In this document: positions 1 through 64,000 of the stretch, one piece after another
Layout of the letters: every line of letters begins with the position of its first letter
Position numbering within the stretch: position 1 is the first letter of the stretch
Assembly (NCBI RefSeq): GCF_002952775.1
Contig: NZ_CP025066.1
Location: forward strand, 1,798,001-1,862,000
Direction of reading: 5' to 3'
DNA from: Halalkaliarchaeum desulfuricum
GTDB taxonomy: Archaea; Halobacteriota; Halobacteria; Halobacteriales; Haloferacaceae
Length of the DNA: 64,000 nucleotides
Notes under the pieces: generated by a model
Told to the model about the DNA's origin: nothing
Database searches by the model: none
The model's input: only the letters and a program-made list of their open reading frames with translations
Made by a program: the position numbers and the translations under genes

Positions 1-7
1 CCTCGCT

Positions 8-1309
8 ATGGGTCTCAGGAGCTTTCTGGAGGGGACGGAGCCGACCGTGCTCACCGAGCCGGTCGATCCCCGGTTCGAACTCCCGGCGCTCGCGACACGC
101 GACGAGACGCGTCCGGTCGTCTTCGACGACGTGGTCGGACATCCTGACGTGCGCGCAGTCGCCAACCTGGTGTCCACCCGGTCGTTGATCGGGTCGGCGC
201 TGGGTGTCGAGCCGTCGGAGATCATCGACGAGGTGAGTTCGGCGATGGACGATCCGTCGCCAGTGTCCCGGACGGAACCCGCGGCGTTCGAGCACGTCGC
301 CGACGACCCGACGATCGCCGAGGAACTGCCGGTGCCGATCTACTACGACGAACACGAGCGGCAGTACTTCGCCTCGACGATCGTGATCGCGAAAGACCCC
401 GACACCGGCGTCCACAACCTCTCGTTTCACCGGATGATGGTCCAGGAGGACAACCGGCTGGTGATGCGGATGGTCGAGCGACACCTCCACGACATCTACA
501 CCCGATCGGGGGAGGAACTCGACATCGCGATCGTCGTCGGCGTCCATCCCGCCGTCGAGATCGCCGCCGCGACGTCGTTCTCGCCGGACATGAGCGAACT
601 CGAACTGGCCAACCGGCTCCACGGCGGGGAGCTCGCGACGACGGAGATACACGGCCTGCAGATCCCCAGCGAGGCGGAGGTCGTGATGTTCGCGACGATT
701 ACCGACGAGCTTGCCGACGAGGGGCCGTTCGTCGACCTCTCTCGCACCTGGGATAAGGTTCGGCAACAGCCGGTCGTCGAGGTGAACGAGCTGTGGACCC
801 GGCCGGACCCGCTGGCGCGGGTGATCGTCCCGGGCAAGCGCGAGCACGCCCACCTGATGGGGATCCCCCAGGAGCCCCGGATCTACCGGATCGTCGAAAA
901 CACCGTTCCCACGGTGCGGAACGTGGTGCTCACCCCCGGCGGCTGTTCGTGGCTCCACGGCGTCGTCCAGCTGGAGCCGCGGGCCGACGGGGACCCCAAG
1001 AACGCCGGGATGGCGGCGCTTTCGGCGCACCCGTCGATGAAGAAGGTGACGCTCGTGGATCCGGACGTCGATCCCGCCGATCCGGACGCCGTCGAGTGGG
1101 CCACAGCGACCCGAATGCAGCCGCACGAGGACATCGTCACCATCGAGGGGGCGAAAGGCTCCTCGCTGGATCCCTCACAGAACTACGAACGCGGCGTGAC
1201 GAGCAAGTGGATCGTCGACGCCACGATGCCCCGAGATCGGGATCGGGAGGCATTCCTGGAGGCGACCGTCCCAGGCGCCGAGGACGTTTCCCTCGAGGAG
1301 TATCAATAG
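8..1309 (+). CDS. UbiD-family decarboxylase, probable trans-anhydromevalonate 5-phosphate decarboxylase
   Basis: A 433-residue member of the UbiD family of prenylated-FMN decarboxylases, normal family length. Seen: the N-terminal MGLRSFLE start typical of archaeal UbiD proteins, a central NLSFHRMMVQ block around residue 140 that carries the conserved arginine, and the C-terminal KKVTLVDPDVDP...WATATRMQP and SLDPS blocks. In the segment that usually reads EIVxEG the sequence is EVVMFATI, so the second acidic residue is not conserved. It leads an operon with aconitase-X large and small subunits and UbiX. Known: in Aeropyrum this set converts phosphomevalonate to isopentenyl phosphate. Inferred: this protein catalyses the decarboxylation step. 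The frame is open to the window edge, so an upstream start is formally possible. Confidence 0.88.
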   Translation: MGLRSFLEGTEPTVLTEPVDPRFELPALATRDETRPVVFDDVVGHPDVRAVANLVSTRSLIGSALGVEPSEIIDEVSSAMDDPSPVSRTEPAAFEHVADDPTIAEELPVPIYYDEHERQYFASTIVIAKDPDTGVHNLSFHRMMVQEDNRLVMRMVERHLHDIYTRSGEELDIAIVVGVHPAVEIAAATSFSPDMSELELANRLHGGELATTEIHGLQIPSEAEVVMFATITDELADEGPFVDLSRTWDKVRQQPVVEVNELWTRPDPLARVIVPGKREHAHLMGIPQEPRIYRIVENTVPTVRNVVLTPGGCSWLHGVVQLEPRADGDPKNAGMAALSAHPSMKKVTLVDPDVDPADPDAVEWATATRMQPHEDIVTIEGAKGSSLDPSQNYERGVTSKWIVDATMPRDRDREAFLEATVPGAEDVSLEEYQ

Positions 1310-1366
1310 TCGACCGCGATCGCAGATCGAACGCACTTGGGACAAACCAACAGGAGGAGACACGAC

Positions 1367-2551
1367 ATGCATCTCACACGCGAGGAAGAGGAACTGCTCG
1401 AATCGGACACCCCCGGCGAGCGGAAGGCGATGGAGCTGCTGGTGACGCTGGGTGACGTCTACGGCGCCGAGGAGATGGTCGAGATCGGCTCCGCGCAGGC
1501 GTCGGGGATCTCTTATAAGTCGATCGGCGATCCGGGCGTCGAGTTCCTGGAGGGGTTCGCCGCGGAGGGTGCGAAAGTGTCGGTGTCGACGTTCGCCAAC
1601 CCCGCCGGCATGGACATGCAGCAGTGGCGCGAGATGGGCGTCAGCGAGGAGTTCGCCGAGAAACAGGAGCGCATCCAGGACGCACTCCGCGAGATGGGGG
1701 TCACGCTGTCGTTCACCTGCACGCCGTATCTGGCCGGGAACCTCCCCCGCCGCGGCGAACACGTCGCCTGGGCGGAGTCGTCTGCGGTGTCGTTCGTCAA
1801 CTCCGTTGTGGGCGCGCGGACGAACCGCGAGGGTGGGCCGTCGGCGCTCGCGGCCGCGATCACCGGTCGGACGCCGAAACACGGCCTCCACCTCGCGGAG
1901 AACCGCCGGCCCGACTACCTGATCGAGGTCGACGCCGAGATCGACTCCCAGTCTGACTTCGCCGCGCTCGGTTCGTGGGCCGGCCGGATCGTCGAGGACG
2001 CGGTGCCGTACTTCACAGGAATCGACGGCGGCCGGACGGACGAACTGAAGGCGCTGGGTGCGGCGATGGCCGCCTCCGGGGCCGTCGCGCTGTACTACGT
2101 CGAGGGAATCACGACCGACGAGGAACCGCCCGCCTCCGGTGATGTGGAGACGCTCTCGTTCGAGCCGTCGGACCTCGAGGCGGAGTACGAGGAGCTCACC
2201 ACCGGTGAGAACCCCGAACTGGTCGTCTTCGGCTGCCCGCACGCCTCGATGGAGGAGATCGAGGAGATCGCCGCCACCGTCGAGGGCCAGTCACTCACCA
2301 GCGACCTGTGGGTGTGCACGAGCGGTGCCGTCAAGACGTGGGCCGACCGCAACGGCCACACCGACACGATCGAGGCCGCCGGCGGGATGGTGCTCGCCGA
2401 CACCTGCAACGTCGTCTCCCCGATCGAGGAACTCGGCTACGAGACCAGCGCCACCGACTCGGCGAAGGCCGCGAACTACCTCCCCGGCTTCTGTAACCAG
2501 CAGGTCGTCTTCGAGGACAAACGCGCGCTGCTCGAGGAGGTAATCGAATGA
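1367..2551 (+). CDS. Aconitase X catalytic (large) subunit, probable phosphomevalonate dehydratase
   Basis: A 394-residue aconitase-X (DUF521) large subunit. It is expected to hold a 3Fe/4Fe-4S cluster and dehydrate (R)-5-phosphomevalonate to trans-anhydromevalonate 5-phosphate. Seen: cysteines in SFTCTPYL (about residue 118), VFGCPHAS (290), LWVCTSGAV (317), ADTCNVV (347) and GFCNQ (376), candidates for cluster ligands, and the SVVGARTNREGGPSAL block typical of the family. The ATG at 1367 is chosen over a TTG at 1337 because GGAGGA lies 8 nt upstream. Its stop overlaps the small-subunit start by four bases (ATGA), implying translational coupling. Other aconitase-X enzymes act on cis-3-hydroxyproline, but the UbiD/UbiX context argues for the mevalonate role. 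Confidence 0.88.
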   Translation: MHLTREEEELLESDTPGERKAMELLVTLGDVYGAEEMVEIGSAQASGISYKSIGDPGVEFLEGFAAEGAKVSVSTFANPAGMDMQQWREMGVSEEFAEKQERIQDALREMGVTLSFTCTPYLAGNLPRRGEHVAWAESSAVSFVNSVVGARTNREGGPSALAAAITGRTPKHGLHLAENRRPDYLIEVDAEIDSQSDFAALGSWAGRIVEDAVPYFTGIDGGRTDELKALGAAMAASGAVALYYVEGITTDEEPPASGDVETLSFEPSDLEAEYEELTTGENPELVVFGCPHASMEEIEEIAATVEGQSLTSDLWVCTSGAVKTWADRNGHTDTIEAAGGMVLADTCNVVSPIEELGYETSATDSAKAANYLPGFCNQQVVFEDKRALLEEVIE

Positions 2552-2991
2552 CTGGAGAGACGGATGATCGAGTGACGGAAGAGGCGATCGACGGGCGCGC
2601 GATCACCGACGGGCGCGGCGAAGGCGAGGTGCTCAGGTCCTCGGAACCGGTCAGCTTTTACGGCGCGGTCGACCTGAGCACGGGTGAGTTCATCGAGGAG
2701 GGCCACGAACTCGAGGGCCACAACGTGGCCGGCAAGGTGCTCGTTTTCCCGCGGGGGAAGGGATCGACCGTCGGATCGTACGTGCTGTACGGGCTCGCGA
2801 AGAACGGCGTCGCGCCGGCGGCGATCCTCAACGAGGAGACCGAGACGATCGTGGCAACGGGTGCGATCCTCGGGGAGATCCCCTGCATGGACTCGCTTTC
2901 GGCACCGCTGTCGTCGCTTCCCGAGGGCGAGCGCGTCGTCGTCGACGCCGACGCCGAACGCGTGCTCGTCGACGGTTGCGAGGTGGAGTGA
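2548..2991 (+). CDS. Aconitase X swivel (small) subunit, probable phosphomevalonate dehydratase
   Basis: A 147-residue DUF126/aconitase-X swivel-domain protein, partner of the preceding large subunit. Seen: VSFYGAVDLSTGEFIEEGHEL, then the GKVLVFPRGKGSTVGSYVL block that replaces the usual RGSSSGS loop, then VAPAAILNEETETIVATGAI and a conserved IPCMDSL near residue 113. About 30 N-terminal acidic residues precede the domain, as is common in haloarchaeal proteins. The start codon overlaps the stop of the large-subunit gene (ATGA). Known: archaeal phosphomevalonate dehydratases are heterodimers encoded by separate adjacent genes, exactly as here. Confidence 0.87.
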   Translation: MTGETDDRVTEEAIDGRAITDGRGEGEVLRSSEPVSFYGAVDLSTGEFIEEGHELEGHNVAGKVLVFPRGKGSTVGSYVLYGLAKNGVAPAAILNEETETIVATGAILGEIPCMDSLSAPLSSLPEGERVVVDADAERVLVDGCEVE

Positions 2992-2992
2992 C

Positions 2993-3586
2993 GTGTCCGA
3001 GCCTGGGTCCGACGGACGGTCGCGGGTGGTTCTCGGAGTGACCGGCGCGTCAGGGATCCCGATCGCGCTCCGGACCGCGGAGGCCCTCGCGGCCAGGGCG
3101 GAGCTCGTTACGGTCGTTTCCGACGCCGCCCGGGAGACCGCCCGTCACGAGGTCGCCGATCCCGACGCCGCCCTCGAGCGGGTCGCGGATCTGTCGACGG
3201 CGACGTACGACGAAGACGAGATCGCCGCCGCGGTGGCCTCGGGATCGGTGTCGTTCCGGGGGATGGCGATCGTGCCGGCGTCGATGAACACCGTGGCCGC
3301 GATCTCCGCCGGGCGGGCCGATTCGCTCATCACCCGGACTGCCGGCGTCTGTCTCAAGGAGGGGCGGACGCTCGTGGTCGTCCCCCGGGAGACACCCTTG
3401 AGCGAGATCCACCTGCGAAACCTGACGGATCTCGCGGGGATGGGTGTCGATGTCGTGCCGCCAGTGCTGGGCTTTTATTACGACCCGGACGGGATCGACG
3501 ACGTCGTCGACCACGTCACCGGACGGGTGCTCGATCGGTTCGGCTTCGATCACGACCTCTACGAATCGTGGGGCGAACTCGACTGA
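2993..3586 (+). CDS. ubiX: UbiX-type flavin prenyltransferase
   Basis: A 197-residue UbiX/Pad1 flavoprotein that prenylates FMN to make the cofactor needed by UbiD decarboxylases. Seen: VVLGVTGASGIPIALR near the N terminus (phosphate-binding GASG loop), SFRGMAIVPASMNTVAAI, LITRTAGVCLKEGRTLVVVP and the PRETPLSEIHLRN signature, then GFYYDPDGIDDVVDHVTGR. The GTG at 2993 follows the upstream stop by one base, so the gene is last in the four-gene operon. Its presence supports a prenyl-FMN-dependent role for the first gene. Length matches the family. Confidence 0.93.
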   Translation: MSEPGSDGRSRVVLGVTGASGIPIALRTAEALAARAELVTVVSDAARETARHEVADPDAALERVADLSTATYDEDEIAAAVASGSVSFRGMAIVPASMNTVAAISAGRADSLITRTAGVCLKEGRTLVVVPRETPLSEIHLRNLTDLAGMGVDVVPPVLGFYYDPDGIDDVVDHVTGRVLDRFGFDHDLYESWGELD

Positions 3587-3649
3587 GCGTAGTGCTTCGA
3601 TCGTGGTCGTGTGAGGCCACCAACCACCATCGATATTGCCCGGCACGAA

Positions 3650-3654
3650 TTTTT
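3650..3654 (+). terminator. T-tract, possible transcription terminator after the ubiX operon
   Basis: Five consecutive T residues lie 64 nt after the ubiX stop, between convergent genes. Archaeal termination commonly uses short T tracts. Only the base run is seen; use as a terminator is inferred. Confidence 0.3.
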
Positions 3655-3707
3655 GGGTAGTTGTACCTGGAATTCCCCTGAATGGTAGTCATTCGGTCCG
3701 ATAGTAG

Positions 3708-4052
3708 TCATTCAGTCTGAATATATGTCTCTATCTCCTGTCGCACCTCATCAACAGTCGCGTCGGTCGCTTTAGCGGGTTGATGGGTGATCATCCAGTC
3801 TTTGAGAGTGAGAATCGACCATGGTGAGACGTAGGACGTTCGCGGGAGTTGTCCCTGCTCGAACTTGGTGTCGGTGAGTTCAATCGCCTCATTCCGAACT
3901 GTTGTTGTGATCACTGCCGCAATGTACTCCTGTCCGTAGGGGACGTGATCGTTTGATAAGAGCAGGTACGGACGTTTTGGGTTATTGCCGAACGGATCCG
4001 CTGCGAGAACGGTAGCACCTTGTGAATACGCCACGCTACGATCCCTCGCCAC
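3708..4052 (-). CDS. MazF/PemK-like toxin
   Basis: A 114-residue protein that looks like the MazF/PemK/Kid endoribonuclease fold. Seen: AADPFGNNPKRPYLLLSND near residues 17-35 (the strand-turn that in MazF carries the PxxGxE/RP motif), YIAAVITTTVRNEAIEL, and a SYVSPWSILTLKD strand, followed by an alpha-helical tail. It overlaps the 3' end of the upstream HTH gene by 17 bp on the same strand, a layout typical of toxin-antitoxin pairs. Known: MazF family members cleave RNA. Toxicity here is inferred, and the motif fit is weaker than in bacterial MazF. Local base composition is lower in GC than in the flanking operons. Confidence 0.7.
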   Translation of the reverse strand: MARDRSVAYSQGATVLAADPFGNNPKRPYLLLSNDHVPYGQEYIAAVITTTVRNEAIELTDTKFEQGQLPRTSYVSPWSILTLKDWMITHQPAKATDATVDEVRQEIETYIQTE

Positions 4053-4404
4053 TCAAATCGGGCAACTCCTCAGCCCACCCGTCGTTCTCTGCGTACCAAT
4101 CGTCACTGTAGGTATCGGCTACCGCCTCGACCCCGAGAAACGCGGCTGTCGCTGCTGCGATCCGGTCGTCTTCCGCGGCTGCCCAATACGGTTCCTTGTG
4201 ACGTACAAGGCCCACGGATTCGAGCCGCTTCAGTGTCGGTCCGATGCTCCCCCGTGGAATGCCAGTTTCTTTTGCCAATTCTGCTGGCGTGTATCCGACG
4301 GTTGGTGTCTTCAACAAAAACTCCAGCAATCGTCTCGCGTTTGTCCCTTCTGATAGGTCAACGCGTGGGTTTCCGGGTTCATGTGTTTCGAAATCGACGG
4401 GCAT
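4036..4404 (-). CDS. Winged-helix DNA-binding protein, probable antitoxin partner of the MazF-like gene
   Basis: A 122-residue protein with a MarR/TrmB-like winged helix in residues 18-70: NARRLLEFLLKTPTVGYTPA, then ELAKETGIPRGSIGPTLKRL as recognition region, then VGLVRHKEPYWA. The acidic C-terminal half (DDWYAENDGWAEELPDLSGE) could be the toxin-neutralising tail. The gene precedes and overlaps the MazF-like gene by 17 bp. AT-rich DNA with TATA-like stretches lies just upstream (about 4405-4440), compatible with its own promoter and autoregulation. The antitoxin role is inferred from gene order only; a plain regulator is the alternative. Confidence 0.68.
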   Translation of the reverse strand: MPVDFETHEPGNPRVDLSEGTNARRLLEFLLKTPTVGYTPAELAKETGIPRGSIGPTLKRLESVGLVRHKEPYWAAAEDDRIAAATAAFLGVEAVADTYSDDWYAENDGWAEELPDLSGEGS

Positions 4405-4658
4405 ATACGATTATTGTATTCGAACTGTATTAGATATTTGGGGTGGTGATTTGATTATCCTCTCTCCGAACAACCGTCTCTGAGAGCCTGGGTTGGCATC
4501 CCCCCGCGCTGGATTGCGAGGCTTTCGCCTCGAATTATCCGTAACAGAACGATGAATTTAGCGCGTCTCTCGGTCACAACACGCATCCTGTCCCCTTCAC
4601 TCGACACGAGTCGTGCCCTCGGGGTGTCTTCGTCGCCACTCAACCGAGTGGCTGTCGA
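4405..4658. other. Intergenic, AT-richer spacer with one short hairpin
   Basis: No convincing gene is seen here. A 6-bp stem with a 4-nt loop (CGAGGC TTTC GCCTCG, 4517-4532) is present. The ORF that can be drawn on the minus strand (4455-4643) shows no recognisable domain and an Arg-rich shadow-like composition. Confidence 0.5.
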
Positions 4659-5324
4659 TCAATCCGGCTGTTCACTGTCGTCCACCAGGGACGCGATGAC
4701 GAGTCGCTTGATTCCGCGTCGCAGGAGACCCCCAGCAGCGGGTTGAGAGATATCCAGATCGGCGGCGACCTCGCTGAGCGTTGCGTTCCGTGGTTCCTCG
4801 AAATACCCCGTTTCGAGCGCGACGAGGAGTGCTTCCCGTTGGCTATCGGTCAACCCTGCGTCCGTCGTCCCTAACCCCGAGTATTCGTTTACGCGCAGTA
4901 ACTCGATTTCAATGTCATTCTGTCGTGCATAGTTCCAGAGATGATCCAGATCCGTTCGATCGGGCATCCACACGGTGAGGATCCACGCGCTTGCGTCGTT
5001 CTCCATCTCGAGGATGACACCGTTTACGGCCGAAATCACTGGTGAGAGGACCTTCGCTTCGTCTGTATACTCGAAGCTGTAGATCGCCTTCCCGTCTCTC
5101 GTTTCAATGACACGTTCGAATGCAGCAATCGTACTGTCATTGCGCAATCCCGCCTCGAACTGGGTGAAATCTGCTGACTCGATGTGATAGAAAAATTTCC
5201 CCGACGTCGGGTCAGTTCCTGCCTCTGACACCGACCTGACCCTCGAACTGGGATCGTGAGCGACAGTCTGTGTGAGCACGATGTCAGGATGCTCGGCCCG
5301 GACGACCGCTTTGATGTCGCTCAT
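4659..5324 (-). CDS. HTH_10 (bacterioopsin-activator-type) transcriptional regulator
   Basis: A 221-residue haloarchaeal regulator. Residues 1-150 form the variable sensor-like part (MSDIKAVVRAEHPDIVLTQT onward). Residues 160-215 are the HTH_10 domain, with LTDSQREALLVALETGYFE, then ATLSEVAADLDISQPAAGG and LLRRGIKRLV. The ATG at 5324 is preferred over the longer ORF start at 5459 because family members begin close to this point and the extension runs over a hairpin-rich, non-coding-looking stretch. Ligand and targets are unknown. It stands alone between the TA-like pair and a zinc-ribbon regulator. Confidence 0.82.
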   Translation of the reverse strand: MSDIKAVVRAEHPDIVLTQTVAHDPSSRVRSVSEAGTDPTSGKFFYHIESADFTQFEAGLRNDSTIAAFERVIETRDGKAIYSFEYTDEAKVLSPVISAVNGVILEMENDASAWILTVWMPDRTDLDHLWNYARQNDIEIELLRVNEYSGLGTTDAGLTDSQREALLVALETGYFEEPRNATLSEVAADLDISQPAAGGLLRRGIKRLVIASLVDDSEQPD

Positions 5325-5416
5325 TGCCGTGGGGGTAGCAGCTTTCGCTATATGAATATTCGCAACCAATGGGATCCGAGATCTGGGACGGAGGTGAACG
5401 AAACAGCCGTCCCATA

Positions 5417-5447
5417 CTCTTCGCGCTTCAGCGTGGGGAGGACAGCA
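5417..5447. mobile_element. Possible right-end remnant of an IS1341/IS605-type element
   Basis: The segment contains an imperfect hairpin ending in CTTCAGCGTGGGGAGG. From memory this resembles the right-end hairpin that follows TnpB genes in haloarchaeal IS1341-type elements. No transposase gene is left beside it. The assignment rests on this short similarity only. Confidence 0.25.
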
Positions 5448-5535
5448 ATCTAAGAGCACGCGTGAGGATGAGAGATCGAGTGAGAATTGAAAAGATAGAG
5501 TGAGAATCCAGCCGGTACATGGACGGTGAATTTCG

Positions 5536-6510
5536 TCACTGTTCCGCTCCCGACGTCCGTTCCACGTTCACGACCTCGAGGGAATCGTCGATGGACAGGG
5601 AGATCGACTCCTCGTCACCGGTAAATGTGAAGGTAACAGCAAGCGGATCGACCGAGTGGATGTCTTCTTCGTAGGGGTACAAGACCTCGAGAAACGCTTC
5701 TCGCTGTGGATGGTGCGGGTTCAATCCATGATCGATGAGGAACGAGCGGAGTTCGAGATTCGTCATCAGCTTGTTCGCGTATATCGCCTCGAGTTCGTAG
5801 ACGCAGTTCGTACACCGTACTCGATACATGACGGCATATCGATTGTTGCAGGCGTCACAGAGACCCGAATCGGTGGTGTGGTTCCGGCAGACTGTCGCCG
5901 ATTCAACGAGACGGGCCGAACAGCGCGGGCAGATGCCGTTCGCTGCCGTCACTGTCTCAGCATTCGTCCACCGTGAGGCGGCCACGAACGCTTCCTTCGG
6001 AGAGCGTCCCACGATACCCGCTGGCGGCAGGTGCAGGTAGTAGAGTCGCTCTCGCTCTGCAGGGATGTTGACTTTCTCCTGGTCTCTCTCGCCGCCGTAA
6101 ATTCCCTCGCAGGACGTGCAATACACCCCAACCTGCTCCTCTCGGTAGTCCACCTCGATGGGTTCTGCTCCACAGCGGTGACAGCGCCAGTCGATGCTCG
6201 TCGGCTCGAGAGTCGGCGACTCCGTAACGGCACCGGAGAGCACCGCCTGAATGATCCGTTCGCCGGGACGACGTAACTGGTAGCCCTCGGCCGTCTGCTC
6301 GATGAAGTGCCCGGTGAGCTGATCGAGGTGATAATTGAACTTGCCGGAGTCCGTGACGTCGAGTTCCTTCCGCAGATCGCTGAACCGCACCGGTTCGTCG
6401 GCCGCGCCGAGTTCCTGCAGGATTGCGACCCGGATCTCGTTTCCCAGCCGTTTGAACGCCTCGTCGGGTGAGAGAACCTCGGCGTCGGCTTCCTCCGAGT
6501 CCCCGGTCAT
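5536..6510 (-). CDS. HTH regulator with C-terminal zinc-ribbon cysteine pairs
   Basis: A 324-residue protein. Residues 12-75 form an ArsR-like winged helix (DEAFKRLGNEIRVAILQEL, LRKELDVTDSGKFNYHLDQL). The rest carries repeated Cys pairs that look like zinc ribbons: WRCHRCGAEP (about 108), VYCTSCEGIY (128), ICPRCSARL (192), LCDACNNRY (217) and VRCTNCVYE (231). A C-terminal beta-rich segment includes LAVTFTFTGDEESISLSIDD. This HTH-plus-zinc-ribbon layout is found in haloarchaea, but I cannot name its ligand. It lies divergent to the PaaK-like gene at 6670 and could regulate it; that link is inferred from position. Confidence 0.82.
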   Translation of the reverse strand: MTGDSEEADAEVLSPDEAFKRLGNEIRVAILQELGAADEPVRFSDLRKELDVTDSGKFNYHLDQLTGHFIEQTAEGYQLRRPGERIIQAVLSGAVTESPTLEPTSIDWRCHRCGAEPIEVDYREEQVGVYCTSCEGIYGGERDQEKVNIPAERERLYYLHLPPAGIVGRSPKEAFVAASRWTNAETVTAANGICPRCSARLVESATVCRNHTTDSGLCDACNNRYAVMYRVRCTNCVYELEAIYANKLMTNLELRSFLIDHGLNPHHPQREAFLEVLYPYEEDIHSVDPLAVTFTFTGDEESISLSIDDSLEVVNVERTSGAEQ

Positions 6511-6669
6511 ACGCTAACGATTAGCACCTCCGCCTTTTAGTATCACTGCCCACCGTTGGACCCCTCCACCGGTGGGAATGCCTACTGCTGTGGTGCCATC
6601 GTCGGACAGGCAATCGGTTCACCCGCGCAGGAGGGATTTTAATGGCGGAAATCGAATAGGTAGCCACAT

Positions 6670-7821
6670 ATGGAACACGTTCAGCGTATCGCGGCCACGC
6701 AGCTCCCGAACACACTCGGGGATGTGCCAGTCATGACGAAGGAGGAATTCGCTCGAGTCGCCCGCGAGTCAGATGCGCCGCTTCGCTTCGCCACAAGCAA
6801 ATCGGGAGTCCCGGCGCCGTGGGCCGGAATCGACCACGTTGCCCGGATCTGCGCCGACGCCCTTCGGGTCGCCGGAGTCACCGACGAGGCGGTCCACCTC
6901 AACCTGGGAGCGCCGCCCCCGCATTCCTCGGGCTGGTCTGCGAACCTCGGATTCGCCGAACTGGGCGCAACGTCACTGAACCGGAGCTTCGACTATTGGG
7001 AGCGGCCGATCGAGGAGGGGGTCGCAGAGACGGCGACGGTGCTCTCGTCGATACCTGGGAAGGCGATCGACGTTGCAGCGGAGGTCGAGGAGGCGTACGG
7101 CGATCCCGGTGACGTCTTCCCGAACCTCTCTGTGGGACTCTTGTCGGGACAGTTGCTCCGTCCTGCCACCCGTCGAACGATCGGGGAGCAGTGGAACCTG
7201 GCGGAGACGCGGGAGTTATATGGATCCTCGGAGGCGTCATTGGTCGCCGCTGCGCCGGACGAATCTCGGAAGCTGGTACCGTTGTTGAACCGTCACATCC
7301 TCGAGATCGAAGTGGGGGGAGACATCGTCGACGTGCGTGACGTTGAGACACCGACGGAGGGGTCGCTCCTGATAACCGATCCGGCTCGCTCCGCTCTCAC
7401 CCTCCGGCGGTATCGGCAGGGCGATCGCGTCCGGGTGTATCCCGACGATCCGTTACCCCGGATCACCCCGCTCGGACGGGCTGATGATGCGATCGATCTG
7501 GATGGGGCACTCCTCCACGCAGCGGACCTCTTCGAGGCGATCGGCGAGGTGTTCCCAGACGCGTCGAATACCGTCGTCTACGTCCACGACGAGTCGCCCC
7601 CGACCGCGGTAGAAGTCTTCATCGAGGGCGTTGCTGACCCGCGGACGGATGATCTCTACGAGGCGCTCCTCGAACGACAACCGGCGCTCAGCCACGCGGT
7701 CGGTGAGCAGCCGGACGACAGGATCGCTGTCGCCACCGTTGCCGATATCGACGACCTGCCCTTCCTGGACGACGAGGGTCTGAAGAGTCGATTGATTGTC
7801 TTCGCCGCAGAACAATCCTGA
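6670..7821 (+). CDS. PaaK-like adenylate-forming (AMP-binding) protein with degenerate A3 loop
   Basis: A 383-residue protein related to phenylacetate-CoA ligase. Seen: an A5-like ELYGSSEASLVAA (about residue 178-190), an A7-like LRRYRQGDRVRV (about 247), and an ITPLGRADDAIDLDGALLH A8-like turn, followed by a small C-terminal domain with a VEVFIEG strand. The position of the phosphate loop reads FATSKSGVPAPWAG instead of the usual SSGTTGKP. The N terminus is also shorter than in PaaK (about 430 residues). These changes suggest altered or lost ligase activity. Acid substrate and partner are unknown. It is divergent from the zinc-ribbon regulator. Confidence 0.7.
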   Translation: MEHVQRIAATQLPNTLGDVPVMTKEEFARVARESDAPLRFATSKSGVPAPWAGIDHVARICADALRVAGVTDEAVHLNLGAPPPHSSGWSANLGFAELGATSLNRSFDYWERPIEEGVAETATVLSSIPGKAIDVAAEVEEAYGDPGDVFPNLSVGLLSGQLLRPATRRTIGEQWNLAETRELYGSSEASLVAAAPDESRKLVPLLNRHILEIEVGGDIVDVRDVETPTEGSLLITDPARSALTLRRYRQGDRVRVYPDDPLPRITPLGRADDAIDLDGALLHAADLFEAIGEVFPDASNTVVYVHDESPPTAVEVFIEGVADPRTDDLYEALLERQPALSHAVGEQPDDRIAVATVADIDDLPFLDDEGLKSRLIVFAAEQS

Positions 7822-7885
7822 AGCTCCTGCTGAACTGGTGATCGCAAGCCTACAGATTTCGTCCGGCGAACTGATCTCCAGGGGG

Positions 7886-8296
7886 TCAGTAGGTCAGGAG
7901 GGGCAGCTGTGTTATTCCGACGTCGTCGGCGATCCGCTCCACGTGGGTGAGTAATCTGTCTCGGGTCTCGATCCTGGGGGCCTCCGGATCGACGAAAATC
8001 GTGGCAAGCAGCGTCTCGTCGAGGAAAATGACTCCCCACCCGAGGATACTACAGCGCTCCTCGGCGACGATCACCCGCGTTCCATCCTGCTTCAGCCACT
8101 CCGAGAGGTCGGTCGCTTGAACGAAGGAATTCGTTTGCATTGCCTCACCCGGATTCTGCTCCGGGGGTTCGGTATCCGACGGTCGACCGGAGACGTCCCG
8201 AGTACGGATCTCTGGGTCCTGGTCTTGAACCGCTTTGGCATAGACTTCCAGGAGGGTATCTTCATCAGCCTGCGTTGCAGGGCGGGTGGTAATCAT
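7886..8296 (-). CDS. GNAT-like acyltransferase-related protein
   Basis: A 136-residue protein beginning MITTRPATQADEDTLLEVY, the usual first strand and helix of GNAT N-acetyltransferases. The later part reads TRVIVAEERCSILGWGVIFL, DETLLATIFVDPEAPR and a helix RDRLLTHVERIADDVG. The acetyl-CoA pyrophosphate loop (Q/RxxGxG/A) is not evident: the matching place reads APRIETRDRLL, so catalytic activity is uncertain. The ATG at 8296 overlaps the stop of the upstream HTH gene (ATGA), so the two are probably cotranslated. Function of the pair is unknown. Confidence 0.6.
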   Translation of the reverse strand: MITTRPATQADEDTLLEVYAKAVQDQDPEIRTRDVSGRPSDTEPPEQNPGEAMQTNSFVQATDLSEWLKQDGTRVIVAEERCSILGWGVIFLDETLLATIFVDPEAPRIETRDRLLTHVERIADDVGITQLPLLTY

Positions 8297-8727
8297 CCAT
8301 CCGAGTGGACCTCCGGCCACGCGTTCTCGCCCGGCCTAGCATTTGTCCGAGGGGCGTCCGGCTGTCCGTCCTGGGTTTCGGAATCCGACCGGAGGACATC
8401 GATGACGATGCCGGACTGTGCCGGAGCATAGAGGTCCATCTCCCGTCCCTTCGGGGAGTAATGGGTCCCCACGACCTGGATCAGGCCTGCCGTCCGGAGC
8501 TTGCGTATGTGGTAGAGGACGTTCTGGACTGACGTCTCGAGTTGCTCCGCCAGGTCGGCCGCGTTGGTGGGCTCCTCGCTGAGCTGGTTCAGGATCGTTC
8601 GACGCTTCTCGGAGGACAGCGTCTCGAAGAGTTCGCCCGCCTCTTCGAGCGTGATCACCGCAGGGGACCCCGCAGGGAGGGTGTCCGATTCCGGGGGGTC
8701 ATTGAACAGTTCGATCGTTTCCATCAC
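8293..8727 (-). CDS. ArsR-type winged-helix regulator
   Basis: A 144-residue regulator. Seen: LFETLSSEKRRTILNQLSEE (residues 33-52), TNAADLAEQLETSVQNVLYH as recognition helix region, and a wing TAGLIQVVGTHYSPKGREMD. The C-terminal 40 residues are polar and look disordered. The stop overlaps the start of the GNAT-like gene by four bases. An ATG three bases inside is an equally possible start. The target is unknown; the shared transcript suggests it controls the GNAT-like gene or the membrane genes upstream. Confidence 0.83.
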   Translation of the reverse strand: MMETIELFNDPPESDTLPAGSPAVITLEEAGELFETLSSEKRRTILNQLSEEPTNAADLAEQLETSVQNVLYHIRKLRTAGLIQVVGTHYSPKGREMDLYAPAQSGIVIDVLRSDSETQDGQPDAPRTNARPGENAWPEVHSDG

Positions 8728-8842
8728 TATCTAGCAAGTGGTCGTCCGTATTAATGGTAAGCAGAATTATATTTTTGTAGCATGCATTACTGAAATTCTT
8801 TTCACCTTCATCGCCCCCCGGCGAGCATCACGTGTGGGTACA

Positions 8843-9332
8843 TTACTCCGAAAACTTCCTCCGTGAGAGTAGTGGCGTGAGATTTGATTCTGGTGTCATT
8901 GAGAGCCCATATCGAAAAACGAGCAGTCCAGCAAGGACCCACCAGAGTCCCGCTCCAACGAACAATGGAACGAGTGCCGGGCCGGTGAATTTCCGCAGGC
9001 GGATCGTACGTGAGCGAACCCCCACCGAGAGCCTCGATCACTGGCTGGATATTCGTAATACCTAGCGGAATCAACAGTGCAAGGACGAAAAACACGGGTG
9101 CAACCCGCCAATTCAGTCGTCGGCGAACCCATCTCCCTAGCCGGATCTCGCTGGCCCAGATAACCACTACCGCCGCAATTGCTGGACCCCATACTCCAGG
9201 AAGAGCGGGTCTCGGATGTACCGCCCACAGATCGTATGCGAAATACATCGCGTACCAGCCCCATGTCCAACCGAACGTAACGAGGATAAATACCAGCAGA
9301 ACACGTTGCCGTATCCACATTTTCAGAAACAT
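8843..9332 (-). pseudogene. Decayed CPBP (CAAX-protease-like) membrane protein
   Basis: Minus-strand reading from 9332 gives MFLKMWIRQRVLLVFILVTF, two further hydrophobic segments and ALGGGSLTYDPPAEIH, which matches the N-terminal half of haloarchaeal CPBP intramembrane proteases. Near 8985 the frame breaks. The next frame continues with GPALVPLFVGAGLWWVLAGL and LVFRYG, which looks like the last membrane helix of the same family, and stops at 8843. The catalytic core (EExxxR and histidine motifs) is absent. The parts seen therefore fit an internal deletion with frameshift. The first frame can be read on to 8808, but the extension looks non-native. It lies 13 nt after a sensor-domain gene. Confidence 0.6.
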
Positions 9333-9345
9333 GCCCTGGCCACCG

Positions 9346-9981
9346 TTAGTCGAGGAGCGCTTTCGCCATCCACGCGGAGACCTGAGCGAGTGCGTTCAGG
9401 ACAAACAGCGAGAGGACCCCGACGATTATCCCAATGGGAACGGCGACGATTGCTTCGGGGAGTGTGTCGATCGTCCAGATCCCGGTCACAGCGACGTTGG
9501 GGTCGTTGTAATGGAGCGGGGCCGTGACCAGGGCCAGGGTAAGACCGACGCCGACCGATAACGCAACGAGCGCGGCGATCCCGACCCAGAACTTCAAATA
9601 CAGAAAGCCGAGCCCTTTCCAGGTCGAGGCGGCACGCATCCGGGCATCGAGTGACGCCGGGAGCCCCGCTCCCGACGCCGAGATATCGTCGGGGGAATCG
9701 ATGGTCACGTCCAACAGCACATTCGCCAGTTCTCGTTCGAAGGCTGCAACGACCCGAGAGCCGAGCAGCACTACGACCAGAAGGCCGATCCCGATGAGGA
9801 GGACCGCAAGTCCCAATCCGAGGGATAGCCCGACGGTCAATGCAACAAAATACACCAATCCGAGTGGGAACGAAAGCGCCAGGTAGAGGATGTTCCTGTA
9901 TGTTTGTGCTTCGAAGATCACACTCACGGCGTCCCGGATCCTGGAACTCTTCCGATGCGCCGAGGTTTCCATAGCTATCAT
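9346..9981 (-). CDS. Sensor-domain (PF13796-like) multi-pass membrane protein
   Basis: A 211-residue membrane protein. Seen: an N-terminal segment RDAVSVIFEAQTYRNILYLA, then long hydrophobic stretches around residues 30-75 (LGLVYFVALTVGLSLGLGLA; LIGIGLLVVVLLG), a polar section, and two more hydrophobic stretches (VGIAALVALSVGVGLTLALV; VPIGIIVGVLSLFVLNALAQ). This matches the putative sensor domain often found beside ArsR regulators and CPBP proteins in haloarchaea, consistent with the neighbours. Start choice is uncertain between ATG 9981, ATG 9972 and a longer ATG at 10005. No enzymatic motif is visible. Confidence 0.72.
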   Translation of the reverse strand: MIAMETSAHRKSSRIRDAVSVIFEAQTYRNILYLALSFPLGLVYFVALTVGLSLGLGLAVLLIGIGLLVVVLLGSRVVAAFERELANVLLDVTIDSPDDISASGAGLPASLDARMRAASTWKGLGFLYLKFWVGIAALVALSVGVGLTLALVTAPLHYNDPNVAVTGIWTIDTLPEAIVAVPIGIIVGVLSLFVLNALAQVSAWMAKALLD

Positions 9982-10130
9982 ACCCCATACCTCACAATAC
10001 GTCAAATTAACTCTCAGGTAGGTTCAAAATCGAGTTTGAGTCTCCCACAGGTCGACGGAACGTCCCCTCAGGATTTCGGATCGATAGTCGGAACCGATTC
10101 GGCGTTCTCAATCGAAAATTGCAGCTCCGC

Positions 10131-11495
10131 TCACTCGTCCATCTCGTCCCTGGCGTGAATCTTGGCCTGTTCGCGAGCGCTGGGATTTGCAGACTCCTTG
10201 AACGGAACCTTGGCCAGCGTCGCGTAGACGGGTTCACCGGGCTCTGCGGCGTACTCGTCCGGGAGGTGAACTGCAAACTCCACGTCGGCGTCGACGTCAT
10301 AGACCGCGTCGTCGAGGGGAACGTCGGTCTCGGCCTGCAGTTTCTCCGCCGGCACGTAGCCGAGGCCGATATTCGTCTCGAGTTCCGGACTCCACCACGC
10401 CGACGTCAGGTAGCCACATTCCTCGCCCGTCTCCGGGTCCGAGATCAGCCAGAAGTCTGGGGCCCACTCCCGGATCGGTTCGCCGGCGATTTTCAACCCG
10501 ACAAGTTTGTGAGCGAACGGGAACCCGCCGTTTTCGATCACTTCTTTCTGGCGTTCCAGTTCTGCTTTGCCGACGTAGTCTGCGGCCTTGTCGTCGGGAA
10601 CCTGATAGCCGAGGTTCACCTGGAACGGCGACGTCTCGTAATCCATGTCCTGCCCCAACGACAGGATTCCGGCAGCGACCCGTCGGTGGTGGGAGACGGC
10701 AGTCACGCCCCCGCCGTGGTCTTTGACGGTCTCGAGCACTGGATTCCACACTGATTCGGCGTTCTTCGTCGCCTCGCGCACGTAGATCTCGAATCCTTCC
10801 TCCCCGGAAAAGCCAGTCTGGCTCACCATCACCGGGACGTCGTTGATCGTTGCTTCCAGCAACCCGTAGTAGGGAACGCCGTCGGCAGCGTCACCGATGA
10901 TCGACTTCATCACGTCGAGCGATTTGGGTCCCTGAATCTGCATCGGCGAGACGTCGATTTCGTCGATGTCGACCTCGAAGTCGGTGCCGACTGCGACCCC
11001 TTGCAACCACTGCATCAGATCGGAGTCTGCAATGGAGAACCAGAACTCGTCCTCGTCGGGTCGCAACAGGACGAAGTCATTGAGGATCCCGCCGTCCTCG
11101 TTGCAGCAGATGGCGTACTTGCCACGCATCGTCTCGATTTCGGTCGCGTCGCGGGTGATGACGTAGTTGACAAACGCCTCGGCATCGGCCCCCTGGACAC
11201 GAATCTGGCGCTCGACTGCGACGTCGAACAGTGTTACGTCGTTGACCAGTTGCTCGTACTCGGCTTCCAATCCTCCATCTTCGGGCTCGATGTACCCGCG
11301 AGGGTGGTACATATCGTTGTACACCGTCGCCTGCCAACACCCCTCCTCGACGGAGAGATGCCAAAACGGCGACTTCCGGATCCGGGTCGAGATCAAGAGG
11401 TCAACGTCTGCGTCACCTGTTTGACGAAGGTTTCTGGGAACGGTGCGATCTGACTGGTCGACACTGGGGTGGTTCGGGTGGTGGGTATTAGACAT
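10131..11495 (-). CDS. GcvT-family protein related to DMSP demethylase DmdA
   Basis: A 454-residue folate-dependent methyltransferase of the GcvT/DmdA family. Seen: SPFWHLSVEEGCWQATVYND, LFDVAVERQIRVQGADAEAF, VNYVITRD, CCNEDGGILNDFVLL, then FSIADSDLMQWLQGVA. These resemble bacterial DmdA (VWDVSVERQ, VNEDGGMLND, SIADSDLMLWVKGLA) more than the glycine-cleavage T protein. It also has SQTGFSGEEGFEIYV. Known DmdA is about 365 residues; this protein is longer, mainly through a C-terminal extension. It may demethylate DMSP, betaine or another methylated osmolyte, producing methyl-THF; the substrate is not shown. The start MSNTHHPNHP at 11495 is chosen because the upstream extension lacks family similarity. 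No other gcv genes are adjacent. Confidence 0.75.
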   Translation of the reverse strand: MSNTHHPNHPSVDQSDRTVPRNLRQTGDADVDLLISTRIRKSPFWHLSVEEGCWQATVYNDMYHPRGYIEPEDGGLEAEYEQLVNDVTLFDVAVERQIRVQGADAEAFVNYVITRDATEIETMRGKYAICCNEDGGILNDFVLLRPDEDEFWFSIADSDLMQWLQGVAVGTDFEVDIDEIDVSPMQIQGPKSLDVMKSIIGDAADGVPYYGLLEATINDVPVMVSQTGFSGEEGFEIYVREATKNAESVWNPVLETVKDHGGGVTAVSHHRRVAAGILSLGQDMDYETSPFQVNLGYQVPDDKAADYVGKAELERQKEVIENGGFPFAHKLVGLKIAGEPIREWAPDFWLISDPETGEECGYLTSAWWSPELETNIGLGYVPAEKLQAETDVPLDDAVYDVDADVEFAVHLPDEYAAEPGEPVYATLAKVPFKESANPSAREQAKIHARDEMDE

Positions 11496-11592
11496 CGGAA
11501 ATCTATTTCGAAGGGTTTCGATCGTCCGCAAGGTATCTGTGTGCCATCCGACCGAATAGAAGGCCCGTGATCGCATCGTTCTGTAGCTTATA

Positions 11593-11611
11593 GGTATAAC
11601 CCACTTATACC
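11593..11611 (-). promoter_or_regulatory. Perfect inverted repeat GGTATAA-n5-TTATACC upstream of the DmdA-like gene
   Basis: Two 7-bp arms are perfectly complementary around a 5-nt centre and each contains a TATA-like sequence. It sits about 100 bp upstream of the DmdA-like start. It could be a regulator operator overlapping the core promoter. The dyad is seen; the function is inferred. Confidence 0.45.
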
Positions 11612-11785
11612 GGATCGAGAACGACACGGACGAACGAAAAGAGGTCTCTCTGGCATTGCACGGATGACGATACTCGCGAATCGGGGGTGAAATCATTGCG
11701 CTCGGCAGCGACCGTGGTAGTTTGGGTCACGTCTGTCGTCGGTACGTCCGTCGATTCTCGGAACTAGACGACCGAGATAACAAGT

Positions 11786-11795
11786 CTTATTTATT
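11786..11795 (+). promoter_or_regulatory. TATA box of tRNA-Asp
   Basis: CTTATTTATT lies about 30 bp before the tRNA 5' end in otherwise GC-rich DNA, matching haloarchaeal core promoter spacing. Confidence 0.5.
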
Positions 11796-11822
11796 CCCCC
11801 CGGATACGGAGTAATGCGGCAA

Positions 11823-11895
11823 GCCCGGGTGGTGTAGTGGCCCATCATACGACCCTGTCACGGTCGTGACGCGGGTTCAAATCCCGCCTCGGGCG
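11823..11895 (+). tRNA. tRNA-Asp (anticodon GTC)
   Basis: A 73-nt tRNA. The acceptor arms GCCCGGG (11823-11829) and CTCGGGC (11888-11894) pair over 7 bp with one G-T pair, followed by discriminator G. The anticodon stem CGACC/GGTCG encloses loop CTGTCAC with anticodon GTC. The T arm reads GCGGGTTCAAATCCCGC. The CCA is not encoded. The 3' part of the gene is duplicated downstream (see the direct repeat). Confidence 0.97.
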
Positions 11896-11938
11896 TACTT
11901 TTCGGCGGACACAGCGAACGAGGAGCGAAGCGACGAGT
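11872..11938 (+). repeat. Direct repeat copy 1 (tRNA-Asp 3' end plus flank), 67 bp
   Basis: The last 24 nt of tRNA-Asp and the following 43 bp are repeated identically at 12011-12077. The copy spacing is 139 bp. Confidence 0.95.
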
Positions 11939-11967
11939 GAGCCGTCCGCCGAAATACCCATCTCAAA

Positions 11968-12024
11968 GGGATTTGAACCACGCAAACCCGAGCTTGCGAG
12001 GGTTTGCAATCGGGTTCAAATCCC
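11968..12024. repeat. Nested inverted repeats derived from the tRNA T arm
   Basis: GGGATTTGAACC (11968-11979) is complementary to GGTTCAAATCCC (12013-12024). Inside it GCAAACCC (11982-11989) is complementary to GGGTTTGC (12000-12007). A further 11-bp inverted repeat joins 11900-11910 with 11944-11954. The spacer between the direct repeats is thus itself built from inverted tRNA-like pieces. Confidence 0.85.
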
Positions 12025-12077
12025 GCCTCGGGCGTACTTTTCGGCGGACACAGCGAACGAGGAGCGAAGCGACGAGT
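12011..12077 (+). repeat. Direct repeat copy 2 (partial tRNA-Asp 3' end), 67 bp
   Basis: Identical to 11872-11938. It contains the T-arm half and acceptor 3' strand of tRNA-Asp but no 5' half, so it is not a tRNA gene. It has the form of an att-like site left by recombination or integration at the tRNA. Confidence 0.9.
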
Positions 12078-12131
12078 ACCGTCTCGACCGCTAACGCGTC
12101 GCTTTTGTGTCCGCCTCACCCACGAACAGCC

Positions 12132-12767
12132 ATGAAAGCGGGCGTCATCGCGGTCCAGGGCGACGTGAGCGAGCACGCGGCGGCGATCCGTCGGGCTGGC
12201 GAGGCCCACGGCGTCGACGTCGAGACCGTGTCGATCCGTCGCTCCGGGATCGTCCCCGACTGCGACCTACTGGCAATACCGGGCGGCGAATCGACGACGA
12301 TCTCGCGGCAGGTCCACGACGAGGGGATCGCCCCGGAGATCCGGGCACACGTCGAGGCTGGGAAGCCGGTGCTCGCGACCTGCGCCGGACTGATCGTGCT
12401 CTCCCGGGACGCAAAGGACGACCGCGTGTCCACGCTCGATCTCCTCGACGCCACCATCGACCGGAACGCCTTCGGCAGACAGGCGGACAGCTTCCGGGCG
12501 CCGGTCGACGTGGTCGGTCTCGAGGACCCGTTCCCCGGCGTGTTCATCAGGGCGCCGACCGTCGACGAGGTCGGCGACGGCGTCGAGACGCTTTCGACCT
12601 GGGAGAGCCGTCCGGTCGCCGTTCGCGAGGGGCCGATCCTGGCGACGGCCTTCCACCCGGAACTCACCGACGACGTCCGGATCCACCGACTCGCATTCTT
12701 CGACGCCGATCTCGCTACCGACGCCGACAGCCCCGAGGACGACGCCGGGGAGGTGGCCGCCGAATGA
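12132..12767 (+). CDS. pdxT: Pyridoxal 5'-phosphate synthase glutaminase subunit PdxT
   Basis: A 211-residue class I-like glutaminase that supplies ammonia to PdxS for de novo PLP synthesis. Seen: MKAGVIAVQGDVSEH at the N terminus, the PGGEST oxyanion loop near residue 54, the nucleophile in LATCAGLIVL near residue 84, DATIDRNAFGRQADSF, and the catalytic His/Glu pair in ATAFHPELT near residue 182. The ATG at 12132 is chosen because the longer frame runs through the tRNA-derived repeat. pdxS is not in this window. The stop overlaps the hisE start (ATGA). Confidence 0.95.
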   Translation: MKAGVIAVQGDVSEHAAAIRRAGEAHGVDVETVSIRRSGIVPDCDLLAIPGGESTTISRQVHDEGIAPEIRAHVEAGKPVLATCAGLIVLSRDAKDDRVSTLDLLDATIDRNAFGRQADSFRAPVDVVGLEDPFPGVFIRAPTVDEVGDGVETLSTWESRPVAVREGPILATAFHPELTDDVRIHRLAFFDADLATDADSPEDDAGEVAAE

Positions 12768-13156
12768 CCGCTCCGGACGGGGACCGGGACAACCCGGACG
12801 GGGACCGGGACAACCCGGACGGGAACCGGGACGACCCGGACGGGAACCGGGACGACCCGGACGGGGAGCTTGCGGACGTACTCGACGACCTCTTTGCGAC
12901 CATCGAGGACAGACAACGGGAGCTGCCGGAGGGGTCGTACACGGCGTCGCTTTTTACCCACGAGAAGGGGGAAAACGCCGTCCTGGAGAAGCTCGGCGAG
13001 GAGACGACCGAGATCCTGCTCGCGGCGAAGGACGACGACGCCGACGAACTGGCCCACGAGAGCGCCGACTTCGTCTATCACCTGCTCGTACTGTTCGCGA
13101 TGAAGGGGTTGGATGTCGACGACCTCCGGGCGGAGCTGCACTCCCGATTCGGCTGA
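12764..13156 (+). CDS. hisE: Phosphoribosyl-ATP pyrophosphatase HisE with repeat-encoded acidic N terminus
   Basis: A 130-residue protein for the second step of histidine biosynthesis. The MazG-like catalytic part runs from about residue 36: VLDDLFATIEDRQRELPEGS, FTHEKGENAVLEKLGEETTE (metal-binding Glu residues) and HESADFVYHLLVLFAMKGLD. Before it, residues 5-32 are four tandem heptads of the type DGDRDNP/DGNRDDP that no HisE needs for catalysis. The gene overlaps pdxT by four bases; no other his genes are nearby. The extension is presumably disordered and acidic. Confidence 0.93.
   Translation: MTAPDGDRDNPDGDRDNPDGNRDDPDGNRDDPDGELADVLDDLFATIEDRQRELPEGSYTASLFTHEKGENAVLEKLGEETTEILLAAKDDDADELAHESADFVYHLLVLFAMKGLDVDDLRAELHSRFG
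12776..12859 (+). repeat. 21-bp minisatellite, four copies, inside hisE
   Basis: Four consecutive 21-bp units (12776, 12797, 12818 and 12839) encode DGDRDNP twice and DGNRDDP twice. Because the unit is a multiple of three, copy changes keep the frame. Confidence 0.95.
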
Positions 13157-13174
13157 GCGTTCCGGTTGGACCGC

Positions 13175-14683
13175 TCACGACCCCAACTCGGCTGCGGTCT
13201 CCCGGAACAGCCCGTCGAGGATCTCCGGCGTCGTCGGATGGTACGCCCGGTCGGGAAGTTCGCGGACGTCAAGGCCGAGTTCGACGATGACCTGCATCGT
13301 CTTCGCCATCACGTCCGCGTGGTAGTGGAGTCCCTGATAGCCCAGCACGGTCCCGTCGTCGGCGTCGACCACGAGCCGCGCCAGGCCGTGTGGGACGTCC
13401 TTCGTTTCGAACACGCCGTCGTTTTCGGCCCGGCGGGTCGCGACTGCGATCTCGTAGCCAGCCTCCTGTGCGCTTTTTTCGGTGTGGCCCACCCTGGCGA
13501 ACGGGTAGACCCCCGCACCCGAGAACACCACGTGGTGATGGACGTTGCGATACGGTGTGAGCGGTTCGTTCCGGACGTGTGCGAGGATGTTCTCTGCCGT
13601 GTGGTACCCCTGCTCTTTGGCGACGTGGAGGATCGGCTCCCGTTCGTTGGCGTCGCCGACGACGAAGGTACGCTCGGCGCCAGGGGGTCGCATCGTGGCG
13701 TCGATCCAGCCGCTTTCGGGGGAAAGCGTGGTGTTTCCGAGGCGCAGGGCGTCCAGGTTCGGTCGCCGGCCGGTAAACAGGAACGCCGCCTCCGCCTCGA
13801 TCGCCTCGCCCGTGTCGAGCCCGAGCCGGACGCCCTCATCGATCTGGTCGATCCGTTCCTCCGAGGCGCCGGTGACGATTCGGACGCCGAATTCCTCGCG
13901 ATACAGCGAGAGCAGGGCGTCCCCGAACGCCGGATCCGCCTCGTCGAGGGGTCGGGCGTCGTGTTCGACGACGGTGAGGTCGACGCCCGCCTCCGCGAGA
14001 TACGGAACGAGCTCCAGCCCGACGTAGCCGAACCCCATCACGACTCCCGAGTCGGGGAGGTGGGTCGCGTCGAGCACGTCGGCACTGGTGTACAACCGCG
14101 CCGGATCGACCCCTTCGAGTCCGGGAATCGACGGCCGGTTCGGCACGGAGCCGGTGGCGATCGCGACGTAATCGGCTTCGATCACCGTCCCGTTGTCCCC
14201 GGCTTCTCCGTCCCGTTCGCCTTCTGTGTCTTCCCCGTCTCCTTCTCCCGTTCCGTCGATCAGGATCGTCCGGTCGTCGAGAAAGGCGGCAGTTCCCCGG
14301 TGGAACTCGACCCCGTCGTGGTCGGCGAGGTCCCGGACTGCCTCCCGGCGGTGGCGTGCGAACGCCGCGACGTGGTCGTCCTTCCGGTCGACGATCGACG
14401 CGAGATCCATCCCCGGCGGCTCCCCGTCGAGGCGTTCGTCGGACCGCGCCTGATGCCGGTGTTGGGCCGCCGAAAGCACCTCCTTGGACGGCATACACCC
14501 TCGGAGAATGCACAGCCCGCCGCCGGGCTCCCCGTCGTCGACGAGTGTGAGCCGGCCGATCTCCTCGCCGATGTGGGGGGTCAACCCCTCGGCCACGGCG
14601 ACCCCGGCGCTCCCGTACGCCCCGATTATTACGACGTGGGGTCGCGTTTCGCGTTCGCCCGCGTTACCAGTGCGTCCATTCAT
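13175..14683 (-). CDS. Dihydrolipoamide dehydrogenase-like NAD(P)-disulfide flavoprotein
   Basis: A 502-residue class I pyridine nucleotide-disulfide oxidoreductase. Seen: an FAD-binding start HVVIIGAYGSAGVAVAEG with GAYGSAG in place of the usual GxGxxG, the redox disulfide CILRGC (about residues 57-62), the NAD-binding GFGYVGLELVPYLAEAG near 235, FVVGDANEREPILH, and the C-terminal YHPTTPE with the active His and Glu. An acidic insert (GEGDGEDTEGERDGEAGD) sits near residue 150. It stands alone rather than in a 2-oxoacid dehydrogenase operon, so mercuric-reductase-like or soluble-transhydrogenase-like roles are possible. Start ATG 14683 is supported by a TATA box 25 bp upstream. Confidence 0.83.
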   Translation of the reverse strand: MNGRTGNAGERETRPHVVIIGAYGSAGVAVAEGLTPHIGEEIGRLTLVDDGEPGGGLCILRGCMPSKEVLSAAQHRHQARSDERLDGEPPGMDLASIVDRKDDHVAAFARHRREAVRDLADHDGVEFHRGTAAFLDDRTILIDGTGEGDGEDTEGERDGEAGDNGTVIEADYVAIATGSVPNRPSIPGLEGVDPARLYTSADVLDATHLPDSGVVMGFGYVGLELVPYLAEAGVDLTVVEHDARPLDEADPAFGDALLSLYREEFGVRIVTGASEERIDQIDEGVRLGLDTGEAIEAEAAFLFTGRRPNLDALRLGNTTLSPESGWIDATMRPPGAERTFVVGDANEREPILHVAKEQGYHTAENILAHVRNEPLTPYRNVHHHVVFSGAGVYPFARVGHTEKSAQEAGYEIAVATRRAENDGVFETKDVPHGLARLVVDADDGTVLGYQGLHYHADVMAKTMQVIVELGLDVRELPDRAYHPTTPEILDGLFRETAAELGS

Positions 14684-14702
14684 GCGACGAGCTTACGGCC
14701 GC

Positions 14703-14712
14703 TATTTAAAAA
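14703..14712 (-). promoter_or_regulatory. TATA box for the Lpd-like gene
   Basis: TTTTTAAATA on the minus strand is centred 25 bp before ATG 14683, the spacing of a leaderless haloarchaeal transcript. Confidence 0.55.
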
Positions 14713-14783
14713 GGGACGTGGAGGATGGGCGACCATCGCACACACCTGTCCTGTGTCGTTTCAGCAGTTTCGAGCCGGTCCCC

Positions 14784-15758
14784 TCACCGAGAGATGTCTC
14801 CACGCTCGTCGTCGAGAACCTCGACGAGTTCGCGATGGGTGAGCACCGCAACGTCGCCAGTGACCGTCCGTTTCAGGGCCGCAGCACCGGCGGCGTACGC
14901 GAGACACTCGTCTACGTCGCCGCCGTGGATCCGCCTGGAGAGAAAGCCCCCGACGAAGGCGTCGCCGGTGCCGATCGCGTCGATCGTGTCGGCCGGCAGC
15001 GTCCCCTGTTCGTGGAGTTCGCCGCCGTGCAACGCGAGCGAGCCGGCCTCGCCGCGGGTGAGCACGACCGTCTCGAAGTCGTAGTCGGTTCCGATCCCGT
15101 GGGCGATTTCGACGGCGCTCCCTTCGTATCCGAAGACGGTCGTCGCGTCCCGTTCGGGAACGAACAGCACGTCGACGTGGTCGAACAGCGATTCGTAGGT
15201 CTCCCGTGCCTCCTCGGGAGACCACAGCTTCGATCGGTAGTTCACGTCGAAACTGCAGGTCGTTCCGGCCTCGGCAGCTGTCTCCAGCAGGGCGGCTGTC
15301 GTCTCGGCGGTCGCCCCCGAGAGCGCGGGGGTGATCCCGGTGGTGTGAAACACCGACGCCCCCTGGATCGCCTCGACGGGCAGCTCCCCCGGCATCACGG
15401 TTGTGATCGCCGCGTTCGCCCGGTCGTAGACGACCTTCGTCCCGCGGGGAGCGCCACCGTACTCGAGGTAGTACGTGCCCAGGCGGGCGTCCTCCGAGTC
15501 GTCCCACGTGACGCCCGTGCGAACCCCGTGGCCCCGGAGTTCGCGGGCGACCCGCCGGCCGAGCGGGGAGTCGGGGAGCTTCGAGAGCCACACTGCGTCG
15601 ACGCCGAGCTGGGCCGCCGCGACCGCGACGTTACTCTCCGCGCCGCCGATTCCCGCGTCGAACTGATCTGCAGTCTCGAGACGTTCCCCGTTCGGCGGCG
15701 AGAGCCGGAGCATCGTCTCGCCGAACGTCACGAGCTGGGTCACCGTCGGACCCTCCAC
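14784..15758 (-). CDS. kdgK: 2-keto-3-deoxygluconate kinase (PfkB family)
   Basis: A 324-residue PfkB/ribokinase-family sugar kinase. It is expected to phosphorylate 2-keto-3-deoxygluconate in the semi-phosphorylative Entner-Doudoroff route of haloarchaea. Seen: VTFGETMLRLSPPNGERLE, the FDAGIGGAESNVAVAAAQLG substrate loop, GTYYLEYGGAPRGTKVVYDR, FDVNYRSKLW, and the C-terminal DAIGTGDAFVGGFL signature with the catalytic Asp. The GTG in VTQLVTFGE is an alternative start. KDG specificity is assigned from overall resemblance; other ketose kinases are possible. Confidence 0.87.
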   Translation of the reverse strand: MEGPTVTQLVTFGETMLRLSPPNGERLETADQFDAGIGGAESNVAVAAAQLGVDAVWLSKLPDSPLGRRVARELRGHGVRTGVTWDDSEDARLGTYYLEYGGAPRGTKVVYDRANAAITTVMPGELPVEAIQGASVFHTTGITPALSGATAETTAALLETAAEAGTTCSFDVNYRSKLWSPEEARETYESLFDHVDVLFVPERDATTVFGYEGSAVEIAHGIGTDYDFETVVLTRGEAGSLALHGGELHEQGTLPADTIDAIGTGDAFVGGFLSRRIHGGDVDECLAYAAGAAALKRTVTGDVAVLTHRELVEVLDDERGDISR

Positions 15759-15936
15759 GAGCTACCGCCGCTCGCCGTTCGACTCCCGGTACGTTCGGAA
15801 CTGTCCTCGCGACTCAGTCGATGCTGCATACTCGCCTGCTAACGCGGGGAGAATATAAGTCCCGGCTGTCGTCGAAGCCGACAGGCCGACCGATTTCGAC
15901 GTGACGAACCCTCTCGGGACCCGTGTCCGTCCTGAG

Positions 15937-16368
15937 TCACTCCTCTGTCGTTTCGTCGGCTTCGTCTTCGACGTCCACGGACGCCGCCCGGGGATCCTTG
16001 CGGATCCGAACCTTCAGCGTGCCCGCGTCGGTGAGCGTCGCAGTCGCGCCGGCGGGGGTGATGTCGGCGTCGTCGGGAAGCGTCGCACTGCCGGTGAGAG
16101 TCAGCCCGCGGCCCGGGAACCGCATCTCGAATCCCTCGTGGAACGGGCGAAACCGTTCGAGACGGACCTCGACCGTGTCGTCGCTGAACTGGACCTGGAC
16201 GTCCTCCTTCGTGACGCCCGGGGCATCGAAGACGATCAGGTACTCCTCGTCCGATTCCAGCAGGTCGTGTTCGAGCGGGCGCCGCTCCTGGTACCGACCG
16301 ATCCCGCGTCCGACGCGTTCCAGTACGGTGCGGACTGCCGAGCTACCCAGTTCGGTGAGCCGATTCAC
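15937..16368 (-). CDS. Hsp20/alpha-crystallin small heat-shock protein
   Basis: A 143-residue small heat-shock protein. The alpha-crystallin domain spans about residues 25-120: PLEHDLLESDEEYLIVFDAP, GVTKEDVQVQFSDDTVEVRL, FEMRFPGRGLTLTGSATLPD and TLKVRIRKDP. The tail is acidic. The GTG at 16368 is chosen because GAGGTG lies just upstream and the extension to ATG 16473 is Arg-rich with non-coding-like third positions. However, a TATA-like box at 16496-16503 is placed 27 bp from that ATG, so either a 105-nt leader or a 178-residue leaderless product is possible. It is presumably stress-induced. Confidence 0.9.
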   Translation of the reverse strand: MNRLTELGSSAVRTVLERVGRGIGRYQERRPLEHDLLESDEEYLIVFDAPGVTKEDVQVQFSDDTVEVRLERFRPFHEGFEMRFPGRGLTLTGSATLPDDADITPAGATATLTDAGTLKVRIRKDPRAASVDVEDEADETTEE

Positions 16369-16495
16369 GGCACCCACCTCGACGTGACGCCGCGTTCGGG
16401 GGTGGAAAACGGCCGCTGTGAACCGATCGCGTCGCGGACGGAACCCACTCCGGATTCGGGGAACAACATACATCGAGAATATGGGGTGCAGTGCA

Positions 16496-16503
16496 TTTAT
16501 ATT
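16496..16503 (-). promoter_or_regulatory. TATA box of the hsp20 gene
   Basis: AATATAAA on the minus strand is the only AT-rich octamer upstream of hsp20. It predicts transcription starting near 16473. Confidence 0.55.
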
Positions 16504-16578
16504 CCCCGACAGGTCGATCCGGAACGGCCCTGACGGAACCAGCCAGGTCCGGGCGAACCCAGCGTCTCCCGACCGGTC

Positions 16579-16737
16579 TTACAGTTCGATCCGCTCGAGG
16601 CAGTCGGTCCCCTCACACACCGGACACGACATGTCCGCGACCGAGTGGTCCTCGGGTACGTCGTAGGTGTAGTGGTTCTCCCACATGTCCAGAAAGCAGT
16701 CCGCGTTCGTGCACTCGATCTCCTCGGTCGGCGGCAT
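16579..16737 (-). CDS. Small zinc-finger protein, 52 residues
   Basis: A short gene read from ATG 16737 to TAA 16579. The product begins MPPTEEIECTNADCFLDMWE and contains MSCPVCEGTDCLERIEL at its end. The cysteines (EC-x4-C, CPVC, C) give a CPxCG-like zinc-binding pattern, a common type of haloarchaeal micro-protein. Function unknown. It lies between hsp20 and another Cys-rich small gene, all on the minus strand. Its length and codon bias towards G/C third positions support a real gene. Confidence 0.75.
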   Translation of the reverse strand: MPPTEEIECTNADCFLDMWENHYTYDVPEDHSVADMSCPVCEGTDCLERIEL

Positions 16738-16781
16738 ACCGGACGGTGGAGACCCCAACTAATCAACGTTGGCGTCGAGGG

Positions 16782-16955
16782 CTAGTCGTCCCCGTACGGC
16801 CCGGGTCCACCGCCACCGGGTCGCTCGTCTTTGCTCACACACTCGCCGTTGCCGTCGATCTGGAGCCGACCCTGGAAGTTGCACGTCCTGCTCTGGTTGT
16901 ACATACAGCGGGTGCAGCCGCACTCGACCGGGATCCGGTTGTTACGTCGGGACAT
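16782..16955 (-). CDS. Small cysteine-rich protein (DUF1540-like), 57 residues
   Basis: The product starts MSRRNNRIPVECGCTRCMYN. Its cysteines in CGCTRC, TCNFQG and GECVSKD resemble the DUF1540 metal-binding-like pattern. The tail ERPGGGGPGPYGDD is glycine-rich. The ATG at 16955 is preferred over a longer Arg-rich extension from 17045. Function unknown. Confidence 0.7.
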   Translation of the reverse strand: MSRRNNRIPVECGCTRCMYNQSRTCNFQGRLQIDGNGECVSKDERPGGGGPGPYGDD

Positions 16956-17041
16956 AGTTCGGATTCGGAAACGACGGGCAATAATCCTTCGGCGAGGGTC
17001 GCGGCTATCCGATGGGTGCAGGCGGGCGGTGAGCCGACAGT

Positions 17042-18205
17042 TCATCCACGAAGTGCCTCGACCGGGTGGAGCGTGGCCGCCCTGTATGCGGGGTACAGTC
17101 CGGACAGCAGGCAGACGAGCACGCCGAACGCGAACGCGCCGACCAGATACAGCCCGTTGGACGCCACCAGCAGGACGTCGAATTCGACCGGGGCCACGAG
17201 CACGAGCCCGACGGCCGCCAGGCCTGCAAGCACCGCTCCGAGGAACCCGCCGACGACTCCCAGGAGGATCGCTTCCGCGAGCAATACGCGTAACACCTCG
17301 TTTCGCTGGATCCCGACCGCGCGCAACACGCCGATCTCCTGGCGGCGTTCGGCTGTACTCATCAACATCACGTTGAAGATGCTCACGCCGGCGACGATCA
17401 GGGAAATCCCCGCGATACCCAGGAGAAACTGATTGAGAAGCGAGAAGAACTCGTCGATGGTGTCGAGGATACTCGACAGTTCGAGCACGTCGACCCGTTC
17501 CTCTCGGACGTTTACGTCCGCCCGGATCCGCTCGGCGATCGTACCTGCGGCGTCGGCGGAGTCGGCACGGACGACGACCTGGTCGTACGTCCGCTGATCG
17601 AACGCGGACTCGGGCAACACCACGGCGTTGTTCGGGTTCACCGGCGAGATCAGCTCTTCGCGTTCGAGGATCGCGACGACTCGGTACCTGTTTGCTTCCA
17701 CTTCGATCGCGCTACCGACCCGCAGATCCAGGGCGTCGGCGGCTTCGGCGCCGACGATCGCCCCCTGCCGGTGCCGGTCGGGGACGGAACCCTCCCGCGC
17801 AACGAACAACGCGGCCGGATTTTCGGTGCCGTACAGCTGTGCGAACGTCTGTTCGCTGCCACCGGCGACCACGGCGCTGCCGGTCACGAGCGGGACGGCG
17901 GTCCCGTCGGTTCCGGTGACTCTGGCGATCGTTTCCACGTCGCGAGAGTCGAGGGAGCTCACGCCTGCCTCCTCGTTTGGAGTCACGACGATCTGGTCGC
18001 CGAAACCGCCGAGTTCGGCGTCGGCCGAGACTGCGAGCACGTTCCCGAACAGACCGAGCGAGGCGATCGCGAACACCCCGATGAGCACGCCCAGAACTGC
18101 AAGCGCCGTGCGAAGCCGGTTGCGCCCGAGGTTTCGCCGAGCCATCGACACGGCCGGCGCGAACCGATCGAGCAGGCCCCGAACGGATCCGTCCTGGTCA
18201 CCCAT
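17042..18205 (-). CDS. MacB/FtsX-type ABC transporter permease
   Basis: A 387-residue membrane protein of the FtsX/LolC/MacB family. Seen: NLGRNRLRTALAVLGVLIGV with TM1 near residues 28-55, a MacB-like extracytoplasmic domain of about 200 residues, then three C-terminal helices including FLLGIAGISLIVAGVSIFNV, MLMSTAERRQEIGVLRAVGI (cytoplasmic loop touching the ATPase) and LGVVGGFLGAVLAGLAAVGL. The C terminus SGLYPAYRAATLHPVEALRG is typical. Its start overlaps the ATPase gene by 8 bp. It probably works with that ATPase and the exported CARDB-like protein in moving or releasing an envelope substrate. Confidence 0.92.
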   Translation of the reverse strand: MGDQDGSVRGLLDRFAPAVSMARRNLGRNRLRTALAVLGVLIGVFAIASLGLFGNVLAVSADAELGGFGDQIVVTPNEEAGVSSLDSRDVETIARVTGTDGTAVPLVTGSAVVAGGSEQTFAQLYGTENPAALFVAREGSVPDRHRQGAIVGAEAADALDLRVGSAIEVEANRYRVVAILEREELISPVNPNNAVVLPESAFDQRTYDQVVVRADSADAAGTIAERIRADVNVREERVDVLELSSILDTIDEFFSLLNQFLLGIAGISLIVAGVSIFNVMLMSTAERRQEIGVLRAVGIQRNEVLRVLLAEAILLGVVGGFLGAVLAGLAAVGLVLVAPVEFDVLLVASNGLYLVGAFAFGVLVCLLSGLYPAYRAATLHPVEALRG

Positions 18206-18938
18206 CGGTCGCCCCGTCGATCAGCTCTATCGTGCGGTCGTCGTAGCTCGTCACTAACTGGTCGTGCGTGACTGCGACGACGCTTACCCCCTGGTCGCAG
18301 ATCCGACGGAACTCCTCGAGGATCGTCGATCCGGTGTCGCGATCGAGGTTGCCGGTCGGTTCGTCGGCCAGCAGGATCTCCGGTTCGTTTATCAGGGCTC
18401 GCGCGATCGCGACGCGCTGTTTCTGTCCCCCGGAGAGTTCATCGGGCGTGTGGGTTTTCCGGTCGCCGAGGCCGACCCGGTCGAGGAGTGCGAGCGCCCG
18501 ATCCTCCGCGTCGCGGTCCGGATCGAACATCGTCGGCACGAGAACGTTCTCGGTCGCAGTGAGCGTCGGCAGGAGGTAAAAGTCCTGGAAGACGAACCCG
18601 ACGGACTCCTTTCTGGCCAGTGTTCGTTCCCGTTCCTCGAGGGTCGTGACGTCCCGGCCGTGGAGCCGCACCGTCCCGGAGGTGGGAACGTCGAGCAGCC
18701 CGAGCACGTTGAGCAACGTGCTTTTGCCGCTGCCGCTGGGGCCGACGATCGAGAGGAACTCGCCGGGCTCGACTGCGAGGCTGACCCCCGCGAGCGCGGT
18801 CACGGTTTCCCCGCCGCGATCGTACCGCTTTATCACCTCTTCGAGTTCGATTGACGGCGTCGCTTTCCATGGAGATGTATCGGTCGCGGATGCCTCCGTT
18901 GGACGCGGCTGTCGTGCGGTCGGATCGTTCGGGTTCAT
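18198..18938 (-). CDS. LolD/MacB-type ABC transporter ATP-binding protein
   Basis: A 246-residue ATPase. Seen: Walker [13 protein letters not shown] (near residue 70), Q loop [10 protein letters not shown], signature [16 protein letters not shown], Walker [13 protein letters not shown], and the H loop VVAVTHD. A 30-residue polar N-terminal extension precedes the domain. Its ATG overlaps the stop of the upstream exported-protein gene (ATGA) and its 3' end overlaps the permease gene. The three genes form one operon transcribed leftward. Confidence 0.95.
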
Positions 18939-20515
18939 CTGCGTCGGCGGTACACGATGGCGAGCGCGGCCACGATCAGGACGCCGATCGACGCGATAGC
19001 GACTCCAACGGCAACGGTTCTGTCCGAACCTCCGTCGTCGGTCGAAACGGCCGCGTCGTCGTACGGGAGATCGAACGTCCTGGTCTCGACTTCGCCGTCG
19101 GAACGGAACGTCACCTCGAGCGTGACTTGCGTCGCGTTCGCGCCGTCGACTGCGGCGGTAACGTCGAAGGGGGCGAACTCGCCCGGTTCCAGCGTTCCGA
19201 CGAAGTAATCTCGCTGGGGGTACGTCGGTTCGACGTGATCCGACGCGACGACCCGGACGATCGTCCCCGTCACACGCTGTTCCGTCGGGTTCCCGAGATT
19301 GGCCGACAGGCGCACCGTCTCCCCGAAGCCGTCCGTTTCGCCTCCGGTGTCGATTCCGTCTAGATCGGCCCCGGTCAGGGTGACGTCGCCGGCTTCGATC
19401 GCGTGATCGTATTCGACCGCCGTGCTGGCTGTCACTCCGGCCGTTTCGTAGGTCACATGGAACGTCACCTCGCCCGATTCGATCCCGCGCAGATCGATCG
19501 GCACGAACCCGGACGCCCCCGGTTCGAGAGGGCCGTCGATCGAACGTCTGGGCAGCGTCTCGTTGTCGATCCGGGGCGTGACGACGATCCGTTCGGCCGG
19601 TGCGTTGCCGAAGTTGGTCACGCGCACGCCGATCGCGTCCCGGCTCTCCGTCTCCTCGGAGTCCTCCTCGATACCGGCGGTACCGCCCAGGATCCCCTCG
19701 ATTCCGCCCGGAATACCGACGTCTCCGTCGGGTTGGTCGATCCCGTCGGGGCGATCGTCGATCCGGGTGACGCGCACGCCGAGATCCGCGACGGCATCGA
19801 CTGCGGAGTACGTCGTAACCCGCTCTACCGAGGCGGCGGAGCCGTCGGCAGTCGCGTAGTCGACCGTGACCTCGAGGGAGTGTTCCCCGGAGGTTTCCGG
19901 GACGACTTCGAAAGACCGTTCGACTGTCTCTCCGGGTGCGAGCGACGCGATCGTGCGTCCGTCAGTTCTGACGTCTGTCCCGTCGCCCTCGACAGCCACC
20001 GTCAGGTTGCGCAGCTGATCGGCCGACGGGTTTCTCACCGCGAGCTCGAGCGTCGTTTCGGTTCCGACAGTCGACTCGACGGGCTCGATGTCGACGAGCG
20101 GCCCGGCGCCCTCGACGACGACCGAGAGCGGTCGAGTTGCGGTCACTTCGCGGTCCGATTCGTCGGTTGCTTCCGCGATCACCTGCAGCTCGTGGTGTCC
20201 GGACTCGTCGAACTGAACGGTCACCGGAACCGTCAACGAGTTGCCCTGGCTGAACGATCCCAGGTCCGTGGCGGAGCCGAGCTCGGCTCCGGTTTCGTTT
20301 TCGATCGCGACTCGGTCGAGAGTGATCGCTGTCGTGCTTCCGGCATCCAGGTCGACGGTGACGGCGACGGTCGCGGGCGCGTCGGTCGTGATCGTTTCCT
20401 GTTGCGGCTCGGCGTCGGAGACGACGAGCCGTGCGTCCGGCACTCCGGACGCGACGACTGCAACACCCGTCACTACGAGGAGCGCAAGCAGAACACCGGG
20501 AACCAGACGGCGCAT
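18935..20515 (-). CDS. Exported CARDB/COG1361-like protein with C-terminal membrane anchor
   Basis: A 526-residue surface protein. Seen: signal-peptide-like MRRLVPGVLLALLVVTGVAV, repeated Ig-like/CARDB-type beta domains with recurrent phrases such as LAPGETVERSFEVVPETSGE, LEPGASGFVPIDLRG and LEPGEFAPFDVTA, a low-complexity linker near residue 270 (DGIDQPDGDVGIPGGIEGIL), and a final TM helix VAIASIGVLIVAALAIVYRR with a basic tail. ATG 20515 is preferred; ATG 20548 is an alternative. It heads the operon with the MacB-like ABC pair, so it likely acts outside the membrane as their partner. Ligand unknown. Confidence 0.8.
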   Translation of the reverse strand: MRRLVPGVLLALLVVTGVAVVASGVPDARLVVSDAEPQQETITTDAPATVAVTVDLDAGSTTAITLDRVAIENETGAELGSATDLGSFSQGNSLTVPVTVQFDESGHHELQVIAEATDESDREVTATRPLSVVVEGAGPLVDIEPVESTVGTETTLELAVRNPSADQLRNLTVAVEGDGTDVRTDGRTIASLAPGETVERSFEVVPETSGEHSLEVTVDYATADGSAASVERVTTYSAVDAVADLGVRVTRIDDRPDGIDQPDGDVGIPGGIEGILGGTAGIEEDSEETESRDAIGVRVTNFGNAPAERIVVTPRIDNETLPRRSIDGPLEPGASGFVPIDLRGIESGEVTFHVTYETAGVTASTAVEYDHAIEAGDVTLTGADLDGIDTGGETDGFGETVRLSANLGNPTEQRVTGTIVRVVASDHVEPTYPQRDYFVGTLEPGEFAPFDVTAAVDGANATQVTLEVTFRSDGEVETRTFDLPYDDAAVSTDDGGSDRTVAVGVAIASIGVLIVAALAIVYRRRR

Positions 20516-20654
20516 TGGCACGGTTTGGGTTCGGATGTGCTTATGCATGTCGCCAAACGGTGACTGGAATGTCGGTTCGCACAACTGCAGCTCTCCCGTC
20601 GTCGACTGGATTTCTCGTCGCGAGGAACGGCCGTGTGAATAGTCAGGTGGCTGA

Positions 20655-20660
20655 TTTATA
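20655..20660 (+). promoter_or_regulatory. TATA box of the small membrane-protein gene
   Basis: TTTATA is centred about 27 bp before ATG 20685. Confidence 0.5.
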
Positions 20661-20684
20661 CGTCGAGCCGGCGTACGTCGAGGC

Positions 20685-20978
20685 ATGATAGACAGGTCGA
20701 GCTGTCGGAAGCTCGGATCGGTCTGGGCGATCGGTCAGGGAATCGTCGCCGCGATCGCGCCGGGACAGAGCGCAAAGCTGGTTCGGCGAGCGATCGGCGA
20801 AAGCTTCGACAACGCGGCGGAACTCGAGCCGAAGCCGGGCTACCTCCGGCAACTCAGGGCGCTCGGAACTGGGTTGTTCGTCGCCGGCGTAGTCGGCCTT
20901 CTGCTCGAGATGCGCGCCGACGACGGAAGTCACGCAGTCGACGGAAACCATACTGACGACGGCAGTCGCGACCGATAG
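20685..20978 (+). CDS. Small conserved haloarchaeal membrane protein
   Basis: A 97-residue protein. Seen: a conserved-looking core CRKLGSVWAIGQGIVAAIAP, a basic amphipathic section AKLVRRAIGESFDNAAELEP, then KPGYLRQLRALGTGLFVAGV forming one TM helix, and a polar tail DDGSHAVDGNHTDDGSRD. A TTTATA box (20655-20660) sits 27 bp before the ATG, supporting a leaderless start. Similar small proteins occur in other haloarchaea from memory; no function is known. It is divergent from the CARDB-like operon. Confidence 0.68.
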   Translation: MIDRSSCRKLGSVWAIGQGIVAAIAPGQSAKLVRRAIGESFDNAAELEPKPGYLRQLRALGTGLFVAGVVGLLLEMRADDGSHAVDGNHTDDGSRDR

Positions 20979-21194
20979 CGGAACCGAGCTGTCGGTCCGA
21001 GGACGAAGACGTTTTCACCGAGAATCGAGCAGTCAACCGGGGTTGACGGTGCGGGCTCGGAACTCGGGTTCGTGACCAGAAAAGATATCTAGTTATCAAT
21101 TCAAGAACTGAATATGGACTTCCACGCTCGGCGGCAACGCGGCCAGTGTTCTCCCCACGACTGGACGGAGGCTGCCGTTTCGAGGTGGCCGTAG

Positions 21195-23108
21195 ATGCAC
21201 AGCCGGACGGTTTTGGCAGTCGTAGCGCTGGTCGTGGTCGGGTTGCTGGCAGGGGTGACTGTCGTCGGGGCACAGGGGCAGTACGTGAGCGGCGAGCCGG
21301 AGCTCTCGGTGTTCGCTCCCGACCCGGCCCTCATTCCGGGTGAGACCAACTCCCTCGAATTGCAGGTCGCAAACGACGGGACCCAGCGGTGGGGTCCCGC
21401 CGCACAGCGGGATCAGGTGACGACCGCCCGTAGCGTCCAACTCGAGGTCCGAGACGGCGGGACGCCGTTTGCGGTCGAAACCGAACGGCAGTCGATCGGG
21501 TCGCTTCCCGACGGGGACGTGCGTTCGATTCCCGTCGCGGTGCGCGTCCCGGCGGACGTCGAACCGGGCACGTACTCGCTCGACGTCAGACTTCGGTACT
21601 CGCATGTGGCCCAGTCGGATCCCGGAAGCGGCGTCGTCCAGGAGCGAACGCGCCGGGTGACGCGGACGATCGACGTCAAGGTCGAGGAACGCCCCCGGTT
21701 CCAGCTACACGGGATCGAAAGCGACGCCCAGATCGGGGGTGCCGGATCGGTCGCAGTCGAGGTCGAAAACACGGGCGAAGAGCCCGCACGCGACATCGCC
21801 GTCGGTCTCGAGTCGACTAGTCCGAACGTCGGGTTCGGCGAGGCTCAACGCGACACCGCCAGGATCGAGCGTCTCGACCCGGGAGAGGCGACGATCGTCG
21901 AGTACGACGTCGCCGTTCGCGACGGCACTGCAGTCCGCAACTACACGCTCGATGGAACGGTCGAGTTCACCGATCCCGACGGGATCCGTGGGATAGAGGA
22001 CGGTCTCTCGGTCGGCTTCTCCCCGCTGGACGCTCAAGGCTTGGACATCGGCATCCAGCGGTCGACGCTGCGGGTCGGTGAGGTGGGGACGATAGCGGGG
22101 ACGGTACAAAACGACGGTCCACTTCCGGTCGAGGACGTCTCGATCGCCCCAGCGGATGGATCGTTGCTGGAGGCACAGAGCGGCCCGTACGCCGTCGGCG
22201 ACCTGGACGTCGACGAATCGGCCACGTTCCGCCTGCGGGTCGCAGTTCCGGAGACGGCCGACGCTGTCCCACAGCGAATCGATCTGGCGACGAGCTACCG
22301 GACCGATGGGGAGCGCGACCGGATGACCACCGATCCGGTGAGCGTCCAGATCGACGAACAGGAGTTCGACGTGGCTCTCGAGGAATCGACGCTTCGCGTC
22401 GGCGAAACCGGCGAGATCGTCGGGACGATCAACAACGATGGTCCAGTCGCAGTCGACGGCGTGACGGTGACGCTCGGCGACGGCGAGTTCGAGCCGCGGA
22501 GCCGGACCTACGCCGTCGGGTCGCTCGAACCCGGCGAGACGGCCGACTTCAGGTTCAGGGCCACAGTGCCGGCGGGAACCGACGCCACGCCACAGCGGAT
22601 CGACGTGACGACCACCTACCGCACCGCGGCCGGCCACGACCGTGCGGTGACCGATCCGATCCGCGTCCCCGTGGCCGAGCGGCGTGACGCGGTCGCGGTG
22701 ACGGCCGTCGATCCGACGTTCGTCGCCGGCGGTGACGGGACGCTCGCCCTCGAGGTGACGAACCAGCGGGACGTCGAGATACGCGACGTGCGGCTTCGCC
22801 TCTCCGTCGAGGATCCCCTCGAGAGCGACTTCACGACCACGATCGTTCCCTCCCTTGCACCCGGGGAAACCGATCGCGTCGCATTCGACCTCGAGGTAGA
22901 TAGCGACGCACCCCCAAGCCAGTACCCGGCCGTCCTCGACGTCGAGTATCTCGACCCCGACGACGAAACGCAGACGGTGCGACCACTCACCCTCTCAGTG
23001 TCAGTGACCGAGGATCCCGACGAGCCGTTCCTCGCCATTGAGATCCTCGCCTTCATTGCCGTGATGATCCTCGTCGTCGCGGCGTTCGTCTGGCTCTACC
23101 GGCGGTAA
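21195..23108 (+). CDS. COG1361-like exported protein with repeated NEW3/CARDB-type domains
   Basis: A 637-residue protein with signal peptide MHSRTVLAVVALVVVGLLAG and mature start near GAQGQYVSGEPELSVFAP. At least four beta domains follow. Two adjacent ones are clear internal repeats (STLRVGEVGTIAGTVQNDGP and STLRVGETGEIVGTINNDGP), each ending in an ATFRLRV/ADFRFRA strand and QRID...TYRT. The C terminus is a TM helix ILAFIAVMILVVAAFVWLYR. An AGGTGG Shine-Dalgarno is 6 nt before the ATG. Its stop overlaps the start of an ABC ATPase gene by one base, so it is first in a five-gene set with ABC-2 permeases. Inferred: an envelope-anchored partner of the exporter. Confidence 0.85.
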   Translation: MHSRTVLAVVALVVVGLLAGVTVVGAQGQYVSGEPELSVFAPDPALIPGETNSLELQVANDGTQRWGPAAQRDQVTTARSVQLEVRDGGTPFAVETERQSIGSLPDGDVRSIPVAVRVPADVEPGTYSLDVRLRYSHVAQSDPGSGVVQERTRRVTRTIDVKVEERPRFQLHGIESDAQIGGAGSVAVEVENTGEEPARDIAVGLESTSPNVGFGEAQRDTARIERLDPGEATIVEYDVAVRDGTAVRNYTLDGTVEFTDPDGIRGIEDGLSVGFSPLDAQGLDIGIQRSTLRVGEVGTIAGTVQNDGPLPVEDVSIAPADGSLLEAQSGPYAVGDLDVDESATFRLRVAVPETADAVPQRIDLATSYRTDGERDRMTTDPVSVQIDEQEFDVALEESTLRVGETGEIVGTINNDGPVAVDGVTVTLGDGEFEPRSRTYAVGSLEPGETADFRFRATVPAGTDATPQRIDVTTTYRTAAGHDRAVTDPIRVPVAERRDAVAVTAVDPTFVAGGDGTLALEVTNQRDVEIRDVRLRLSVEDPLESDFTTTIVPSLAPGETDRVAFDLEVDSDAPPSQYPAVLDVEYLDPDDETQTVRPLTLSVSVTEDPDEPFLAIEILAFIAVMILVVAAFVWLYRR

Positions 23109-24016
23109 TGACAATGAACCAGCCTGCAATCAACGTCCTCGATCTCACCAAGCGATACGATGACGTCCTCGCGAACGACGGTGTTTCATTCGAAATCGAA
23201 CGCGGGGAGATTTTCGGCTACCTCGGTCCCAACGGGGCGGGCAAGACGACGACCATTCGGATGCTGCTGGGACTTCTTTCTCCAAGTTCCGGGACTGCGG
23301 AGGTGCTCGGTGCGGACATCCGGAATCGGAAGGCGCTGACGGACGTGAAATCGGACCTCGGCTATCTCCCGGACACGCTCGGTTTCGACGAGCGTCTCAC
23401 TGGCCGCCAGGTACTCGATTACTTCGCCCGGATGCGCGGGGACGAACGACGGGCGGAGCTGCTCGAACTCTTTCATCCTCCACTCGATCAAGCGGTCGAG
23501 ACGTATTCGGCCGGAAACCGTCGGATGCTCGGCATCGTTCAGGCGTTTATGCACGATCCGGAGTTGGTAATCATGGACGAGCCGACCTCCGGGCTGGATC
23601 CGCTCAAGCAGGATCGGCTGCACCACTTCATGGAACAGGAGCGAGAGGCCGGCAAGACGCTGTTCGTCTCCTCGCACATCCTGAGTGAGGTCCAGCGCGT
23701 TTGTGACCGGGTCGGGATAATCAGGGACGGGGAGATCGTTGCACTGGAGGACATAGACGCGTTGCTCAAACGGAGCGGAAAGGAGGTCCGGGTGCACTTC
23801 GCTGACCCCGTCGACGAGACTGCGTTCGTCACCGACCAGATGATCGACGTTGACGTGGTCGATCGGTCGGTGCATTTCACCTACACGGGGGAGACACAGG
23901 CGCTCCTGGAGCATCTCGTCCAGTTCGAAATCGAGGACGCAAACGTCGGGGATCCGCAGCTGGACACGATCTTCAAACACTACTACACGGACGAGTCGAA
24001 TCCGAATCCGCCATGA
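23108..24016 (+). CDS. ABC-2 type transporter ATP-binding protein
   Basis: A 302-residue ATPase. Seen: Walker A GPNGAGKTTTIRMLLGLL (about residues 42-59), YLPDTLGFDERLTGRQVLDY around the Q loop, a signature changed to YSAGNRRMLGIVQAF (SAGNR instead of LSGGQ), Walker B LVIMDEPTSGLDPL, and an H loop in LFVSSHILSEVQRVCDR. The C-terminal 75 residues resemble the regulatory extension of drug and bacitracin exporters. It works with the two permeases downstream, overlapping the first by four bases (ATGA). Confidence 0.93.
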   Translation: MTMNQPAINVLDLTKRYDDVLANDGVSFEIERGEIFGYLGPNGAGKTTTIRMLLGLLSPSSGTAEVLGADIRNRKALTDVKSDLGYLPDTLGFDERLTGRQVLDYFARMRGDERRAELLELFHPPLDQAVETYSAGNRRMLGIVQAFMHDPELVIMDEPTSGLDPLKQDRLHHFMEQEREAGKTLFVSSHILSEVQRVCDRVGIIRDGEIVALEDIDALLKRSGKEVRVHFADPVDETAFVTDQMIDVDVVDRSVHFTYTGETQALLEHLVQFEIEDANVGDPQLDTIFKHYYTDESNPNPP

Positions 24017-24795
24017 CAGCAATTGTTCTCGATGAGTCCCGCAAACTTCGTCGGGGATCGATCATTCTGACAGGCGTGTTCGGGATGTTGACTGCGTTCC
24101 TGCTTGCGGTCTTCCCGGCCATGAAAGAGGAGGCAGAACTGATCGAGGAAGCGTATCCGGAGTACGTCCTCGTTATGCTGGGGTTCGAGGAGATGCACAC
24201 GATCGAGGGGTTCGCCGGCGGCTATATCTACCCGTTCGTCTGGATCCTGTTCGGCGGTGTCTACTTCGCGTACGTCGGGGGCGGCCTGATCGCCGGGGAC
24301 ATTCGCTCCCGGAAAATGGACCTCACGCTCGCGAATCCGGTGTCCCGTGAGTCGGTGCTGGCCCAGAAAGTCGCCGCCCTCTGGGTCCCCCTTCTCGCGT
24401 TAAATGCCGGCCTCCTGGCCGTGTTATTCCTCGGATCGCGACTGATCGGGGAGCCGCTCGGGTTTGTCGACATCGCCATCGTCCATTTGCTCAGCATCCC
24501 GTATCTGCTGGTGTGCGCCGGGATCGGGGTGGTCTTCTCGGTCGTTTTCGACCGGGTCGGGCGAGCACAGGTCTCCGCGCTTGGACTGGTTTTCATGCTC
24601 TGGCTGGTTGATGGGATATCGCTCATGGAACCGGACTACGAGTGGGTGGGCGACCTCACGCCGAGCCGATACTACGACCCGTCGGCGATCCTTCTCCACG
24701 AGGAGTACGCGTTCGTCGACGCCGCGATTCTCCTCGTGGCGTTTCTGGTCCTGATCGGGGTCGCCACGGCGATCTTCACGCGGAGGGACATCTAA
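24013..24795 (+). CDS. ABC-2 type transporter permease (first of a tandem pair)
   Basis: A 260-residue membrane protein with about six hydrophobic segments: IILTGVFGMLTAFLLAVFPA, YIYPFVWILFGGVYFAYVGG, LWVPLLALNAGLLAVLFLGS, IAIVHLLSIPYLLVCAGIGV, SALGLVFMLWLVDGISL and AAILLVAFLVLIGVATAIFT. GLIAGDIRSRKMDLTLANPV and SRESVLAQKV mark the ABC-2 loop. It ends in a short basic tail (TRRDI). It is strongly similar to the next permease, so the two are tandem duplicates and probably heterodimerise. Confidence 0.92.
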   Translation: MTAIVLDESRKLRRGSIILTGVFGMLTAFLLAVFPAMKEEAELIEEAYPEYVLVMLGFEEMHTIEGFAGGYIYPFVWILFGGVYFAYVGGGLIAGDIRSRKMDLTLANPVSRESVLAQKVAALWVPLLALNAGLLAVLFLGSRLIGEPLGFVDIAIVHLLSIPYLLVCAGIGVVFSVVFDRVGRAQVSALGLVFMLWLVDGISLMEPDYEWVGDLTPSRYYDPSAILLHEEYAFVDAAILLVAFLVLIGVATAIFTRRDI

Positions 24796-24834
24796 CGTGA
24801 TGGGAGCAGTTGGCGCGACGGGGGGATATCAGGG

Positions 24835-25620
24835 ATGACTGCTATTCTGCGCACCGAATCCAGGCGACTCCAGCGGAGTTCGATCGTCCTCCTCGTCGTG
24901 TTCGCCCTCCTGTCGGTATTGTACTTCTCAATGTTTCCCGAACTGGCTGGCGAGGAGGCCGAAGAGCTCTTCGAGGCGTTCCCGGATGCAATGTTCGACC
25001 TGTTCGGGATCGAAGCCATCCACACGATCGAAGGGTTCATCGCAGCGGAGGTGTACGCCTTCTTCTGGGTAATTCTGCTGGGGATCTACTTCGCGTACGT
25101 TGGTGCCGGCACGATCGCGGGGGACATCGAAGAGCGAAAGATGGACCTCACGCTTGCGAATCCGGTATCCCGGGAATCGGTGCTGGCCCAGAAAGTCGCC
25201 GCTTTCTGGGTACCCCTACTCATCTTGAACACCGGGGTTCCGCTTATCGTCTACGTGGGATCGCGCCTCATCGACGAGCCGATAAACGGCGTCGCGATCG
25301 CGATGGTCCATCTACTCAGCGTCCCGTACCTGTTGGTGTGTGCCGGGATCGGAATCCTGCTGTCGGTCGTCATCGAACGCAAGCGAACGGCGCAATCGAC
25401 GGCGCTCGGGCTGGTGTTCGTGCTGTGGTTGATCGAGGGTACCTCCAACCTGGACCCGGACTACGAGTGGATCGGTTATTTCACCCCGAGCCGGTATTAC
25501 GACCCGTCGGCGATCCTCGTCCACGAGGAGTACGCGTTCTTCGATGCTGCCGTCCTGCTCGCAGCGTTTCTCCTTTTGCTTTTCCTCGCGGCAGGGATCT
25601 TCGTCCGACGGGATATATAA
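24835..25620 (+). CDS. ABC-2 type transporter permease (second of a tandem pair)
   Basis: A 261-residue paralogue of the preceding permease. The two share RKMDLTLANPVSRESVLAQK, LLVCAGIG, DYEWIG/DYEWVG, PSRYYDPSAIL and the terminal RRDI. Differences cluster in the first extracellular loop (ELAGEEAEELFEAFPDAMFD). A 39-bp gap separates the genes. The DNA of the shared loop is still very similar, implying a fairly recent duplication. Substrate unknown. Confidence 0.92.
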   Translation: MTAILRTESRRLQRSSIVLLVVFALLSVLYFSMFPELAGEEAEELFEAFPDAMFDLFGIEAIHTIEGFIAAEVYAFFWVILLGIYFAYVGAGTIAGDIEERKMDLTLANPVSRESVLAQKVAAFWVPLLILNTGVPLIVYVGSRLIDEPINGVAIAMVHLLSVPYLLVCAGIGILLSVVIERKRTAQSTALGLVFVLWLIEGTSNLDPDYEWIGYFTPSRYYDPSAILVHEEYAFFDAAVLLAAFLLLLFLAAGIFVRRDI

Positions 25621-25664
25621 ATCATAACCGATCTGTTTTTGGAGTCACAACCCGATGCAAGCGC

Positions 25665-26264
25665 ATGCACGGGTTCAGCGACGAGGAGCGGGAACGGATC
25701 GAGGAGCGTCTCGTCGAGACCGGCCGGGAGCTACTCCGGGTGTATGGCCCGCACAAGACCAACGTAAAGGACATCACGGATCCGGTCGGGATCGCGAAGA
25801 GTTCCTTTTACCTCTTTTTCGACTCGAAAGCCGAACTGTACGTGGAGGTCGTCCAGCGGGAAAGCGACGAGTTTCTCGCGGACGTCGAGCACGAGTTGGA
25901 GGGGATCACCGATCCGCAGGTCGCTCTCGAACGGCTGTTTCGACTGTACGCGGAGTTCGCCGAGACGAACCCGTTGATCCAGTACCGCGAGGAGCTTCTC
26001 AACAGCATCTCTCCGGCTCTCCTCGAGGAACTGGGAACCGAACAGTTGGCCGACTACGAGCCGATCGTCGAATCCATCCAGGAGCGAAGCGACGGACGGT
26101 TTTCGGAGTACGAGCCGGCGACCGTCCTCGGCGTGATGGGAACGATCGGCTATCTCGCCGTGCACAGAGAGGAGCTCGACGCCTACCGGGAGGGGTACTA
26201 CGAGGAAGTCCGGGAACTCGCGATCGTCGCACTCGCGCGTGGATTGACTGCGCCGGAGGTGTGA
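25665..26264 (+). CDS. TetR/AcrR-family transcriptional regulator
   Basis: A 199-residue regulator. N-terminal DNA-binding domain in residues 8-55: RIEERLVETGRELLRVYGPH, KTNVKDITDPVGIAKSSFYL and FFDSKAELYVEVVQ. The remainder is an all-helical ligand domain (ALERLFRLYAEFAETNPLIQ, GVMGTIGYLAVHREELDAYR). ATG 25665 is the in-frame start; an ATG at 25655 is in another frame. It follows the twin permeases by 44 bp and most likely represses this exporter operon in response to an exported compound. Confidence 0.9.
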   Translation: MHGFSDEERERIEERLVETGRELLRVYGPHKTNVKDITDPVGIAKSSFYLFFDSKAELYVEVVQRESDEFLADVEHELEGITDPQVALERLFRLYAEFAETNPLIQYREELLNSISPALLEELGTEQLADYEPIVESIQERSDGRFSEYEPATVLGVMGTIGYLAVHREELDAYREGYYEEVRELAIVALARGLTAPEV

Positions 26265-26297
26265 TCGGTTCGATCTCCGTATTGCACCATACACCGA

Positions 26298-26358
26298 GAC
26301 GCTTTCTGCAGCACAGGCTCCTCGCTCCGCTCGTCGCAGTTGTGCTGCAGAAAGCGTC
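26298..26358. repeat. Perfect 18-bp inverted repeat beside tRNA-Arg
   Basis: GACGCTTTCTGCAGCACA (26298-26315) is complementary to TGTGCTGCAGAAAGCGTC (26341-26358), with a 25-nt loop. The right arm runs directly into a partial copy of the tRNA-Arg 3' end. Confidence 0.95.
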
Positions 26359-26408
26359 CGGACGGAGTCCCACGCGAACGAAGTGAGCGTGGGGCACGTC
26401 CGGACGTG
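26355..26408. repeat. Partial tRNA-Arg 3'-end copy and palindromes
   Basis: CGTCCGGACGGAG (26355-26367) repeats the tRNA segment 26438-26450. CACGTCCGGACGTG (26395-26408) is a perfect 14-bp palindrome with the same core. CGAACGAAGTGAG occurs twice (26375-26387 and 26416-26428). Confidence 0.9.
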
Positions 26409-26437
26409 AACGTAACGAACGAAGTGAGTGAAGTGAA

Positions 26438-26510
26438 CGTCCGGACGGAGATTTGAACTCCGGTCCCTGGCTCCGCAAGCCAAGAGGATAGTCCACTACC
26501 CTACCCGGAC
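26438..26510 (-). tRNA. tRNA-Arg (anticodon GCG)
   Basis: A 73-nt tRNA read on the minus strand. The acceptor stem GTCCGGG pairs with TCCGGAC (last pair G-T), followed by discriminator G. The anticodon stem TTGGC/GCCAG encloses TTGCGGA with anticodon GCG. The T arm is CGGAGTTCAAATCTCCG. The CCA is not encoded. Flanking DNA on its 3' side carries repeats of its own end. Confidence 0.95.
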
Positions 26511-26640
26511 TCACCCGTACCTATCCGTGGTCGACTTAAGACGGTTACGGTCCGGGACGTGGCCGGAATAGTGCCGTCGAACGTCCGAAAGAGTCGACAT
26601 CCCACCGATGACGGCAGCCGTTGTTTGAGTCTTGCAAGCG

Positions 26641-26648
26641 ATTATACC
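26641..26648 (+). promoter_or_regulatory. TATA box of the lipoprotein gene
   Basis: ATTATACC is centred about 27 bp before ATG 26672, consistent with a leaderless transcript. Confidence 0.5.
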
Positions 26649-26671
26649 GTTCGACCTCTTAAAAATCAACC

Positions 26672-27181
26672 ATGAGACGTCGATCCCTCCTGATTTCCCT
26701 CGGTGCCGCCACAACCGTCGGTCTCGCGGGCTGTCTCGGTGATGGTCCGCCGACGGACGGCACCCCCGGAAACGGTGGCGACTCCGACGACAACGACGGC
26801 GCGCCGGACGGCGATCCGGTACTGACCGCGGCCACGCTGTCGGAGGCCGCCTGCGAGGAACCGGAGACTGCGACCGTCACCGTCGACGAGGATGCCCTGG
26901 AAGTCCACGTCGACGGCTGTATCGTCGGCAACACCGGCTGTCACGTCCCGGTCCTCGTCGAGCCGACATTCGAGGACGAACCACAGCGCGTGGCGGGAGA
27001 CCTGCTTCGAGTGCGGATCGCGACCGTCGACGACTCCGACCCGGACGAGATGTGCACGCAGGTACTGACGGACCTCGGATACGAGGCGACGTTCGTCTTC
27101 GAGGAGGCCCTGCCGACGTCCGTGGAAGTCGTCCACGAAACCCACGACGGTGACCGGACCGTAGCGACGACCGATCGGTAA
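26672..27181 (+). CDS. Putative Tat-exported lipoprotein
   Basis: A 169-residue haloarchaeal lipoprotein. Seen: MRRRSLLISLGAATTVGLAG with an arginine cluster and a lipobox ending at Cys (GLAGC, residue 21), a disordered Asp/Gly-rich linker (GNGGDSDDNDGAPDGD), and a compact domain with three further cysteines (EAACEE, DGCIVGNTGCH, DEMCTQ) that may form disulfides outside the cell. The domain alternates beta-strand-like segments (VTVDEDALEVHVDGCI, ATFVFEEALPTSVEVVHE). No family was recognised. It stands alone between tRNA-Arg and rpa. Confidence 0.75.
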   Translation: MRRRSLLISLGAATTVGLAGCLGDGPPTDGTPGNGGDSDDNDGAPDGDPVLTAATLSEAACEEPETATVTVDEDALEVHVDGCIVGNTGCHVPVLVEPTFEDEPQRVAGDLLRVRIATVDDSDPDEMCTQVLTDLGYEATFVFEEALPTSVEVVHETHDGDRTVATTDR

Positions 27182-27319
27182 TTAGGCGGGGTCGATCGGG
27201 GACGCTGTGATCTTCTGACGCGAGGGTTCAAAAGGGATCGGGAGCCATCCCGTCTCGATGCGACGAACGAGTTCGACGAAACCACGAGACTGCGGCGCTC
27301 CGACATCCCAACGGCAACG

Positions 27320-27326
27320 CTTAAGC
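27320..27326 (+). promoter_or_regulatory. TATA-like element of the rpa gene
   Basis: CTTAAGC in GC-rich DNA lies about 32 bp before ATG 27356. It is a weak match at slightly long spacing. Confidence 0.4.
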
Positions 27327-27355
27327 GGCGCCTCTTCCTGCCTGTGTGTACGACT

Positions 27356-28831
27356 ATGGGTGTGATCGAGGACGTCTACGAGGATCTGGAAACGGACGTC
27401 CCGCTCGAGGAGTTCCGGGCCGCCGTCGAGGAGAAAGTCGAGCAGATGGGCGGGCTCGCCGACGAGGAGACGGCGGCGATGCTGATCGCGCACGACCTCC
27501 GCGACGAGGAGGTAAGCGGCATCGCCGACATCGAGCCGGGGATGGACGAGGTGAAGTTCCTCGGCAAGGTCGTCTCGATCGGCGACGTCCGGACGTTCGA
27601 GCGGGACGGGGAGGACGAACCCGACGGCCGCGTCTGCAACGTCGAGGTCGCCGACGAGACGGGGCGGATCCGAATCTCGCTTTGGGACGAGGCCGCCGGC
27701 GCGGCCGAAGACCAGCTCGAGGTCGGGCAGGTGCTCCGGATCGCCGGCCGGCCGACAGACGGCTACGACGGGGTCGAAGTGAGCGTCGACAAGGTCGAGC
27801 CCGACGAGGACGCCGAAGTCGACGTCGAGGTGCTCGACACCTACCGCGTCGAGGATCTCGCTTTGGGGCGGTCTGACGTCGACCTCGTCGGCACGGTACT
27901 CGATACGGACTCGGTCCGGACGTTCGACCGGGACGACGGCTCGGAGGGGAAAGTCGCCAACATCACGCTGGGCGACGAGACCGGCCGCGTGCGGGTGACA
28001 CTGTGGGACGAGCAGGCCGACCTGGCCGACGAGTTCGACCCCGGCGAGACCGTCGAGGTGGTCGACGGCTACGTCCGGGAGCGCGACGGCGACCTCGAAC
28101 TCCACGTCGGCTCCAGAGGCGACGTCGAACGCGTCGACGAGGACGTCGAGTACGTCCCCGAGACCACAGACATCGCCGACCTCGAGATCGACCAGACGGC
28201 GGACATCGCCGGCGGCGTCGTCGAGACGGATCCCAAACGGACGTTCGACCGGGACGACGGTTCACAGGGGCAGGTCCGAAACGTCCGGATCAAAGACGAG
28301 ACCGGCGAGATCCGGGTCGCGCTGTGGGGCGAGAAGGCCGACGCCGACGTCGAGCTCGCGGACCACCTCCTGGTGACCGACGCGGAGATCCAGGACGGCT
28401 GGCAGGACGACCTCGAGGCGTCCGCCAACTGGCGCTCGACCGTGACCGTCCTGGACGAGGAGGCCGCCGCCGGGGACGCGACCGCCGGCGGCTCCCCCGC
28501 TGGCGAGGCGAAGGCCGCCGCCGGTGACGCTCCCAGTTCGGGTGGCGGGCTCTCGGCGTTCGCGGACGGGGACGCCACGAGTGAAGGGACCACGAGCGGG
28601 GACGCCACGAGCGAGGGGACCACGGACGATGAGACCGGCGAGGCCGCCGTCGAGACCACCGAGACCGTCGAGTTCACGGGTACCGTCGTCCAGGCGGGGA
28701 ACCCGGTCGTCCTCGACGACGGCCGAACGACCCGGAACGTCGAAACGGACGAGACTCTCCGACTCGGCGAGGAAGTGACGGTTCGCGGCGAGGAGCGGAA
28801 CGGGAAGATCGACGCCGACGACGTGTTCTAA
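27356..28831 (+). CDS. Single-stranded DNA-binding protein RPA (three OB folds)
   Basis: A 491-residue replication protein A large subunit. After an N-terminal helical part (VIEDVYEDLETDVPLEEFRA), three OB folds are visible from the repeated core: VSIGDVRTFER...VADETGRIRISLWDEAA (about 68-110), TVLDTDSVRTFDR...LGDETGRVRVTLWDEQA (about 180-215) and VVETDPKRTFDR...IKDETGEIRVALWGEKA (about 283-320). A Gly/Ala/Ser/Thr-rich linker with short repeats (DATSEGTTSGDATSEGTT) leads to a C-terminal OB-like end VEFTGTVVQAGNPVVLDD. The usual RPA zinc finger is not present. It acts in replication and repair by coating ssDNA. Confidence 0.93.
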   Translation: MGVIEDVYEDLETDVPLEEFRAAVEEKVEQMGGLADEETAAMLIAHDLRDEEVSGIADIEPGMDEVKFLGKVVSIGDVRTFERDGEDEPDGRVCNVEVADETGRIRISLWDEAAGAAEDQLEVGQVLRIAGRPTDGYDGVEVSVDKVEPDEDAEVDVEVLDTYRVEDLALGRSDVDLVGTVLDTDSVRTFDRDDGSEGKVANITLGDETGRVRVTLWDEQADLADEFDPGETVEVVDGYVRERDGDLELHVGSRGDVERVDEDVEYVPETTDIADLEIDQTADIAGGVVETDPKRTFDRDDGSQGQVRNVRIKDETGEIRVALWGEKADADVELADHLLVTDAEIQDGWQDDLEASANWRSTVTVLDEEAAAGDATAGGSPAGEAKAAAGDAPSSGGGLSAFADGDATSEGTTSGDATSEGTTDDETGEAAVETTETVEFTGTVVQAGNPVVLDDGRTTRNVETDETLRLGEEVTVRGEERNGKIDADDVF

Positions 28832-28851
28832 AGCCGGCTTACGCTCGCCTC

Positions 28852-28888
28852 ACAGGTTCGTTTCGAACCTGTCACTCTCACCGGTGAG
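28852..28888. repeat. Two adjacent perfect palindromes between rpa and the histone gene
   Basis: ACAGGTTCG and CGAACCTGT (28852-28860, 28864-28872) form a 9-bp stem with a 3-nt loop. CTCACCGGTGAG (28877-28888) is a perfect 12-bp palindrome. They lie 20 bp after the rpa stop and 66 bp before the histone start. They may serve as an rpa terminator or as a regulator site. Confidence 0.85.
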
Positions 28889-28923
28889 GACGCCATATCC
28901 TGCAGACTTCGGCAACGGAAAGG

Positions 28924-28930
28924 ATTATAC
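28924..28930 (+). promoter_or_regulatory. TATA box of the histone gene
   Basis: ATTATAC is centred 27 bp before the histone ATG at 28954. Confidence 0.6.
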
Positions 28931-28953
28931 GCAGCACGAACGCGTTTTGGTGT

Positions 28954-29384
28954 ATGAGTGTCGAGTTGCCGTTCGCTCCCGTGGACACGGTCATCCGGCG
29001 CAACGCCGGCGACCTCCGCGTGAGCGCCGGCGCGGCCGAGGAACTGGCCCGCCGGATCCAGGACCACGGGGCCGCCCTCGCCGTCGACGCCGCCGAGGAG
29101 GCGACCGCAGACGGTCGCAAGACGTTGATGGCGTCGGACTTCGGCGTCGAACAGGTGATCGAGCGCGAGGACCTCACCCTCCCGATCGCTCCCGTGGACC
29201 GGATCGCTCGACTCCGGATCGACGACTCCTACCGGGTGTCGATGGACGCGCGGATCGCGCTGGCCGACATCCTCGAGGACTACGCCGACAACGTCGCCGC
29301 CGCCGCCGCCACGCTCGCCCGCCACGCCGACAGACGAACGGTTCAAGCGGAAGACATCCGGACGTACTTCTCGCTTTTCGAGTG

Positions 29385-29385
<1 letters not shown>
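28954..29385 (+). CDS. hstA: Archaeal doublet histone
   Basis: A 143-residue protein with two histone folds in one chain, the haloarchaeal arrangement. Fold 1: LPFAPVDTVIRRNAGDLRVS, AAEELARRIQDHGAALAVDA and DGRKTLMASDFGVEQVI. Fold 2: LPIAPVDRIARLRIDDSYRV, ARIALADILEDYADNVAAAA and ADRRTVQAEDIRTYFSLFE. The two halves pair within one molecule like a histone dimer. It is acidic, so its role may be closer to regulation than to compaction. The stop overlaps the start of a deacetylase gene by one base (TGATG). Confidence 0.96.
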
Positions 29386-30386
<1,001 letters not shown>

Positions 30387-30405
30387 CCCACTCCGAGGTC
30401 CCCCG

Positions 30406-31287
30406 TCACCGACAGAACTCGTCGACGTCGCGTGCGGGATAGCCGACGACGACGTCGGCGCCGGCCGCCCGGAGCGCACCGACCCGATCGCTGACCGTCT
30501 CGGGATCGCCGACGAGTGCGTAGTCCCGCACCGCGGCCGACAGCACCTCGCGTGCCCGGCCCGTCGCCGACGAGTCCGTCGACGCGCCGTCGGGAAGCGC
30601 CCGGGAGACGGGTTTCCGTCGGGCGGCGTACGCCCCGACGGCGTCGAGGACCTCGTCCTCGTGGTCGGTCAGCACGGTCGGCGCGTACACCGCGATTTCA
30701 CCGTCGAACCCCGCCGCATGGAGCGCCCGGATGTCGCGCTCGGTCGACTCCGAGAGCAGTTCGTACTGGGTCCCGCCGGCGGCGAGCGCGAGCCGTTCGA
30801 CGCCCTCCGTGCCGATCCACGCGTCGGGGGCTTCCGTTTTCGCCGCGTCGAACCGCGGCGCGACGGCGCGACGTGTCTCCTCCTCGGAGAGGTACGCGGG
30901 ATGTCCGGCCACGATCACGCGTCCGACGCCGGACGGGAGCGCAGCGATCCGGCTGTTGTCGCCCAGCGGGTCGTACCCGTCGGCGCGCACTGGGGTCGTG
31001 ACTCTCACGTCCTTTTCTTTTGCGAGCGCCGACAGTGCCGACAGCTCCGGCGCCTCCCCGAGACCCTCGTAGTCGATCATCACCTGCCCCAGCGGAACGT
31101 CCAACCCGCGGCGGACGTCACATTCGGTCGGTTTGAGGGCTACGGCGTCGAGATCCGCGCGGACGACAGCCGGAGCCGTCGACTGTCCCGTGGCGGACGT
31201 CCCGCCGGAGCCGGTCGTGGCAGCGCCGCCGTCTGGAACGGCGCTGTCGTCTGTCGCCTTCTCGCGGCGGCGCTTTTCGTCACTCAT
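30406..31287 (-). CDS. Conserved haloarchaeal protein with luciferase-like C-terminal motif
   Basis: A 293-residue protein. The first 45 residues are low complexity and charged (MSDEKRRREKATDD onward). The rest alternates strand and helix like a TIM barrel (VIDYEGLGEAP, VTTPVRADGYDPLGDNSRI, RVIVAGHPAYLSEEETRRAV, AAGFDGEIAVYAP). Near the end, ALVGDPETVSDRVGALRAAG and ADVVVGYPA resemble the closing motif of F420-dependent luciferase-like monooxygenases. No catalytic residues were identified. ATG 31287 is preferred over an upstream start at 31359. It converges with the deacetylase gene. Confidence 0.68.
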   Translation of the reverse strand: MSDEKRRREKATDDSAVPDGGAATTGSGGTSATGQSTAPAVVRADLDAVALKPTECDVRRGLDVPLGQVMIDYEGLGEAPELSALSALAKEKDVRVTTPVRADGYDPLGDNSRIAALPSGVGRVIVAGHPAYLSEEETRRAVAPRFDAAKTEAPDAWIGTEGVERLALAAGGTQYELLSESTERDIRALHAAGFDGEIAVYAPTVLTDHEDEVLDAVGAYAARRKPVSRALPDGASTDSSATGRAREVLSAAVRDYALVGDPETVSDRVGALRAAGADVVVGYPARDVDEFCR

Positions 31288-31524
31288 GTGAAATTCCCTC
31301 CTGTAGTCGCCTTCTCCGATGTCGGCTGCCGCTTGCAGCCCGACGAACGCACGATACACTGATCGAGAAAAGTTCGGTTCTACCGTCGCGGAACGCGATC
31401 AATCGCCTGTGAGGCCATGTACACCTGCATTTGGAATGGTTCCGGATAAACGTGTCGGGGGAGACAGTATTGGCCGCACCGCGGTCGTCGGCTGTCGTTC
31501 GCCGACCAGTTCGGCCGACCGGGG

Positions 31525-31532
31525 TTTATATA
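31525..31532 (+). promoter_or_regulatory. TATA box fixing the GTG start of the DUF389 gene
   Basis: TTTATATA is centred 27 bp before GTG 31556, which selects that codon as a leaderless start over upstream ORF starts. Confidence 0.65.
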
Positions 31533-31555
31533 GGAAGGCGGCCGAATCCGGTGGT

Positions 31556-32848
31556 GTGCGACTCGTCCAGATCACGATTCCATCGGGCAAACAGCAGGCG
31601 GTGCTCGATACGCTCGAGGAGGAAGGAATCGACTACGTGTTGACCGACGAGACGAGCAGTCGGGAAGCCACTTCGGTCGTTACGTTCCCGGTGCCGAAGT
31701 CGGCGGTCGAACACGTCCTCGAACAGCTTCGCGAGGTCGGAATCGACGAGTCGACGTACACGGTCATCGTCAGCGCCGAAACGGTCATCTCCCGGCACTT
31801 CGACGAACTCTCCGAGAAATACGCCGAAGAGGAGGACCACAGCGAAGAGCTGATCTCCCGGGAGGAACTCACGACCAAGGCCGAAGAGCTGGCGCGTTCG
31901 ACCCCGACGTACGTGATCATGACGGTCGTTTCGGCGGTGATCGCGACGGCGGGGCTGCTGCTCGACTCCCCGGCGACGGTCGTAGGATCGATGGTGATCG
32001 CCCCCCTGATCGGGCCGGCGATGTCCGCCAGCATCGGCACAGTCGTCGACGACCAGGAACTGTTCCGCCAGGGCGTTCGCATGCAAGCGCTTGGGATCGG
32101 CCTTTCGATCGGCGCGAGCGCGCTGTTCGCCAGTTTTCTCCGGGCGACCAACCTGGTCCCGCCGGGGATCGATCTGCTCGAACTCTCGGAGGTCGCAGAG
32201 CGGGTCGCCCCGAACGTGCTCGCGCTGGCAGTCGCACTGGGAGCCGGCGTCGCCGGGATCCTGTCGCTGACGACCGGCGTCTCCTCTGCGCTGGTGGGCG
32301 TGATGATCGCTGTCGCGCTCATCCCGCCTGCCGCAACCGCCGGGCTGGGGATCGCCTACATGGACCCGTCACTCGCGTTCGGTTCCACGATCCTGGTGTT
32401 CGTGAACGTGCTGTCGATCAACTTCGCCGCCCTGCTCGTGCTGTGGTATGAAGGGTACCGCCCGAAAAGCTGGTTCCGGGAGGAACAGGCCCGCTCGGCG
32501 ATGCTCAAACGGGCTGCAATGCTCGCCGTGGCGATCGCCGTCCTATCAATGTTCCTCGGCGGTGTCACCTACGACGGCTACGTCGCAGCCACGACCGAAC
32601 AGGAGATCCGGGACGGGGTTGCAGACGAACTCGCCGCAGTCGACGACTCCCTGTCGCTCGTGGAGCTCGACATCCGACGGACCGGGACGATTCCGCCACA
32701 AACGACCGAACGTGTCGTGGTCACGGTCGGCTATCCGCCCGGCGATCCTCCCGATCCGCTGGCCGAACGGCTCGATGCCCGCATCGAGGCGGTGACAGGT
32801 ACTGACGTCACCGTCGAGGTGCGGTATGTCCTGCGAGAAACGACCTGA
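31556..32848 (+). CDS. DUF389 (TIGR00341-type) membrane protein
   Basis: A 430-residue membrane protein. The N-terminal soluble part (VRLVQITIPSGKQQAVLDTL, DYVLTDETSSREATSVVTFP) is a ferredoxin-like fold that may bind a ligand. The membrane part starts near residue 120 with TPTYVIMTVVSAVIATAGLL, LDSPATVVGSMVIAPLIGPA, LGIGLSIGASALFASFLRAT, VLALAVALGAGVAGILSLTT, VGVMIAVALIPPAATAGLGI and STILVFVNVLSINFAALLVL. The C-terminal soluble domain ends VTVEVRYVLRETT. Transport substrate unknown for the family. GTG 31556 follows a TATA box at leaderless spacing. Confidence 0.9.
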   Translation: MRLVQITIPSGKQQAVLDTLEEEGIDYVLTDETSSREATSVVTFPVPKSAVEHVLEQLREVGIDESTYTVIVSAETVISRHFDELSEKYAEEEDHSEELISREELTTKAEELARSTPTYVIMTVVSAVIATAGLLLDSPATVVGSMVIAPLIGPAMSASIGTVVDDQELFRQGVRMQALGIGLSIGASALFASFLRATNLVPPGIDLLELSEVAERVAPNVLALAVALGAGVAGILSLTTGVSSALVGVMIAVALIPPAATAGLGIAYMDPSLAFGSTILVFVNVLSINFAALLVLWYEGYRPKSWFREEQARSAMLKRAAMLAVAIAVLSMFLGGVTYDGYVAATTEQEIRDGVADELAAVDDSLSLVELDIRRTGTIPPQTTERVVVTVGYPPGDPPDPLAERLDARIEAVTGTDVTVEVRYVLRETT

Positions 32849-32903
32849 CAGTCTGACTGTGGGCTTCGGCCGTCGAGGTGAACGGTACTCCTGATGCCGC
32901 GTG

Positions 32904-33881
32904 TTACTCCTGACGCGACGGCGGGAGTTCGCCCTCGAACTCGATGGCCTCGACGGCCATCTCCAGCACTCGATCGACGTTCTCGCCCGTCTCGAGGCTC
33001 ATGTACGCGTCCGCCTCGACGTCGGTCGACCGGTCGCTTTTGTTACACACCGTGAGCAGCTCGATCCCCCGCCGGGAAAAGCGATCCTCGAGTTCGTCAC
33101 GGAGCGCGAGCTGCGATTCCAGGGGGTAGCCACACGACCCGCTCGCGTCCACGAGGAACACCACGACGTCGGCGAGATGTTCCAGCGCGCTGACCGCCTG
33201 CTGTTCGATCTCGTTCCGTTCCTCCTCGGGACGGTCGAGCAGCCCCGGCGTGTCGACGATCTGGTATCTGATGTGGTCTCGCGTGAAGTGCCCCAGCTGG
33301 ACGCCCTTCGTCGTGAAGGGGTACCGCGCGATCTCGTTGGAGGCGCGCGTGACGTCGTTGACGAACGAGGACTTGCCGACGTTCGGGTAGCCGGCGACGA
33401 CGATCGCGGGCTCGTCGGTCCGGACATCCGGGAGGTTCTTCAGCGCGTCACGGGCCTCTCCCACCATTTTGAGATCTTCCTCGATCTGTCGCACCACGTC
33501 TGCCATTCGGGCGAACGCCTGCTTGCGGTGCTTTCGCGCGGTGTCGACGTCGGTCTTTCGAAGCTTCGACTGGTACTCGTTGCGGATCGATCCCACCTGT
33601 CGGCTCGCCCAGGTGATCCGCGACAGCGACTGGCGGAGTTCGTCGACGCCGACGATCGCGTCGGCGAGTTCGCGGTAGAACGGATCGACCTCGTGCTCGA
33701 AGTCGGGCCAGTCGGTGACGACGTTCTCGAGGTTGTCCGAGAGGATGTTCCCCGCCGTCGTGAGCATCGACTGCTGGGCCTCCAGGCCGCCCTTCGCGCG
33801 GCCGGCCCGCGCCGCCCGGGAGAACGCCTTGTCGATGAGTTCCTCCGCTCGCGGCGTCGTCGGGAGGTCCTCGAATATCAT
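32904..33881 (-). CDS. NOG1-like Obg-family GTPase
   Basis: A 325-residue GTPase. Seen: an N-terminal NOG1 helical domain (MIFEDLPTTPRAEELIDKAF, DPFYRELADAIVGVDELRQS), G1 GYPNVGKSSFVN (about residue 168), G2-region RYPFTTKGVQLG, G3 VDTPGLLDRP, and G4 CNKSD. Known relatives act in large ribosomal subunit assembly. ATG 33881 begins the conserved domain; longer starts add unrelated sequence. Divergent to the small gene at 33988, sharing a 106-bp promoter region. Confidence 0.93.
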   Translation of the reverse strand: MIFEDLPTTPRAEELIDKAFSRAARAGRAKGGLEAQQSMLTTAGNILSDNLENVVTDWPDFEHEVDPFYRELADAIVGVDELRQSLSRITWASRQVGSIRNEYQSKLRKTDVDTARKHRKQAFARMADVVRQIEEDLKMVGEARDALKNLPDVRTDEPAIVVAGYPNVGKSSFVNDVTRASNEIARYPFTTKGVQLGHFTRDHIRYQIVDTPGLLDRPEEERNEIEQQAVSALEHLADVVVFLVDASGSCGYPLESQLALRDELEDRFSRRGIELLTVCNKSDRSTDVEADAYMSLETGENVDRVLEMAVEAIEFEGELPPSRQE

Positions 33882-33987
33882 TTCCCGTCTCTTCGCCACC
33901 TGGCCGTATAAGGCCGTCCGTTCGGTCTTCTGACCATCCCGACCCCGAGCACGGAGGTTTTTGTCCACGGGGACTGTCAGTCCAGGT

Positions 33988-34236
33988 ATGACGGAACTGC
34001 AGACTGAGTTGCGGGAGACGTTCGAGGCCAACGGCTACGACGTCGCCGAAGTGAGCGTCAATCGGGATCGCGTGCGGATCGTCGTACTCGAGGGCGATGC
34101 GAGCGCCGACGATCTCGAGGCGCTCACCCACGAGGTCCTCGATCCCGAGGAGACGCTCGGCTTGAACGTGACCACAGAGACGATCGATGGACAGGACGTC
34201 GTCGGGACGGTCGTCTCGTTCCGCCGCCGGGAGTAA
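33988..34236 (+). CDS. Small haloarchaeal protein of unknown function
   Basis: An 82-residue protein starting MTELQTELRETFEANGYDVA. It shows a compact alpha/beta pattern: EVSVNRDRVRIVVLEGDASA, DDLEALTHEVLDPEETLGLN, VTTETIDGQDVVGTVVSFRR. The repeated strand pattern suggests a ferredoxin-like or KH-like fold. No catalytic motif. ATG 33988 is preferred because it follows an AGGT and starts a regular coding pattern. Likely a soluble protein. Confidence 0.7.
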   Translation: MTELQTELRETFEANGYDVAEVSVNRDRVRIVVLEGDASADDLEALTHEVLDPEETLGLNVTTETIDGQDVVGTVVSFRRRE

Positions 34237-34336
34237 CGTCGAAATCCCCGCCCGGATTATCGTTCCCGAGAACGTCTGACAAACCTTTAAACAATGAGCG
34301 GCAGTATCTCGACGAGAGGATGGGTGTGATCACGTA

Positions 34337-35383
34337 ATGCCGGCACCGGGACACGGTCCGGACGGGCGACCGGACCCAGAGAGGGAAGGATCGACTGCCC
34401 GACACGACCGAACCGACGGCGGAGACCCCCGCCACCCGTCGTTCGATCAGGTCCAGGGTCTGGTCGTCGATCCGGACGCCGTGCCCGTTCGAACGACTGC
34501 AAGCGGGACCGACGGCGACAGCGCTACGGATCGGTATCGAACGGGTGGCGGGAAACGGACGACGGATCGGGATCAGACGACGGACCAAGACCGGACGGGA
34601 GACGAAGAAATCCGGGCCGAATCCGCCTCGGACGAGCCGTCGCTTACTCCGAGGGAGTACGTCGTTCGCGTCCACGAACTCGTGTATCGGGACCCCGCTG
34701 CGGCCGGCGACAGGATCGGCGACCTGCTCGTTCTGGCGTCGGAGGGCGACACCGACGTCCGACAGATGGCCGGCGAGACGCTGGCGTGGCTCGGCGAGCG
34801 CCGCTCCCGCGAGTTCGAGGTGTGGGCCGACGATCTCGCGGCGTTCGCGGAAACACAGGACCCGGAACTCGCGTTCTTCGGGATCCGGGCGCTCGCGCAA
34901 CTCGGCTCCGACCACGAGGAGGCGGCGGCAAAGGGGCTAAAACCGGCGGTTCGCCGGCTGGGTTCCGATCACGAGGACCTGCAGGCGGCGTCGCTTGCGC
35001 TCGTCGCGGAGGTCGGCCCCGCGAGGGCGGACGCGATCGGCGACGCCGACCGACCGATCGCGGCGTCGCTTCGGGCCAACTCCGAACGGATCCGAACCGG
35101 CGCCGCGATCGCGGCCGGAAACCTGCTTGCAGAATCGCCCCAGCGGTTCCCCCGGACGTCGATGGCGCTCGTGGAGGCCCTCTCGGATCCCGACGACGAC
35201 GTCAGGACGTACGCCCACGTGGCGCTTGTCGCCTTCGCCAGGGAACATCCGTCGGTGGTCCCCGAAAAGGAAACCGCGCTGTCGGCGCTGGACGCGACCG
35301 ACGACGCGGATCTCGGACTCAAAGACGGCGCCGTCGCCGAGGCGGAGAACGCGTTGCTCCGCGAACTGGCCGGCTACCGGTGA
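34337..35383 (+). CDS. HEAT-repeat protein with disordered N terminus
   Basis: A 348-residue protein. Residues 1-105 are low-complexity and charged (TDRYRTGGGKRTTDRDQTTD). From about residue 110, helical pairs repeat as HEAT/PBS-like units: IGDLLVLASEGDTDVRQMAG, ETLAWLGERR, ELAFFGIRALAQLGSDHEEA, RTGAAIAAGNLLAESPQRFP and MALVEALSDPDDDVRTYAHV. Such solenoids usually bind protein partners. No enzymatic motif. The gene converges with the thiamine transporter ATPase gene. Confidence 0.75.
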   Translation: MPAPGHGPDGRPDPEREGSTARHDRTDGGDPRHPSFDQVQGLVVDPDAVPVRTTASGTDGDSATDRYRTGGGKRTTDRDQTTDQDRTGDEEIRAESASDEPSLTPREYVVRVHELVYRDPAAAGDRIGDLLVLASEGDTDVRQMAGETLAWLGERRSREFEVWADDLAAFAETQDPELAFFGIRALAQLGSDHEEAAAKGLKPAVRRLGSDHEDLQAASLALVAEVGPARADAIGDADRPIAASLRANSERIRTGAAIAAGNLLAESPQRFPRTSMALVEALSDPDDDVRTYAHVALVAFAREHPSVVPEKETALSALDATDDADLGLKDGAVAEAENALLRELAGYR

Positions 35384-35386
35384 ACC

Positions 35387-36517
35387 TCATCTGATTTCGA
35401 CGAGATGGGCCCCGTCGGGTTCGAACCCGAACGTCACTTCTCCGTCCAGCGGTTCCGCCGTCCTTAAAAGTAGTTCCCGTCCCTGCCACTCCAGGTGGAT
35501 TCGGGTGGTCTCACCCAGAAACTCAGTTCCAGTGACGCGCGCGTCGAAACGGTTTTCGGCCGCGTCCGGCACCATCGCCTCCGGGCGGACACAGAACACT
35601 GCCTGCGATCCAGTCGCCGCCGAACCGACCGCCTGTCGTCCGTCGGTCGCGATCGAAAACTGGGTTCCGTCGACATCGACGATCAGCTGTTCGGCGTCCG
35701 CGTTCTCGTCTCCGGGGTCGACGCCCACGATCTCGCCGGTGAAGACGTTGTTGTCGCCGACGAACTCCGCGACGAACCGGGTTGCCGGCCGGCGGTACAC
35801 CTTCCGCGGCTCCCCGACCTGTTCGACCCGGCCGTCGTTCATCACCGCCATCCGGTCGGAAATCGACAGTGCCTCCTCCTGATCGTGGGTGACGTAAACG
35901 GTGGTTATCCCCAGCTCGGTCTGGATCCGCTTTACTTGCAGGCGGAGTCGTTCGCGGAGCCGGGCGTCGAGTGCGCTCATCGGCTCGTCGAGCAACAGCA
36001 GCTCCGGCCCCGGTGCGAGCGCGCGGGCGATCGCCACGCGCTGTTGCTGTCCGCCCGAAAGCGACTCCGGGGTACGTCCCTGCATCCCGGGGAGGTCGAC
36101 GAGTTCGAGCAGTTCCGCGACGCGGTCGTCACTGGAGTTCCCGTCGGGGGGATCCGCAAATCGGAGTCCGTAGCCGACGTTCTCGCCGACGGTCATGTGG
36201 GGAAACAGCGCGTAGTTTTGAAACACGACGCCGATGTCCCGCGACTCGGGCGGGACGCCGGTCACATCCGTCCCGCCGATCCGGATCGTTCCCTCGGTGG
36301 GTGACTCGAACCCCGCGATCAGGCGAAGCGTCGTGGTCTTTCCACAGCCGGACGGCCCAACGAGCGTGAAAAACTCCCCCTCGTGGACCGAAAGCGAGAC
36401 GTCACGGAGGGCATGTGTGTCGCCGTACGTCCGGGTGACGCCGTCGAGTTCGACCGCCGTGGGGTCGTCACCGTCCGTGTGCGCTCCGTTTCCGCGGGGC
36501 GACCGTTCGCGAGCCAT
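35387..36517 (-). CDS. thiQ: ABC importer ATP-binding protein, probable thiamine importer ATPase
   Basis: A 376-residue ATPase of the CUT1/FbpC-type group. Seen: Walker A GPSGCGKTTTLRLIAGFE (about residues 52-69), Q loop VVFQNYALFPH, signature [18 protein letters not shown], Walker B LLLLDEPMSALDARL, H loop VYVTHDQEEAL, and a C-terminal TOBE-like domain (VFCVRPEAMVPDAAENRF). Start ATG 36517 overlaps the permease stop by one base. Thiamine is inferred from the substrate-binding protein; iron or another ligand is possible for the ATPase alone. Confidence 0.9.
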   Translation of the reverse strand: MARERSPRGNGAHTDGDDPTAVELDGVTRTYGDTHALRDVSLSVHEGEFFTLVGPSGCGKTTTLRLIAGFESPTEGTIRIGGTDVTGVPPESRDIGVVFQNYALFPHMTVGENVGYGLRFADPPDGNSSDDRVAELLELVDLPGMQGRTPESLSGGQQQRVAIARALAPGPELLLLDEPMSALDARLRERLRLQVKRIQTELGITTVYVTHDQEEALSISDRMAVMNDGRVEQVGEPRKVYRRPATRFVAEFVGDNNVFTGEIVGVDPGDENADAEQLIVDVDGTQFSIATDGRQAVGSAATGSQAVFCVRPEAMVPDAAENRFDARVTGTEFLGETTRIHLEWQGRELLLRTAEPLDGEVTFGFEPDGAHLVEIR

Positions 36518-38364
36518 CAGTGTCGTACGTACCCCCCGAGCCGTTCGACGACGATGAAACTGGCGCTCGTCACCACGAGCAGGACGACCCCCATGGCGGT
36601 CGCCGGGCCGAGTCTCCGCCCGAGATACCGCTCGACGGCGACCGGCATCGTGTAGCTGTCGGTGCCGGTCGCGAGGACGATCGTGGAGTTGAACTCGCCG
36701 ATGCTGATCGCGACCGCGAAGGCGGCGCCCGCGACGACGCCGGGCCACACGAGCGGCAGTTCGACGTCCACGAGCGCCCGAACCCGGGAGGCGCCCAGCG
36801 CCCGCGCCGACTCCGTCAACGCCGGATCCAGCCCCTCGAGCCCGGGGGCGACGTTTCGCGTGACGAACGGATAGGCGCTTACCGCGTGGGCGGCGACGAT
36901 CGCGACCGCGCCGGCGACGGTGATCCGCCAGCCGCCGATCTCGACGCCGAACACCAGCCCCCGGAGCAGCCCGAGCCCGACGATGATCCCCGAGACCGCA
37001 AACGGCGCCATCGCCAGCGCGTCGACGACTTTCCGGCCGCGATACCGGCGCGTGGTGGCGACCGCGACGGCCAGCCCCATCGGCACCGCCACGAACAGGG
37101 TCGCGAGCGCGAACGCAAGCGAGTTTCTGACTGCAGGCCACGGCTGCACCTGAAACGCCGCCCCCGTGGCCTGCCGCTCCAGGAGGAACCGGTAGTGGTC
37201 CAGCGTGAACCCGCCGGGGCCGGTGAGGCTCGCCCAGATCATGCTGGCGAGCGGCAGCAGGAACACCGTCACCGCGACGAGGGCGTAGCCGGCGACCGCG
37301 AACCGTTCGAGGAGGGCAGTCGGCGTCCACTTCCGGGGAACGAGCAGCTTTCGCCGTCCGGGGGCCGCTGCGCCGCGCCGGACGGCGTTTGCCGCCTCGT
37401 ACCGGAGGTACGCGTAGGTGAGCGACAGCGAGATGACGAGCTCGAGGATCGCCAGCCCGGCGGCGTCCGCGTAGTTGAGATCGCGGATCAGCCGGTAGAC
37501 GAACACCTCGACGGTCGCCAGCTGGAACCCGCCCAGCGCCAGCACGATCGGAAACGACGCGAACGTGAACACGAACGTCAGCGTCGCCCCCATCAACACG
37601 GCGGGATACAGCTGCGGAGCGACGACGTCCAGGAACGCCCGGTGGGGGGACGCACCCAGCGATCGGGCGGTTTCGACGGCCCGGGCGTCGACGGCCTCCC
37701 AGGCGGCGGTGACCACCCGCGCAACCAGCGGCGCATTATAAAAGGCGTGTGCGATAACGATCGCCTCCAGCGTGAACATCAGCTCGACGGGGCCGAGGCC
37801 CACCGTCCCCAGGATCGCGTTGAGTGTGCCGTCCCGGCCGAACGTCGCCACGAAGCCGACCGCGACCATGATCGACGGCAGCACGAACGGGAGGATCGTG
37901 AGCGAGCGCAGCGTCTCCCGGCCGCGGAACTCGAAGCGCGCGAGGATCCACGCCGCCGGCACGCCGAGCGCGACGCTGGCGACGGTCGACAGCGCCGCCT
38001 GGTACGCCGTGAACCCGAGTATGCCCAGCTGGCGATCCGGGCTCGCAACCTGCCGCAGCACCTCCCCGGGCGGCTCCCCCGACAGGAGTCGGCCCAGCTC
38101 TCCCATATAAAAGGGATCGGTCAGGATCGAGACGAACACGGAGCCGGTGAGCAGTCCCTCCGGGATGAACGCCTCGCGAAACACGGTGGCGACCGGGTAA
38201 TAAAAGACGGCGACGAGTACCAACCCCGTCGCCGCGGCTCCCAGCCCGATCGCGTAGCGTTCGATCCCGGCGAACGCCCGGCGGGTCGCGGTGTCGCTTG
38301 CGGGGTCGTCCGCCGTGTCTCTTCCGGCGTCGTCCGACGCCGGCGCCGACGTCTCCTCGGTCAC
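36517..38364 (-). CDS. thiP: Two-domain ABC importer permease, probable thiamine importer
   Basis: A 615-residue fused permease (ThiP/FbpB layout) with two binding-protein-dependent transport domains. The EAA-type cytoplasmic loops are ETARSLGASPHRAFLDVV (about residue 232) and ESARALGASRVRALVDVE (about 530). About 12 hydrophobic segments are visible, including AIGLGAAATGLVLVAVFYYP and VDALAMAPFAVSGIIVGLGL. The gene lies 28 bp after the binding-protein gene and overlaps the ATPase gene by one base. Confidence 0.92.
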   Translation of the reverse strand: MTEETSAPASDDAGRDTADDPASDTATRRAFAGIERYAIGLGAAATGLVLVAVFYYPVATVFREAFIPEGLLTGSVFVSILTDPFYMGELGRLLSGEPPGEVLRQVASPDRQLGILGFTAYQAALSTVASVALGVPAAWILARFEFRGRETLRSLTILPFVLPSIMVAVGFVATFGRDGTLNAILGTVGLGPVELMFTLEAIVIAHAFYNAPLVARVVTAAWEAVDARAVETARSLGASPHRAFLDVVAPQLYPAVLMGATLTFVFTFASFPIVLALGGFQLATVEVFVYRLIRDLNYADAAGLAILELVISLSLTYAYLRYEAANAVRRGAAAPGRRKLLVPRKWTPTALLERFAVAGYALVAVTVFLLPLASMIWASLTGPGGFTLDHYRFLLERQATGAAFQVQPWPAVRNSLAFALATLFVAVPMGLAVAVATTRRYRGRKVVDALAMAPFAVSGIIVGLGLLRGLVFGVEIGGWRITVAGAVAIVAAHAVSAYPFVTRNVAPGLEGLDPALTESARALGASRVRALVDVELPLVWPGVVAGAAFAVAISIGEFNSTIVLATGTDSYTMPVAVERYLGRRLGPATAMGVVLLVVTSASFIVVERLGGYVRH

Positions 38365-38392
38365 GTCAGAACGACTCCCGTCGACCGACTAG

Positions 38393-39547
38393 TCAGTTGC
38401 CCGCGAACTGGCGTTCCCACTCGGAGATCCACTCCTCGAGTCCCCCGGCGAGTTCGTCGTAGCCGAACGTCACCGGTGTCGGGGGCTCGTGGGCGTACTG
38501 GGAGTACTCCTCGGGGAGTTCGGCGTCGTCGGTCGCCGGGAACTGGACGTTCCGCTGGGCGATCTCCCCCTGGACACCGGGCCGGAGCATGAACCCGAGG
38601 AACTCCCGTGCGAGGTCGGGGGCGTTGGCGTCGGCAAAGCGCGCCATCCCCTCGGGGTTGGCGTACCCCTCGTCGTCGAGGAACCTGATCTGGTGTTGAT
38701 CGAGGTCGGCCCCCTCCTGGCTGGCGAACACCTGGTCCGTCGAGTAGGAGACCACCATCGGCGCCTCCCCGCCCATCCACGCCGAGTACGCGTCGTTCCA
38801 CGAGCCGAGCACCCGGACGTCGTTCTCCTGGAGGTCCGCCCAGAAGTCGAGATAGTCGTCGCCGTAACGGTGAACCGTATGCAGCAGGAACGCCCGTCCG
38901 GTCGTCGACTGTCCCGGGTTCTGTGCGATCAGCTCCCCGCGGTGGTCCTCCTCGAGCAGACCGTCGAACGTCTCCGGGGCCTCGGTCTCCGTGGAGTCGT
39001 ACACCAGGCTGATGTAGCCGGTGTCGTACGGGACCGCCCGTCCCTCGGGATCGAACTCCAGCCCGTCGCGGATCCGGTCGCGCCGCTCGAGGTCGCCGGG
39101 CCCGTCGAACAGCGGCTCCGAGAGCGCGCCGTCGACCCGGACCAGATCGTCCGCGTTCAACCCCACATAGACGTCCGCTTCGGTTTCCACGCCGGCATCG
39201 GCCCGCTCGATGTAGTAGTTCACGTCGTTCGGCGGAGTCTGCCAGATCAGCGTCGCGTCGAACTCCGACTCGAACGTCTCCTTGATCCACGCCCCGGGGC
39301 TCGTGCTCGGCGCGTCGACGAACGAGTCGTAGGTGCCGACTACGAGCGTGTCCGGGTCGTCCGATCCGGCGGTCGCACCCGGTTCCGTCTCGGTCCCGTC
39401 GCCGGGTTCTGTCGGCGTGTCGCCGCCGTTCGACTGTTCGGCGCTGCAGCCGGCCAGAAGCGCCGTCGCCCCCGCCGCGCCCGCCGTGGCGAGGAACCGC
39501 CGTCGCGTCGACGACTCGGTCGTGTGTGTTCCGTCGGTTCCGATCAT
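38393..39547 (-). CDS. thiB: Thiamine-type ABC transporter substrate-binding lipoprotein
   Basis: A 384-residue binding protein. Seen: twin-arginine STRRRFLATAGAAGATALLA with lipobox LLAGC, a Thr/Gly/Glu linker, then LVVGTYDSFVDAPSTSPGAW, IWQTPPNDVNYYIERADAGV, ADVYVGLNADDLVRV, PYDTGYISLVYDS and NAYSAWMGGEAPMVVSYSTD-like contacts typical of the TbpA/ThiB family. A TATA box sits 24 bp upstream of ATG 39547; a GTG one codon earlier is an alternative. First gene of the three-gene importer operon. Ligand specificity is by family resemblance. Confidence 0.88.
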   Translation of the reverse strand: MIGTDGTHTTESSTRRRFLATAGAAGATALLAGCSAEQSNGGDTPTEPGDGTETEPGATAGSDDPDTLVVGTYDSFVDAPSTSPGAWIKETFESEFDATLIWQTPPNDVNYYIERADAGVETEADVYVGLNADDLVRVDGALSEPLFDGPGDLERRDRIRDGLEFDPEGRAVPYDTGYISLVYDSTETEAPETFDGLLEEDHRGELIAQNPGQSTTGRAFLLHTVHRYGDDYLDFWADLQENDVRVLGSWNDAYSAWMGGEAPMVVSYSTDQVFASQEGADLDQHQIRFLDDEGYANPEGMARFADANAPDLAREFLGFMLRPGVQGEIAQRNVQFPATDDAELPEEYSQYAHEPPTPVTFGYDELAGGLEEWISEWERQFAGN

Positions 39548-39567
39548 CACTCAGTGATTTCACCCGG

Positions 39568-39576
39568 TTATACTTA
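39568..39576 (-). promoter_or_regulatory. TATA box of the thiBPQ operon
   Basis: TAAGTATAA on the minus strand is centred about 24 bp before ATG 39547. Confidence 0.55.
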
Positions 39577-39654
39577 AGGTCGGCGGCAGGGACGCGTTCG
39601 GGGGCGGCGGCAGGACGGTCGGCACGGAACCTGTCGCGTCTGTCGGATCTTCCG

Positions 39655-40887
39655 TCAGTCCTGGAGCCGGTTCCTGACGAACGACGCCAGCAGGGGAACG
39701 TCCCGGAGGTGCAGCAGCTTGGCAATCGCGCGTTTGTCGCCGCTGTTGGCGAGCGCGAGCGTGTCGGGATCCAGGTGGGCGAGATCCCGAAGGAGAGTGT
39801 CGTACCGTTCGTTCGGGGCGAAGTACATCAGTTCGGTCATCAGCAGGCGGGCGTCCATCCGGGGGGCGACCTCGCGGTGCCAGAGTTCTTCGTACAGGGA
39901 GATGTTCTCCGCGGAGGTGTCCTGCTCTTCCGGGGTGAGACAGTGATCGACGGTCATCGCGGCCGCCCGCGCCGAGCGCATCCCCTTGTGGATACCCTCC
40001 CCCCACAGCGGGTCGATTGAAGGGACGGTGTCGCCGATCGCTATGAAGTTGTCCGTGCTCAGCTCTCCGGGTGACTGGATATGCGCCGACCCCCGATGCT
40101 GTTTGCCTTCGATGGGCTCGGCGTCAGCAAATCGGGGGTCGGTGTCGATCCAGTGCTGGAGGTAGCCGTCGACTGTGCGGCGCTCGTCGCCGTACCGCTG
40201 GTAGCTCTCGTTTTGGATGTAACAGACGCCGACTTTCGCGGTGTTCTCGCCGGTGTGGAAGATCCACGAGTAGCCCCCCGGGGCGTACTCGTGGTCCAGA
40301 CGGAGCATCATCGCGTCGTGAAGGTCGGCGTAGCCCTCGTGACCGAGCTGAAGCCCTTCGAGTTCGTATTCGATGCCGATCGCCTGGTGATCCCGCTGCA
40401 GGTCGCTTACCCCAAGCGCCTTCGCGAGTGGGGCCGACGGACCGGTCGCGTCGATAACGACGTCGCCGTACACCGTCTCGGTGCCGTTGTACTCGACGCC
40501 GACGATCTCGCCGTCTTCCATAACCGGACCCGACACCCGGGCATCGAACCGGTACTCCGCGCCGGCCTCTTGACCGTCCTCGACGAGGAACTGCTTGAAG
40601 TCGGCGAACTCCAGCACCGCGCCCGTCTGCTCTTGAATGAAATACTCGTTCGGGGATTCGATGACGACGGTGTCGGTGAACTGCATCACCACGTCGTCGG
40701 GAATCCCGAACGCTGTCAACATCGAGGGGAACGTTCCCCCGGTCGACTTGTTGCTCTGTCGCGGGAACCCATCCTCCGGCTCGGTTTCCAGAACGACGAC
40801 GTCGAAACCCCGGTTCGCGAGGTCGCGCGCACACTGTGCGCCGGCCGGACCAGCCCCGGCGATTACGACGTCGTACCCGTCGTGCAT
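39655..40887 (-). CDS. Geranylgeranyl reductase family FAD oxidoreductase
   Basis: A 410-residue flavoprotein. Seen: the FAD-binding start YDVVIAGAGPAGAQCARDLA, VVLETEPEDGFPRQSNKSTG, VVIDATGPSAPLAKALGV, a PGGYSWIFHTGENTAKVGV motif typical of geranylgeranyl reductases, and FIAIGDTVPSIDPLWGEGIH for FAD binding near residue 285. Relatives saturate the isoprenoid chains of archaeal membrane lipids (digeranylgeranylglycerophospholipid reductase) or menaquinone side chains. Several paralogues usually occur per haloarchaeon, so the exact substrate is open. Confidence 0.86.
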   Translation of the reverse strand: MHDGYDVVIAGAGPAGAQCARDLANRGFDVVVLETEPEDGFPRQSNKSTGGTFPSMLTAFGIPDDVVMQFTDTVVIESPNEYFIQEQTGAVLEFADFKQFLVEDGQEAGAEYRFDARVSGPVMEDGEIVGVEYNGTETVYGDVVIDATGPSAPLAKALGVSDLQRDHQAIGIEYELEGLQLGHEGYADLHDAMMLRLDHEYAPGGYSWIFHTGENTAKVGVCYIQNESYQRYGDERRTVDGYLQHWIDTDPRFADAEPIEGKQHRGSAHIQSPGELSTDNFIAIGDTVPSIDPLWGEGIHKGMRSARAAAMTVDHCLTPEEQDTSAENISLYEELWHREVAPRMDARLLMTELMYFAPNERYDTLLRDLAHLDPDTLALANSGDKRAIAKLLHLRDVPLLASFVRNRLQD

Positions 40888-40951
40888 GAGGCGTGAGTAC
40901 GTGAGGATCGTAAAATAACCCGGGGAAACCCGACGGGAATCCTCGATAGTG

Positions 40952-41941
40952 TCATCCGACAGTCATTTTCTCGCGCCCCGGCTCTATCAGCCGGTCGAGA
41001 TACTCCGCAAGCGCGCCTTTCGCGTCGGCTGGATGGAGTTCGCCCGATTCCAGGTCGCTCGCGAGGTCCTCGTAGGCGTCGTAGGTGAGGTCGCCCCCGT
41101 ACTTCTCGGGGCGTTCGACGACGACCGACTCGAACCTGGGGAACACGTGGTACTGGAACAGTTCGAGGACGGGGTTCTCCCGCTCGTTGCCGACCTCGTC
41201 GGGGTCGGGATCCCGCGTCGGCGGACAGAAGGCGTCGTTGACCTTCCGCTCGATCTCCTCGCGGGTATCCTCCATCGAGATCGTCACGCCCGTCGAGGAG
41301 GACATCTTCCCGACGCCGGACCCGAGGTCGGCGATGATCGGCGTGTGCAAGCAGGGGCGCGCCTCGTAGCCCAGATCCTCGATCTCCTCGCGGTGGAGCA
41401 TGTGGACCTTCCGCTGGTCCATGCCGCCGACCGCCAGATCCAGATCCAGGTACTCGATGTCCAGCGCCTGCATCAGCGGGTAGACGACGTGGCTCACCTT
41501 CGCGGTCTCGCCGCTTTGCAGCTCGGCCATCGCCCGCTGTGCTCGGTTGAGCGTCGTCGACAGTTCGAGTTCGTGGAGATCGAGCACGTACTCCTCGTCG
41601 AGCTGGAACTGTGACCCGTAGACGAATTCGGTGGTGTCGGGGTCGAGTCCGTACGCGAGGAACTGCTCGCGCATCCGCTCTGCGGTCTCGCGGATCTCCT
41701 CGAAGGTTCCCTTCCCGTTGAGGTAGGCGTGGACGTCCGCCAGCAGCACGACCACGTCCATGCCGACCTCCTGGAGGTCGATCAGCTTGTTGGCCGTCAG
41801 CATGTGGCCCAGATGGAGGACGCCGGACGGCTCGTACCCGACGTACGCCCGTGCTCCGTCCGGATCCGCGGCCAGCGCTTCGACCTCGTCTTCGGTGATC
41901 ACCTCGTCGGCGTTCCGGGTGAGCAGTTCGTAGGCGTCCAT
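40952..41941 (-). CDS. tyrS: Tyrosyl-tRNA synthetase
   Basis: A 329-residue class I aminoacyl-tRNA synthetase of archaeal TyrRS length. Seen: YVGYEPSGVLHLGHMLTANK with the HIGH-type HLGH motif (about residues 43-46), VLLADVHAYLNGKGTFEEI, the tyrosine pocket around YPLMQALDIEYLDLDLAVGG, DQRKVHML, and the GKMSSSTG loop (KMSKS motif). An acidic C-terminal domain recognises the tRNA. No neighbour suggests unusual use. Start ATG 41941. Confidence 0.96.
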   Translation of the reverse strand: MDAYELLTRNADEVITEDEVEALAADPDGARAYVGYEPSGVLHLGHMLTANKLIDLQEVGMDVVVLLADVHAYLNGKGTFEEIRETAERMREQFLAYGLDPDTTEFVYGSQFQLDEEYVLDLHELELSTTLNRAQRAMAELQSGETAKVSHVVYPLMQALDIEYLDLDLAVGGMDQRKVHMLHREEIEDLGYEARPCLHTPIIADLGSGVGKMSSSTGVTISMEDTREEIERKVNDAFCPPTRDPDPDEVGNERENPVLELFQYHVFPRFESVVVERPEKYGGDLTYDAYEDLASDLESGELHPADAKGALAEYLDRLIEPGREKMTVG

Positions 41942-42042
41942 ACTCCCGAATCCGCGGGCGGCGGGATATGACTTCTGGATGCCGTCGGCACGCGACAGTT
42001 CTTTTAGGAAGATACTTCCCGCTCGCTCCCGGATTCAGTGAC

Positions 42043-42219
42043 ATGGCTCAATTCGTCGTGAGCGGTCGGTTCCAGACGAGAGAGGACAAACAGGCGTTCG
42101 AACGAGCGATCGACGCCGAAAACGAGTCGGTCGCCCGCGAGCACGTGTTCTCGCAGTTCGGCAGCGAGCACGGACTCAAGCGCATGCAGGTCGAAATCGA
42201 GGAGGTGCGCGCACAATGA
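42043..42219 (+). CDS. rplX: 50S ribosomal protein L18Ae (LX)
   Basis: A 58-residue ribosomal protein beginning MAQFVVSGRFQTREDKQAFE and ending GLKRMQVEIEEVRAQ, matching archaeal LX/L18Ae length and pattern. The ATG at 42043 is chosen by family N terminus. It is the first gene of the conserved archaeal rplX-pfdA-ftsY cluster, and its stop overlaps the pfdA start by four bases. Confidence 0.95.
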   Translation: MAQFVVSGRFQTREDKQAFERAIDAENESVAREHVFSQFGSEHGLKRMQVEIEEVRAQ

Positions 42220-42671
42220 TGGGTGGCGGACAACAGCAGCTCCAGCAGCTCTCCCAGGAGCTCCAGATGATCGAAGGGGAGATCGAGGAGCTCGAAGGCG
42301 AGATCGAACGGATCAACCAGGAGAAAGCCGACATCGACGACGCGATGGAGGCGATCGAACTGCTCGAGAGCGACTCGACGGTGCAGGTCCCCCTCGGCGG
42401 CGGCGCGTACGTCCGGGCGGAGGTCCAGGACATCGACGAGATCATCGTCAAGATCGGCGCCGACTACGCGCTCGAACAGGACCAAGAGGAGGCAGCGGAC
42501 GCCCTGGAGCTGAAAAAGGAGTCGCTCGACGACCAGATCGAGGAGGTCCGCGAGCAGATCAGCGAACTCGAAAGCGAGAGCGAACGGCTCGAGGCGCAGG
42601 CCCAGCAGATGCAACAGCAGATGCAACAACAGCAGATGCAGCAGATGCAGCAGGAAGGCCAGGACGAGTAG
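42216..42671 (+). CDS. pfdA: Prefoldin alpha subunit
   Basis: A 151-residue chaperone subunit. Two long coiled-coil helices flank a beta hairpin: QQLSQELQMIEGEIEELEGE, TVQVPLGGGAYVRAEVQDID (hairpin, about residues 70-90), and KESLDDQIEEVREQISELES. The C terminus is Gln/Met-rich (QQMQQQMQQQQMQQMQQEG). It hands unfolded proteins to the thermosome. The gene sits between rplX and ftsY, the usual archaeal order. Confidence 0.95.
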   Translation: MMGGGQQQLQQLSQELQMIEGEIEELEGEIERINQEKADIDDAMEAIELLESDSTVQVPLGGGAYVRAEVQDIDEIIVKIGADYALEQDQEEAADALELKKESLDDQIEEVREQISELESESERLEAQAQQMQQQMQQQQMQQMQQEGQDE

Positions 42672-42675
42672 AGCC

Positions 42676-43794
42676 GTGTTCGACGGACTCAAAGACAAGC
42701 TGAACGGGTTCCGCGAGGACGTCGAAGACTCGGCCGAAGTCGAAGGGGAAGTTGAAGCGGATATCGAAGCGGGAGTCGAAGCGGACGTCGAAACGGAAGC
42801 GGAGGTAGAGGCCGAGGAGTCGGCCGACAGCACAGAGGCCGGACGCGCCGATCCGGAGGCGAGTGACGCCGAGTCGGAGGCGAGTGACGCCGACGAGGAC
42901 AGCGACGGCCCCGGCACGTTCGCACGAGCGAAGGCGTTCGCGACCGGCCGGATCATCATCGAGGAGGAGGATCTCGAGGAGCCGCTGTGGGAGCTCGAGA
43001 TGGCGCTTCTGGAAAGCGACGTGGAGATGAGCGTCGCGGAACGGATCCTCGAGAACGTCCGGGAGAACATGCTCGGCGAGACGAGAAAGCAGGTCGAGAC
43101 GACCGGCGAACTCGTCGAATCGGCGCTGCAGGACGCCCTGCTCGACGTCATCTCGGTGGGGCAGTTCGACTTCCAGCGCCGGATCGAGGGGGCCGAACCA
43201 CCGGTAGTGATCGTCTTCACCGGCGTCAACGGCGTCGGAAAGACCACGAGCATCGCGAAGCTCTCGGAGTGGCTCGCAGACCGGGGCTACTCGTCGGTGC
43301 TCGCCAACGGCGACACCTATCGGGCGGGTGCAAACGAGCAGATATCCGAGCACGCCGATCGGCTCGGTCGGAAGCTGATCAGCCACGAGCAGGGCGGCGA
43401 CCCCGCCGCGGTCATCTACGACGGCGTGGAGTACGCGAAAGCCAACGACGTCGACATCGTGCTGGGCGACACCGCCGGACGGCTCCACACCAGCGACGAC
43501 CTGATGTCACAGCTGGAGAAGATCGATCGGGTCGTGGACCCGGACCTGACGCTGTTCGTCGACGAGGCGGTCGCCGGACAGGACGCGGTCCAGCGCGCGA
43601 AACAGTTCAACGAGGCCGCCGAGATCGACGGGACGATCCTCACGAAGGCCGACGCCGACTCCTCGGGCGGGGCGGCGATCTCGATCGCGTACGTCACCGG
43701 CAAGCCGATCCTCTTTCTGGGAACCGGCCAGGAGTACGACGACCTCGAGCGGTTCGATCCAGAAGAGCTCGTGGATCGGCTGGTCGGAGAGTAG
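42676..43794 (+). CDS. ftsY: Signal recognition particle receptor FtsY
   Basis: A 372-residue SRP-receptor GTPase. Residues 15-80 are an acidic A domain with short repeats (EVEGEVEADIEAGVEADVET). The NG domain follows: WELEMALLESDVEMSVAERI, G1 TGVNGVGKTTSIAKL (about residue 180), ANGDTYRAGANEQ, G3 LGDTAGRLHT, G4 LTKADADSSGGAAIS, and GTGQEYDDLERFDPEELVD. The start is GTG 42676, four bases after the pfdA stop. It docks SRP-ribosome complexes at the membrane. Confidence 0.96.
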   Translation: MFDGLKDKLNGFREDVEDSAEVEGEVEADIEAGVEADVETEAEVEAEESADSTEAGRADPEASDAESEASDADEDSDGPGTFARAKAFATGRIIIEEEDLEEPLWELEMALLESDVEMSVAERILENVRENMLGETRKQVETTGELVESALQDALLDVISVGQFDFQRRIEGAEPPVVIVFTGVNGVGKTTSIAKLSEWLADRGYSSVLANGDTYRAGANEQISEHADRLGRKLISHEQGGDPAAVIYDGVEYAKANDVDIVLGDTAGRLHTSDDLMSQLEKIDRVVDPDLTLFVDEAVAGQDAVQRAKQFNEAAEIDGTILTKADADSSGGAAISIAYVTGKPILFLGTGQEYDDLERFDPEELVDRLVGE

Positions 43795-43848
43795 GATCCA
43801 CCGCGTTCCACGTCGAGTTCGGTTCCTTCGGCTGCCAGGAGTTCGTTT

Positions 43849-45162
43849 TCAGTCAGCAGCGCCCGGTGCGACCTGCCCGCCGAGCATCTCCCGGAGGTCG
43901 GCCTGCGGCTCCCCGATCGGCTGGAGGCCGTACTCGGCGTTCAGCGCTTCCACCAGCTCCGGGGTGAGGAACTCCGGAATCGACGGGCCAAGCCGGATGT
44001 CCTCGACACCCAGCGAGAGCAGTCCCAACAGGACCGCGACCGCCTTCTGTTCGAACCACGAGAGCACGATGCTCACCGGCAGGTCGTTCACCCCGCAGTC
44101 GAGTTCCTCCGCGAGGGCGGTGGCGATCCGGACCGTCGAGTAGGAGTTGTTACACTGTCCCTGATCGAGGAACCGCGGGATCTCTGTCCCCGGGACGGTG
44201 CCGAACTCGAGATCGTTGAACCGGAACTTCCCGCAGGAGGTGGTCATCACGATGCAGTCTTCGGGGATCGATTTCACGAGTTCGCGGTAGTAATCCCGGC
44301 CGGGGGTGGGGGCGTCACACCCCGCGACAACGAAGACGTGCCGCAGTTTGCCCTCTTCGATCGCTTCGAGGATCTCGTCGGCCAGCTCCAGGACCGGCTG
44401 GTGGTGAAACCCGGTGGTCACGGTTCCGGTCGGCTCCCAGTCGACTGCAGGCAGCGACTTCGCCGTCTCGATCACGGGCGTGAAGTCGCCGTCCTCGATC
44501 GACTCGGCCTCCTCGAGCCCGGCGACGCCGGTGGTGAAAAAGCGGTCCTCGTACGCCTCGCGGGTGGGCTGGACGCAGTTGCTCGTGCCGACGATCGCCC
44601 CCGGGAAGTCGACGAACAGGGTGCGCTGGTCGTGCCAGGCGCCGCCGACGTTGCCCTTCAGGTGGTCGTACTTCGAGAGTTCGGGGTACGCGTGGGCGGG
44701 CAGCATCTCCGAGTGGGTGTACACCGATACGCCTTCGCCCTCGGACTGCTCGAGCAGTTGCTTGAGGTCGTGGAGGTCGTGGCCGGTCACCAGGATCGCG
44801 TTCCCTTCGACCCCGTTTTGCGGGACTTCAGTGGGTTCGGGGACGCCGAGCTCGTTCGTGTGCGCCTCGTCGAGCAGCTCCATCGCGGAGACCGCCGCCT
44901 CGCCCACCTCGAGGGCCTGTTCGAGTGTCTCCTCGGGGTCGAAGTTCACGTTCGTCAGTGTCGAGTACAGCGCCTCGTGGACCGCGGCGTCGACCTCCGG
45001 ATCCGCATACCCCAGCCGCCGTGCGTGGGTGGCGTACGCCGAGACACCTTTGAGACCGTAAACAGTCAGATCCTGGATCCCCTGGATGTCGGGCTCTTTG
45101 CCACACACGCCGCGGGTCGTACAGCCGTCGTCGGGCGTCTGCTCGCACTGGTTACAGAACAT
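43849..45162 (-). CDS. hcp: Hybrid-cluster protein Hcp (class III type)
   Basis: A 437-residue hybrid-cluster protein, shorter than the about 550-residue bacterial class I/II proteins, which fits the archaeal class III. Seen: N-terminal MFCNQCEQT...GVCGKEPDI cysteine set for the cubane cluster, LVTGHDLHDLKQLLEQ, GTSNCVQPTREAYEDRFFTT, VVAGCDAPTPGRDYYRELV, TTSCGKFRFNDL, LDQGQCNNSYSTVRIA and a C-terminal SWFEQKAVAVLLGLLSLGVE. These contain the hybrid-cluster ligands. Known function: NO reduction and protection from nitrosative stress; hydroxylamine reduction is seen in vitro. An HTH_10 regulator gene lies directly upstream. Confidence 0.93.
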   Translation of the reverse strand: MFCNQCEQTPDDGCTTRGVCGKEPDIQGIQDLTVYGLKGVSAYATHARRLGYADPEVDAAVHEALYSTLTNVNFDPEETLEQALEVGEAAVSAMELLDEAHTNELGVPEPTEVPQNGVEGNAILVTGHDLHDLKQLLEQSEGEGVSVYTHSEMLPAHAYPELSKYDHLKGNVGGAWHDQRTLFVDFPGAIVGTSNCVQPTREAYEDRFFTTGVAGLEEAESIEDGDFTPVIETAKSLPAVDWEPTGTVTTGFHHQPVLELADEILEAIEEGKLRHVFVVAGCDAPTPGRDYYRELVKSIPEDCIVMTTSCGKFRFNDLEFGTVPGTEIPRFLDQGQCNNSYSTVRIATALAEELDCGVNDLPVSIVLSWFEQKAVAVLLGLLSLGVEDIRLGPSIPEFLTPELVEALNAEYGLQPIGEPQADLREMLGGQVAPGAAD

Positions 45163-45246
45163 CGTATTCGGACCGAGGGATGCCGACACCAAAACGCCGG
45201 CCGAGATTCCTGCCGTCGGATACCGGTCCCCGAACGCGTTCGGGTC

Positions 45247-45260
45247 GAGTATAAAAACTC
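45247..45260 (-). promoter_or_regulatory. TATA box inside a GAGT-n6-ACTC inverted repeat upstream of hcp
   Basis: The minus strand reads GAGT TTTTAT ACTC about 90 bp before the hcp start. A 4-bp dyad frames a TATA-like core, so a regulator (perhaps the adjacent HTH_10 protein) could act there. Confidence 0.4.
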
Positions 45261-45280
45261 TGTGCGCCGGAGTGGCACGA

Positions 45281-45940
45281 TCACTGGACGTCCGACTGCA
45301 ACCCGATCGGTCCGGTCAGTTCCTCGACGAACGCCTCGATGACCGTCCCCTCGGCGCGCTGGAGCGTCTCGCTGCAGGTCGACTTCGCGAGGCCGACCTC
45401 CTCGGCGAGTTCGGTCAAAGAGCACCGTCTGGGCGTCTCGTAGTAGCCCCGTTCGACCGCGGTCAAAAGCAGATCCCGCTGGGCCTCCGTGAGCAGTTCC
45501 TCCGGGCGCGGATCGTCGCGGATGTACTCGACCCGGTACTCGACGCCGGCGCCGTCGAACTCCTCGAACAACGCCGCCAGCCGGTCGGCGGCGCCGCTAA
45601 CCTCAAGGGTGACCTCCCCGTCGCTGATGCGCACCGGGAAGTCGATCAACACCCCCGATGTCTGGGCCGATAACACGAGCATCGGCGTCCGTGTCTCGAT
45701 CTGGACTGTCACCTGCCCCGTTGACTCGTGGACCAGTTCCGCTTCGAGGATTCCGGGATGGGATTCGATCGCCGGGACGATTTCGTCCGGATCGTCGGCA
45801 TAGACGGTGATCAGGGCGATCCCCGAATCGTCCGAGGGAACGGCCGACAGCACACACACCGTCGCGTCCGGATACCGTTCGGTCACCTCCGAGACCCACA
45901 CCCCATCGGGCATGTCCAGTACGATCCGTACCCTGCTCAT
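45281..45940 (-). CDS. HTH_10 (bacterioopsin-activator-type) regulator upstream of hcp
   Basis: A 219-residue regulator. The N-terminal part (MSRVRIVLDMPDGVWVSEVT, LLDEAEL-like strands and QVTVQIETRTPMLVLSAQTS) is sensor-like. The C-terminal HTH_10 domain holds LTEAQRDLLLTAVERGYYET, CSLTELAEEVGLAKSTCSET and LQRAEGTVIEAFVEEL. Its start overlaps the mutS stop by four bases, and hcp follows on the same strand 118 bp later with its own promoter-like site. Cysteines in the recognition region are not enough to claim metal sensing. It may control hcp; inference from position. Confidence 0.85.
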   Translation of the reverse strand: MSRVRIVLDMPDGVWVSEVTERYPDATVCVLSAVPSDDSGIALITVYADDPDEIVPAIESHPGILEAELVHESTGQVTVQIETRTPMLVLSAQTSGVLIDFPVRISDGEVTLEVSGAADRLAALFEEFDGAGVEYRVEYIRDDPRPEELLTEAQRDLLLTAVERGYYETPRRCSLTELAEEVGLAKSTCSETLQRAEGTVIEAFVEELTGPIGLQSDVQ

Positions 45941-48747
45941 CGCTCTAGCGTTCCCTCGGAGCCGTCGATCTCGCCGTTCCGTTCGCCGTCGATCTCGCTG
46001 TTCCGTTCGCCGTCGATCCGTTCTTGCCACTCCTGAACTTTCGCCATCAGTTCGACCGGCGGCGTCTCGTTGACGTCCGTCTCCGAGAGCTCTTCGAGCA
46101 CATCGTCGGCGCCGGGTGGGAGCTCCGGAATGTCTTCTCGGTCCGCCACCGCGGTCCGTCCGTCCAGCTCGTGATCGTCGTCGGATCGCCCGGAGCCACC
46201 GTCGCCCGACCGGAACGACCCCGACGAGAGATCGAACACTGCCTGGATCGGTTCGGTAGCCTCCTGCTCCCGTCCGTCGCCGGATTCGTCACTCCCGCCG
46301 CCGGAGCCTCGCGCCTCGATCGCCTTCTCCTCGCGGAGCCGCCCGAGCACCTCGTCGGCCCGGGAGACGACCGGCTCCGGAACCCCGGCCAGGTCGGCCA
46401 CGTGGATGCCGTAGGAACGATCGGTTGGGCCCTCCCGGATCGTTCGGAGGAACGTCACGTCGCCGTCGCGCTCCTCGGCGGCGACGTGCACGTTCTCCAC
46501 TCGGGGGAGATGCTCCGCCAGCGTCGTCAGCTCGTGGTAGTGGGTCGCAAACAGCGTCTTCGCGCCGATCTCGTTGTGGAGGTACTCGGTGGCGGCCCAG
46601 GCGATCGAGATCCCGTCGTAGGTGGCGGTCCCGCGGCCGACCTCGTCGAGGATCACGAGCGAGTTCTCGGTCGCCGAGTGAAGGATGTTCGACAGCTCCT
46701 GCATCTCCACCATGAACGTCGAGCGCCCCTCTGCGAGTTCGTCCAGCGCCCCCACGCGGGTGTAGATCCCGTCGACGACGCCGACGGTTGCCTCCCGGGC
46801 GGGGACGAAGCTGCCGGCCTGCGCGAGCAGGGCGATCAGCGCGGCCTGGCGCATGTACGTCGACTTCCCGCTCATGTTCGGCCCGGTGACCAAAAGGAAC
46901 CGCCGGCGTTCGTCCATCGCGAGGTCGTTCGGGACGAACTCGGTGGACTGCTCGACAACCGGGTGTCGGCCCGCCTCGATCGACAGCTCGTCGCCGTCGG
47001 TGACGGTCGGGCGAGTCCAGCCGTTGACGGCGGCATGCTCCGCGAGCGCGGCGAAGACGTCGACGGCCGCAATCGCGCGACCGACGTCCTGCAGCAGTTC
47101 CGCCCGGCCGGCGACACGTTCCCGAAGTTCACAGAACAGTTCGTGTTCCAGATCGCCACGGGCCTCCTCCAGCCGGAGCACCTCCCGCTCCCGCTCTTCG
47201 AGCTCGTCGGTGGTGAACCGCTTCGAGTTCTTCAGCGTCTTCACTTCGCGGTAGTGTTCCGGCACCCGATCGGCGACGGACTTGCCGACCTGGATGTAGT
47301 AGCCGTCGGTCTTGTTCCGGTCGACGGTGACGTGCGAGAGCCCGTGCCGCTTCCGCTCCCGGTCGGCCAGCCCGTCGAGCCACTCCCGAACCGCCTCGTG
47401 GCGTTCGATGACCTCGTCGAGTTCCTCGTCGTACCCCCGCCGGAACAGCCCGCCCTGGGTGACCGAGTCGGGGGGATCCTCCGCGAGCGCCTCGGCGAGT
47501 TCTTTCCGCACTCCACGGACGGTTTCGAGATCGAGCCCGCGCAGCGTCTCGGCGATCGGCGACGCCTCGAGTTCGGTGCCATCGATCGCCTCCAGCAGCC
47601 GGTGGGGCACTGCGAGCGTGTCCCGGACCGAAAGCAGGTCGCGGGCGTCGGCGCTGCCGTTGGCCGCCCGGGAGCCGAGCCGTTCGAGATCGGCCGCCTC
47701 CCCGAGGACGTCCCGGACCTGATCCCGCGCGAGCGCCGCCGACGCGAACGCTTCGACTGCATCGAGCCGGCGGCCGATCTCCGCCCGGTCCCGGCGCGGG
47801 CGGGCGAGCCACTCCCGGAGCAGCCGGCGGCCGGGCGTCGTGACCGTGTGATCGACCGTGGCGAACAGCGACCCCTCCCGGTTCCCCTGCATCGTCTCGG
47901 CGAGTTCGAGGTTGCGCTGGGTGGTCGCGTCGAGAGCGACGTGATCGCCGGGCTCGTAGGCCTGAAGCCGGGTCATCGCGGCGGTCACGCCGGCGCCGGT
48001 TTCCTCGGCGTAGCCGACGACGGCGCCGGCGGCCCGGATCGCGAGCGTCGACTCGAGCCCGATCGCCTCCGGCGTCGACGATCCGAACTGTTCGCGGACG
48101 GCGTGGCGGGCCCGCCCCGGCGCGAACAGCTCCGCCTCCGGCAGCGACAGCGTCGCGTCGGTTTCCTCCCGGATCGCCGACAGCATCGGCTCGTCGGTCC
48201 GAACCGCCGGGCCGGGGATCACCTCCGCGGGGCCGAACCGGTGCAGCTCCGCACGGGCGGCGTCCCGGTCCTCGACGGCGGTCGCGGTGAACCGGCCCGT
48301 CGTCACGTCCGCGAACGCGAGTCCGTACGCAGTGTCCGTTTCTGCGCTGCGATCGCCGGAGTCTGTGGCCTCGCGGTCGGCGACGATCGCGGCGAGATAC
48401 TGTGCGTCCGCGTCGTGGGTGCCGAGGAACGTCCCCGGGGTGACGACCTTCGTGATCTCCCGTGCGTGACCGCCGCCGTCGGTTTCGTACTGATCGGCGA
48501 CGGCGACGCGGTAGCCCTTCTCGACCAGCGCCTTCAGGTACGGAGAAAGCTCCGACAGCGGCACGCCCGCCATCGGGTACGACGAGCCGTGGGAGGACTT
48601 CTGGGAAACCTTCAGGTCCAGCTCGCGGCCGACGAACTCGGCGTCCTCGGCGAAGAACTCGTAGAAGTCGCCACACTGCATCGCGAGCAGGTCCGCGTCG
48701 GTCTCCTCTTTCAGCGAGAGGAACTCGCCGACGATCCCGTCAGTCAT
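45937..48747 (-). CDS. mutS: DNA mismatch repair protein MutS
   Basis: A 936-residue MutS1-type protein. Seen: mismatch-binding N terminus MTDGIVGEFLSLKEETDADL, LLAMQCGDFYEFFAEDAEFV (Phe-x-Glu-like FYEFF), the core (VTTPGRRLLREWLARPRRDR), Walker A TGPNMSGKSTYMRQAALIAL (about residue 660), TFMVEMQELSNILHSAT, Walker B LVILDEVGRGTATYDG and TLFATHYHELTTLAEHLPRV. The C terminus is acidic and includes a 24-bp-unit tandem repeat before the last residues. ATG 48747 marks the family N terminus. It recognises mismatches with MutL, which is not in this window. Confidence 0.96.
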   Translation of the reverse strand: MTDGIVGEFLSLKEETDADLLAMQCGDFYEFFAEDAEFVGRELDLKVSQKSSHGSSYPMAGVPLSELSPYLKALVEKGYRVAVADQYETDGGGHAREITKVVTPGTFLGTHDADAQYLAAIVADREATDSGDRSAETDTAYGLAFADVTTGRFTATAVEDRDAARAELHRFGPAEVIPGPAVRTDEPMLSAIREETDATLSLPEAELFAPGRARHAVREQFGSSTPEAIGLESTLAIRAAGAVVGYAEETGAGVTAAMTRLQAYEPGDHVALDATTQRNLELAETMQGNREGSLFATVDHTVTTPGRRLLREWLARPRRDRAEIGRRLDAVEAFASAALARDQVRDVLGEAADLERLGSRAANGSADARDLLSVRDTLAVPHRLLEAIDGTELEASPIAETLRGLDLETVRGVRKELAEALAEDPPDSVTQGGLFRRGYDEELDEVIERHEAVREWLDGLADRERKRHGLSHVTVDRNKTDGYYIQVGKSVADRVPEHYREVKTLKNSKRFTTDELEEREREVLRLEEARGDLEHELFCELRERVAGRAELLQDVGRAIAAVDVFAALAEHAAVNGWTRPTVTDGDELSIEAGRHPVVEQSTEFVPNDLAMDERRRFLLVTGPNMSGKSTYMRQAALIALLAQAGSFVPAREATVGVVDGIYTRVGALDELAEGRSTFMVEMQELSNILHSATENSLVILDEVGRGTATYDGISIAWAATEYLHNEIGAKTLFATHYHELTTLAEHLPRVENVHVAAEERDGDVTFLRTIREGPTDRSYGIHVADLAGVPEPVVSRADEVLGRLREEKAIEARGSGGGSDESGDGREQEATEPIQAVFDLSSGSFRSGDGGSGRSDDDHELDGRTAVADREDIPELPPGADDVLEELSETDVNETPPVELMAKVQEWQERIDGERNSEIDGERNGEIDGSEGTLER
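45961..46020 (-). repeat. 24-bp tandem repeat in the mutS tail, 2.5 copies
   Basis: Units 45961-45984 and 45985-46008 and a half unit to 46020 encode IDGERNSE/IDGERNGE-type octapeptides near the MutS C terminus. The unit is a multiple of three, so the frame is kept. Confidence 0.9.
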
Positions 48748-48868
48748 ACCCGTTCGTCGGGCGGGCGGGCGGTAAAACGCTGTGGGTCCGTCCCGGCGCG
48801 ACCGATTCAGGTGTAGAGATCTGTCCTCATCTCCCACATTTATACCCCGCCACGTCGACCCCACTGAC

Positions 48869-49798
48869 ATGGCTTTCCACGAGATGGACGTCGACACGAT
48901 CTGGCTGAACGGAGAGTTCGTGGACTGGGAGGACGCCACCACCCACGTTCTCACCCACGCGCTCCACTACGGGACGGGCGTGTTCGAGGGGGTTCGCTGT
49001 TACGACACCGAAAACGGCCCGGCGATCTTCCGGTGGGACGAGCATCTCGACCGGCTGTACGACTCCGCGAAGCCGTACGAACTCGATATCGGTCACAGCC
49101 ACGAGGAGCTGAGTGAGGCGACGCTGGAACTCCTCCGCCGCGAGGGGCTCGAGAGCTGTTACATCCGGCCGATCGCGTACTACGGCTACCACTCGCTGGG
49201 CGTCTCGCCGGGAGACTGTCCCACTGACGTCGCGATCGCCGCCTGGCCGTGGGGGACGTATCTCGGCGAGGAGGCGCTCGAAAACGGCGTCGACGTGATG
49301 GTCTCCTCCTGGCGGAAACACGCCTCCTCACAGATTCCGACGAACGTGAAGACGACCGGGCTGTACGTGAACTCGATGCTCGCCGGCGAGGAGGCCCGGC
49401 GGAACGGCTACGTCGAGGCGATCGTGCTCAACAAGGAGGGCAACGTCGCCGAGGGCCCCGGCGAGAACCTCTTTATGGTGAACGACGGCGAGATCTTCAC
49501 CACCGGCCCCGCCCAGAGCATTCTCGAGGGGATCACCCGGGACACGGTGATCACGCTCGCCGAGGAGCTCGGATACACCGTCCACGACGAGGCGGTGATC
49601 TCCCGGGGGCAGCTGTACACCGCAGACGAACTGTTCTTCACCGGCTCCGCCGCCGAGGTCACCCCGATCCGCAAGGTGGACAACGTCGAGATCGGCGCCG
49701 GCACCCGGGGGCCGGTCACCGAGGAGATCCAGGGGGCGTTCTTCGATCTCGTCGAGCGGAAGACCGACGCTCACGACGACTGGTTCACCTATGTCTAG
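48869..49798 (+). CDS. ilvE: Branched-chain amino acid aminotransferase
   Basis: A 309-residue fold-type IV PLP enzyme. Seen: DTIWLNGEFVDWEDATTHVL, THALHYGTGVFEGVRCYDTE, YIRPIAYYGYHSLGVSPGD, the PLP lysine region NVKTTGLYVNSMLAGEEARR, EAIVLNKEGNVAEGPGENLF and EGITRDTVITLAEELGYTV, typical of IlvE. It transfers amino groups between glutamate and Leu, Ile or Val. ATG 48869 is used. A TATA-like TTTATA (about 48839) lies 30 bp upstream. Confidence 0.94.
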   Translation: MAFHEMDVDTIWLNGEFVDWEDATTHVLTHALHYGTGVFEGVRCYDTENGPAIFRWDEHLDRLYDSAKPYELDIGHSHEELSEATLELLRREGLESCYIRPIAYYGYHSLGVSPGDCPTDVAIAAWPWGTYLGEEALENGVDVMVSSWRKHASSQIPTNVKTTGLYVNSMLAGEEARRNGYVEAIVLNKEGNVAEGPGENLFMVNDGEIFTTGPAQSILEGITRDTVITLAEELGYTVHDEAVISRGQLYTADELFFTGSAAEVTPIRKVDNVEIGAGTRGPVTEEIQGAFFDLVERKTDAHDDWFTYV

Positions 49799-49830
49799 GC
49801 GGATCGCATCCTTCGACTGGAAGGACGGAG

Positions 49831-50595
49831 CTAGAATACGCCGAACACGAACGCGAATCCGACCAGCACCAGGACGACCGCGGTGAGCGTCGGCAGATAC
49901 GGCGTGTACTGTTCGATGCGCTCGCGGTGGGTTTGATAGCCCGCGATCAAAAGCAGCGTCGGGGCGAGGATCGCCAGGATCACCGCCCCCGAGTAGACCA
50001 GCATCAACTCGAGACAGAACTCGGTGCCCGCACAGATCGCGAGGATCTGGAGCGGCTCCTCGTGGGCGAAGCCCAACACGAGCGCGGTCGTTCCGAGGGT
50101 GGCGAGCCCGCCTTCCGCGTGACTCTCGTCGAGGTGGGCGTGGCCGCCGTTCCCGCCGGGGAGTCGATCTCGGATCCGAGCCAGCGGCCCGGGTTCGTCC
50201 TGGTCGTGGTCGTGGTCGTGGTCGTGGTTGTGGTCGTGGTCGTGTTCGTGGTTGTGGTCGTGGTCGTGGTCGTGTTCGTGGTTGTGGTCGTGGTCGCCGT
50301 GCCCGTCGCTCAGGTATTCGTGAACACCGAGCAGGATCAGCATCGTCCCGGCGAGCGGTTTCATGTACGGCCCCTCCGCGAACTCGGCGAACCGGCTCAC
50401 CGAAAAGTACGCGACGACGAGTGCCACGCTACTTATCAGGTGACCGATACCGAGCACCAGCCCGGCGATCGTCCCCTGGATCCACTTTCGTGGTCGATCG
50501 AGGGCGTAGGCTGCGGCGATCGGCCAGCCGTGATCCGGCAACACGCCGTGGAGCACACCGAGCACCACGACGCCGACGACGAGCTCTACGTCCAC
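49831..50595 (-). CDS. NiCoT-type nickel/cobalt transporter with histidine-rich loop
   Basis: A 254-residue membrane protein. Seen: the HX4DH signature HGVLPDHGW in an early helix, helices AGLVLGIGHLISSVALVVAY, LAGTMLILLGVHEYL, TTALVLGFAHEEPLQILAIC, VYSGAVILAILAPTLLLIAG and LTAVVLVLVGFAFVFG. Between them (residues 98-132) lies a loop of His-Asp/Glu/Asn dipeptides likely to bind metal. A second H-rich section (HAHLDESHAEGG) follows. It is divergent from a NikR-like regulator, so nickel is the best guess; cobalt export like RcnA is an alternative. Confidence 0.82.
   Translation of the reverse strand: MDVELVVGVVVLGVLHGVLPDHGWPIAAAYALDRPRKWIQGTIAGLVLGIGHLISSVALVVAYFSVSRFAEFAEGPYMKPLAGTMLILLGVHEYLSDGHGDHDHNHEHDHDHDHNHEHDHDHNHDHDHDHDQDEPGPLARIRDRLPGGNGGHAHLDESHAEGGLATLGTTALVLGFAHEEPLQILAICAGTEFCLELMLVYSGAVILAILAPTLLLIAGYQTHRERIEQYTPYLPTLTAVVLVLVGFAFVFGVF
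50201..50296 (-). repeat. TGGTCG-type simple repeat encoding the His/Asp loop
   Basis: Nearly continuous hexanucleotide repeats with TTG and TTC variants in a higher-order pattern encode the HDHDHN/HEHD loop of the NiCoT transporter. Such DNA is prone to length change. Confidence 0.9.
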
Positions 50596-50693
50596 GACTG
50601 TAACTGCCAGTCGACAGGTGAAGTGGATTGTTACTACGTGATTGTCGAAACCGTATTACGCGATAGCTGGAAATCCGGGACCCGATGGCGAAC

Positions 50694-50700
50694 AGTATAT
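50694..50700 (+). promoter_or_regulatory. TATA box of the NikR-like gene
   Basis: AGTATAT is centred about 29 bp before ATG 50727. Confidence 0.5.
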
Positions 50701-50726
50701 GCCTCTCCGGGGCGCAGCCACCGGAC

Positions 50727-51107
50727 ATGCGAACCAGTTTGACGGTCCCCGAGGAGCTTCTCGAGGAGTTCGACGACACCTGGCAGTCGGAGGGGATCGA
50801 CTCCCGGTCCCGGGCGATCCGGCAGGCGATGTCCGAGTACGTCCAGCGTCACCACGCGCTCGAGGCGACAGACGGGCGAGTCACCGGCGCGATCGTCACC
50901 GACTACGACCACCACGCCGCCGTCGACCGGATGTACGAACTCCAGCACGAGTACGACGACGCGATCATCTCGACCAGCCACGCCCACCAGGGCGACTGGT
51001 GTCTGGAGACGCTGTTCGTCGACGGCGACGCCGCTCGGATACGGGAACTCGTCTACCGGCTCAAGAACTTCGACGGCGTCCGGCGCGTCCGGACCATGAT
51101 GCTTTGA
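50727..51107 (+). CDS. NikR-like ribbon-helix-helix metal regulator
   Basis: A 126-residue protein. N-terminal ribbon-helix-helix MRTSLTVPEELLEEFDDTWQ with SRAIRQAMSEYVQRHHALE; C-terminal ACT-like domain VTGAIVTDYDHHAAVDRMYE, IISTSHAHQGDWCLETLFVD and RIRELVYRLKNFDGVRRVRT. The nickel-site motif is H-x-H-x4-C (HAHQGDWC), one residue shorter than the H-x-H-x5-C of characterised NikR proteins. It is divergent from the NiCoT gene over a 131-bp spacer, so it probably controls that transporter. ATG 50727 follows a TATA box. Confidence 0.83.
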   Translation: MRTSLTVPEELLEEFDDTWQSEGIDSRSRAIRQAMSEYVQRHHALEATDGRVTGAIVTDYDHHAAVDRMYELQHEYDDAIISTSHAHQGDWCLETLFVDGDAARIRELVYRLKNFDGVRRVRTMML

Positions 51108-51150
51108 ACGCACTGTTTCCCCTGCGACCGAGGGAACACGCCCGTTTCCG

Positions 51151-52029
51151 CTATCGACTGTCCGATTCTCGGCGGTCCGACTCTCGGCGGTCCGACTCTC
51201 GGCGGTCCGATTCTCGGCGGTCCGACTCTCGGCGGTCCGACTCTCGGCTGCTCGATTCGTCTGACCGCCTCCCGTCGCGATCGGTGTTTCGTCGGTTGCC
51301 GTCAGTGGTCCGGCTGCCGGTGGCTCGCCCCTCGTCGTCGGCGTCGTCGCTCGAGTGGTCCCGCTGGCCGACGTCGATTCTAGTGTGGTCGGCGCCGTCG
51401 GTCGACTCGTCGAGAACGTCCTCCTCGTCCTCGACGGGGATCTGGTGTGGCGACTCCGCGAAACCGGCCGAGAGGATCCGCGTGAGCGCCTCCTCGGTGG
51501 TTTCGCCGGTGTGGTCGATCCGCTCGGGCTCGACCTCGATCACGAACCCGGAGGTGATGTTCGGTGCGGTCGGCATGAACAGCACGACCTTCCCGTCCCG
51601 GGTTCGCTTGCCCGTTTTGAAGGCGGTCATCCGGATCCCGGCCCAGGTTTCGAGATACACCGGCGCCTGGAGGTCTTCCGTGCCCGAGAGGGCGGTTTCC
51701 ACGGCGAGCTTCGAGGCGTTGTAGACGACCCGCAGGGCGGGCAGCCTGTTCATGAAGTCGTCGATCTCCTCTTCGGCGACGCGTCCGAGCGTCGTCCGCA
51801 TGAAGTAGCCCGCCGCGAGCACCACTGTCGTGAACACCGTAAGCGCGATGACCGTTCTGGCGACCGGGACGAGGCTCGGCGGAACGCCGATGGCGACCAG
51901 TTCGATCGTGCCGATCAGCGGCACCCCGGCGACCTGCCGGTAGATCCACCTGAGGACGACGAGCACCACGAGCAGCGGAACCAGAAGGATCAGCCCGCTC
52001 GCGAAGTCGCGTTTCCAGGTGGCCATCAC
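51151..52029 (-). CDS. DUF502 membrane protein with repeat-encoded C-terminal tail
   Basis: A 292-residue protein. Two N-terminal TM helices (FASGLILLVPLLVVLVVLRW; VARTVIALTVFTTVVLAAGY) precede the DUF502 domain with NRLPALRVVYNASKLAVETA, PVYLETWAGIRMTAFKTGKR and KVVLFMPTAPNITSGFVIEV. The last 70 residues are charged and disordered, ending in tandem RRESD units. ATG 52029 or 52026 starts the protein. Function of DUF502 is unknown. The gene is divergent from the DUF460 gene. Confidence 0.88.
   Translation of the reverse strand: MMATWKRDFASGLILLVPLLVVLVVLRWIYRQVAGVPLIGTIELVAIGVPPSLVPVARTVIALTVFTTVVLAAGYFMRTTLGRVAEEEIDDFMNRLPALRVVYNASKLAVETALSGTEDLQAPVYLETWAGIRMTAFKTGKRTRDGKVVLFMPTAPNITSGFVIEVEPERIDHTGETTEEALTRILSAGFAESPHQIPVEDEEDVLDESTDGADHTRIDVGQRDHSSDDADDEGRATGSRTTDGNRRNTDRDGRRSDESSSRESDRRESDRRESDRRESDRRESDRRESDSR
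51161..51250 (-). repeat. 15-bp minisatellite, six copies, at the DUF502 3' end
   Basis: Six 15-bp units starting at 51161, 51176, 51191, 51206, 51221 and 51236, differing only by an occasional T/C or G/T. They encode RRESD repeats at the protein C terminus. Confidence 0.95.
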
Positions 52030-52126
52030 CCCTGATTCGGTCGGGACGGCATAAGGTACTTTCGAGAGACGACACGTCTGCGCGTCGGGCCGTCTCTATC
52101 TGGGCTGTCCACCCGTCGGCGTGGAG

Positions 52127-52132
52127 TATATA
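52127..52132 (+). promoter_or_regulatory. TATA box fixing the GTG start of the DUF460 gene
   Basis: TATATA is centred 27 bp before GTG 52157. Because it lies inside the longer ORF (from GTG 52121), it argues for the shorter leaderless start. Confidence 0.6.
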
Positions 52133-52156
52133 CCGCCGGATCGCCTACGAACCCCC

Positions 52157-54154
52157 GTGACTGTGCGGCCGATGGCACACGACGGACCGGTGTTCGGCGT
52201 CGACGTGCAAAGCGGCGACATACGGGGGGATGCACCCTCATACGCGCTGGTCGTCCTCGAGGAACGGGAGGTCGACGGCGAACGCGAAGAGCAACTGGAG
52301 CGCGATGTCGTCTCGTTCCGGAAACTGTGTCGCCTCATCGAACAGCGGGAGCCGACCCGGGTCGCCACCGACAACGCCTACGAACTCGCCGAAGACAAGG
52401 ACGCGCTGGTTCACTTCCTCCAGTCGCTGCCGGCGGGGACGAAACTGGTGCAGGTGACCGGCGCCCAGCGCCCGGAACCGCTCTCGCGGGTCGCCGACCG
52501 CTACGGGGTCCCGTACGGCAAACAGCCGATGGAGGAGGCGGAGGCTGCCGCCCGACTGGCGGCCGCCAACGTCGGCTACGAGGTGACGGCCTTCACCGAC
52601 ACGACGACCCTCAAGGTCGCTCGCGGCCGGTCGACCGGCAAAGGAGGCTGGAGCGAGGACCGGTACACCCGGCGGATCCACGGCAGCGTCAAAAAGCGCA
52701 CCCGGGAGGTCGAATCCGAACTCGAGGACGCGGGCCTGGAGTTCACCCGGGAGGTGACCGAAAAGTACGGCGGCTTCTCGAACGCGATCTTCACCGTCGA
52801 GGCACCCCCCGAGGAGATCCCGGTGTCCCGGTCCCGGTCGGGTGACACCCGGGTCGAGATCGAGCGCGAGCGCCGCGACGGCATCGAGTACGAACCCCTC
52901 GTCAAGCGCCGCGATCGGGTGATCGTCGGCATCGATCCCGGGACGACCACCGCCGCGGCGATCGTCGACCTGAACGGGAAGCCGCTTTCCGTCTACTCCT
53001 CCCGGACTGCCGACGCGGCGGCCGTCACGGAGTGGATCGTCGAACGCGGTCGGCCGGCGCTGGTCGCCGCCGACGTGACGCCGATGCCCGAGACCGTCGA
53101 GAAGTTCCGCCGGTCGTTCGACGCCGCCGGCTGGACGCCCGACTCGGACCTCCCGATCGACGAGAAGCTCCACCGCACCCGGGAGGCCGCCTACGATAAC
53201 GACCACGAGCGGGACGCACTCGCGGCGGCGCTTTTCGCCTACGACGCCCACGAGGCGCAGTTCGAGCGCATCTCGCGGAAGGTCCCTGCACGCGTCGACA
53301 CCGACGAGGTGATCGCCCGGGTGCTCGCCGAGGAAACCAGCGTCGAGATCGTTCTCGAGGAGATGCTCGAGGAGGACGGCGACACCGACGAGGAGTCCGA
53401 CGCCCACCAGGAGCCGGAGCTGACCGAAGAACAGCGGAAGATCCGCCGCCTCGAGCGCCAGGTCGAGCGTCTCGAGGGCCACGTCGAGGACCTCAGGGGA
53501 CAGCTCGAGGAGAAAGACGAGACGATCGAGGAGTACGAAGAGAAGCTCTCGTCGGCGCGCCGGAAGGAGCGCCGGGAGGCGCGTCGACACCGCGAGGTAA
53601 CCAAGCTCGAACGAAAAGCCGAGCGGCTCGAACGGGAGCGCGACGAGGCCCGCGAGGAGGTCGAGGAGCTCGAACGGAAACTCGAGCGGATCAAGACGCT
53701 CTGGAAGCTGGACCACGACGACTTCTCGGAGGTCGCCGAGGGTCGCGGGCTGGTGTCGGTGAAGGTGCTCGATCAGTTCACCAAAGGCGAGATCGACCGC
53801 GTCAAATCCGAGTACGGGCTGGTCCCCGGCGACGTCGTCTACCTGCGGGACGCGTCGGGCGCGGGCCGGACGACGGCGGAGCTGCTCGCGGAGACGGAGC
53901 CGCGGGTCGTCCTCAAGGAGGGTGGGCTCTCGGAGATCGCCGACGCGATCCTCTTCGATCGGGAGATCCCCGTCGCCCCAGCCGACGACGTGACGATCCA
54001 GGAGGTCGACGAGTTGGCTGTCGCCCGCGAACGGGAGGTCGAAGCTGCGATCGACGACTGGAAAGACCGGGCGAACGACCGCCGGCGCCAGCAGAAAGCG
54101 GAGATGGTCGACCGACTCATCAGCGAACACCGCGCGGAAAGCGGCGGGCCCTAG
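52157..54154 (+). CDS. DUF460 archaeal protein (RNase H-like domain plus coiled coil)
   Basis: A 665-residue protein. N-terminal part: PVFGVDVQSGDIRGDAPSYA, VATDNAYELAEDKDALVHFL and QVTGAQRPEPLSRVADRYGV. Middle: VIVGIDPGTTTAAAIVDLNG, an RNase H/actin-like turn with the Asp, and DERDALAAALF-like NDHERDALAAALFAYDAHE. Then a coiled coil of about 130 residues (EQRKIRRLERQVERLEGHVE onward) and a C-terminal domain with LVPGDVVYLRDASGAGRTTA. The family is archaeal and its function is unsettled; nuclease-like chemistry is possible. GTG 52157 is selected by the TATA position. Converges with the next gene, overlapping by 4 bp. Confidence 0.9.
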   Translation: MTVRPMAHDGPVFGVDVQSGDIRGDAPSYALVVLEEREVDGEREEQLERDVVSFRKLCRLIEQREPTRVATDNAYELAEDKDALVHFLQSLPAGTKLVQVTGAQRPEPLSRVADRYGVPYGKQPMEEAEAAARLAAANVGYEVTAFTDTTTLKVARGRSTGKGGWSEDRYTRRIHGSVKKRTREVESELEDAGLEFTREVTEKYGGFSNAIFTVEAPPEEIPVSRSRSGDTRVEIERERRDGIEYEPLVKRRDRVIVGIDPGTTTAAAIVDLNGKPLSVYSSRTADAAAVTEWIVERGRPALVAADVTPMPETVEKFRRSFDAAGWTPDSDLPIDEKLHRTREAAYDNDHERDALAAALFAYDAHEAQFERISRKVPARVDTDEVIARVLAEETSVEIVLEEMLEEDGDTDEESDAHQEPELTEEQRKIRRLERQVERLEGHVEDLRGQLEEKDETIEEYEEKLSSARRKERREARRHREVTKLERKAERLERERDEAREEVEELERKLERIKTLWKLDHDDFSEVAEGRGLVSVKVLDQFTKGEIDRVKSEYGLVPGDVVYLRDASGAGRTTAELLAETEPRVVLKEGGLSEIADAILFDREIPVAPADDVTIQEVDELAVAREREVEAAIDDWKDRANDRRRQQKAEMVDRLISEHRAESGGP

Positions 54155-55152
54155 GTTCCGGTTTCGGCTCTGTCCTCGGTCCCTCCCTGGATGTCCTCTC
54201 GAATCCCTTCAACCAGGTCGTACTCGGGAGTCACGCCGCCGAGAACGAACAGCGCGTAGTAGCGCAGATACGTCCGAACCGGAACTGCGACGAGCACGGT
54301 TCCGACGATCACGACCACCAGCACGCCCACGAGCAAGAACCCGACCGCCAGCAGTTCGACGACCCGAACTGCGAGGACCTCGAACAGCACGAACCCGGAC
54401 AGCAGGAACAGAAGCAACAGGGGGATCCCCACGACGATGGCGATCGCCAGGTAGCCCACCGCGAGGACGACGCCCGCGATCAGGCCGAGAACGACACGCA
54501 CGAGTAGATACAGCCCGTACTCGCGGAGTTCCCCCCGGAGATCCGGCCAGAACGCCCGCCAGGCGTCGACGAGGCCGTCGTCGGTCGCGATCATCACGGG
54601 GACGACGAAGTCGGTCGTGAGCCGGTTCGCGAGCCAGAGCACGATCCCGACGACGAACAGTCCCGGGAGGAACACCAAAAGAAGGAGGACGCCGACGTTG
54701 CCGAACGCGGCGGGCAAGATCGCCACGAACAGCGCGCTGCCGGCTGCGAGGAGGCCGACGACCAGCCGGAACCCGAAAAGCGAGAGGCCGGGACGGGCCG
54801 CCGGGGCGATCCGGCCCCGCAGGTGGGCGTCTGTCGTACGGAGCTGCTCGACGAAGACGAACTCGAACAGCGCGCCGAGATACCACGACAGCAGCCCGAC
54901 GACGAGAACGGCCGCCCCCACGACGACGAATTCGGGGGACGCAACCTGCGGGAAGAGCCCCCTGGGACCGACGATCGGTTCCGGGAGATCGACCGTGCCG
55001 GTGCCGACGTTGTAGTTGACGTCGAACCCCGTCGTGCCGCCGACGAAGAACGCGGCCACCGCGAGCGCGAGCCATCGGTGCAGCGAAACCGGGAACAGCA
55101 GGCGCTTCGTGGCGGCAAACGCGTCCTGGAGGGACTCGGTGGCGTGGGACAT
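54151..55152 (-). CDS. Multi-pass haloarchaeal membrane protein
   Basis: A 333-residue membrane protein starting MSHATESLQDAFAATKRLLF. At least six hydrophobic stretches are visible: WLALAVAAFFVGG, FVVVGAAVLVVGLLSWYLGA, VVGLLAAGSALFVAILPAAF, NVGVLLLLVFLPGLFVVGIV, VVLGLIAGVVLAVGYLAIAI and ELLAVGFLLVGVLVVVIVGT. The ATDDGLVDAWRAFWPDLRGE loop and YLRYYALFVLGGVTPEYDLV end are typical of a haloarchaeal family of unknown function. No transport motif recognised. It ends 4 bp inside the DUF460 gene end. Confidence 0.82.
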   Translation of the reverse strand: MSHATESLQDAFAATKRLLFPVSLHRWLALAVAAFFVGGTTGFDVNYNVGTGTVDLPEPIVGPRGLFPQVASPEFVVVGAAVLVVGLLSWYLGALFEFVFVEQLRTTDAHLRGRIAPAARPGLSLFGFRLVVGLLAAGSALFVAILPAAFGNVGVLLLLVFLPGLFVVGIVLWLANRLTTDFVVPVMIATDDGLVDAWRAFWPDLRGELREYGLYLLVRVVLGLIAGVVLAVGYLAIAIVVGIPLLLLFLLSGFVLFEVLAVRVVELLAVGFLLVGVLVVVIVGTVLVAVPVRTYLRYYALFVLGGVTPEYDLVEGIREDIQGGTEDRAETGT

Positions 55153-55256
55153 GCGCGACTGATTCGTCGCGAGCGTTTATAAAAGTCGACGCGGCCATGT
55201 CGACGGCTGCCGACCTCTCGTAGCGTTCAAACGCCTCCGGCGACTACTCGCAGCCG

Positions 55257-57041
55257 ATGGACGCGGCTGGGGTTCGGGACCGGGCCGGGGAGCTTCCGCG
55301 GGAGCCGGGCGTCTACCAGTTCCAGGCCGGCGACGCCGTCCTGTACGTGGGCAAGGCACTCGACCTCCGGGATCGGGTCGCCTCCTACGCCGACCCGCGG
55401 AGCCGGCGAGTCCGGCGGATGGTCGAATCCGCCGACGCGGTCGACTTCGCCGTCACCGACACCGAAACCCAGGCGCTGTTGCTCGAGGCGAACCTCATCA
55501 AGCGGCACGCGCCGCGGTACAACGTCCGACTGAAGGACGACAAGTCGTATCCGCTGGTCCAGTTCACCGACCATTCAGTCCCCCGGATCGAGATCACCCG
55601 GGACCCGGCCGACTCCGCGACCGTCTTCGGCCCGTTCACCGACAAGGGCGACGTCGAGACCGTCGTGAAGGCGATCCGGGAGACGTACAGAGTGCGCGGC
55701 TGTTCGGACCACAAGTACCGGGGACGCGATCGGCCGTGTCTCGACTACGAGATGGGGCTGTGTTCGGCCCCCTGCACCGGCGAGATCGACGCCGACAGCT
55801 ATCGGGAGGACGTCGAGAGCGCGGTCCGGTTTTTCGAGGGGGAGACCGGCGTCCTCGCGGACCCGATCCGCCGGGAGATGGACGCCGCCGCCCAGGAGGC
55901 CGCCTTCGAGCGCGCCGCCCACCTCCGGGATCGGCTCTCGGTCGTGGAGTCGTTTCACGGAGGGGGCGGCGAGGCCGTCCAGTCGGGAACGGACGCCGGC
56001 GAACAGCACGTCGACGTGCTGGGGGTCGCCATCGAGGGAACGACCGCGACAGTCGCCCGGCTCCACAGCGACCGCGGACAGCTGGTCGACCGGTCGCGTC
56101 ACCGGCTGGACGTCCCCGAGTCGTCGAGCGGGGGGACGGGAGCGACCGACGGCGAGATTCCCGCGGACGCCAGCCGGAGCGCGGACGTGCTCGCGGCGTT
56201 TCTGGCCCAGTACTACGCCGAACGGGAACTGCCCGACGCCGTATTGCTCCCCGAGCGCCCGTCGGATCCGGAGGTCCGGGAGTGGCTGGAGGCCGCCGGT
56301 GTCGCGGTCAGGATCCCCGGCGCCGGCCGCGAGGCGAAGCTGGTCGATCTCGCCTTGAAAAACGCCAGGAAAGGCCCAGAACGGGGCGACGAGCTCGGCG
56401 CCCTGGCGGACGCGCTCGGAACCGACCGCCCCGAACGGATCGAGGGGTTCGACGTGAGCCACGCCGGCGGCCGGGCCGCCGTCGGCTCGAACGTCCGGTT
56501 CGTCGACGGGAGCGCCGACACCTCGGGCTACCGGCGCAAGCGGCTTTCGGACCGCAACGACGACTACGCCAACATGCGCGAGCTGATCTCCTGGCGGGCG
56601 AGGCGCGCGATCGAGGGGCGCGACGACCGATCGGACCCGGACCTCCTCGTGATCGACGGCGGCGACGGCCAGCTCGGCGCCGCCCTCGACGCCTTAGAGG
56701 CGGCCGGCTGGGACGTCCCGGCGATCGCACTCGCCAAGGAGTCCGAGATCGTGATCACCCCGGAGACCACGTACGACTGGCCCGACGACGCACCCCACTT
56801 GCACGTGCTCCAGCGCGTGCGCGACGAGGCCCACCGCTTTGCCGTCCAGTACCACCAGACCCTCCGGGACGACGTCTCCACCGCGCTCGACGGGGTGCCC
56901 GGCGTCGGCCCGGAGCTCAGAAAGCGGCTGCTCCGCCGGTTCGGCAGCGTGGAGAACGTGCGGGCGGCCTCCAGGGACGACCTGCTGGACGTCTCCGGCG
57001 TCGGGGAACGGACGGCCGACGCGATCGAGGACCGGTTGTGA
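55257..57041 (+). CDS. uvrC: Excinuclease ABC subunit C
   Basis: A 594-residue nucleotide excision repair nuclease. Seen: GIY-YIG-type start [35 protein letters not shown], CxxxxC-like region [20 protein letters not shown] and [20 protein letters not shown], a UVR helix ([20 protein letters not shown]), an RNase H-like nuclease with [20 protein letters not shown] and [19 protein letters not shown], and C-terminal helix-hairpin-helix [20 protein letters not shown] with [19 protein letters not shown]. It makes both incisions with UvrA and UvrB. Single gene; divergent from the membrane-protein gene. Confidence 0.96.
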
Positions 57042-57095
57042 CCCACGCGGTAGTTCACAAGAATCTTCTACGGAATCGGACGGCAGCGGTCCGTC

Positions 57096-58010
57096 TCAGG
57101 CGATCTTGGTGTACTGATCCGAGAGCTTCTCGGCGGCCTCGTCCATCAGCTCCCGCTCGTAGTCGTCGAGTTCCCATTCGACTACTTCTTCGACGCCGTC
57201 GGAGCCCAGCTTGGCGGGGACACCGAAGGCGGTGTCCTCGTAGCCGAACTCGCCGTCGAGCACCATCGAGCACGGCAGCACCTCGCCGGTGTCGTTCAGG
57301 ATTGCCTCGACGGTGTGGGCGACGCCGGTTGCGGGTCCCCACTGAGTGGCGCCCTTGCGCTCGATGACGTCCATCGCCGACTCCTGGAGGTCCGCGAGGA
57401 TCTCCTCTTTCTCGTCGGCGTCGAACGCGGGGTCGCGGCCGTTCACCCGTACCTTCGAGAAGACGGGCACCTGCGCGTCGCCGTGCTCGCCGAGGATCGT
57501 CGCCTCGACGTTCTTGACGGGCGCGTCGAACCGCTCGCCGAGAACGTACCGGAACCGCGCGGAGTCGAGGCGGCCGCCGAAGCCGATCACGGCGTGGCGG
57601 TCGCGGTCGCCCGATTCGTAGAGGTGGCGGTTCAGCAGGTCCACCGGGTTCGAGGTGGTGACGGTGACGAAGTCGTCGTTGTGCTCGGCGAGCGACGAGC
57701 CGATGTCCTCCATGATCGGCGCGTTGTCGCCCGCGAGGTCGATCCGGGTCTGGCCGGGCTGTCGCGGAATGCCGGCGGTGATGACGACCACGTCGGAGCC
57801 AGCGGTGTCCGAATAGTCCCCCTGTCGGACGTGGGTGTTGGAGTCGTAGGCGATCCCGTGGTTCGTGTCGGCGGCCTGCCCGACGGTCTCCGACTCCTTG
57901 TCCGGGATGTCGACGAACACGAGTTCGTCGACGACGTCCCGAAGCGCGAGGTTGTATCCCGTGGCGGCTCCGACGGTTCCGGCGGCTCCGATGATGCTGA
58001 CTTTCGACAT
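57096..58010 (-). CDS. mdh: Malate dehydrogenase (LDH-like)
   Basis: A 304-residue NAD-dependent dehydrogenase. Seen: Rossmann start [40 protein letters not shown] (Asp for NAD preference), [20 protein letters not shown] with the malate-selecting Arg, [36 protein letters not shown] and the catalytic His in [16 protein letters not shown]. It interconverts malate and oxaloacetate in the TCA cycle. The ATG at 58010 is used. It follows the XPD-like gene on the same strand after a 116-bp gap. Confidence 0.96.
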
Positions 58011-58126
58011 ACCACGTAAAACGGCTCCCGGGTGGCAGGTAATCGTTTCGGATGATGCGCGATGTCACTTCACACGCCGAAATTGATGTACGACAGACGT
58101 CGAGAACAGTACGTTTTTCGCGTCGC

Positions 58127-60325
58127 TCACGGCTGCGGTGGCTCCCCGTCGTAGGCGTCGTGGTCGGCGTAGAAGTTCAGCATCGCGAACTTCAGCTTCC
58201 CTGGCTGGAGATCGAGCAGTTCCTCCCGTTCCTCGGGGGGGAACGTTCCGCGCACAGAGTACTTCCCCATGTCGGCACTGGTGTACCGCTTGTCCACCAG
58301 CACCCGGACGCCGAAGTCCGCCGGCGAGCGAATCACCCGGCCGATCGCCTGTCGGGTCTTGCGGACCGTCGGGATCTCGACGGCGTACCGCCAGCCGGGA
58401 TCGTCGACGGCGGCGTCGGCGTACGCGTGGTCGTAGGCGTCCTGGACGGCCTCCATCCGCTCGGACAGCTGGGGATACGGCACCCCGACCACCACGACCG
58501 TCCGGGCGTCGCCGTCGTCGAAGCTCACTCCCTCGGTGAGCGTCCCCCACAGGGAGGTAAACAGGGCGGCGTCGCCGTTCTCGACGAACTCCTGCCGGAG
58601 CTGTTCTGCCGGCGTGCCGGCCTCGTCGAGCCGGAGGTCGCCCAGGCCGTCGCTCGCGTACTCGCCGATCCCGTCGTTTCCACCCAGCAGCTCGTAGTAC
58701 CGGGTCGCCTCCCGATAGGAGGGGAAGAAAAGCAGGGTGTTGCCGGGCGTAAACCGGATCGCGTCCCGGAGCGTGCCGGCGATCGTCTCCTGGGTTTCGG
58801 GGTCGTCCCGCGCGGAGGCGAAAAGCGGCGGCGTCTCCACCGCGTAGGTGCGCCGGTTCTCCTCGGGATACGCCAGCCCGAACGATATCGTCGCCGGGTT
58901 CTCCAGGCCCAGTACGTCGGTCGTCACGCCGAACGGTCGCAGCGTCGCCGACATCAGCACGGAGGCGGCGACTTCCTCGAACAGTCCACCGGTCACCTGC
59001 CGCGGGATACAGGTGTACAGTTCCGCACGGCCGTACACCTCGTCGGTGCCGGCGTCCCGGCGCACGCCGACGAGGGGATACTGTCCCAGTTCGGAGCGCT
59101 CGTCCATCCACGCCGAGACGAACGTCGCCGCCTGCAGCGTCTGTGACTCTCTTCTGGTGGTCGACTCTCCCGTTTTGTACGACTCCGCGTACTCCTCGTC
59201 GAGCCGCTTGCCGACCTGGACGGCGAGTTGCAGCTCCGCGTCGATGCCCCGCCCCTCGTAGCGGTCGAGAAACGACAGCGTGAGTTGGTCGGCGCGGTCG
59301 TCGTTGGCGATCGGGACGTCCTCCCAGTGGTCGCCGATCCGTTCGCGTTCCCCGAACCCGAGTTCGGCCTCGTAGGTCTCGACGAGCGCGTCGTGGAACG
59401 CCGAAAGGACGTTCCGGGCCGCGTCCGCCCGGGGATCGTCCTCCACCTCTTCGAGTTCCTCCAGCGCGCTTTCGAGGGTGTTCTCCGTGAGCGTCCGGGT
59501 GGCGTAGTCCCGGGCGGCCGACTCGACGTTGTGCGCCTCGTCGAACACCGCGATCACCTCCTCCGGGTCGCGGCCGAGCCACCGGAAGAACTGCTCGCGG
59601 ATCGTCGGATCCAGCAGGTGGTGGTAGTTACAGACGACCAGATCGATCCCCTCCATCCCTTCCTTCAACAGTTCGTACCCGCAGAGTCCGCGCTCGTCGG
59701 CGTACTCGTAGATCTCCCCGGGACGACGGACGTCGTCGAACAGCCACGCGAAGAACTCGTCGGTGTCGGCGGTCAAATTGCTGTAGTAGTAGTCGCAGGT
59801 GTTCCCCTCCCGCAGCGACTCGACGCGGTCCTCCAGCGAGTCGATCTCCGCGATGACGTCCTCGCGCGCCTCCGCGGCTGCCGCATCCCCCTCCTGTGCC
59901 TGTTCGAGCAGCTCCCGCTGGCGGGCGGCGAGGTCGCTCCGGTCGCGTTCGGCGTCGACGAGCGATCGGGTCGTATCCCGGAGCGTCTGACACTCCTGAT
60001 AGTCGACGTCGATGTGGCACATCGACGACTTCCCTTTAAAAACGACCGCCCGTATCCGCTCGGCGTCGGTGATCGCGCGGGCGTCCTCGACGAACTGCCG
60101 CATCTGCTGGTGGACGTTCGTCGTGATGACGACCGTCCGGTCCTCCTCGCGGGCGTGGTCGAGGGCCGGCACCAGCGCAGACAGGGTCTTGCCGGTTCCG
60201 GGCGCCCCCTCGAAGAGGACGTCCTGGCCGCGGGCCAACGCGTTGGCGATCCGGTCCATCGCCGCCCGCTGGTTCGGGTACGGCTCCTCGTACGGGAAGA
60301 ACCGCAGGTACTCCGAGTCGGTCAC
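58127..60325 (-). CDS. XPD/Rad3-like iron-sulfur DNA helicase
   Basis: A 732-residue superfamily 2 helicase. Seen: the Q-like start FFPYEEPYPNQRAAMDRIAN, Walker A EGAPGTGKTLSALVPALDHA, four Fe-S cysteines (SSMCHIDVDYQEC, GNTCDYYY, RGLCGYEL) between residues about 105 and 215, motif II VFDEAHNVES, VLMSATLRPFGVTTDVLGLE, and motif VI RQAIGRVIRSPADFGVRVL. GTG 60325 starts the family N terminus. Relatives unwind DNA 5' to 3' in repair. It lies divergent from the small membrane-protein gene at 60482. Confidence 0.92.
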   Translation of the reverse strand: MTDSEYLRFFPYEEPYPNQRAAMDRIANALARGQDVLFEGAPGTGKTLSALVPALDHAREEDRTVVITTNVHQQMRQFVEDARAITDAERIRAVVFKGKSSMCHIDVDYQECQTLRDTTRSLVDAERDRSDLAARQRELLEQAQEGDAAAAEAREDVIAEIDSLEDRVESLREGNTCDYYYSNLTADTDEFFAWLFDDVRRPGEIYEYADERGLCGYELLKEGMEGIDLVVCNYHHLLDPTIREQFFRWLGRDPEEVIAVFDEAHNVESAARDYATRTLTENTLESALEELEEVEDDPRADAARNVLSAFHDALVETYEAELGFGERERIGDHWEDVPIANDDRADQLTLSFLDRYEGRGIDAELQLAVQVGKRLDEEYAESYKTGESTTRRESQTLQAATFVSAWMDERSELGQYPLVGVRRDAGTDEVYGRAELYTCIPRQVTGGLFEEVAASVLMSATLRPFGVTTDVLGLENPATISFGLAYPEENRRTYAVETPPLFASARDDPETQETIAGTLRDAIRFTPGNTLLFFPSYREATRYYELLGGNDGIGEYASDGLGDLRLDEAGTPAEQLRQEFVENGDAALFTSLWGTLTEGVSFDDGDARTVVVVGVPYPQLSERMEAVQDAYDHAYADAAVDDPGWRYAVEIPTVRKTRQAIGRVIRSPADFGVRVLVDKRYTSADMGKYSVRGTFPPEEREELLDLQPGKLKFAMLNFYADHDAYDGEPPQP

Positions 60326-60400
60326 TACCGGGGGATTGCCCCTCACCCAAGTAAAGCGTACGGGGCGATACGGGGACGTCGATCGGCTTGCGCACGGCCC

Positions 60401-60416
60401 GGTATTTAAATATACC
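60401..60416. promoter_or_regulatory. AT-rich inverted repeat between divergent genes
   Basis: GGTAT-TTAAAT-ATACC has complementary 5-bp arms around an AT core and lies roughly midway between GTG 60325 and ATG 60482. It can present a TATA-like core on both strands, so it may be a shared promoter. Function inferred. Confidence 0.45.
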
Positions 60417-60481
60417 TCTCGTGGGTGGTGTGATCGTCCCGCCGAGATACTGCTTTTCTTCCCCTCGTTGTTTCCACACCC

Positions 60482-60943
60482 ATGGCAACGGAAACTGCGA
60501 CGTCGATCGGCACGAGTACCGAACACAGCACGTGGAAATTCGGGATCGCCGGCGGCCTCGTCGGCGGTGTCGTCTTCGGGGCGATGATGTCGATGATGAT
60601 GCCGGCGGTGATGGAGGGCGCGATCCCCGGGATGTACGGGCTCTCGGGCGGACTAGCAGGGTGGTTCATCCACATGAGTCACTCGGCAGTGCTGGGCGTG
60701 GTGTTCGCAGCGATCGCGGAGATCCGTCCGGAACTGGCTGCGAGTACCGGTTCGAGCGTCGGTGCAGGCGTCGTCTACGGCATCGTCCTGTGGGCGGTGC
60801 TGGCCGTGATCGTGATGCCGATCTGGGTCGGCGCTGTGACGCCGGCGGAGCCGCCGTTCCCGAACCTGAATTTCCAGAGCCTCGTCGGCCACGTCGCCTA
60901 CGGTGCGCTGTTGGGCGGCGTCTACGCAGCGCTGCGTGAGTGA
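60482..60943 (+). CDS. Small four-helix membrane protein, haloarchaeal
   Basis: A 153-residue protein. Seen: FGIAGGLVGGVVFGAMMSMM, MPAVMEGAIPGMYGLSGGLA, GWFIHMSHSAVLGVVFAAIA, GSSVGAGVVYGIVLWAVLAV with IVMPIWVGAVTPAEPPFPNL, and a closing helix LVGHVAYGALLGGVYAALRE. Met-rich early helices and conserved His residues (FIHMSHS, GHVAYG) could bind heme or metal. Relatives exist in haloarchaea, often misannotated. Function unknown. Confidence 0.78.
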   Translation: MATETATSIGTSTEHSTWKFGIAGGLVGGVVFGAMMSMMMPAVMEGAIPGMYGLSGGLAGWFIHMSHSAVLGVVFAAIAEIRPELAASTGSSVGAGVVYGIVLWAVLAVIVMPIWVGAVTPAEPPFPNLNFQSLVGHVAYGALLGGVYAALRE

Positions 60944-60963
60944 CGCCCTGTCGTCCGGGACCA

Positions 60964-60969
60964 TTTTTT
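60964..60969 (+). terminator. T-tract, possible terminator after the small membrane-protein gene
   Basis: Six T residues, 20 nt after the stop at 60943, in GC-rich sequence. Consistent with archaeal termination at a T run. Confidence 0.4.
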
Positions 60970-61043
60970 GGCGGATCGAACCGATGACTACCGTCTGACG
61001 TATCGGTGACGTTAATACGTGCGGAGTACCTAGCCGAGCAAAC

Positions 61044-61727
61044 ATGGAAGAGAGCATCTCGGGGTTCAAAGTGACCGGCGACTGGGGCGAGGTCGTCGAA
61101 CACGGCGAACGGATCACCCGTGCGCTCCGGGAGAGCGGCTGTGACGGGGAGGCGTTCGAGGAGTGGAACGAGTGGCGTCCCAAGGTCCACGAGCGGCTCC
61201 GGGAGGACGTAAGCGAAAAGACCGCAGAGCAGGCGTCCATCGACGAGGGAGAGGGCGAAAAGGCCGGGAAGCCGGCGGGGGAGGACATCCAGACCGCAGG
61301 CGAGAAGCTCTCGGAGTCGTACGAACGGGTCGAAGAGGGCGACGACCGGGGGGCGATCGAACGCTGGAGCGAGTCGATCGACTACGTCGCCCGTGCGGCC
61401 GACTCGGCCGGCCGGAAGGCGATCCGGACCGTCGAGGACACGGTGTATCAGAAGGTGATGACACAACTTGCGCCGTACTACTTCGACAACGAACTCGTCT
61501 CGGCGAACATCCAGCGAACCACCCGCGGAAACGGCGAGAAGTTCGTCTTCGAGGTGAACGTCAACGACGACGAGCTCAAAGACGAGGTGAGCGAGAAGCT
61601 CGCGGAGTACGAAACCGAGGTCGACAGGTGGCACGTCGCCACCGAGAAGGAGACGGCGGTCGCGGAGGCGGTCGAGGGGGTCGAACCGCCCGAGGAGTCG
61701 GAGGACCCGGAGCCGACCACGAACTAG
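61044..61727 (+). CDS. DUF5828-like haloarchaeal protein
   Basis: A 227-residue acidic protein beginning MEESISGFKVTGDWGEVVEH. Helical segments dominate: GERITRALRESGCDGEAFEE, WNEWRPKVHERLREDVSEKT, ESYERVEEGDDRGAIERWSE, SIDYVARAADSAGRKAIRTV. They are followed by a beta-rich part NELVSANIQRTTRGNGEKFV and FEVNVNDDELKDEVSEKLAE. The tail is Glu/Pro-rich. From memory it matches a haloarchaea-specific family of unknown function. Single gene with its own 5' region. Confidence 0.72.
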   Translation: MEESISGFKVTGDWGEVVEHGERITRALRESGCDGEAFEEWNEWRPKVHERLREDVSEKTAEQASIDEGEGEKAGKPAGEDIQTAGEKLSESYERVEEGDDRGAIERWSESIDYVARAADSAGRKAIRTVEDTVYQKVMTQLAPYYFDNELVSANIQRTTRGNGEKFVFEVNVNDDELKDEVSEKLAEYETEVDRWHVATEKETAVAEAVEGVEPPEESEDPEPTTN

Positions 61728-61803
61728 GGAGTCGACAACGAATCCGACCGCTCGGTTCTTTTCCCGGATCAACACTCAAGGGGCTGTCCCCCGAGCGCTA
61801 CGT

Positions 61804-62070
61804 ATGGACGACGCCCGCGACGAGGACGACAGGATCGTTCGGGTGAACGCCGGCGAGTTGACCGCAGACGAGATCATCGACGCGCTCGAATCCGGCTCCC
61901 GCGTGATCATCACGGTCGACCTGTTCGGCAGTACGACCGACATCGCGCTGCGACACGACGGAGAGATTTACTACTGTGACACGCCCACCAGGCTCCACAA
62001 ACACCGACAGGAGTCGGAGATGCGGGCGTGTATCGAGCGAATGGGATATGGCAGGACAGAAGACGAGTGA
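61804..62070 (+). CDS. Small haloarchaeal protein of unknown function
   Basis: An 88-residue protein: an N-terminal acidic section, RIVRVNAGELTADEIIDALE, SGSRVIITVDLFGSTTDIAL, RHDGEIYYCDTPTRLHKHRQ, ESEMRACIERMGYGRTEDE. The strand-helix-strand pattern with a conserved-looking YYCDTPTRLHKH suggests a folded domain. It precedes the HTH gene by 105 bp and is not clearly cotranscribed with it. No function. Confidence 0.7.
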   Translation: MDDARDEDDRIVRVNAGELTADEIIDALESGSRVIITVDLFGSTTDIALRHDGEIYYCDTPTRLHKHRQESEMRACIERMGYGRTEDE

Positions 62071-62175
62071 CCACCGTCCGTGCGATGGATGACTGTCGGT
62101 CCAAAAGAGCGTCCCCGGCGGTACGGTTCGTCCCGACAGGGAAGCTTAACGTCCCTACAGCCACACCCTTTCCCC

Positions 62176-62556
62176 ATGAGTAGTGACAGGGACGCCGAAG
62201 GGTTTCTGGAACCCGAACAGATCGATTTCCAGCACGTCCTGTCGTGCGTGTTCGGGATCCAGGACCACGAGAGCCGGACGTACCTCGTGTTGCGATCGAA
62301 TCCGGGAAGCACCGTCTCGGAACTCGCGGGCGCGCTGGATCGCGACCGGAGCAACGTCAACCGGTCGCTGACCGCGCTGATGGAGAAGGGGTTCGTCGAA
62401 CGCCAGCGGCGACTGCTCGATTCCGGCGGATACATCTACCAGTACACCGCGATCCCGTTGCCCGAGGCCAGACAACTGCTCCACGAGGCGCTCGACGAGT
62501 GGGTGGTGCGGGTCCACGACCGTATCGAGGAGTTCGGGACGGAGGGTCGCCCGTGA
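62176..62556 (+). CDS. TrmB/MarR-like HTH regulator cotranscribed with threonine synthase
   Basis: A 126-residue protein. Seen: FQHVLSCVFGIQDHESRTYL, VLRSNPGSTVSELAGALDRD, then SNVNRSLTALMEKGFVERQR (recognition helix and wing) and a tail helix PEARQLLHEALDEWVVRVHD. Cys at CVFGIQ could be a sensor. The ATG at 62176 is chosen over an upstream extension because a TATA-like TTAAC lies about 30 bp before it. Its stop overlaps the thrC GTG start (GTGA), so both come from one mRNA. It may regulate this operon or the neighbouring sulfur-amino-acid gene. Confidence 0.83.
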   Translation: MSSDRDAEGFLEPEQIDFQHVLSCVFGIQDHESRTYLVLRSNPGSTVSELAGALDRDRSNVNRSLTALMEKGFVERQRRLLDSGGYIYQYTAIPLPEARQLLHEALDEWVVRVHDRIEEFGTEGRP

Positions 62557-63872
62557 GCCGGGAGACCGCCACCGACGACGCGACGGATCCCACCTCCCTC
62601 GCACTCGACGCGCCAGCGCCGCAGACCCCCGACGACGCCGAGGACGGGGTCTGGCTCGGTTGCATCGACTGTGGGGAGACGTATTCCCCGTTCGAATCGG
62701 TCCGCTACACCTGCGACTGTGGCGGACTGCTCGAGGTCCGATACGGTGAGCCGTCGGGCTTTGCCGACTTCGGTCCCGAGGGTCACTCGGCCGCAACCGA
62801 ACGGGGCGTCTGGCGGTACGCTGCGGCGCTGCCGTTCGACGAGGGCGTCTCGCTGCCGGAGGGGGACACCCCGCTGCACCGGGTTCCGAGGCTCGAAGAC
62901 GAGGTCGGGGTGGCCTCGCTGCGGATCAAACACGAGGGGATGAACCCGACCGGCTCGTTCAAGGACCGCGGGATGACCGTCGGCGTCCGGGCCGCCCGGG
63001 AGCTGGGGGTCGGCCGGCTCGCGTGTGCCTCGACGGGCAACACCAGCGCGGCACTGGCGGCGTACGGCGGCCGGGCGGACATGGAGACGCTCGTGCTGTT
63101 GCCCGCGGGCAAGGTCGCCGCCGGCAAGGTCGCCCAGGCGGCGCTTCACGGTGCGCGGATCCTCGAGGTCGACGGCAACTTCGACGCCTGCCTCGACATC
63201 GTCCAGGAACTCGCCGGCCGAGGGGAGGCGTACCTGCTCAACTCGCTGAACCCGTTCCGGCTGGAGGGACAGAAGACGATCGGCTTCGAGATCCTCGAAG
63301 CCCATCTGGCGGACTACGGGACGTTCCCCGACCGGATCGTGCTCCCGGTGGGCAACGCCGGCAACACCGCGGCGCTTTATAAGGCGTTCCGGGAGCTCGT
63401 CCAGGCGGACGCGTTAGAGCCCGAGGAGGTTCCCGCACTCACGGGCGTCCAGGCCGCCGACGCGGCACCGATGGTCGAGGCGATCGAGGACGGCGCAGAC
63501 GAGATCCGGCGCTGGGAGGAGGTCGAGACGATCGCGACCGCGATCCGGATCGGCAACCCCGTCAACGCACCGAAGGCGCTGCCGGGAATCCGCAACACCG
63601 GCGGCACCGCCGTCGCCGTCGCGGATGAGGAGATCACTGCGGCCCAGCGCGATCTCGCTGGTGAGGGCGTCGGCGTCGAGCCCGCCTCCGCGGCGTCGGT
63701 CGCGGGGCTCCGCAAGCTCCGCGATCGGGGCGTCGTCGACGACGACGAGCGCGTCGTCTGTCTCACCACTGGCCACCTGCTGAAGGACCCCGACGCTGCC
63801 TACGAGGCCGGCAACGATCCGGAACCAGTCCCCAACGACGCCGACGCGGTGTTGGAGCACTTGCGGGAGTGA
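62553..63872 (+). CDS. thrC: Threonine synthase
   Basis: A 439-residue PLP enzyme that converts O-phosphohomoserine to threonine. Seen: a zinc-ribbon-like N-terminal part LGCIDCGETYSPFESVRYTC with DCGGLLEVRY, GDTPLHRVPRLEDEVGV, the PLP lysine in GMNPTGSFKDRGMTVGV (about residue 138), STGNTSAALAAYGGRADM, LPVGNAGNTAALYKAF and TGGTAVAVADEEITAAQRDL. The start is GTG 62553. It shares a transcript with the HTH gene. The next gene, convergent on the minus strand, is also an amino acid PLP enzyme. Confidence 0.94.
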   Translation: MSRETATDDATDPTSLALDAPAPQTPDDAEDGVWLGCIDCGETYSPFESVRYTCDCGGLLEVRYGEPSGFADFGPEGHSAATERGVWRYAAALPFDEGVSLPEGDTPLHRVPRLEDEVGVASLRIKHEGMNPTGSFKDRGMTVGVRAARELGVGRLACASTGNTSAALAAYGGRADMETLVLLPAGKVAAGKVAQAALHGARILEVDGNFDACLDIVQELAGRGEAYLLNSLNPFRLEGQKTIGFEILEAHLADYGTFPDRIVLPVGNAGNTAALYKAFRELVQADALEPEEVPALTGVQAADAAPMVEAIEDGADEIRRWEEVETIATAIRIGNPVNAPKALPGIRNTGGTAVAVADEEITAAQRDLAGEGVGVEPASAASVAGLRKLRDRGVVDDDERVVCLTTGHLLKDPDAAYEAGNDPEPVPNDADAVLEHLRE

Positions 63873-63911
63873 TACCGCCGCCGATCTGTGGGTCCAGTTA
63901 ACAGTTGGGGA

Positions 63912-64000
63912 TCACGGTTTCGCCTCCGGTGCGGCGATCGCGGCGAACCCCCGTTCGAAGTCGGCCCGGAGGTCGCGGACGTCCTCGATACCGACCGAGA
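63912..64000 (-). CDS. C-terminal end of a Cys/Met-metabolism PLP enzyme (partial)
   Basis: Only the last 28 codons lie in the window, read from the right edge to TGA at 63912. They encode SVGIEDVRDLRADFERGFAA followed by a short tail. SVGIEDxxDLxxDxxxxF is the typical end of cystathionine gamma-synthase/lyase and related trans-sulfuration enzymes. The exact enzyme cannot be told from this fragment. It converges with thrC, 39 bp apart. Confidence 0.72.
   Translation of the reverse strand, partial: SVGIEDVRDLRADFERGFAAIAAPEAKP

Follow-up and report, generated by a model that had tools for sequence, protein, structure and literature searches.

The archaeal mevalonate pathway of A. pernix and T. 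kodakarensis (PMC10040528, PMC8184944) involves a two-subunit aconitase X (AcnX) with type-IIb cysteines and mevalonate-5-phosphate contacts, a UbiD with a UbiX partner, and isopentenyl phosphate kinase (IPK) later in the pathway. All of these features recur in the genome described here, but the AcnX, UbiD and UbiX genes form one four-gene block and coexist with a complete phosphomevalonate decarboxylase (PMD) route. A haloarchaea-type mevalonate pathway with PMD and IPK has been described for Haloferax volcanii (VanNice et al. 2014, cited in PMC8305020). This route, which is also encoded in Halalkaliarchaeum desulfuricum AArc-Sl, has in common with the block its start (mevalonate-5-phosphate), its product (isopentenyl phosphate), mevalonate kinase (MVK) and IPK. 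PMD spends ATP in a single step and requires neither an Fe-S cluster nor prenylated FMN, whereas the AArc-Sl block would need neither ATP nor PMD. Control searches of H. volcanii found neither AcnX nor UbiD. The four genes are also found in matching order in saline-lake DPANN bins (L060-L064), with UbiD and the AcnX large subunit 58-67% identical in most of them; those blocks are joined to MVK and/or IPK, whereas the AArc-Sl block stands alone. Papers of 2022-2024 (PMC10040528, PMC9385802, PMC11052028) treat Halobacteria as an exceptional class that uses PMD in place of the archaeal mevalonate pathway, and we found no earlier report of the anhydromevalonate pathway in Halobacteria in the literature.

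The four-gene block and its predicted function

The window is the whole stretch of 64,000 nucleotides analysed from AArc-Sl. As the preliminary description had stated, it carries genes for UbiD, the large and small AcnX subunits (AcnX-L and AcnX-S) and UbiX. Each of the four open reading frames has a full-length family match, and all are co-directional in one block. PMDh and AMPD denote phosphomevalonate dehydratase and anhydromevalonate-phosphate decarboxylase.

8..1309, + strand: UbiD-family decarboxylase, predicted AMPD; 433 aa; TIGR00148, 326 bits; Pfam UbiD N, middle and C domains
1367..2551, + strand: AcnX-L, predicted PMDh large subunit; 394 aa; ATG start; PF04412, 493 bits
2548..2991, + strand: AcnX-S (swivel), predicted PMDh small subunit; 147 aa; PF01989
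2993..3586, + strand: UbiX flavin prenyltransferase; 197 aa; GTG start; TIGR00421 and NF004685 above cut-off

UbiX supplies prenylated FMN to UbiD, and the UbiD of the block is the sole one in the genome. AcnX-S scores 156 bits against NF003046, slightly below the cut-off of 163. The start of AcnX-L was placed at the ATG at 1367 (conserved MHLT...) rather than at the mechanical TTG at 1337. Regarding the spacing first reported, the 4-bp overlap of AcnX-L with AcnX-S and the 1-bp gap before UbiX hold, but the 57 bp that separate the UbiD stop (1309) from the AcnX-L start (1367) had been omitted. The dN/dS of the block is 0.07-0.15 relative to a second genome of the genus, indicating purifying selection. 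Because of these values and the identical gene order in 18 haloarchaeal genomes, the block is not a chance assembly.

Judged from sequence comparisons, the block almost certainly specifies the predicted activities of PMDh and AMPD. AcnX-L/S with a [4Fe-4S] cluster would dehydrate mevalonate-5-phosphate to trans-anhydromevalonate-5-phosphate, which UbiD with UbiX-made prenylated FMN would decarboxylate to isopentenyl phosphate without ATP, and the IPK of the genome would then form isopentenyl diphosphate. Very probably the block provides a second, ATP-sparing lower mevalonate branch beside the PMD route, used mainly under anoxic conditions and derived from DPANN archaea, where we infer the activities, the anoxic use and the direction of transfer.

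Coexistence with the PMD route and distribution among Halobacteria

The preliminary description had left three options, namely that the organism uses the other route, that it has both, or that the cluster acts on a different hydroxy acid. A search of the complete genome for PMD and IPK, which it had proposed, found both above their NCBIfam cut-offs (PMD, 588 bits against 475 for NF040704; IPK, 160 against 120), together with MVK (252 bits; TIGR00549 cut-off 163) and HMG-CoA reductase. MVK, IPK and PMD are located elsewhere on the chromosome. Because the complete haloarchaeal lower mevalonate route is encoded in the same genome as the block, the second option is the correct one.

The contigs of Halobacteria were searched with an alignment as the query. 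The block was found in 18 of the 391 Halobacteria genomes (species level), belonging to six genera in three families, and PMD in all 391. The order UbiD-AcnXL-AcnXS-UbiX is kept in all 18 AcnX-positive haloarchaea, and UbiX adjoins UbiD/AcnX in every one of the 17 haloarchaeal loci besides that of the window. No AcnX-positive genome lacks PMD, not even those of strict anaerobes, so PMD has not been displaced by the new branch, whose contribution may be minor.

The enzyme route of the block is oxygen-sensitive in relatives. The identified AcnX-positive genera are anaerobic or facultatively anaerobic, and sulfur-respiring or fermentative; Halodesulfurarchaeum formicicum, for instance, is a strict anaerobe. 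AcnX-positive genomes have 1.5 heme-copper oxidases per genome versus 3.6 (p = 0.0017 at the genus level, with kinship only partly corrected), and all six of the true anaerobic ribonucleotide reductases seen fall in AcnX-positive genomes. As a general marker this reductase fails outside Halorhabdus and lends partial support; no match to it was found in the strict anaerobes of Halodesulfurarchaeum and its sister genus. AArc-Sl itself, a sulfur-respiring halophile, is a facultative anaerobe capable of aerobic growth and its genome has three oxidase matches, which leaves anaerobic use of the branch unproven.

The universal presence of PMD, intact beside the block, and the facultatively aerobic life of AArc-Sl would also fit a real branch that is idle or plainly redundant, untied to oxygen or energy status. 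We regard this as unlikely in view of the purifying selection on the block, its intact order across six genera and its presence in lineages where heme-copper oxidases are few or absent; strict anaerobes with 2-Mb genomes would be expected to lose a block that lay idle. Under the preferred reading of an ATP-sparing branch in use, the anhydromevalonate route would most likely serve anaerobic, energy-poor growth (sulfur respiration, fermentation), saving one ATP per C5 unit. PMD, which has no Fe-S cluster and spends ATP in its single step from mevalonate-5-phosphate to isopentenyl phosphate, would serve oxic growth or operate in parallel.

Substrate and catalytic residues

AcnX-L has superfamily and fold in common with cis-3-hydroxyproline dehydratase but scores only 199 bits against it, compared with 345 bits against T. 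kodakarensis AcnX (TkAcnX, 7CNR); AcnX-S scores 123 bits against chain B of 7CNR. The two-subunit architecture is that of AcnX type IIb, in which domains 1-3 make up the large subunit and the swivel domain is a separate small subunit. The Fe-S cysteines Cys118, Cys290 and Cys347 of AcnX-L correspond to Tk Cys110, Cys283 and Cys342, and all 19 haloarchaeal sequences compared have them. The type-I control 7D2R is an engineered mutant (S449C/C510V), and its site-1 Cys was excluded from the evidence.

The mevalonate-5-phosphate contacts and the catalytic Glu, Lys and Ser have been defined in TkAcnX (PMC8184944). We compared Tk Gly48, Val49, Ser50, Asn53, Asn79, Glu129, Ser130, Ser131, Lys361 and Tyr365, and the small-subunit Ser-Thr-Val. 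All contacts are kept in the block except Val49, a main-chain contact replaced by Ile, and Asn53, replaced by Ser. The latter was considered as counter-evidence and dropped, since Ser is usual at this position in archaeal PMDh (57 of 64 others). The catalytic Glu, Lys and Ser are conserved, as is the GKGSTV base/carboxylate motif in AcnX-S. Ser46 and Ser49 of AcnX-L replace the ring-binding Asp203 and Ile206 of hydroxyproline dehydratase, whose family model NF051439 gives 261 bits against a cut-off of 700.

UbiD has the catalytic Arg142 and, within EGPFVD, Glu238 and Asp243 (Glu-x4-acid motif). The Asp of EGPFxD is invariant in all 68 AcnX-linked archaeal UbiDs, and its position is occupied by Glu in HmfF-like 6H6V and in AnInD (7P9Q). 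EGPFxD as an AMPD signature was defined within the present analysis and not taken from the literature.

Gene neighbourhoods

Downstream of UbiX, at a distance of 66-82 bp, four genomes from Halodesulfurarchaeum and its sister genus carry PMD, and a polyprenyl synthetase is found near the block in these genera. The closest outside relatives (64-67% identity) have the arrangement MVK - UbiD-AcnXL-AcnXS-UbiX - IPK. The downstream neighbours in Halorhabdus (an AEC-type transporter, a ferritin-like protein and a transketolase) have no mevalonate link.

In the window, a divergent D-2-hydroxyacid dehydrogenase gene lies directly upstream of the block. Together with the already complete PMD route, the mostly uncharacterised state of the AcnX family (types IIc-f, PMC8184944) and a divergent AcnX without mevalonate-phosphate residues in another haloarchaeon (L055), it could suggest that members of the aconitase-X and UbiD families were recruited as a dehydratase/decarboxylase acting on a different hydroxy acid, in amino-acid or organic-acid catabolism. 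We consider this very improbable. No such dehydrogenase gene occupies this place in the other genome of the genus, in which UbiD comes immediately after a DNA polymerase II gene, and this lack of conservation led us to reject the dehydrogenase as a pathway partner. The mevalonate-phosphate landmark residues are all present, the hydroxyproline dehydratases score far lower, the block of the nearest relatives is embedded between MVK and IPK, and in two genera the block has PMD next to it. Taken together, the substrate residues, the trees and the neighbouring genes speak against a different hydroxy acid and bear out the earlier assignment to the archaeal PMDh/AMPD branch.

Origin of the block

In trees of AcnX and UbiD, also proposed in the preliminary description, the block is nested among archaeal mevalonate operons in both. 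AcnX-L groups with archaeal PMDh, apart from hydroxyproline dehydratases, and not in a non-mevalonate aconitase-X clade. The haloarchaeal AcnX clade (99/100 SH-aLRT) has saline DPANN as its sister, and the UbiD tree agrees on the origin. These results suggest that the block was most likely gained horizontally from hypersaline DPANN archaea, the direction of transfer being the one the trees favour. The DPANN donor sequences are metagenome bins, which are prone to misbinning.

AcnX was found in 97 of the 101 other Halobacteriota sampled, so the haloarchaeal ancestor very likely had it, but a vertical remnant kept from a methanogen-like ancestor and lost across most of the class is hardly credible, given that haloarchaeal AcnX-L is nearer to saline DPANN (64-67% identity) than to other Halobacteriota (at most about 51%), that the AU test rejects a grouping of haloarchaea with other Halobacteriota (p-AU 3.5e-39) and that the two trees are concordant.

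Discussion

AArc-Sl appears to hold two solutions to one step in one cell, an oxygen-labile Fe-S route that is cheaper in ATP and a cluster-free route that is dearer. Because both coexist, the choice of mevalonate pathway and its assumed dependence on oxygen and ATP economy become directly testable within a single species. Core lipid-precursor genes also seem to have passed from DPANN to larger archaea, the reverse of the usual host-to-DPANN expectation. More tentatively, and with slightly less than even confidence, we suggest that anaerobic haloarchaea may possess an oxygen-switched fork, with PMD working in air and, without air, an oxygen-sensitive, ATP-saving dehydratase/prenylated-FMN route acquired from DPANN archaea that share their brines. 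If this is true, a formerly aerobic class would have cut the ATP cost of its membrane lipids on its return to anaerobic life.

Identity of the UbiD-AcnX-UbiX block

Four genes, each with a full-length Pfam/NCBIfam match, are real and lie where the preliminary description placed them:

8-1309, plus strand: UbiD, predicted anhydromevalonate-phosphate decarboxylase (AMPD)
1367-2551, plus strand: aconitase-X large subunit (AcnX-L), predicted phosphomevalonate dehydratase (PMDh)
2548-2991, plus strand: aconitase-X small subunit (AcnX-S), predicted PMDh
2993-3586, plus strand: UbiX, flavin prenyltransferase

The 4-bp overlap and 1-bp gap described there are also correct, but the 57-bp gap between UbiD and AcnX-L had been left out. 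The block proteins are strongly acidic (D+E 16-20%, K+R 6-8%), as expected with a salt-in cytoplasm, and comparison with the other Halalkaliarchaeum genome gives dN/dS values of 0.07-0.15, indicating purifying selection. TATA-like motifs, judged by eye, are located about 27 bases 5′ of the UbiD start codon in most haloarchaeal loci (TATTATAAGG in strain AArc-Sl, upstream of the window), pointing to a promoter that would produce a leaderless transcript.

AcnX-L scores 345 bits to Thermococcus kodakarensis AcnX (7CNR) versus 199 bits to hydroxyproline dehydratase. The residues binding the cluster and mevalonate-5-phosphate (MVA5P) were defined in 7CNS (PMC8184944), and those kept in AcnX-L are Cys118/290/347, Glu137, Ser138/139, Asn78, Lys367, Tyr371, Gly47 and Ser49; the Ser-Thr-Val MVA5P/cluster residues of the small subunit are kept as well. 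The single changed side-chain contact is T. kodakarensis Asn53 to Ser, and Ser is usual in other archaea (57/64). The retained residues and the higher score to T. kodakarensis AcnX support the proposal that the block is the PMDh/AMPD gene set, and we regard these predicted identities as very probable. It is also evident that UbiD carries the motif EGPFVD in place of the EGPFxE of other UbiDs (6H6V, 7P9Q), with the Asp invariant in all 68 AcnX-linked archaeal UbiDs examined. We propose this Asp as a candidate AMPD signature, put forward here and not taken from the literature.

A divergent two-subunit AcnX (34% identity) was found in a haloarchaeon of a different family, f4 (genome G272, locus L055, 7762-9494). 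It lacks the mevalonate-phosphate residues, adjoins an FAD-dependent oxidoreductase and probably acts on some other substrate.

Two predicted lower mevalonate routes and their distribution

Halalkaliarchaeum desulfuricum AArc-Sl has a single chromosome of 3,313,120 bases, of which the window covers 1,798,001-1,862,000. The preliminary description had offered three options: this route in place of the haloarchaea-type one, both routes, or action of the cluster on a different hydroxy acid. A genome search found both phosphomevalonate decarboxylase (PMD; 799,322-800,317; 588 bits, cut-off 475) and isopentenyl phosphate kinase (IPK; 160 bits, cut-off 120), so it has both. Mevalonate kinase (MVK; 252 bits, cut-off 163) immediately precedes IPK and comes two genes after enolase, HMG-CoA reductase is also encoded, and the genome has no UbiD besides that of the block. 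Control searches found neither AcnX nor UbiD in Haloferax volcanii.

AcnX of the block type is present in 18 of 391 Halobacteria genomes (474-499 bits), with a divergent AcnX in one more, and PMD in all 391. The 18 genomes belong to six genera in three families, including Halorhabdus (H. salina, H. amylolytica) and Halapricum (H. hydrolyticum), which are facultative anaerobes, Halodesulfurarchaeum, Halalkaliarchaeum and a genus (g53) that we infer from replicon structure to be that of Halanaeroarchaeum sulfurireducens. AArc-Sl came from Searles Lake, where formate plus sulfur was used for its isolation (PMC6176080). It is facultatively anaerobic and can respire sulfur using either H2 or formate. 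Halodesulfurarchaeum is oxidase-negative and does not grow at 0.1-5% O2 (PMC5437934). Heme-copper oxidase matches average 1.5 per AcnX-positive genome versus 3.6 in 52 AcnX-negative genomes (P = 0.0017, using genus means for AcnX-positives, which partly corrects for kinship), and three of the four genomes with no such match are AcnX-positive. Anaerobic ribonucleotide reductase was found in Halorhabdus only (6/7).

In the proposed mechanism, the predicted [4Fe-4S] enzyme AcnX-L/S would carry out the dehydration, prenylated FMN-dependent decarboxylation by UbiD would then yield isopentenyl phosphate, and IPK would complete the route; the ATP spent by PMD would be saved (pathway chemistry: PMC10040528, PMC9385802, PMC11052028). 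The block may be used preferentially under anoxia, a claim we hold less firmly than the enzyme identities. PMD has never been lost from AcnX-positive genomes, even in strict anaerobes, and the two routes therefore coexist.

Gene neighborhoods

In four genomes of Halodesulfurarchaeum (including H. formicicum HSR6, G007, 2,085,946 bp) and g53, PMD follows UbiX by 66-82 bp on the same strand, with a polyprenyl synthetase nearby. A 2-hydroxyacid dehydrogenase lies upstream of the block in AArc-Sl; the second Halalkaliarchaeum genome lacks it at the corresponding position. The nearest outside relatives of the block are five bins (L060-L064) labelled Aenigmatarchaeota, Diapherotrites or DPANN, whose isolate names suggest an origin in the sediment of soda or salt lakes. 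Mevalonate-pathway kinases precede and/or follow the block in most of them, and L060 and L061 share the order MVK-UbiD-AcnXL-AcnXS-UbiX-IPK. In an unrelated archaeal bin (L086, RBG_16_50_20), a PMD-like gene (280 bits, below the PMD cut-off) lies beside UbiD-AcnX.

Diphosphomevalonate decarboxylase adjoins UbiD-AcnXL-AcnXS-UbiX in a bin labelled Deltaproteobacteria (L135). The two lower routes may have been co-encoded repeatedly (L086, L135), or the bacterial bin may be mislabelled. A bin labelled Planctomycetota (L103) has archaeal-type AcnXL-AcnXS-UbiX (56% identity), by horizontal transfer or misbinning.

Straight after the block, window positions 4001-12000 have 58-59% G+C versus about 65% elsewhere and several HTH regulators, and resemble an insertion or a mobile segment. 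A PemK/MazF-like protein (weak Pfam match) and a MarR-like HTH partner are encoded immediately downstream of the block (3708-4404, minus strand). A homologous pair (40% and 51% identity) borders the block in one Halapricum genome as well (L050:5336-6024). The block proteins of that genome rank among those most similar to the window's, and the shared pair may be a relic of joint mobility. Upstream of the window, about 1.2 kb before the block, an open frame of 2264 codons (L006:4001-10795) encodes a DNA polymerase II large subunit, within which there look to be inteins.

Origin of the block

AcnX is present in 97 of 101 other Halobacteriota sampled, but the copies in haloarchaea group apart from these. 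Trees of AcnX and UbiD, suggested in the preliminary description, both put the haloarchaeal proteins next to saline DPANN sequences: a single haloarchaeal clade is recovered for AcnX-L and for UbiD (SH-aLRT 99 and 100), and the remaining Aenigmatarchaeota and Diapherotrites branch at a greater distance. Constraining haloarchaea with other Halobacteriota costs 102 log-likelihood units (p-AU = 3.5×10−39). Because the clades are sister to saline DPANN and the Halobacteriota grouping is rejected, the branch was probably lost from Halobacteria and later reacquired from a DPANN-like donor, probably in a single event. This direction depends on the DPANN outgroups and assumes that the binning is correct. 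The block then probably passed between haloarchaeal genera, since Halalkaliarchaeum groups with Haloarculaceae in the block trees though it is of another family.

Halobacteria have been listed as users of the PMD route (PMC10040528, PMC9385802) and assigned the haloarchaea-type pathway (PMC11052028). We found no report of the archaeal mevalonate route in these genera in the open-access literature; an earlier remark elsewhere is possible. The enzymes themselves are of known kinds, and what is new is a predicted forked, dual lower mevalonate pathway in Halobacteria.

Follow-up and report, generated by a model that had tools for sequence, protein, structure and literature searches.

Many tRNA genes of Halalkaliarchaeum desulfuricum are followed shortly downstream by a copy of their own 3' end: 17 of the 43 carry one at an alignment score cut of 14, and 19 of the 43 at a score of at least 13. 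The copies belong to short palindromic units that are also found in other haloarchaea. Since related species gain and lose these units, the ends of tRNAs resemble sites where tiny inserts without genes can land. We consider it about an even chance that haloarchaeal tRNA genes are anchors for the serial insertion of short, gene-less, palindromic units.

One such array is located in the window (the whole 64-kb stretch of DNA analysed), behind tRNA-Asp(GTC), which occupies positions 11823-11895 of the forward strand, the strand of all features of this locus (ARAGORN; Rfam RF00005, 59.3 bits). The last 24 nt of the tRNA (11872-11895), comprising the T-arm and the 3' acceptor strand, form the copied tail. 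They begin a direct repeat of 67 nt which occurs with 100% identity at 11872-11938 and 12011-12077, at a spacing of 139 and with a spacer of 72 nt. The sequence-only reading of this locus had described the 67-bp repeat, its spacing, the 72-bp spacer, an inverted T-arm and an inner hairpin, and a repeat search found all its figures to be correct. What it missed is the outer stem of the trailer hairpin (hairpin A, 11896-11954), in which TTTCGGCGGAC (11900-11910) pairs with GTCCGCCGAAA (11944-11954) over 11 bp; the second half of this stem falls inside the 72-bp spacer. The inverted T-arm (T') follows at 11968-11979; its sequence, GGGATTTGAACC, is complementary in 12 of 12 positions to the T-arm of both direct copies. 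The loop hairpin (hairpin B) covers 11980-12010 and has a stem formed by GCAAACCC (11982-11989) and GGGTTTGC (12000-12007).

The direct copy of the tail (12011-12034) is 24 nt long, extends from the T-arm to the discriminator base, lacks CCA and is not called as a tRNA gene by either ARAGORN or Rfam. A second, truncated module A (12035-12077) reaches the end of the 67-bp repeat. Directly behind it, at 12078-12087, the sequence ACCGTCTCG was found by eye to be similar to the 3' end of the alpha loops described below, and perhaps it is a remnant of a second unit resembling an alpha unit of the sister species. The array is bounded by the next gene, pdxT (12132-12767, forward strand; TIGR03800, 4e-59), and the flank can be aligned with that of the sister species (G001) from about 12088. 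Folded as RNA, the 11963-12034 segment has an energy of -36.2 kcal/mol (z = -5.27) and the 11939-12077 segment a z of -4.81, with 0 of 200 shuffles as good in either case.

Chance falls far short of explaining an exact repeat of 67 nt. The stronger sign, however, is the recurrence of the same arrangement at many tRNAs and in other species while controls give zero, and this upholds the earlier judgement that the locus was too ordered for chance.

The genome scan located 44 tRNA matches, corresponding to 43 distinct loci according to ARAGORN. For each tRNA, the last 24 nt were aligned to its own downstream region (nt 6-400) and to the downstream regions of every other tRNA. Tail scores averaged 12.6 on the own downstream region vs 7.9 on those of the others, the latter having a 99th percentile of 14.5 and a maximum of 24; in a control region of 100 nt upstream of the own tRNA the best tail score was 9. 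The tRNAs scoring at least 13 are Val-TAC, both Lys, Phe, Ala-CGC, Arg-CCG, Arg-GCG, Gly-GCC, Gly-TCC (ARAGORN label, L075), both Gln, Tyr, one Met, Asp, Pro-TGG, Pro-GGG, Leu-CAA, His, and Thr-TGT. On its own downstream region each of these 19 tails comes first among the 43, except that of Ala-CGC, which comes fourth. Since own scores exceed those of other tRNAs and 18 of 19 are first in rank, the tail copies are tRNA-specific. tRNA-Thr(TGT) and tRNA-His have three copies each within 500 nt, with a period of 125 bp in the case of Thr.

The window's other tRNA, tRNA-Arg(GCG), is located on the reverse strand at 26438-26510 (ARAGORN, Rfam). Behind a hairpin it has a weak 13-nt copy of its acceptor end at 26355-26367 on the same strand (coordinates converted from downstream position 70-83), with a score of 13, below the cut of 14, and rank 1 of 43; the T-arm is not copied.

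The earlier reading had also pointed to integrases as something to look for. No tyrosine-integrase gene was found within the 64-kb window: PF00589 is present at ten places in the genome, the nearest 153 kb off, and the 72-bp spacer is too small for a gene. One tyrosine integrase (G000:C1:2335007-2335453) is located directly downstream of tRNA-Leu(TAG) (2336188-2336270). This tRNA has no unit of the kind described here in this genome and two copies in the sister species. Its end may serve as a site for both a classic element and the small units.

The occurrence of the Asp arrangement was assessed in named species genomes. The tRNA-Asp pattern found at least 120 stretches, holding 199 tRNA-Asp genes among the matches listed. 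Sixty-five of the 199 were dropped, 60 of them having another tRNA within 200 nt or N and five having less than 200 nt. Among the matches listed, 66 of the remaining 134 haloarchaeal loci have a tail copy at most 300 nt downstream, with a median start at 121 nt, while a reversed tail and an internal tRNA segment, used as controls, were each found at 0 of 134. Again among the matches listed, an exact acceptor variant is present in 47 of the 66 copies, and it is the variant of the own tRNA in 47 of 47 (the other 19 match neither variant exactly); the spacer contains an inverted T-arm in 51 of the 66, and the copies are distributed over 25 of 43 genus labels, one of which is 'unassigned'.

A strict pattern of inverted and direct T-arms matched 16 of 24 haloarchaeal genomes of the order vs 0 of 124 others of the phylum, and its reversed version matched 0 of 148 genomes. 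A looser T-arm pattern matched 93 of 117 genomes; its reversed control matched one genome, and inspection of 30 loci found a tRNA nearby in 20 and none in 10. As the looser pattern has chance matches, we relied on the stricter one. One of the sequences matched by the looser pattern is a 34-bp palindrome (GACTCGAACGGCTC...) present at six places in G073:C1 as identical or reverse copies. In the tRNA-by-tRNA test, applied to the best 30 of 44 tRNA loci of each genome together with the tRNAs in the same stretches, tail copies followed 18 of the 32 tRNAs of a haloarchaeon from another family (G034) and none of the 32 of an outgroup genome (G160) within the phylum. The arrangement thus recurs at other haloarchaeal tRNA loci, where the earlier reading had proposed to look for it; relatives have it, and the copied segment is the 3' tail of the tRNA, so the absence from relatives and the lack of any att-like site that would have spoken against the earlier reading are not what is seen.

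Occupied tRNAs have one or several units behind them. Between two tails the order is trailer hairpin A, inverted T-arm, loop hairpin B and direct tail copy, and the tail-to-tail spacer is mostly 60-150 nt. Unit boundaries were determined on 327 usable loci, 46 of 373 having been skipped because another tRNA is directly behind. This set is enriched in units, many loci having been fetched by unit patterns, and it was therefore used for boundaries and not for frequency. Tail copies begin in the T-stem, 21-25 nt before the tRNA end, in 233 of 242 cases. In 124 of 179 copies, identity with the own trailer breaks off 0-2 nt beyond the discriminator base.

Clustering of 159 loops has revealed main families shared by different tRNAs: beta (47 units, 18 tRNA types), gamma (33 units, 9 types) and alpha, which comprises 12 units at 10 types and has a related group of 5 units at 5 types. 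Paired changes are in excess in alpha (18 of 22 pairs vs a shuffle mean of 8) and beta (10 of 18 vs 4.7), and gamma loops have no such excess (1 of 7 vs 1.0). The inverted T-arm matches the own tRNA above others (p = 5e-19; 123 non-Asp units), while the acceptor part of the inverted copy is barely own-specific (p = 0.048; no specificity in the direct-acceptor control, p = 0.52).

A beta pattern devoid of the T-arm gave 17 matches, spread over 7 of 25 genomes and with 10 of them in the sister species; the control gave none. Sixteen of these matches are downstream of a tRNA and in its orientation; the 17th (L281) is flanked by a T-arm and an apparent tRNA-tail copy. Among 30 loci found with an alpha pattern, 22 have a tRNA nearby, one has T-arm flanks and seven are elsewhere. 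Alpha-type hairpins with other flanks and no tRNA nearby were seen in G030 (17 matches) and at L249, L250, L252, L255, L256, L269, and L274. In Halorubrum spp., similar A and B modules are combined differently at the same tRNA, as judged by eye.

The sister species, a member of the same genus, has copies at 20 of 43 tRNAs, and 17 of 43 orthologous tRNA pairs are occupied in only one of the two species. Array length differs as well: H. desulfuricum and its sister have 0 and 6 copies at Arg-CCT, and 1 and 4 at Leu-CAA. In 7 of the 17 polymorphic pairs, alignment places the empty species' trailer on the downstream side of a copy in the occupied one, either within 0-2 nt of a copy boundary (Leu-GAG, Phe, Thr-TGT) or further on (His, Met, Tyr, Gly-CCC). 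At Leu-GAG of the sister species, an unrelated unit is located between the tRNA and the old trailer. The remaining pairs include two with the trailer kept at the tRNA, one with a unit-to-unit alignment, one that goes the opposite way and six that are uninformative. Single pairs do not separate gain from loss.

At the Asp locus, module A and T' (11896-11980) are identical in 84 of 85 nt to the second module of the sister's Asp array, and the loop that follows differs; the module holds the first position in H. desulfuricum and the second in its sister. Elsewhere in the sister genome, away from tRNA-Asp, the G001:C2:378830-379895 region contains 15 matches to the window's trailer-loop sequence, mostly 70 bp apart.

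Decay of the copies is polar. In arrays of at least two copies at a cut of 15, the tRNA-proximal copy is nearer to the tRNA sequence than the last one in 23 cases and worse in 3, with 21 ties (p = 9e-5), counts which include related species and are hence non-independent. Because spurious distal matches could bias a loose cut, the comparison was re-run at stricter ones: 37 vs 4 at the loose cut became 21 vs 3 at a cut of 16. Such polarity could also result from conversion by the tRNA.

Under serial insertion, a new unit would enter between the tRNA and its trailer. The tail would be duplicated on entry, as happens at an att site or with a CRISPR repeat, and the tRNA would thereby remain intact. 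Older units would be displaced outward and then decay, recombine away between copies or amplify in tandem. B loops may be swapped among different tRNAs at the T-arm, as T-arms are alike and acceptors are not. Two chemistries can be envisaged: an att-like exchange, in which the tail would be brought by the unit, and a staggered cut of the target with fill-in, as for a CRISPR repeat or a target-site duplication, in which the tail would be copied from the host. The staggered cut would be the simplest account, since one loop family occurs beside 18 different tails. The own-specific T' suggests that its pairing with the T-arm plays a part in choosing the target or in forming a hairpin intermediate.

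We speculate further that the tRNA may be the leader of a polar-growing array, with an enzyme that would recognise the T-arm hairpin, insert units and duplicate the 21-25-nt tail like a CRISPR repeat; this more specific proposal seems less likely than not. Several observations count against insertion. No enzyme for it was found, Cas1 being absent from the unit-rich sister species and no integrase being close by. Own-specific T' is not predicted by simple insertion of foreign units, the constant loop orientation is more expected of RNA, and 7 of the 30 alpha loci lie apart from any tRNA.

Candidate vehicles were considered as well. Cas1 is present in 12 of 40 relatives, including H. desulfuricum; it is absent from the unit-rich sister species (20/43) and from G034 (18/32). 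It is therefore dispensable, and an origin from Cas1 or a casposon was rejected. A virus-borne vehicle was rejected on the basis of 0 matches to the exact beta pattern in IMG/VR viral contigs. A search of plasmids gave two records, with both matches adjoining a tRNA, and a search of plasmids and phages with the tRNA-Asp locus gave short matches only, mostly to the tRNA part. A Haloarcula halophila plasmid (NZ_CP119561.1, about 238-246 kb; L353 / L354) has 17 clustered tRNA genes according to ARAGORN; this cluster is near a gene for a TROVE-domain (Ro60-like) protein and a type B DNA polymerase gene, and a beta-type unit is located behind its tRNA-Asn.

Several other explanations compete with serial insertion. 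The arrays could be of local origin and involve no mobility: at the near-palindromic T-arm, template switching during replication or unequal recombination would generate tail-inverted tail-tail arrays, conversion by the tRNA would keep the copies alike, and B loops would spread via short homology or conversion at the T-arm. Own specificity of the T-arm part of the inverted copy, hardly seen in its acceptor part, is in line with such an origin, as are exact tandem periods (125 bp at tRNA-Thr(TGT), for example) and the extension of the Asp repeat by 43 bp into the trailer. However, trailers flanking a copy are often unrelated, with identity mostly ending just past the tail, loop families recur over 18 tRNA types and across genera, and the unrelated unit at Leu-GAG of the sister species separates the tRNA from its old trailer. 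We consider local origin rather unlikely.

A selected trailer RNA seems to us less likely still. Transcribed hairpins, consisting of an acceptor-like tail, a T-arm stem and a conserved loop, would then serve tRNA 3' processing, termination or small RNAs. The structured RNA made of tRNA pieces suggested by the sequence-only reading gains from the paired changes in two of the three loop families and from the trailer-derived small RNAs reported in H. volcanii (PMC3544259, as partly related second-hand), and it loses from the gamma family, which has no excess of such changes. The uniform orientation of beta loops (16 of 16 in that of the tRNA) also speaks for RNA, while occupation of 17 of 43 loci in only one of two sisters means that the units are dispensable. 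Mismatches in the hairpins were counted in the 163 of 220 units with T' at no more than 2 mismatches to the own T-arm, the arms not being independent observations, and the outcome is mixed: G.T exceeds A.C in the arms (46 vs 15), the difference is smaller in hairpin A (80 vs 61) and it is reversed in the loops (9 vs 58, driven by a conserved C.A mismatch). T-runs do not discriminate either. TTTT is present in the first 20 nt after the last copy in 44 of 172 cases vs 1 of 172 in mid-unit, but it is also found directly behind the tRNA in 57 of 172 cases with units vs 40 of 138 without. Covariance models of Rfam 15 revealed no family that fits the units, in the window at gathering scores and at five unit-bearing loci to E 0.1; at these five loci all matches were to tRNA or overlapped tRNA, apart from one ribosomal leader away from the unit. 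This leader, L4-Archaeoglobi (75 bits), is located at L036:486-585 on the reverse strand, in a haloarchaeon and near tRNA-Gly.

The sequence-only reading had also proposed the minimal scar of an excised, once larger integrative element. Part of this stands, as a footprint of insertion at a tRNA 3' end, and in length the tail copy is comparable to the att copies of haloarchaeal prophages (22 nt for tRNA-Ala of Hqr. walsbyi; PMC3119063). A one-off scar is contradicted by the spread of short, often tandem units through the genome and the class: too many tRNAs are involved, spacing is regular, hairpins recur, arrays are formed and the window revealed no integrase. The excision scar of a single element was therefore rejected as an account of a pattern present at many tRNAs, and a scar origin in general appears very improbable. 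Least credible of all is that chance or the low-complexity palindromes typical of haloarchaea produced the arrays, even though hairpin turns of the GAGCGAAGCGAG type are frequent and the trailer loop alone matches the 15-copy row of the sister genome. Against chance, the copies are own-tRNA-specific and bounded, tails of other tRNAs are not equally frequent at the same places in the 43-tRNA test, and the controls gave zero, namely both tRNA-Asp controls (among the matches listed), the reversed strict pattern and the outgroup (best 30 of 44 loci).

Among known systems, the nearest layout is that of the distal repeats of E. coli tyrT, the source of rtT RNA, where tandem 178-bp units downstream of the tRNA each contain its last 19 nt. 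These repeats are known from one locus, while the haloarchaeal units occur at many tRNAs throughout a whole class, contain an inverted T-arm and share loop families. In CRISPR and casposon systems the repeat is duplicated with each insertion and the newest unit adjoins the leader. In the haloarchaeal arrays copy decay is polar and trailers are displaced, features that do not tell gain from loss or conversion. These arrays differ in that several unit-bearing genomes have no Cas1, each tRNA has its own repeat, and recurring hairpin families, with no exact beta pattern in viral contigs, take the place of unique foreign spacers. Integron attC sites form imperfectly paired hairpins whose arms are complementary and whose ends vary, likewise organised in arrays, but the arms of the haloarchaeal units are tRNA sequence. 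Tandem tRNA genes or pseudogenes are a poor match, as the copy contains only the last 21-25 nt, has no tRNA body and receives no ARAGORN or Rfam call.

Like the units, integrative elements are bordered on either side by the 3' end of the tRNA, repeated in direct orientation, and leave the tRNA intact. Excerpts of the literature describe att sites of haloarchaeal proviruses in which the insertion is bounded by a directly repeated 3' end of the tRNA, 22 or 43 nt long in Hqr. walsbyi (PMC3119063), and attribute tRNA-targeted integration to archaeal tyrosine recombinases (PMC8371274, PMC3119063). There, the copies are kilobases apart and enclose an integrase and cargo (PMC3119063, in excerpt), while the haloarchaeal units are about 100 nt long, gene-less, palindromic, often tandem and present at about 40% of tRNAs. 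MITEs, PATEs, and SMRs are described in Haloquadratum in the same excerpt (PMC3119063). Elements of the REP or MITE type are similarly short, gene-less, palindromic and dispersed in families; unlike them, the units are bound to tRNA 3' ends and have tRNA-specific arms and a 21-25-nt tail copy. In Methanopyrus kandleri, a palindrome is located about 10 bp behind about half of the tRNA genes (PMC5217627); the excerpt of that report presents it as a short common motif, with no own-tail copy or arrays.

We found no description of such arrays in open-licence papers or in the annotations encountered, which is no proof of absence. The arrays extend known tRNA-tail repeats and short palindromic elements, and we give an insertion process of a new kind a minority chance. 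If the polar-leader proposal is true, haloarchaea as a class would possess a family of mobile hairpins that lack genes and insert, anchored at tRNAs, by a chemistry of their own. If serial insertion is right, a large part of the haloarchaeal tRNA genes would sit within fast-changing arrays built of their own tails; these arrays would serve as a natural archive of what has inserted at tRNA ends and may point to a new insertion enzyme. Partial tRNA copies otherwise taken for prophage remnants would have an alternative account. As the small inserts lack cargo, why tRNA 3' ends attract inserts becomes testable here. For RNA biology, the units would make up a class of pre-tRNA trailers with a structure of their own, in organisms from which small RNAs derived from trailers have already been reported.
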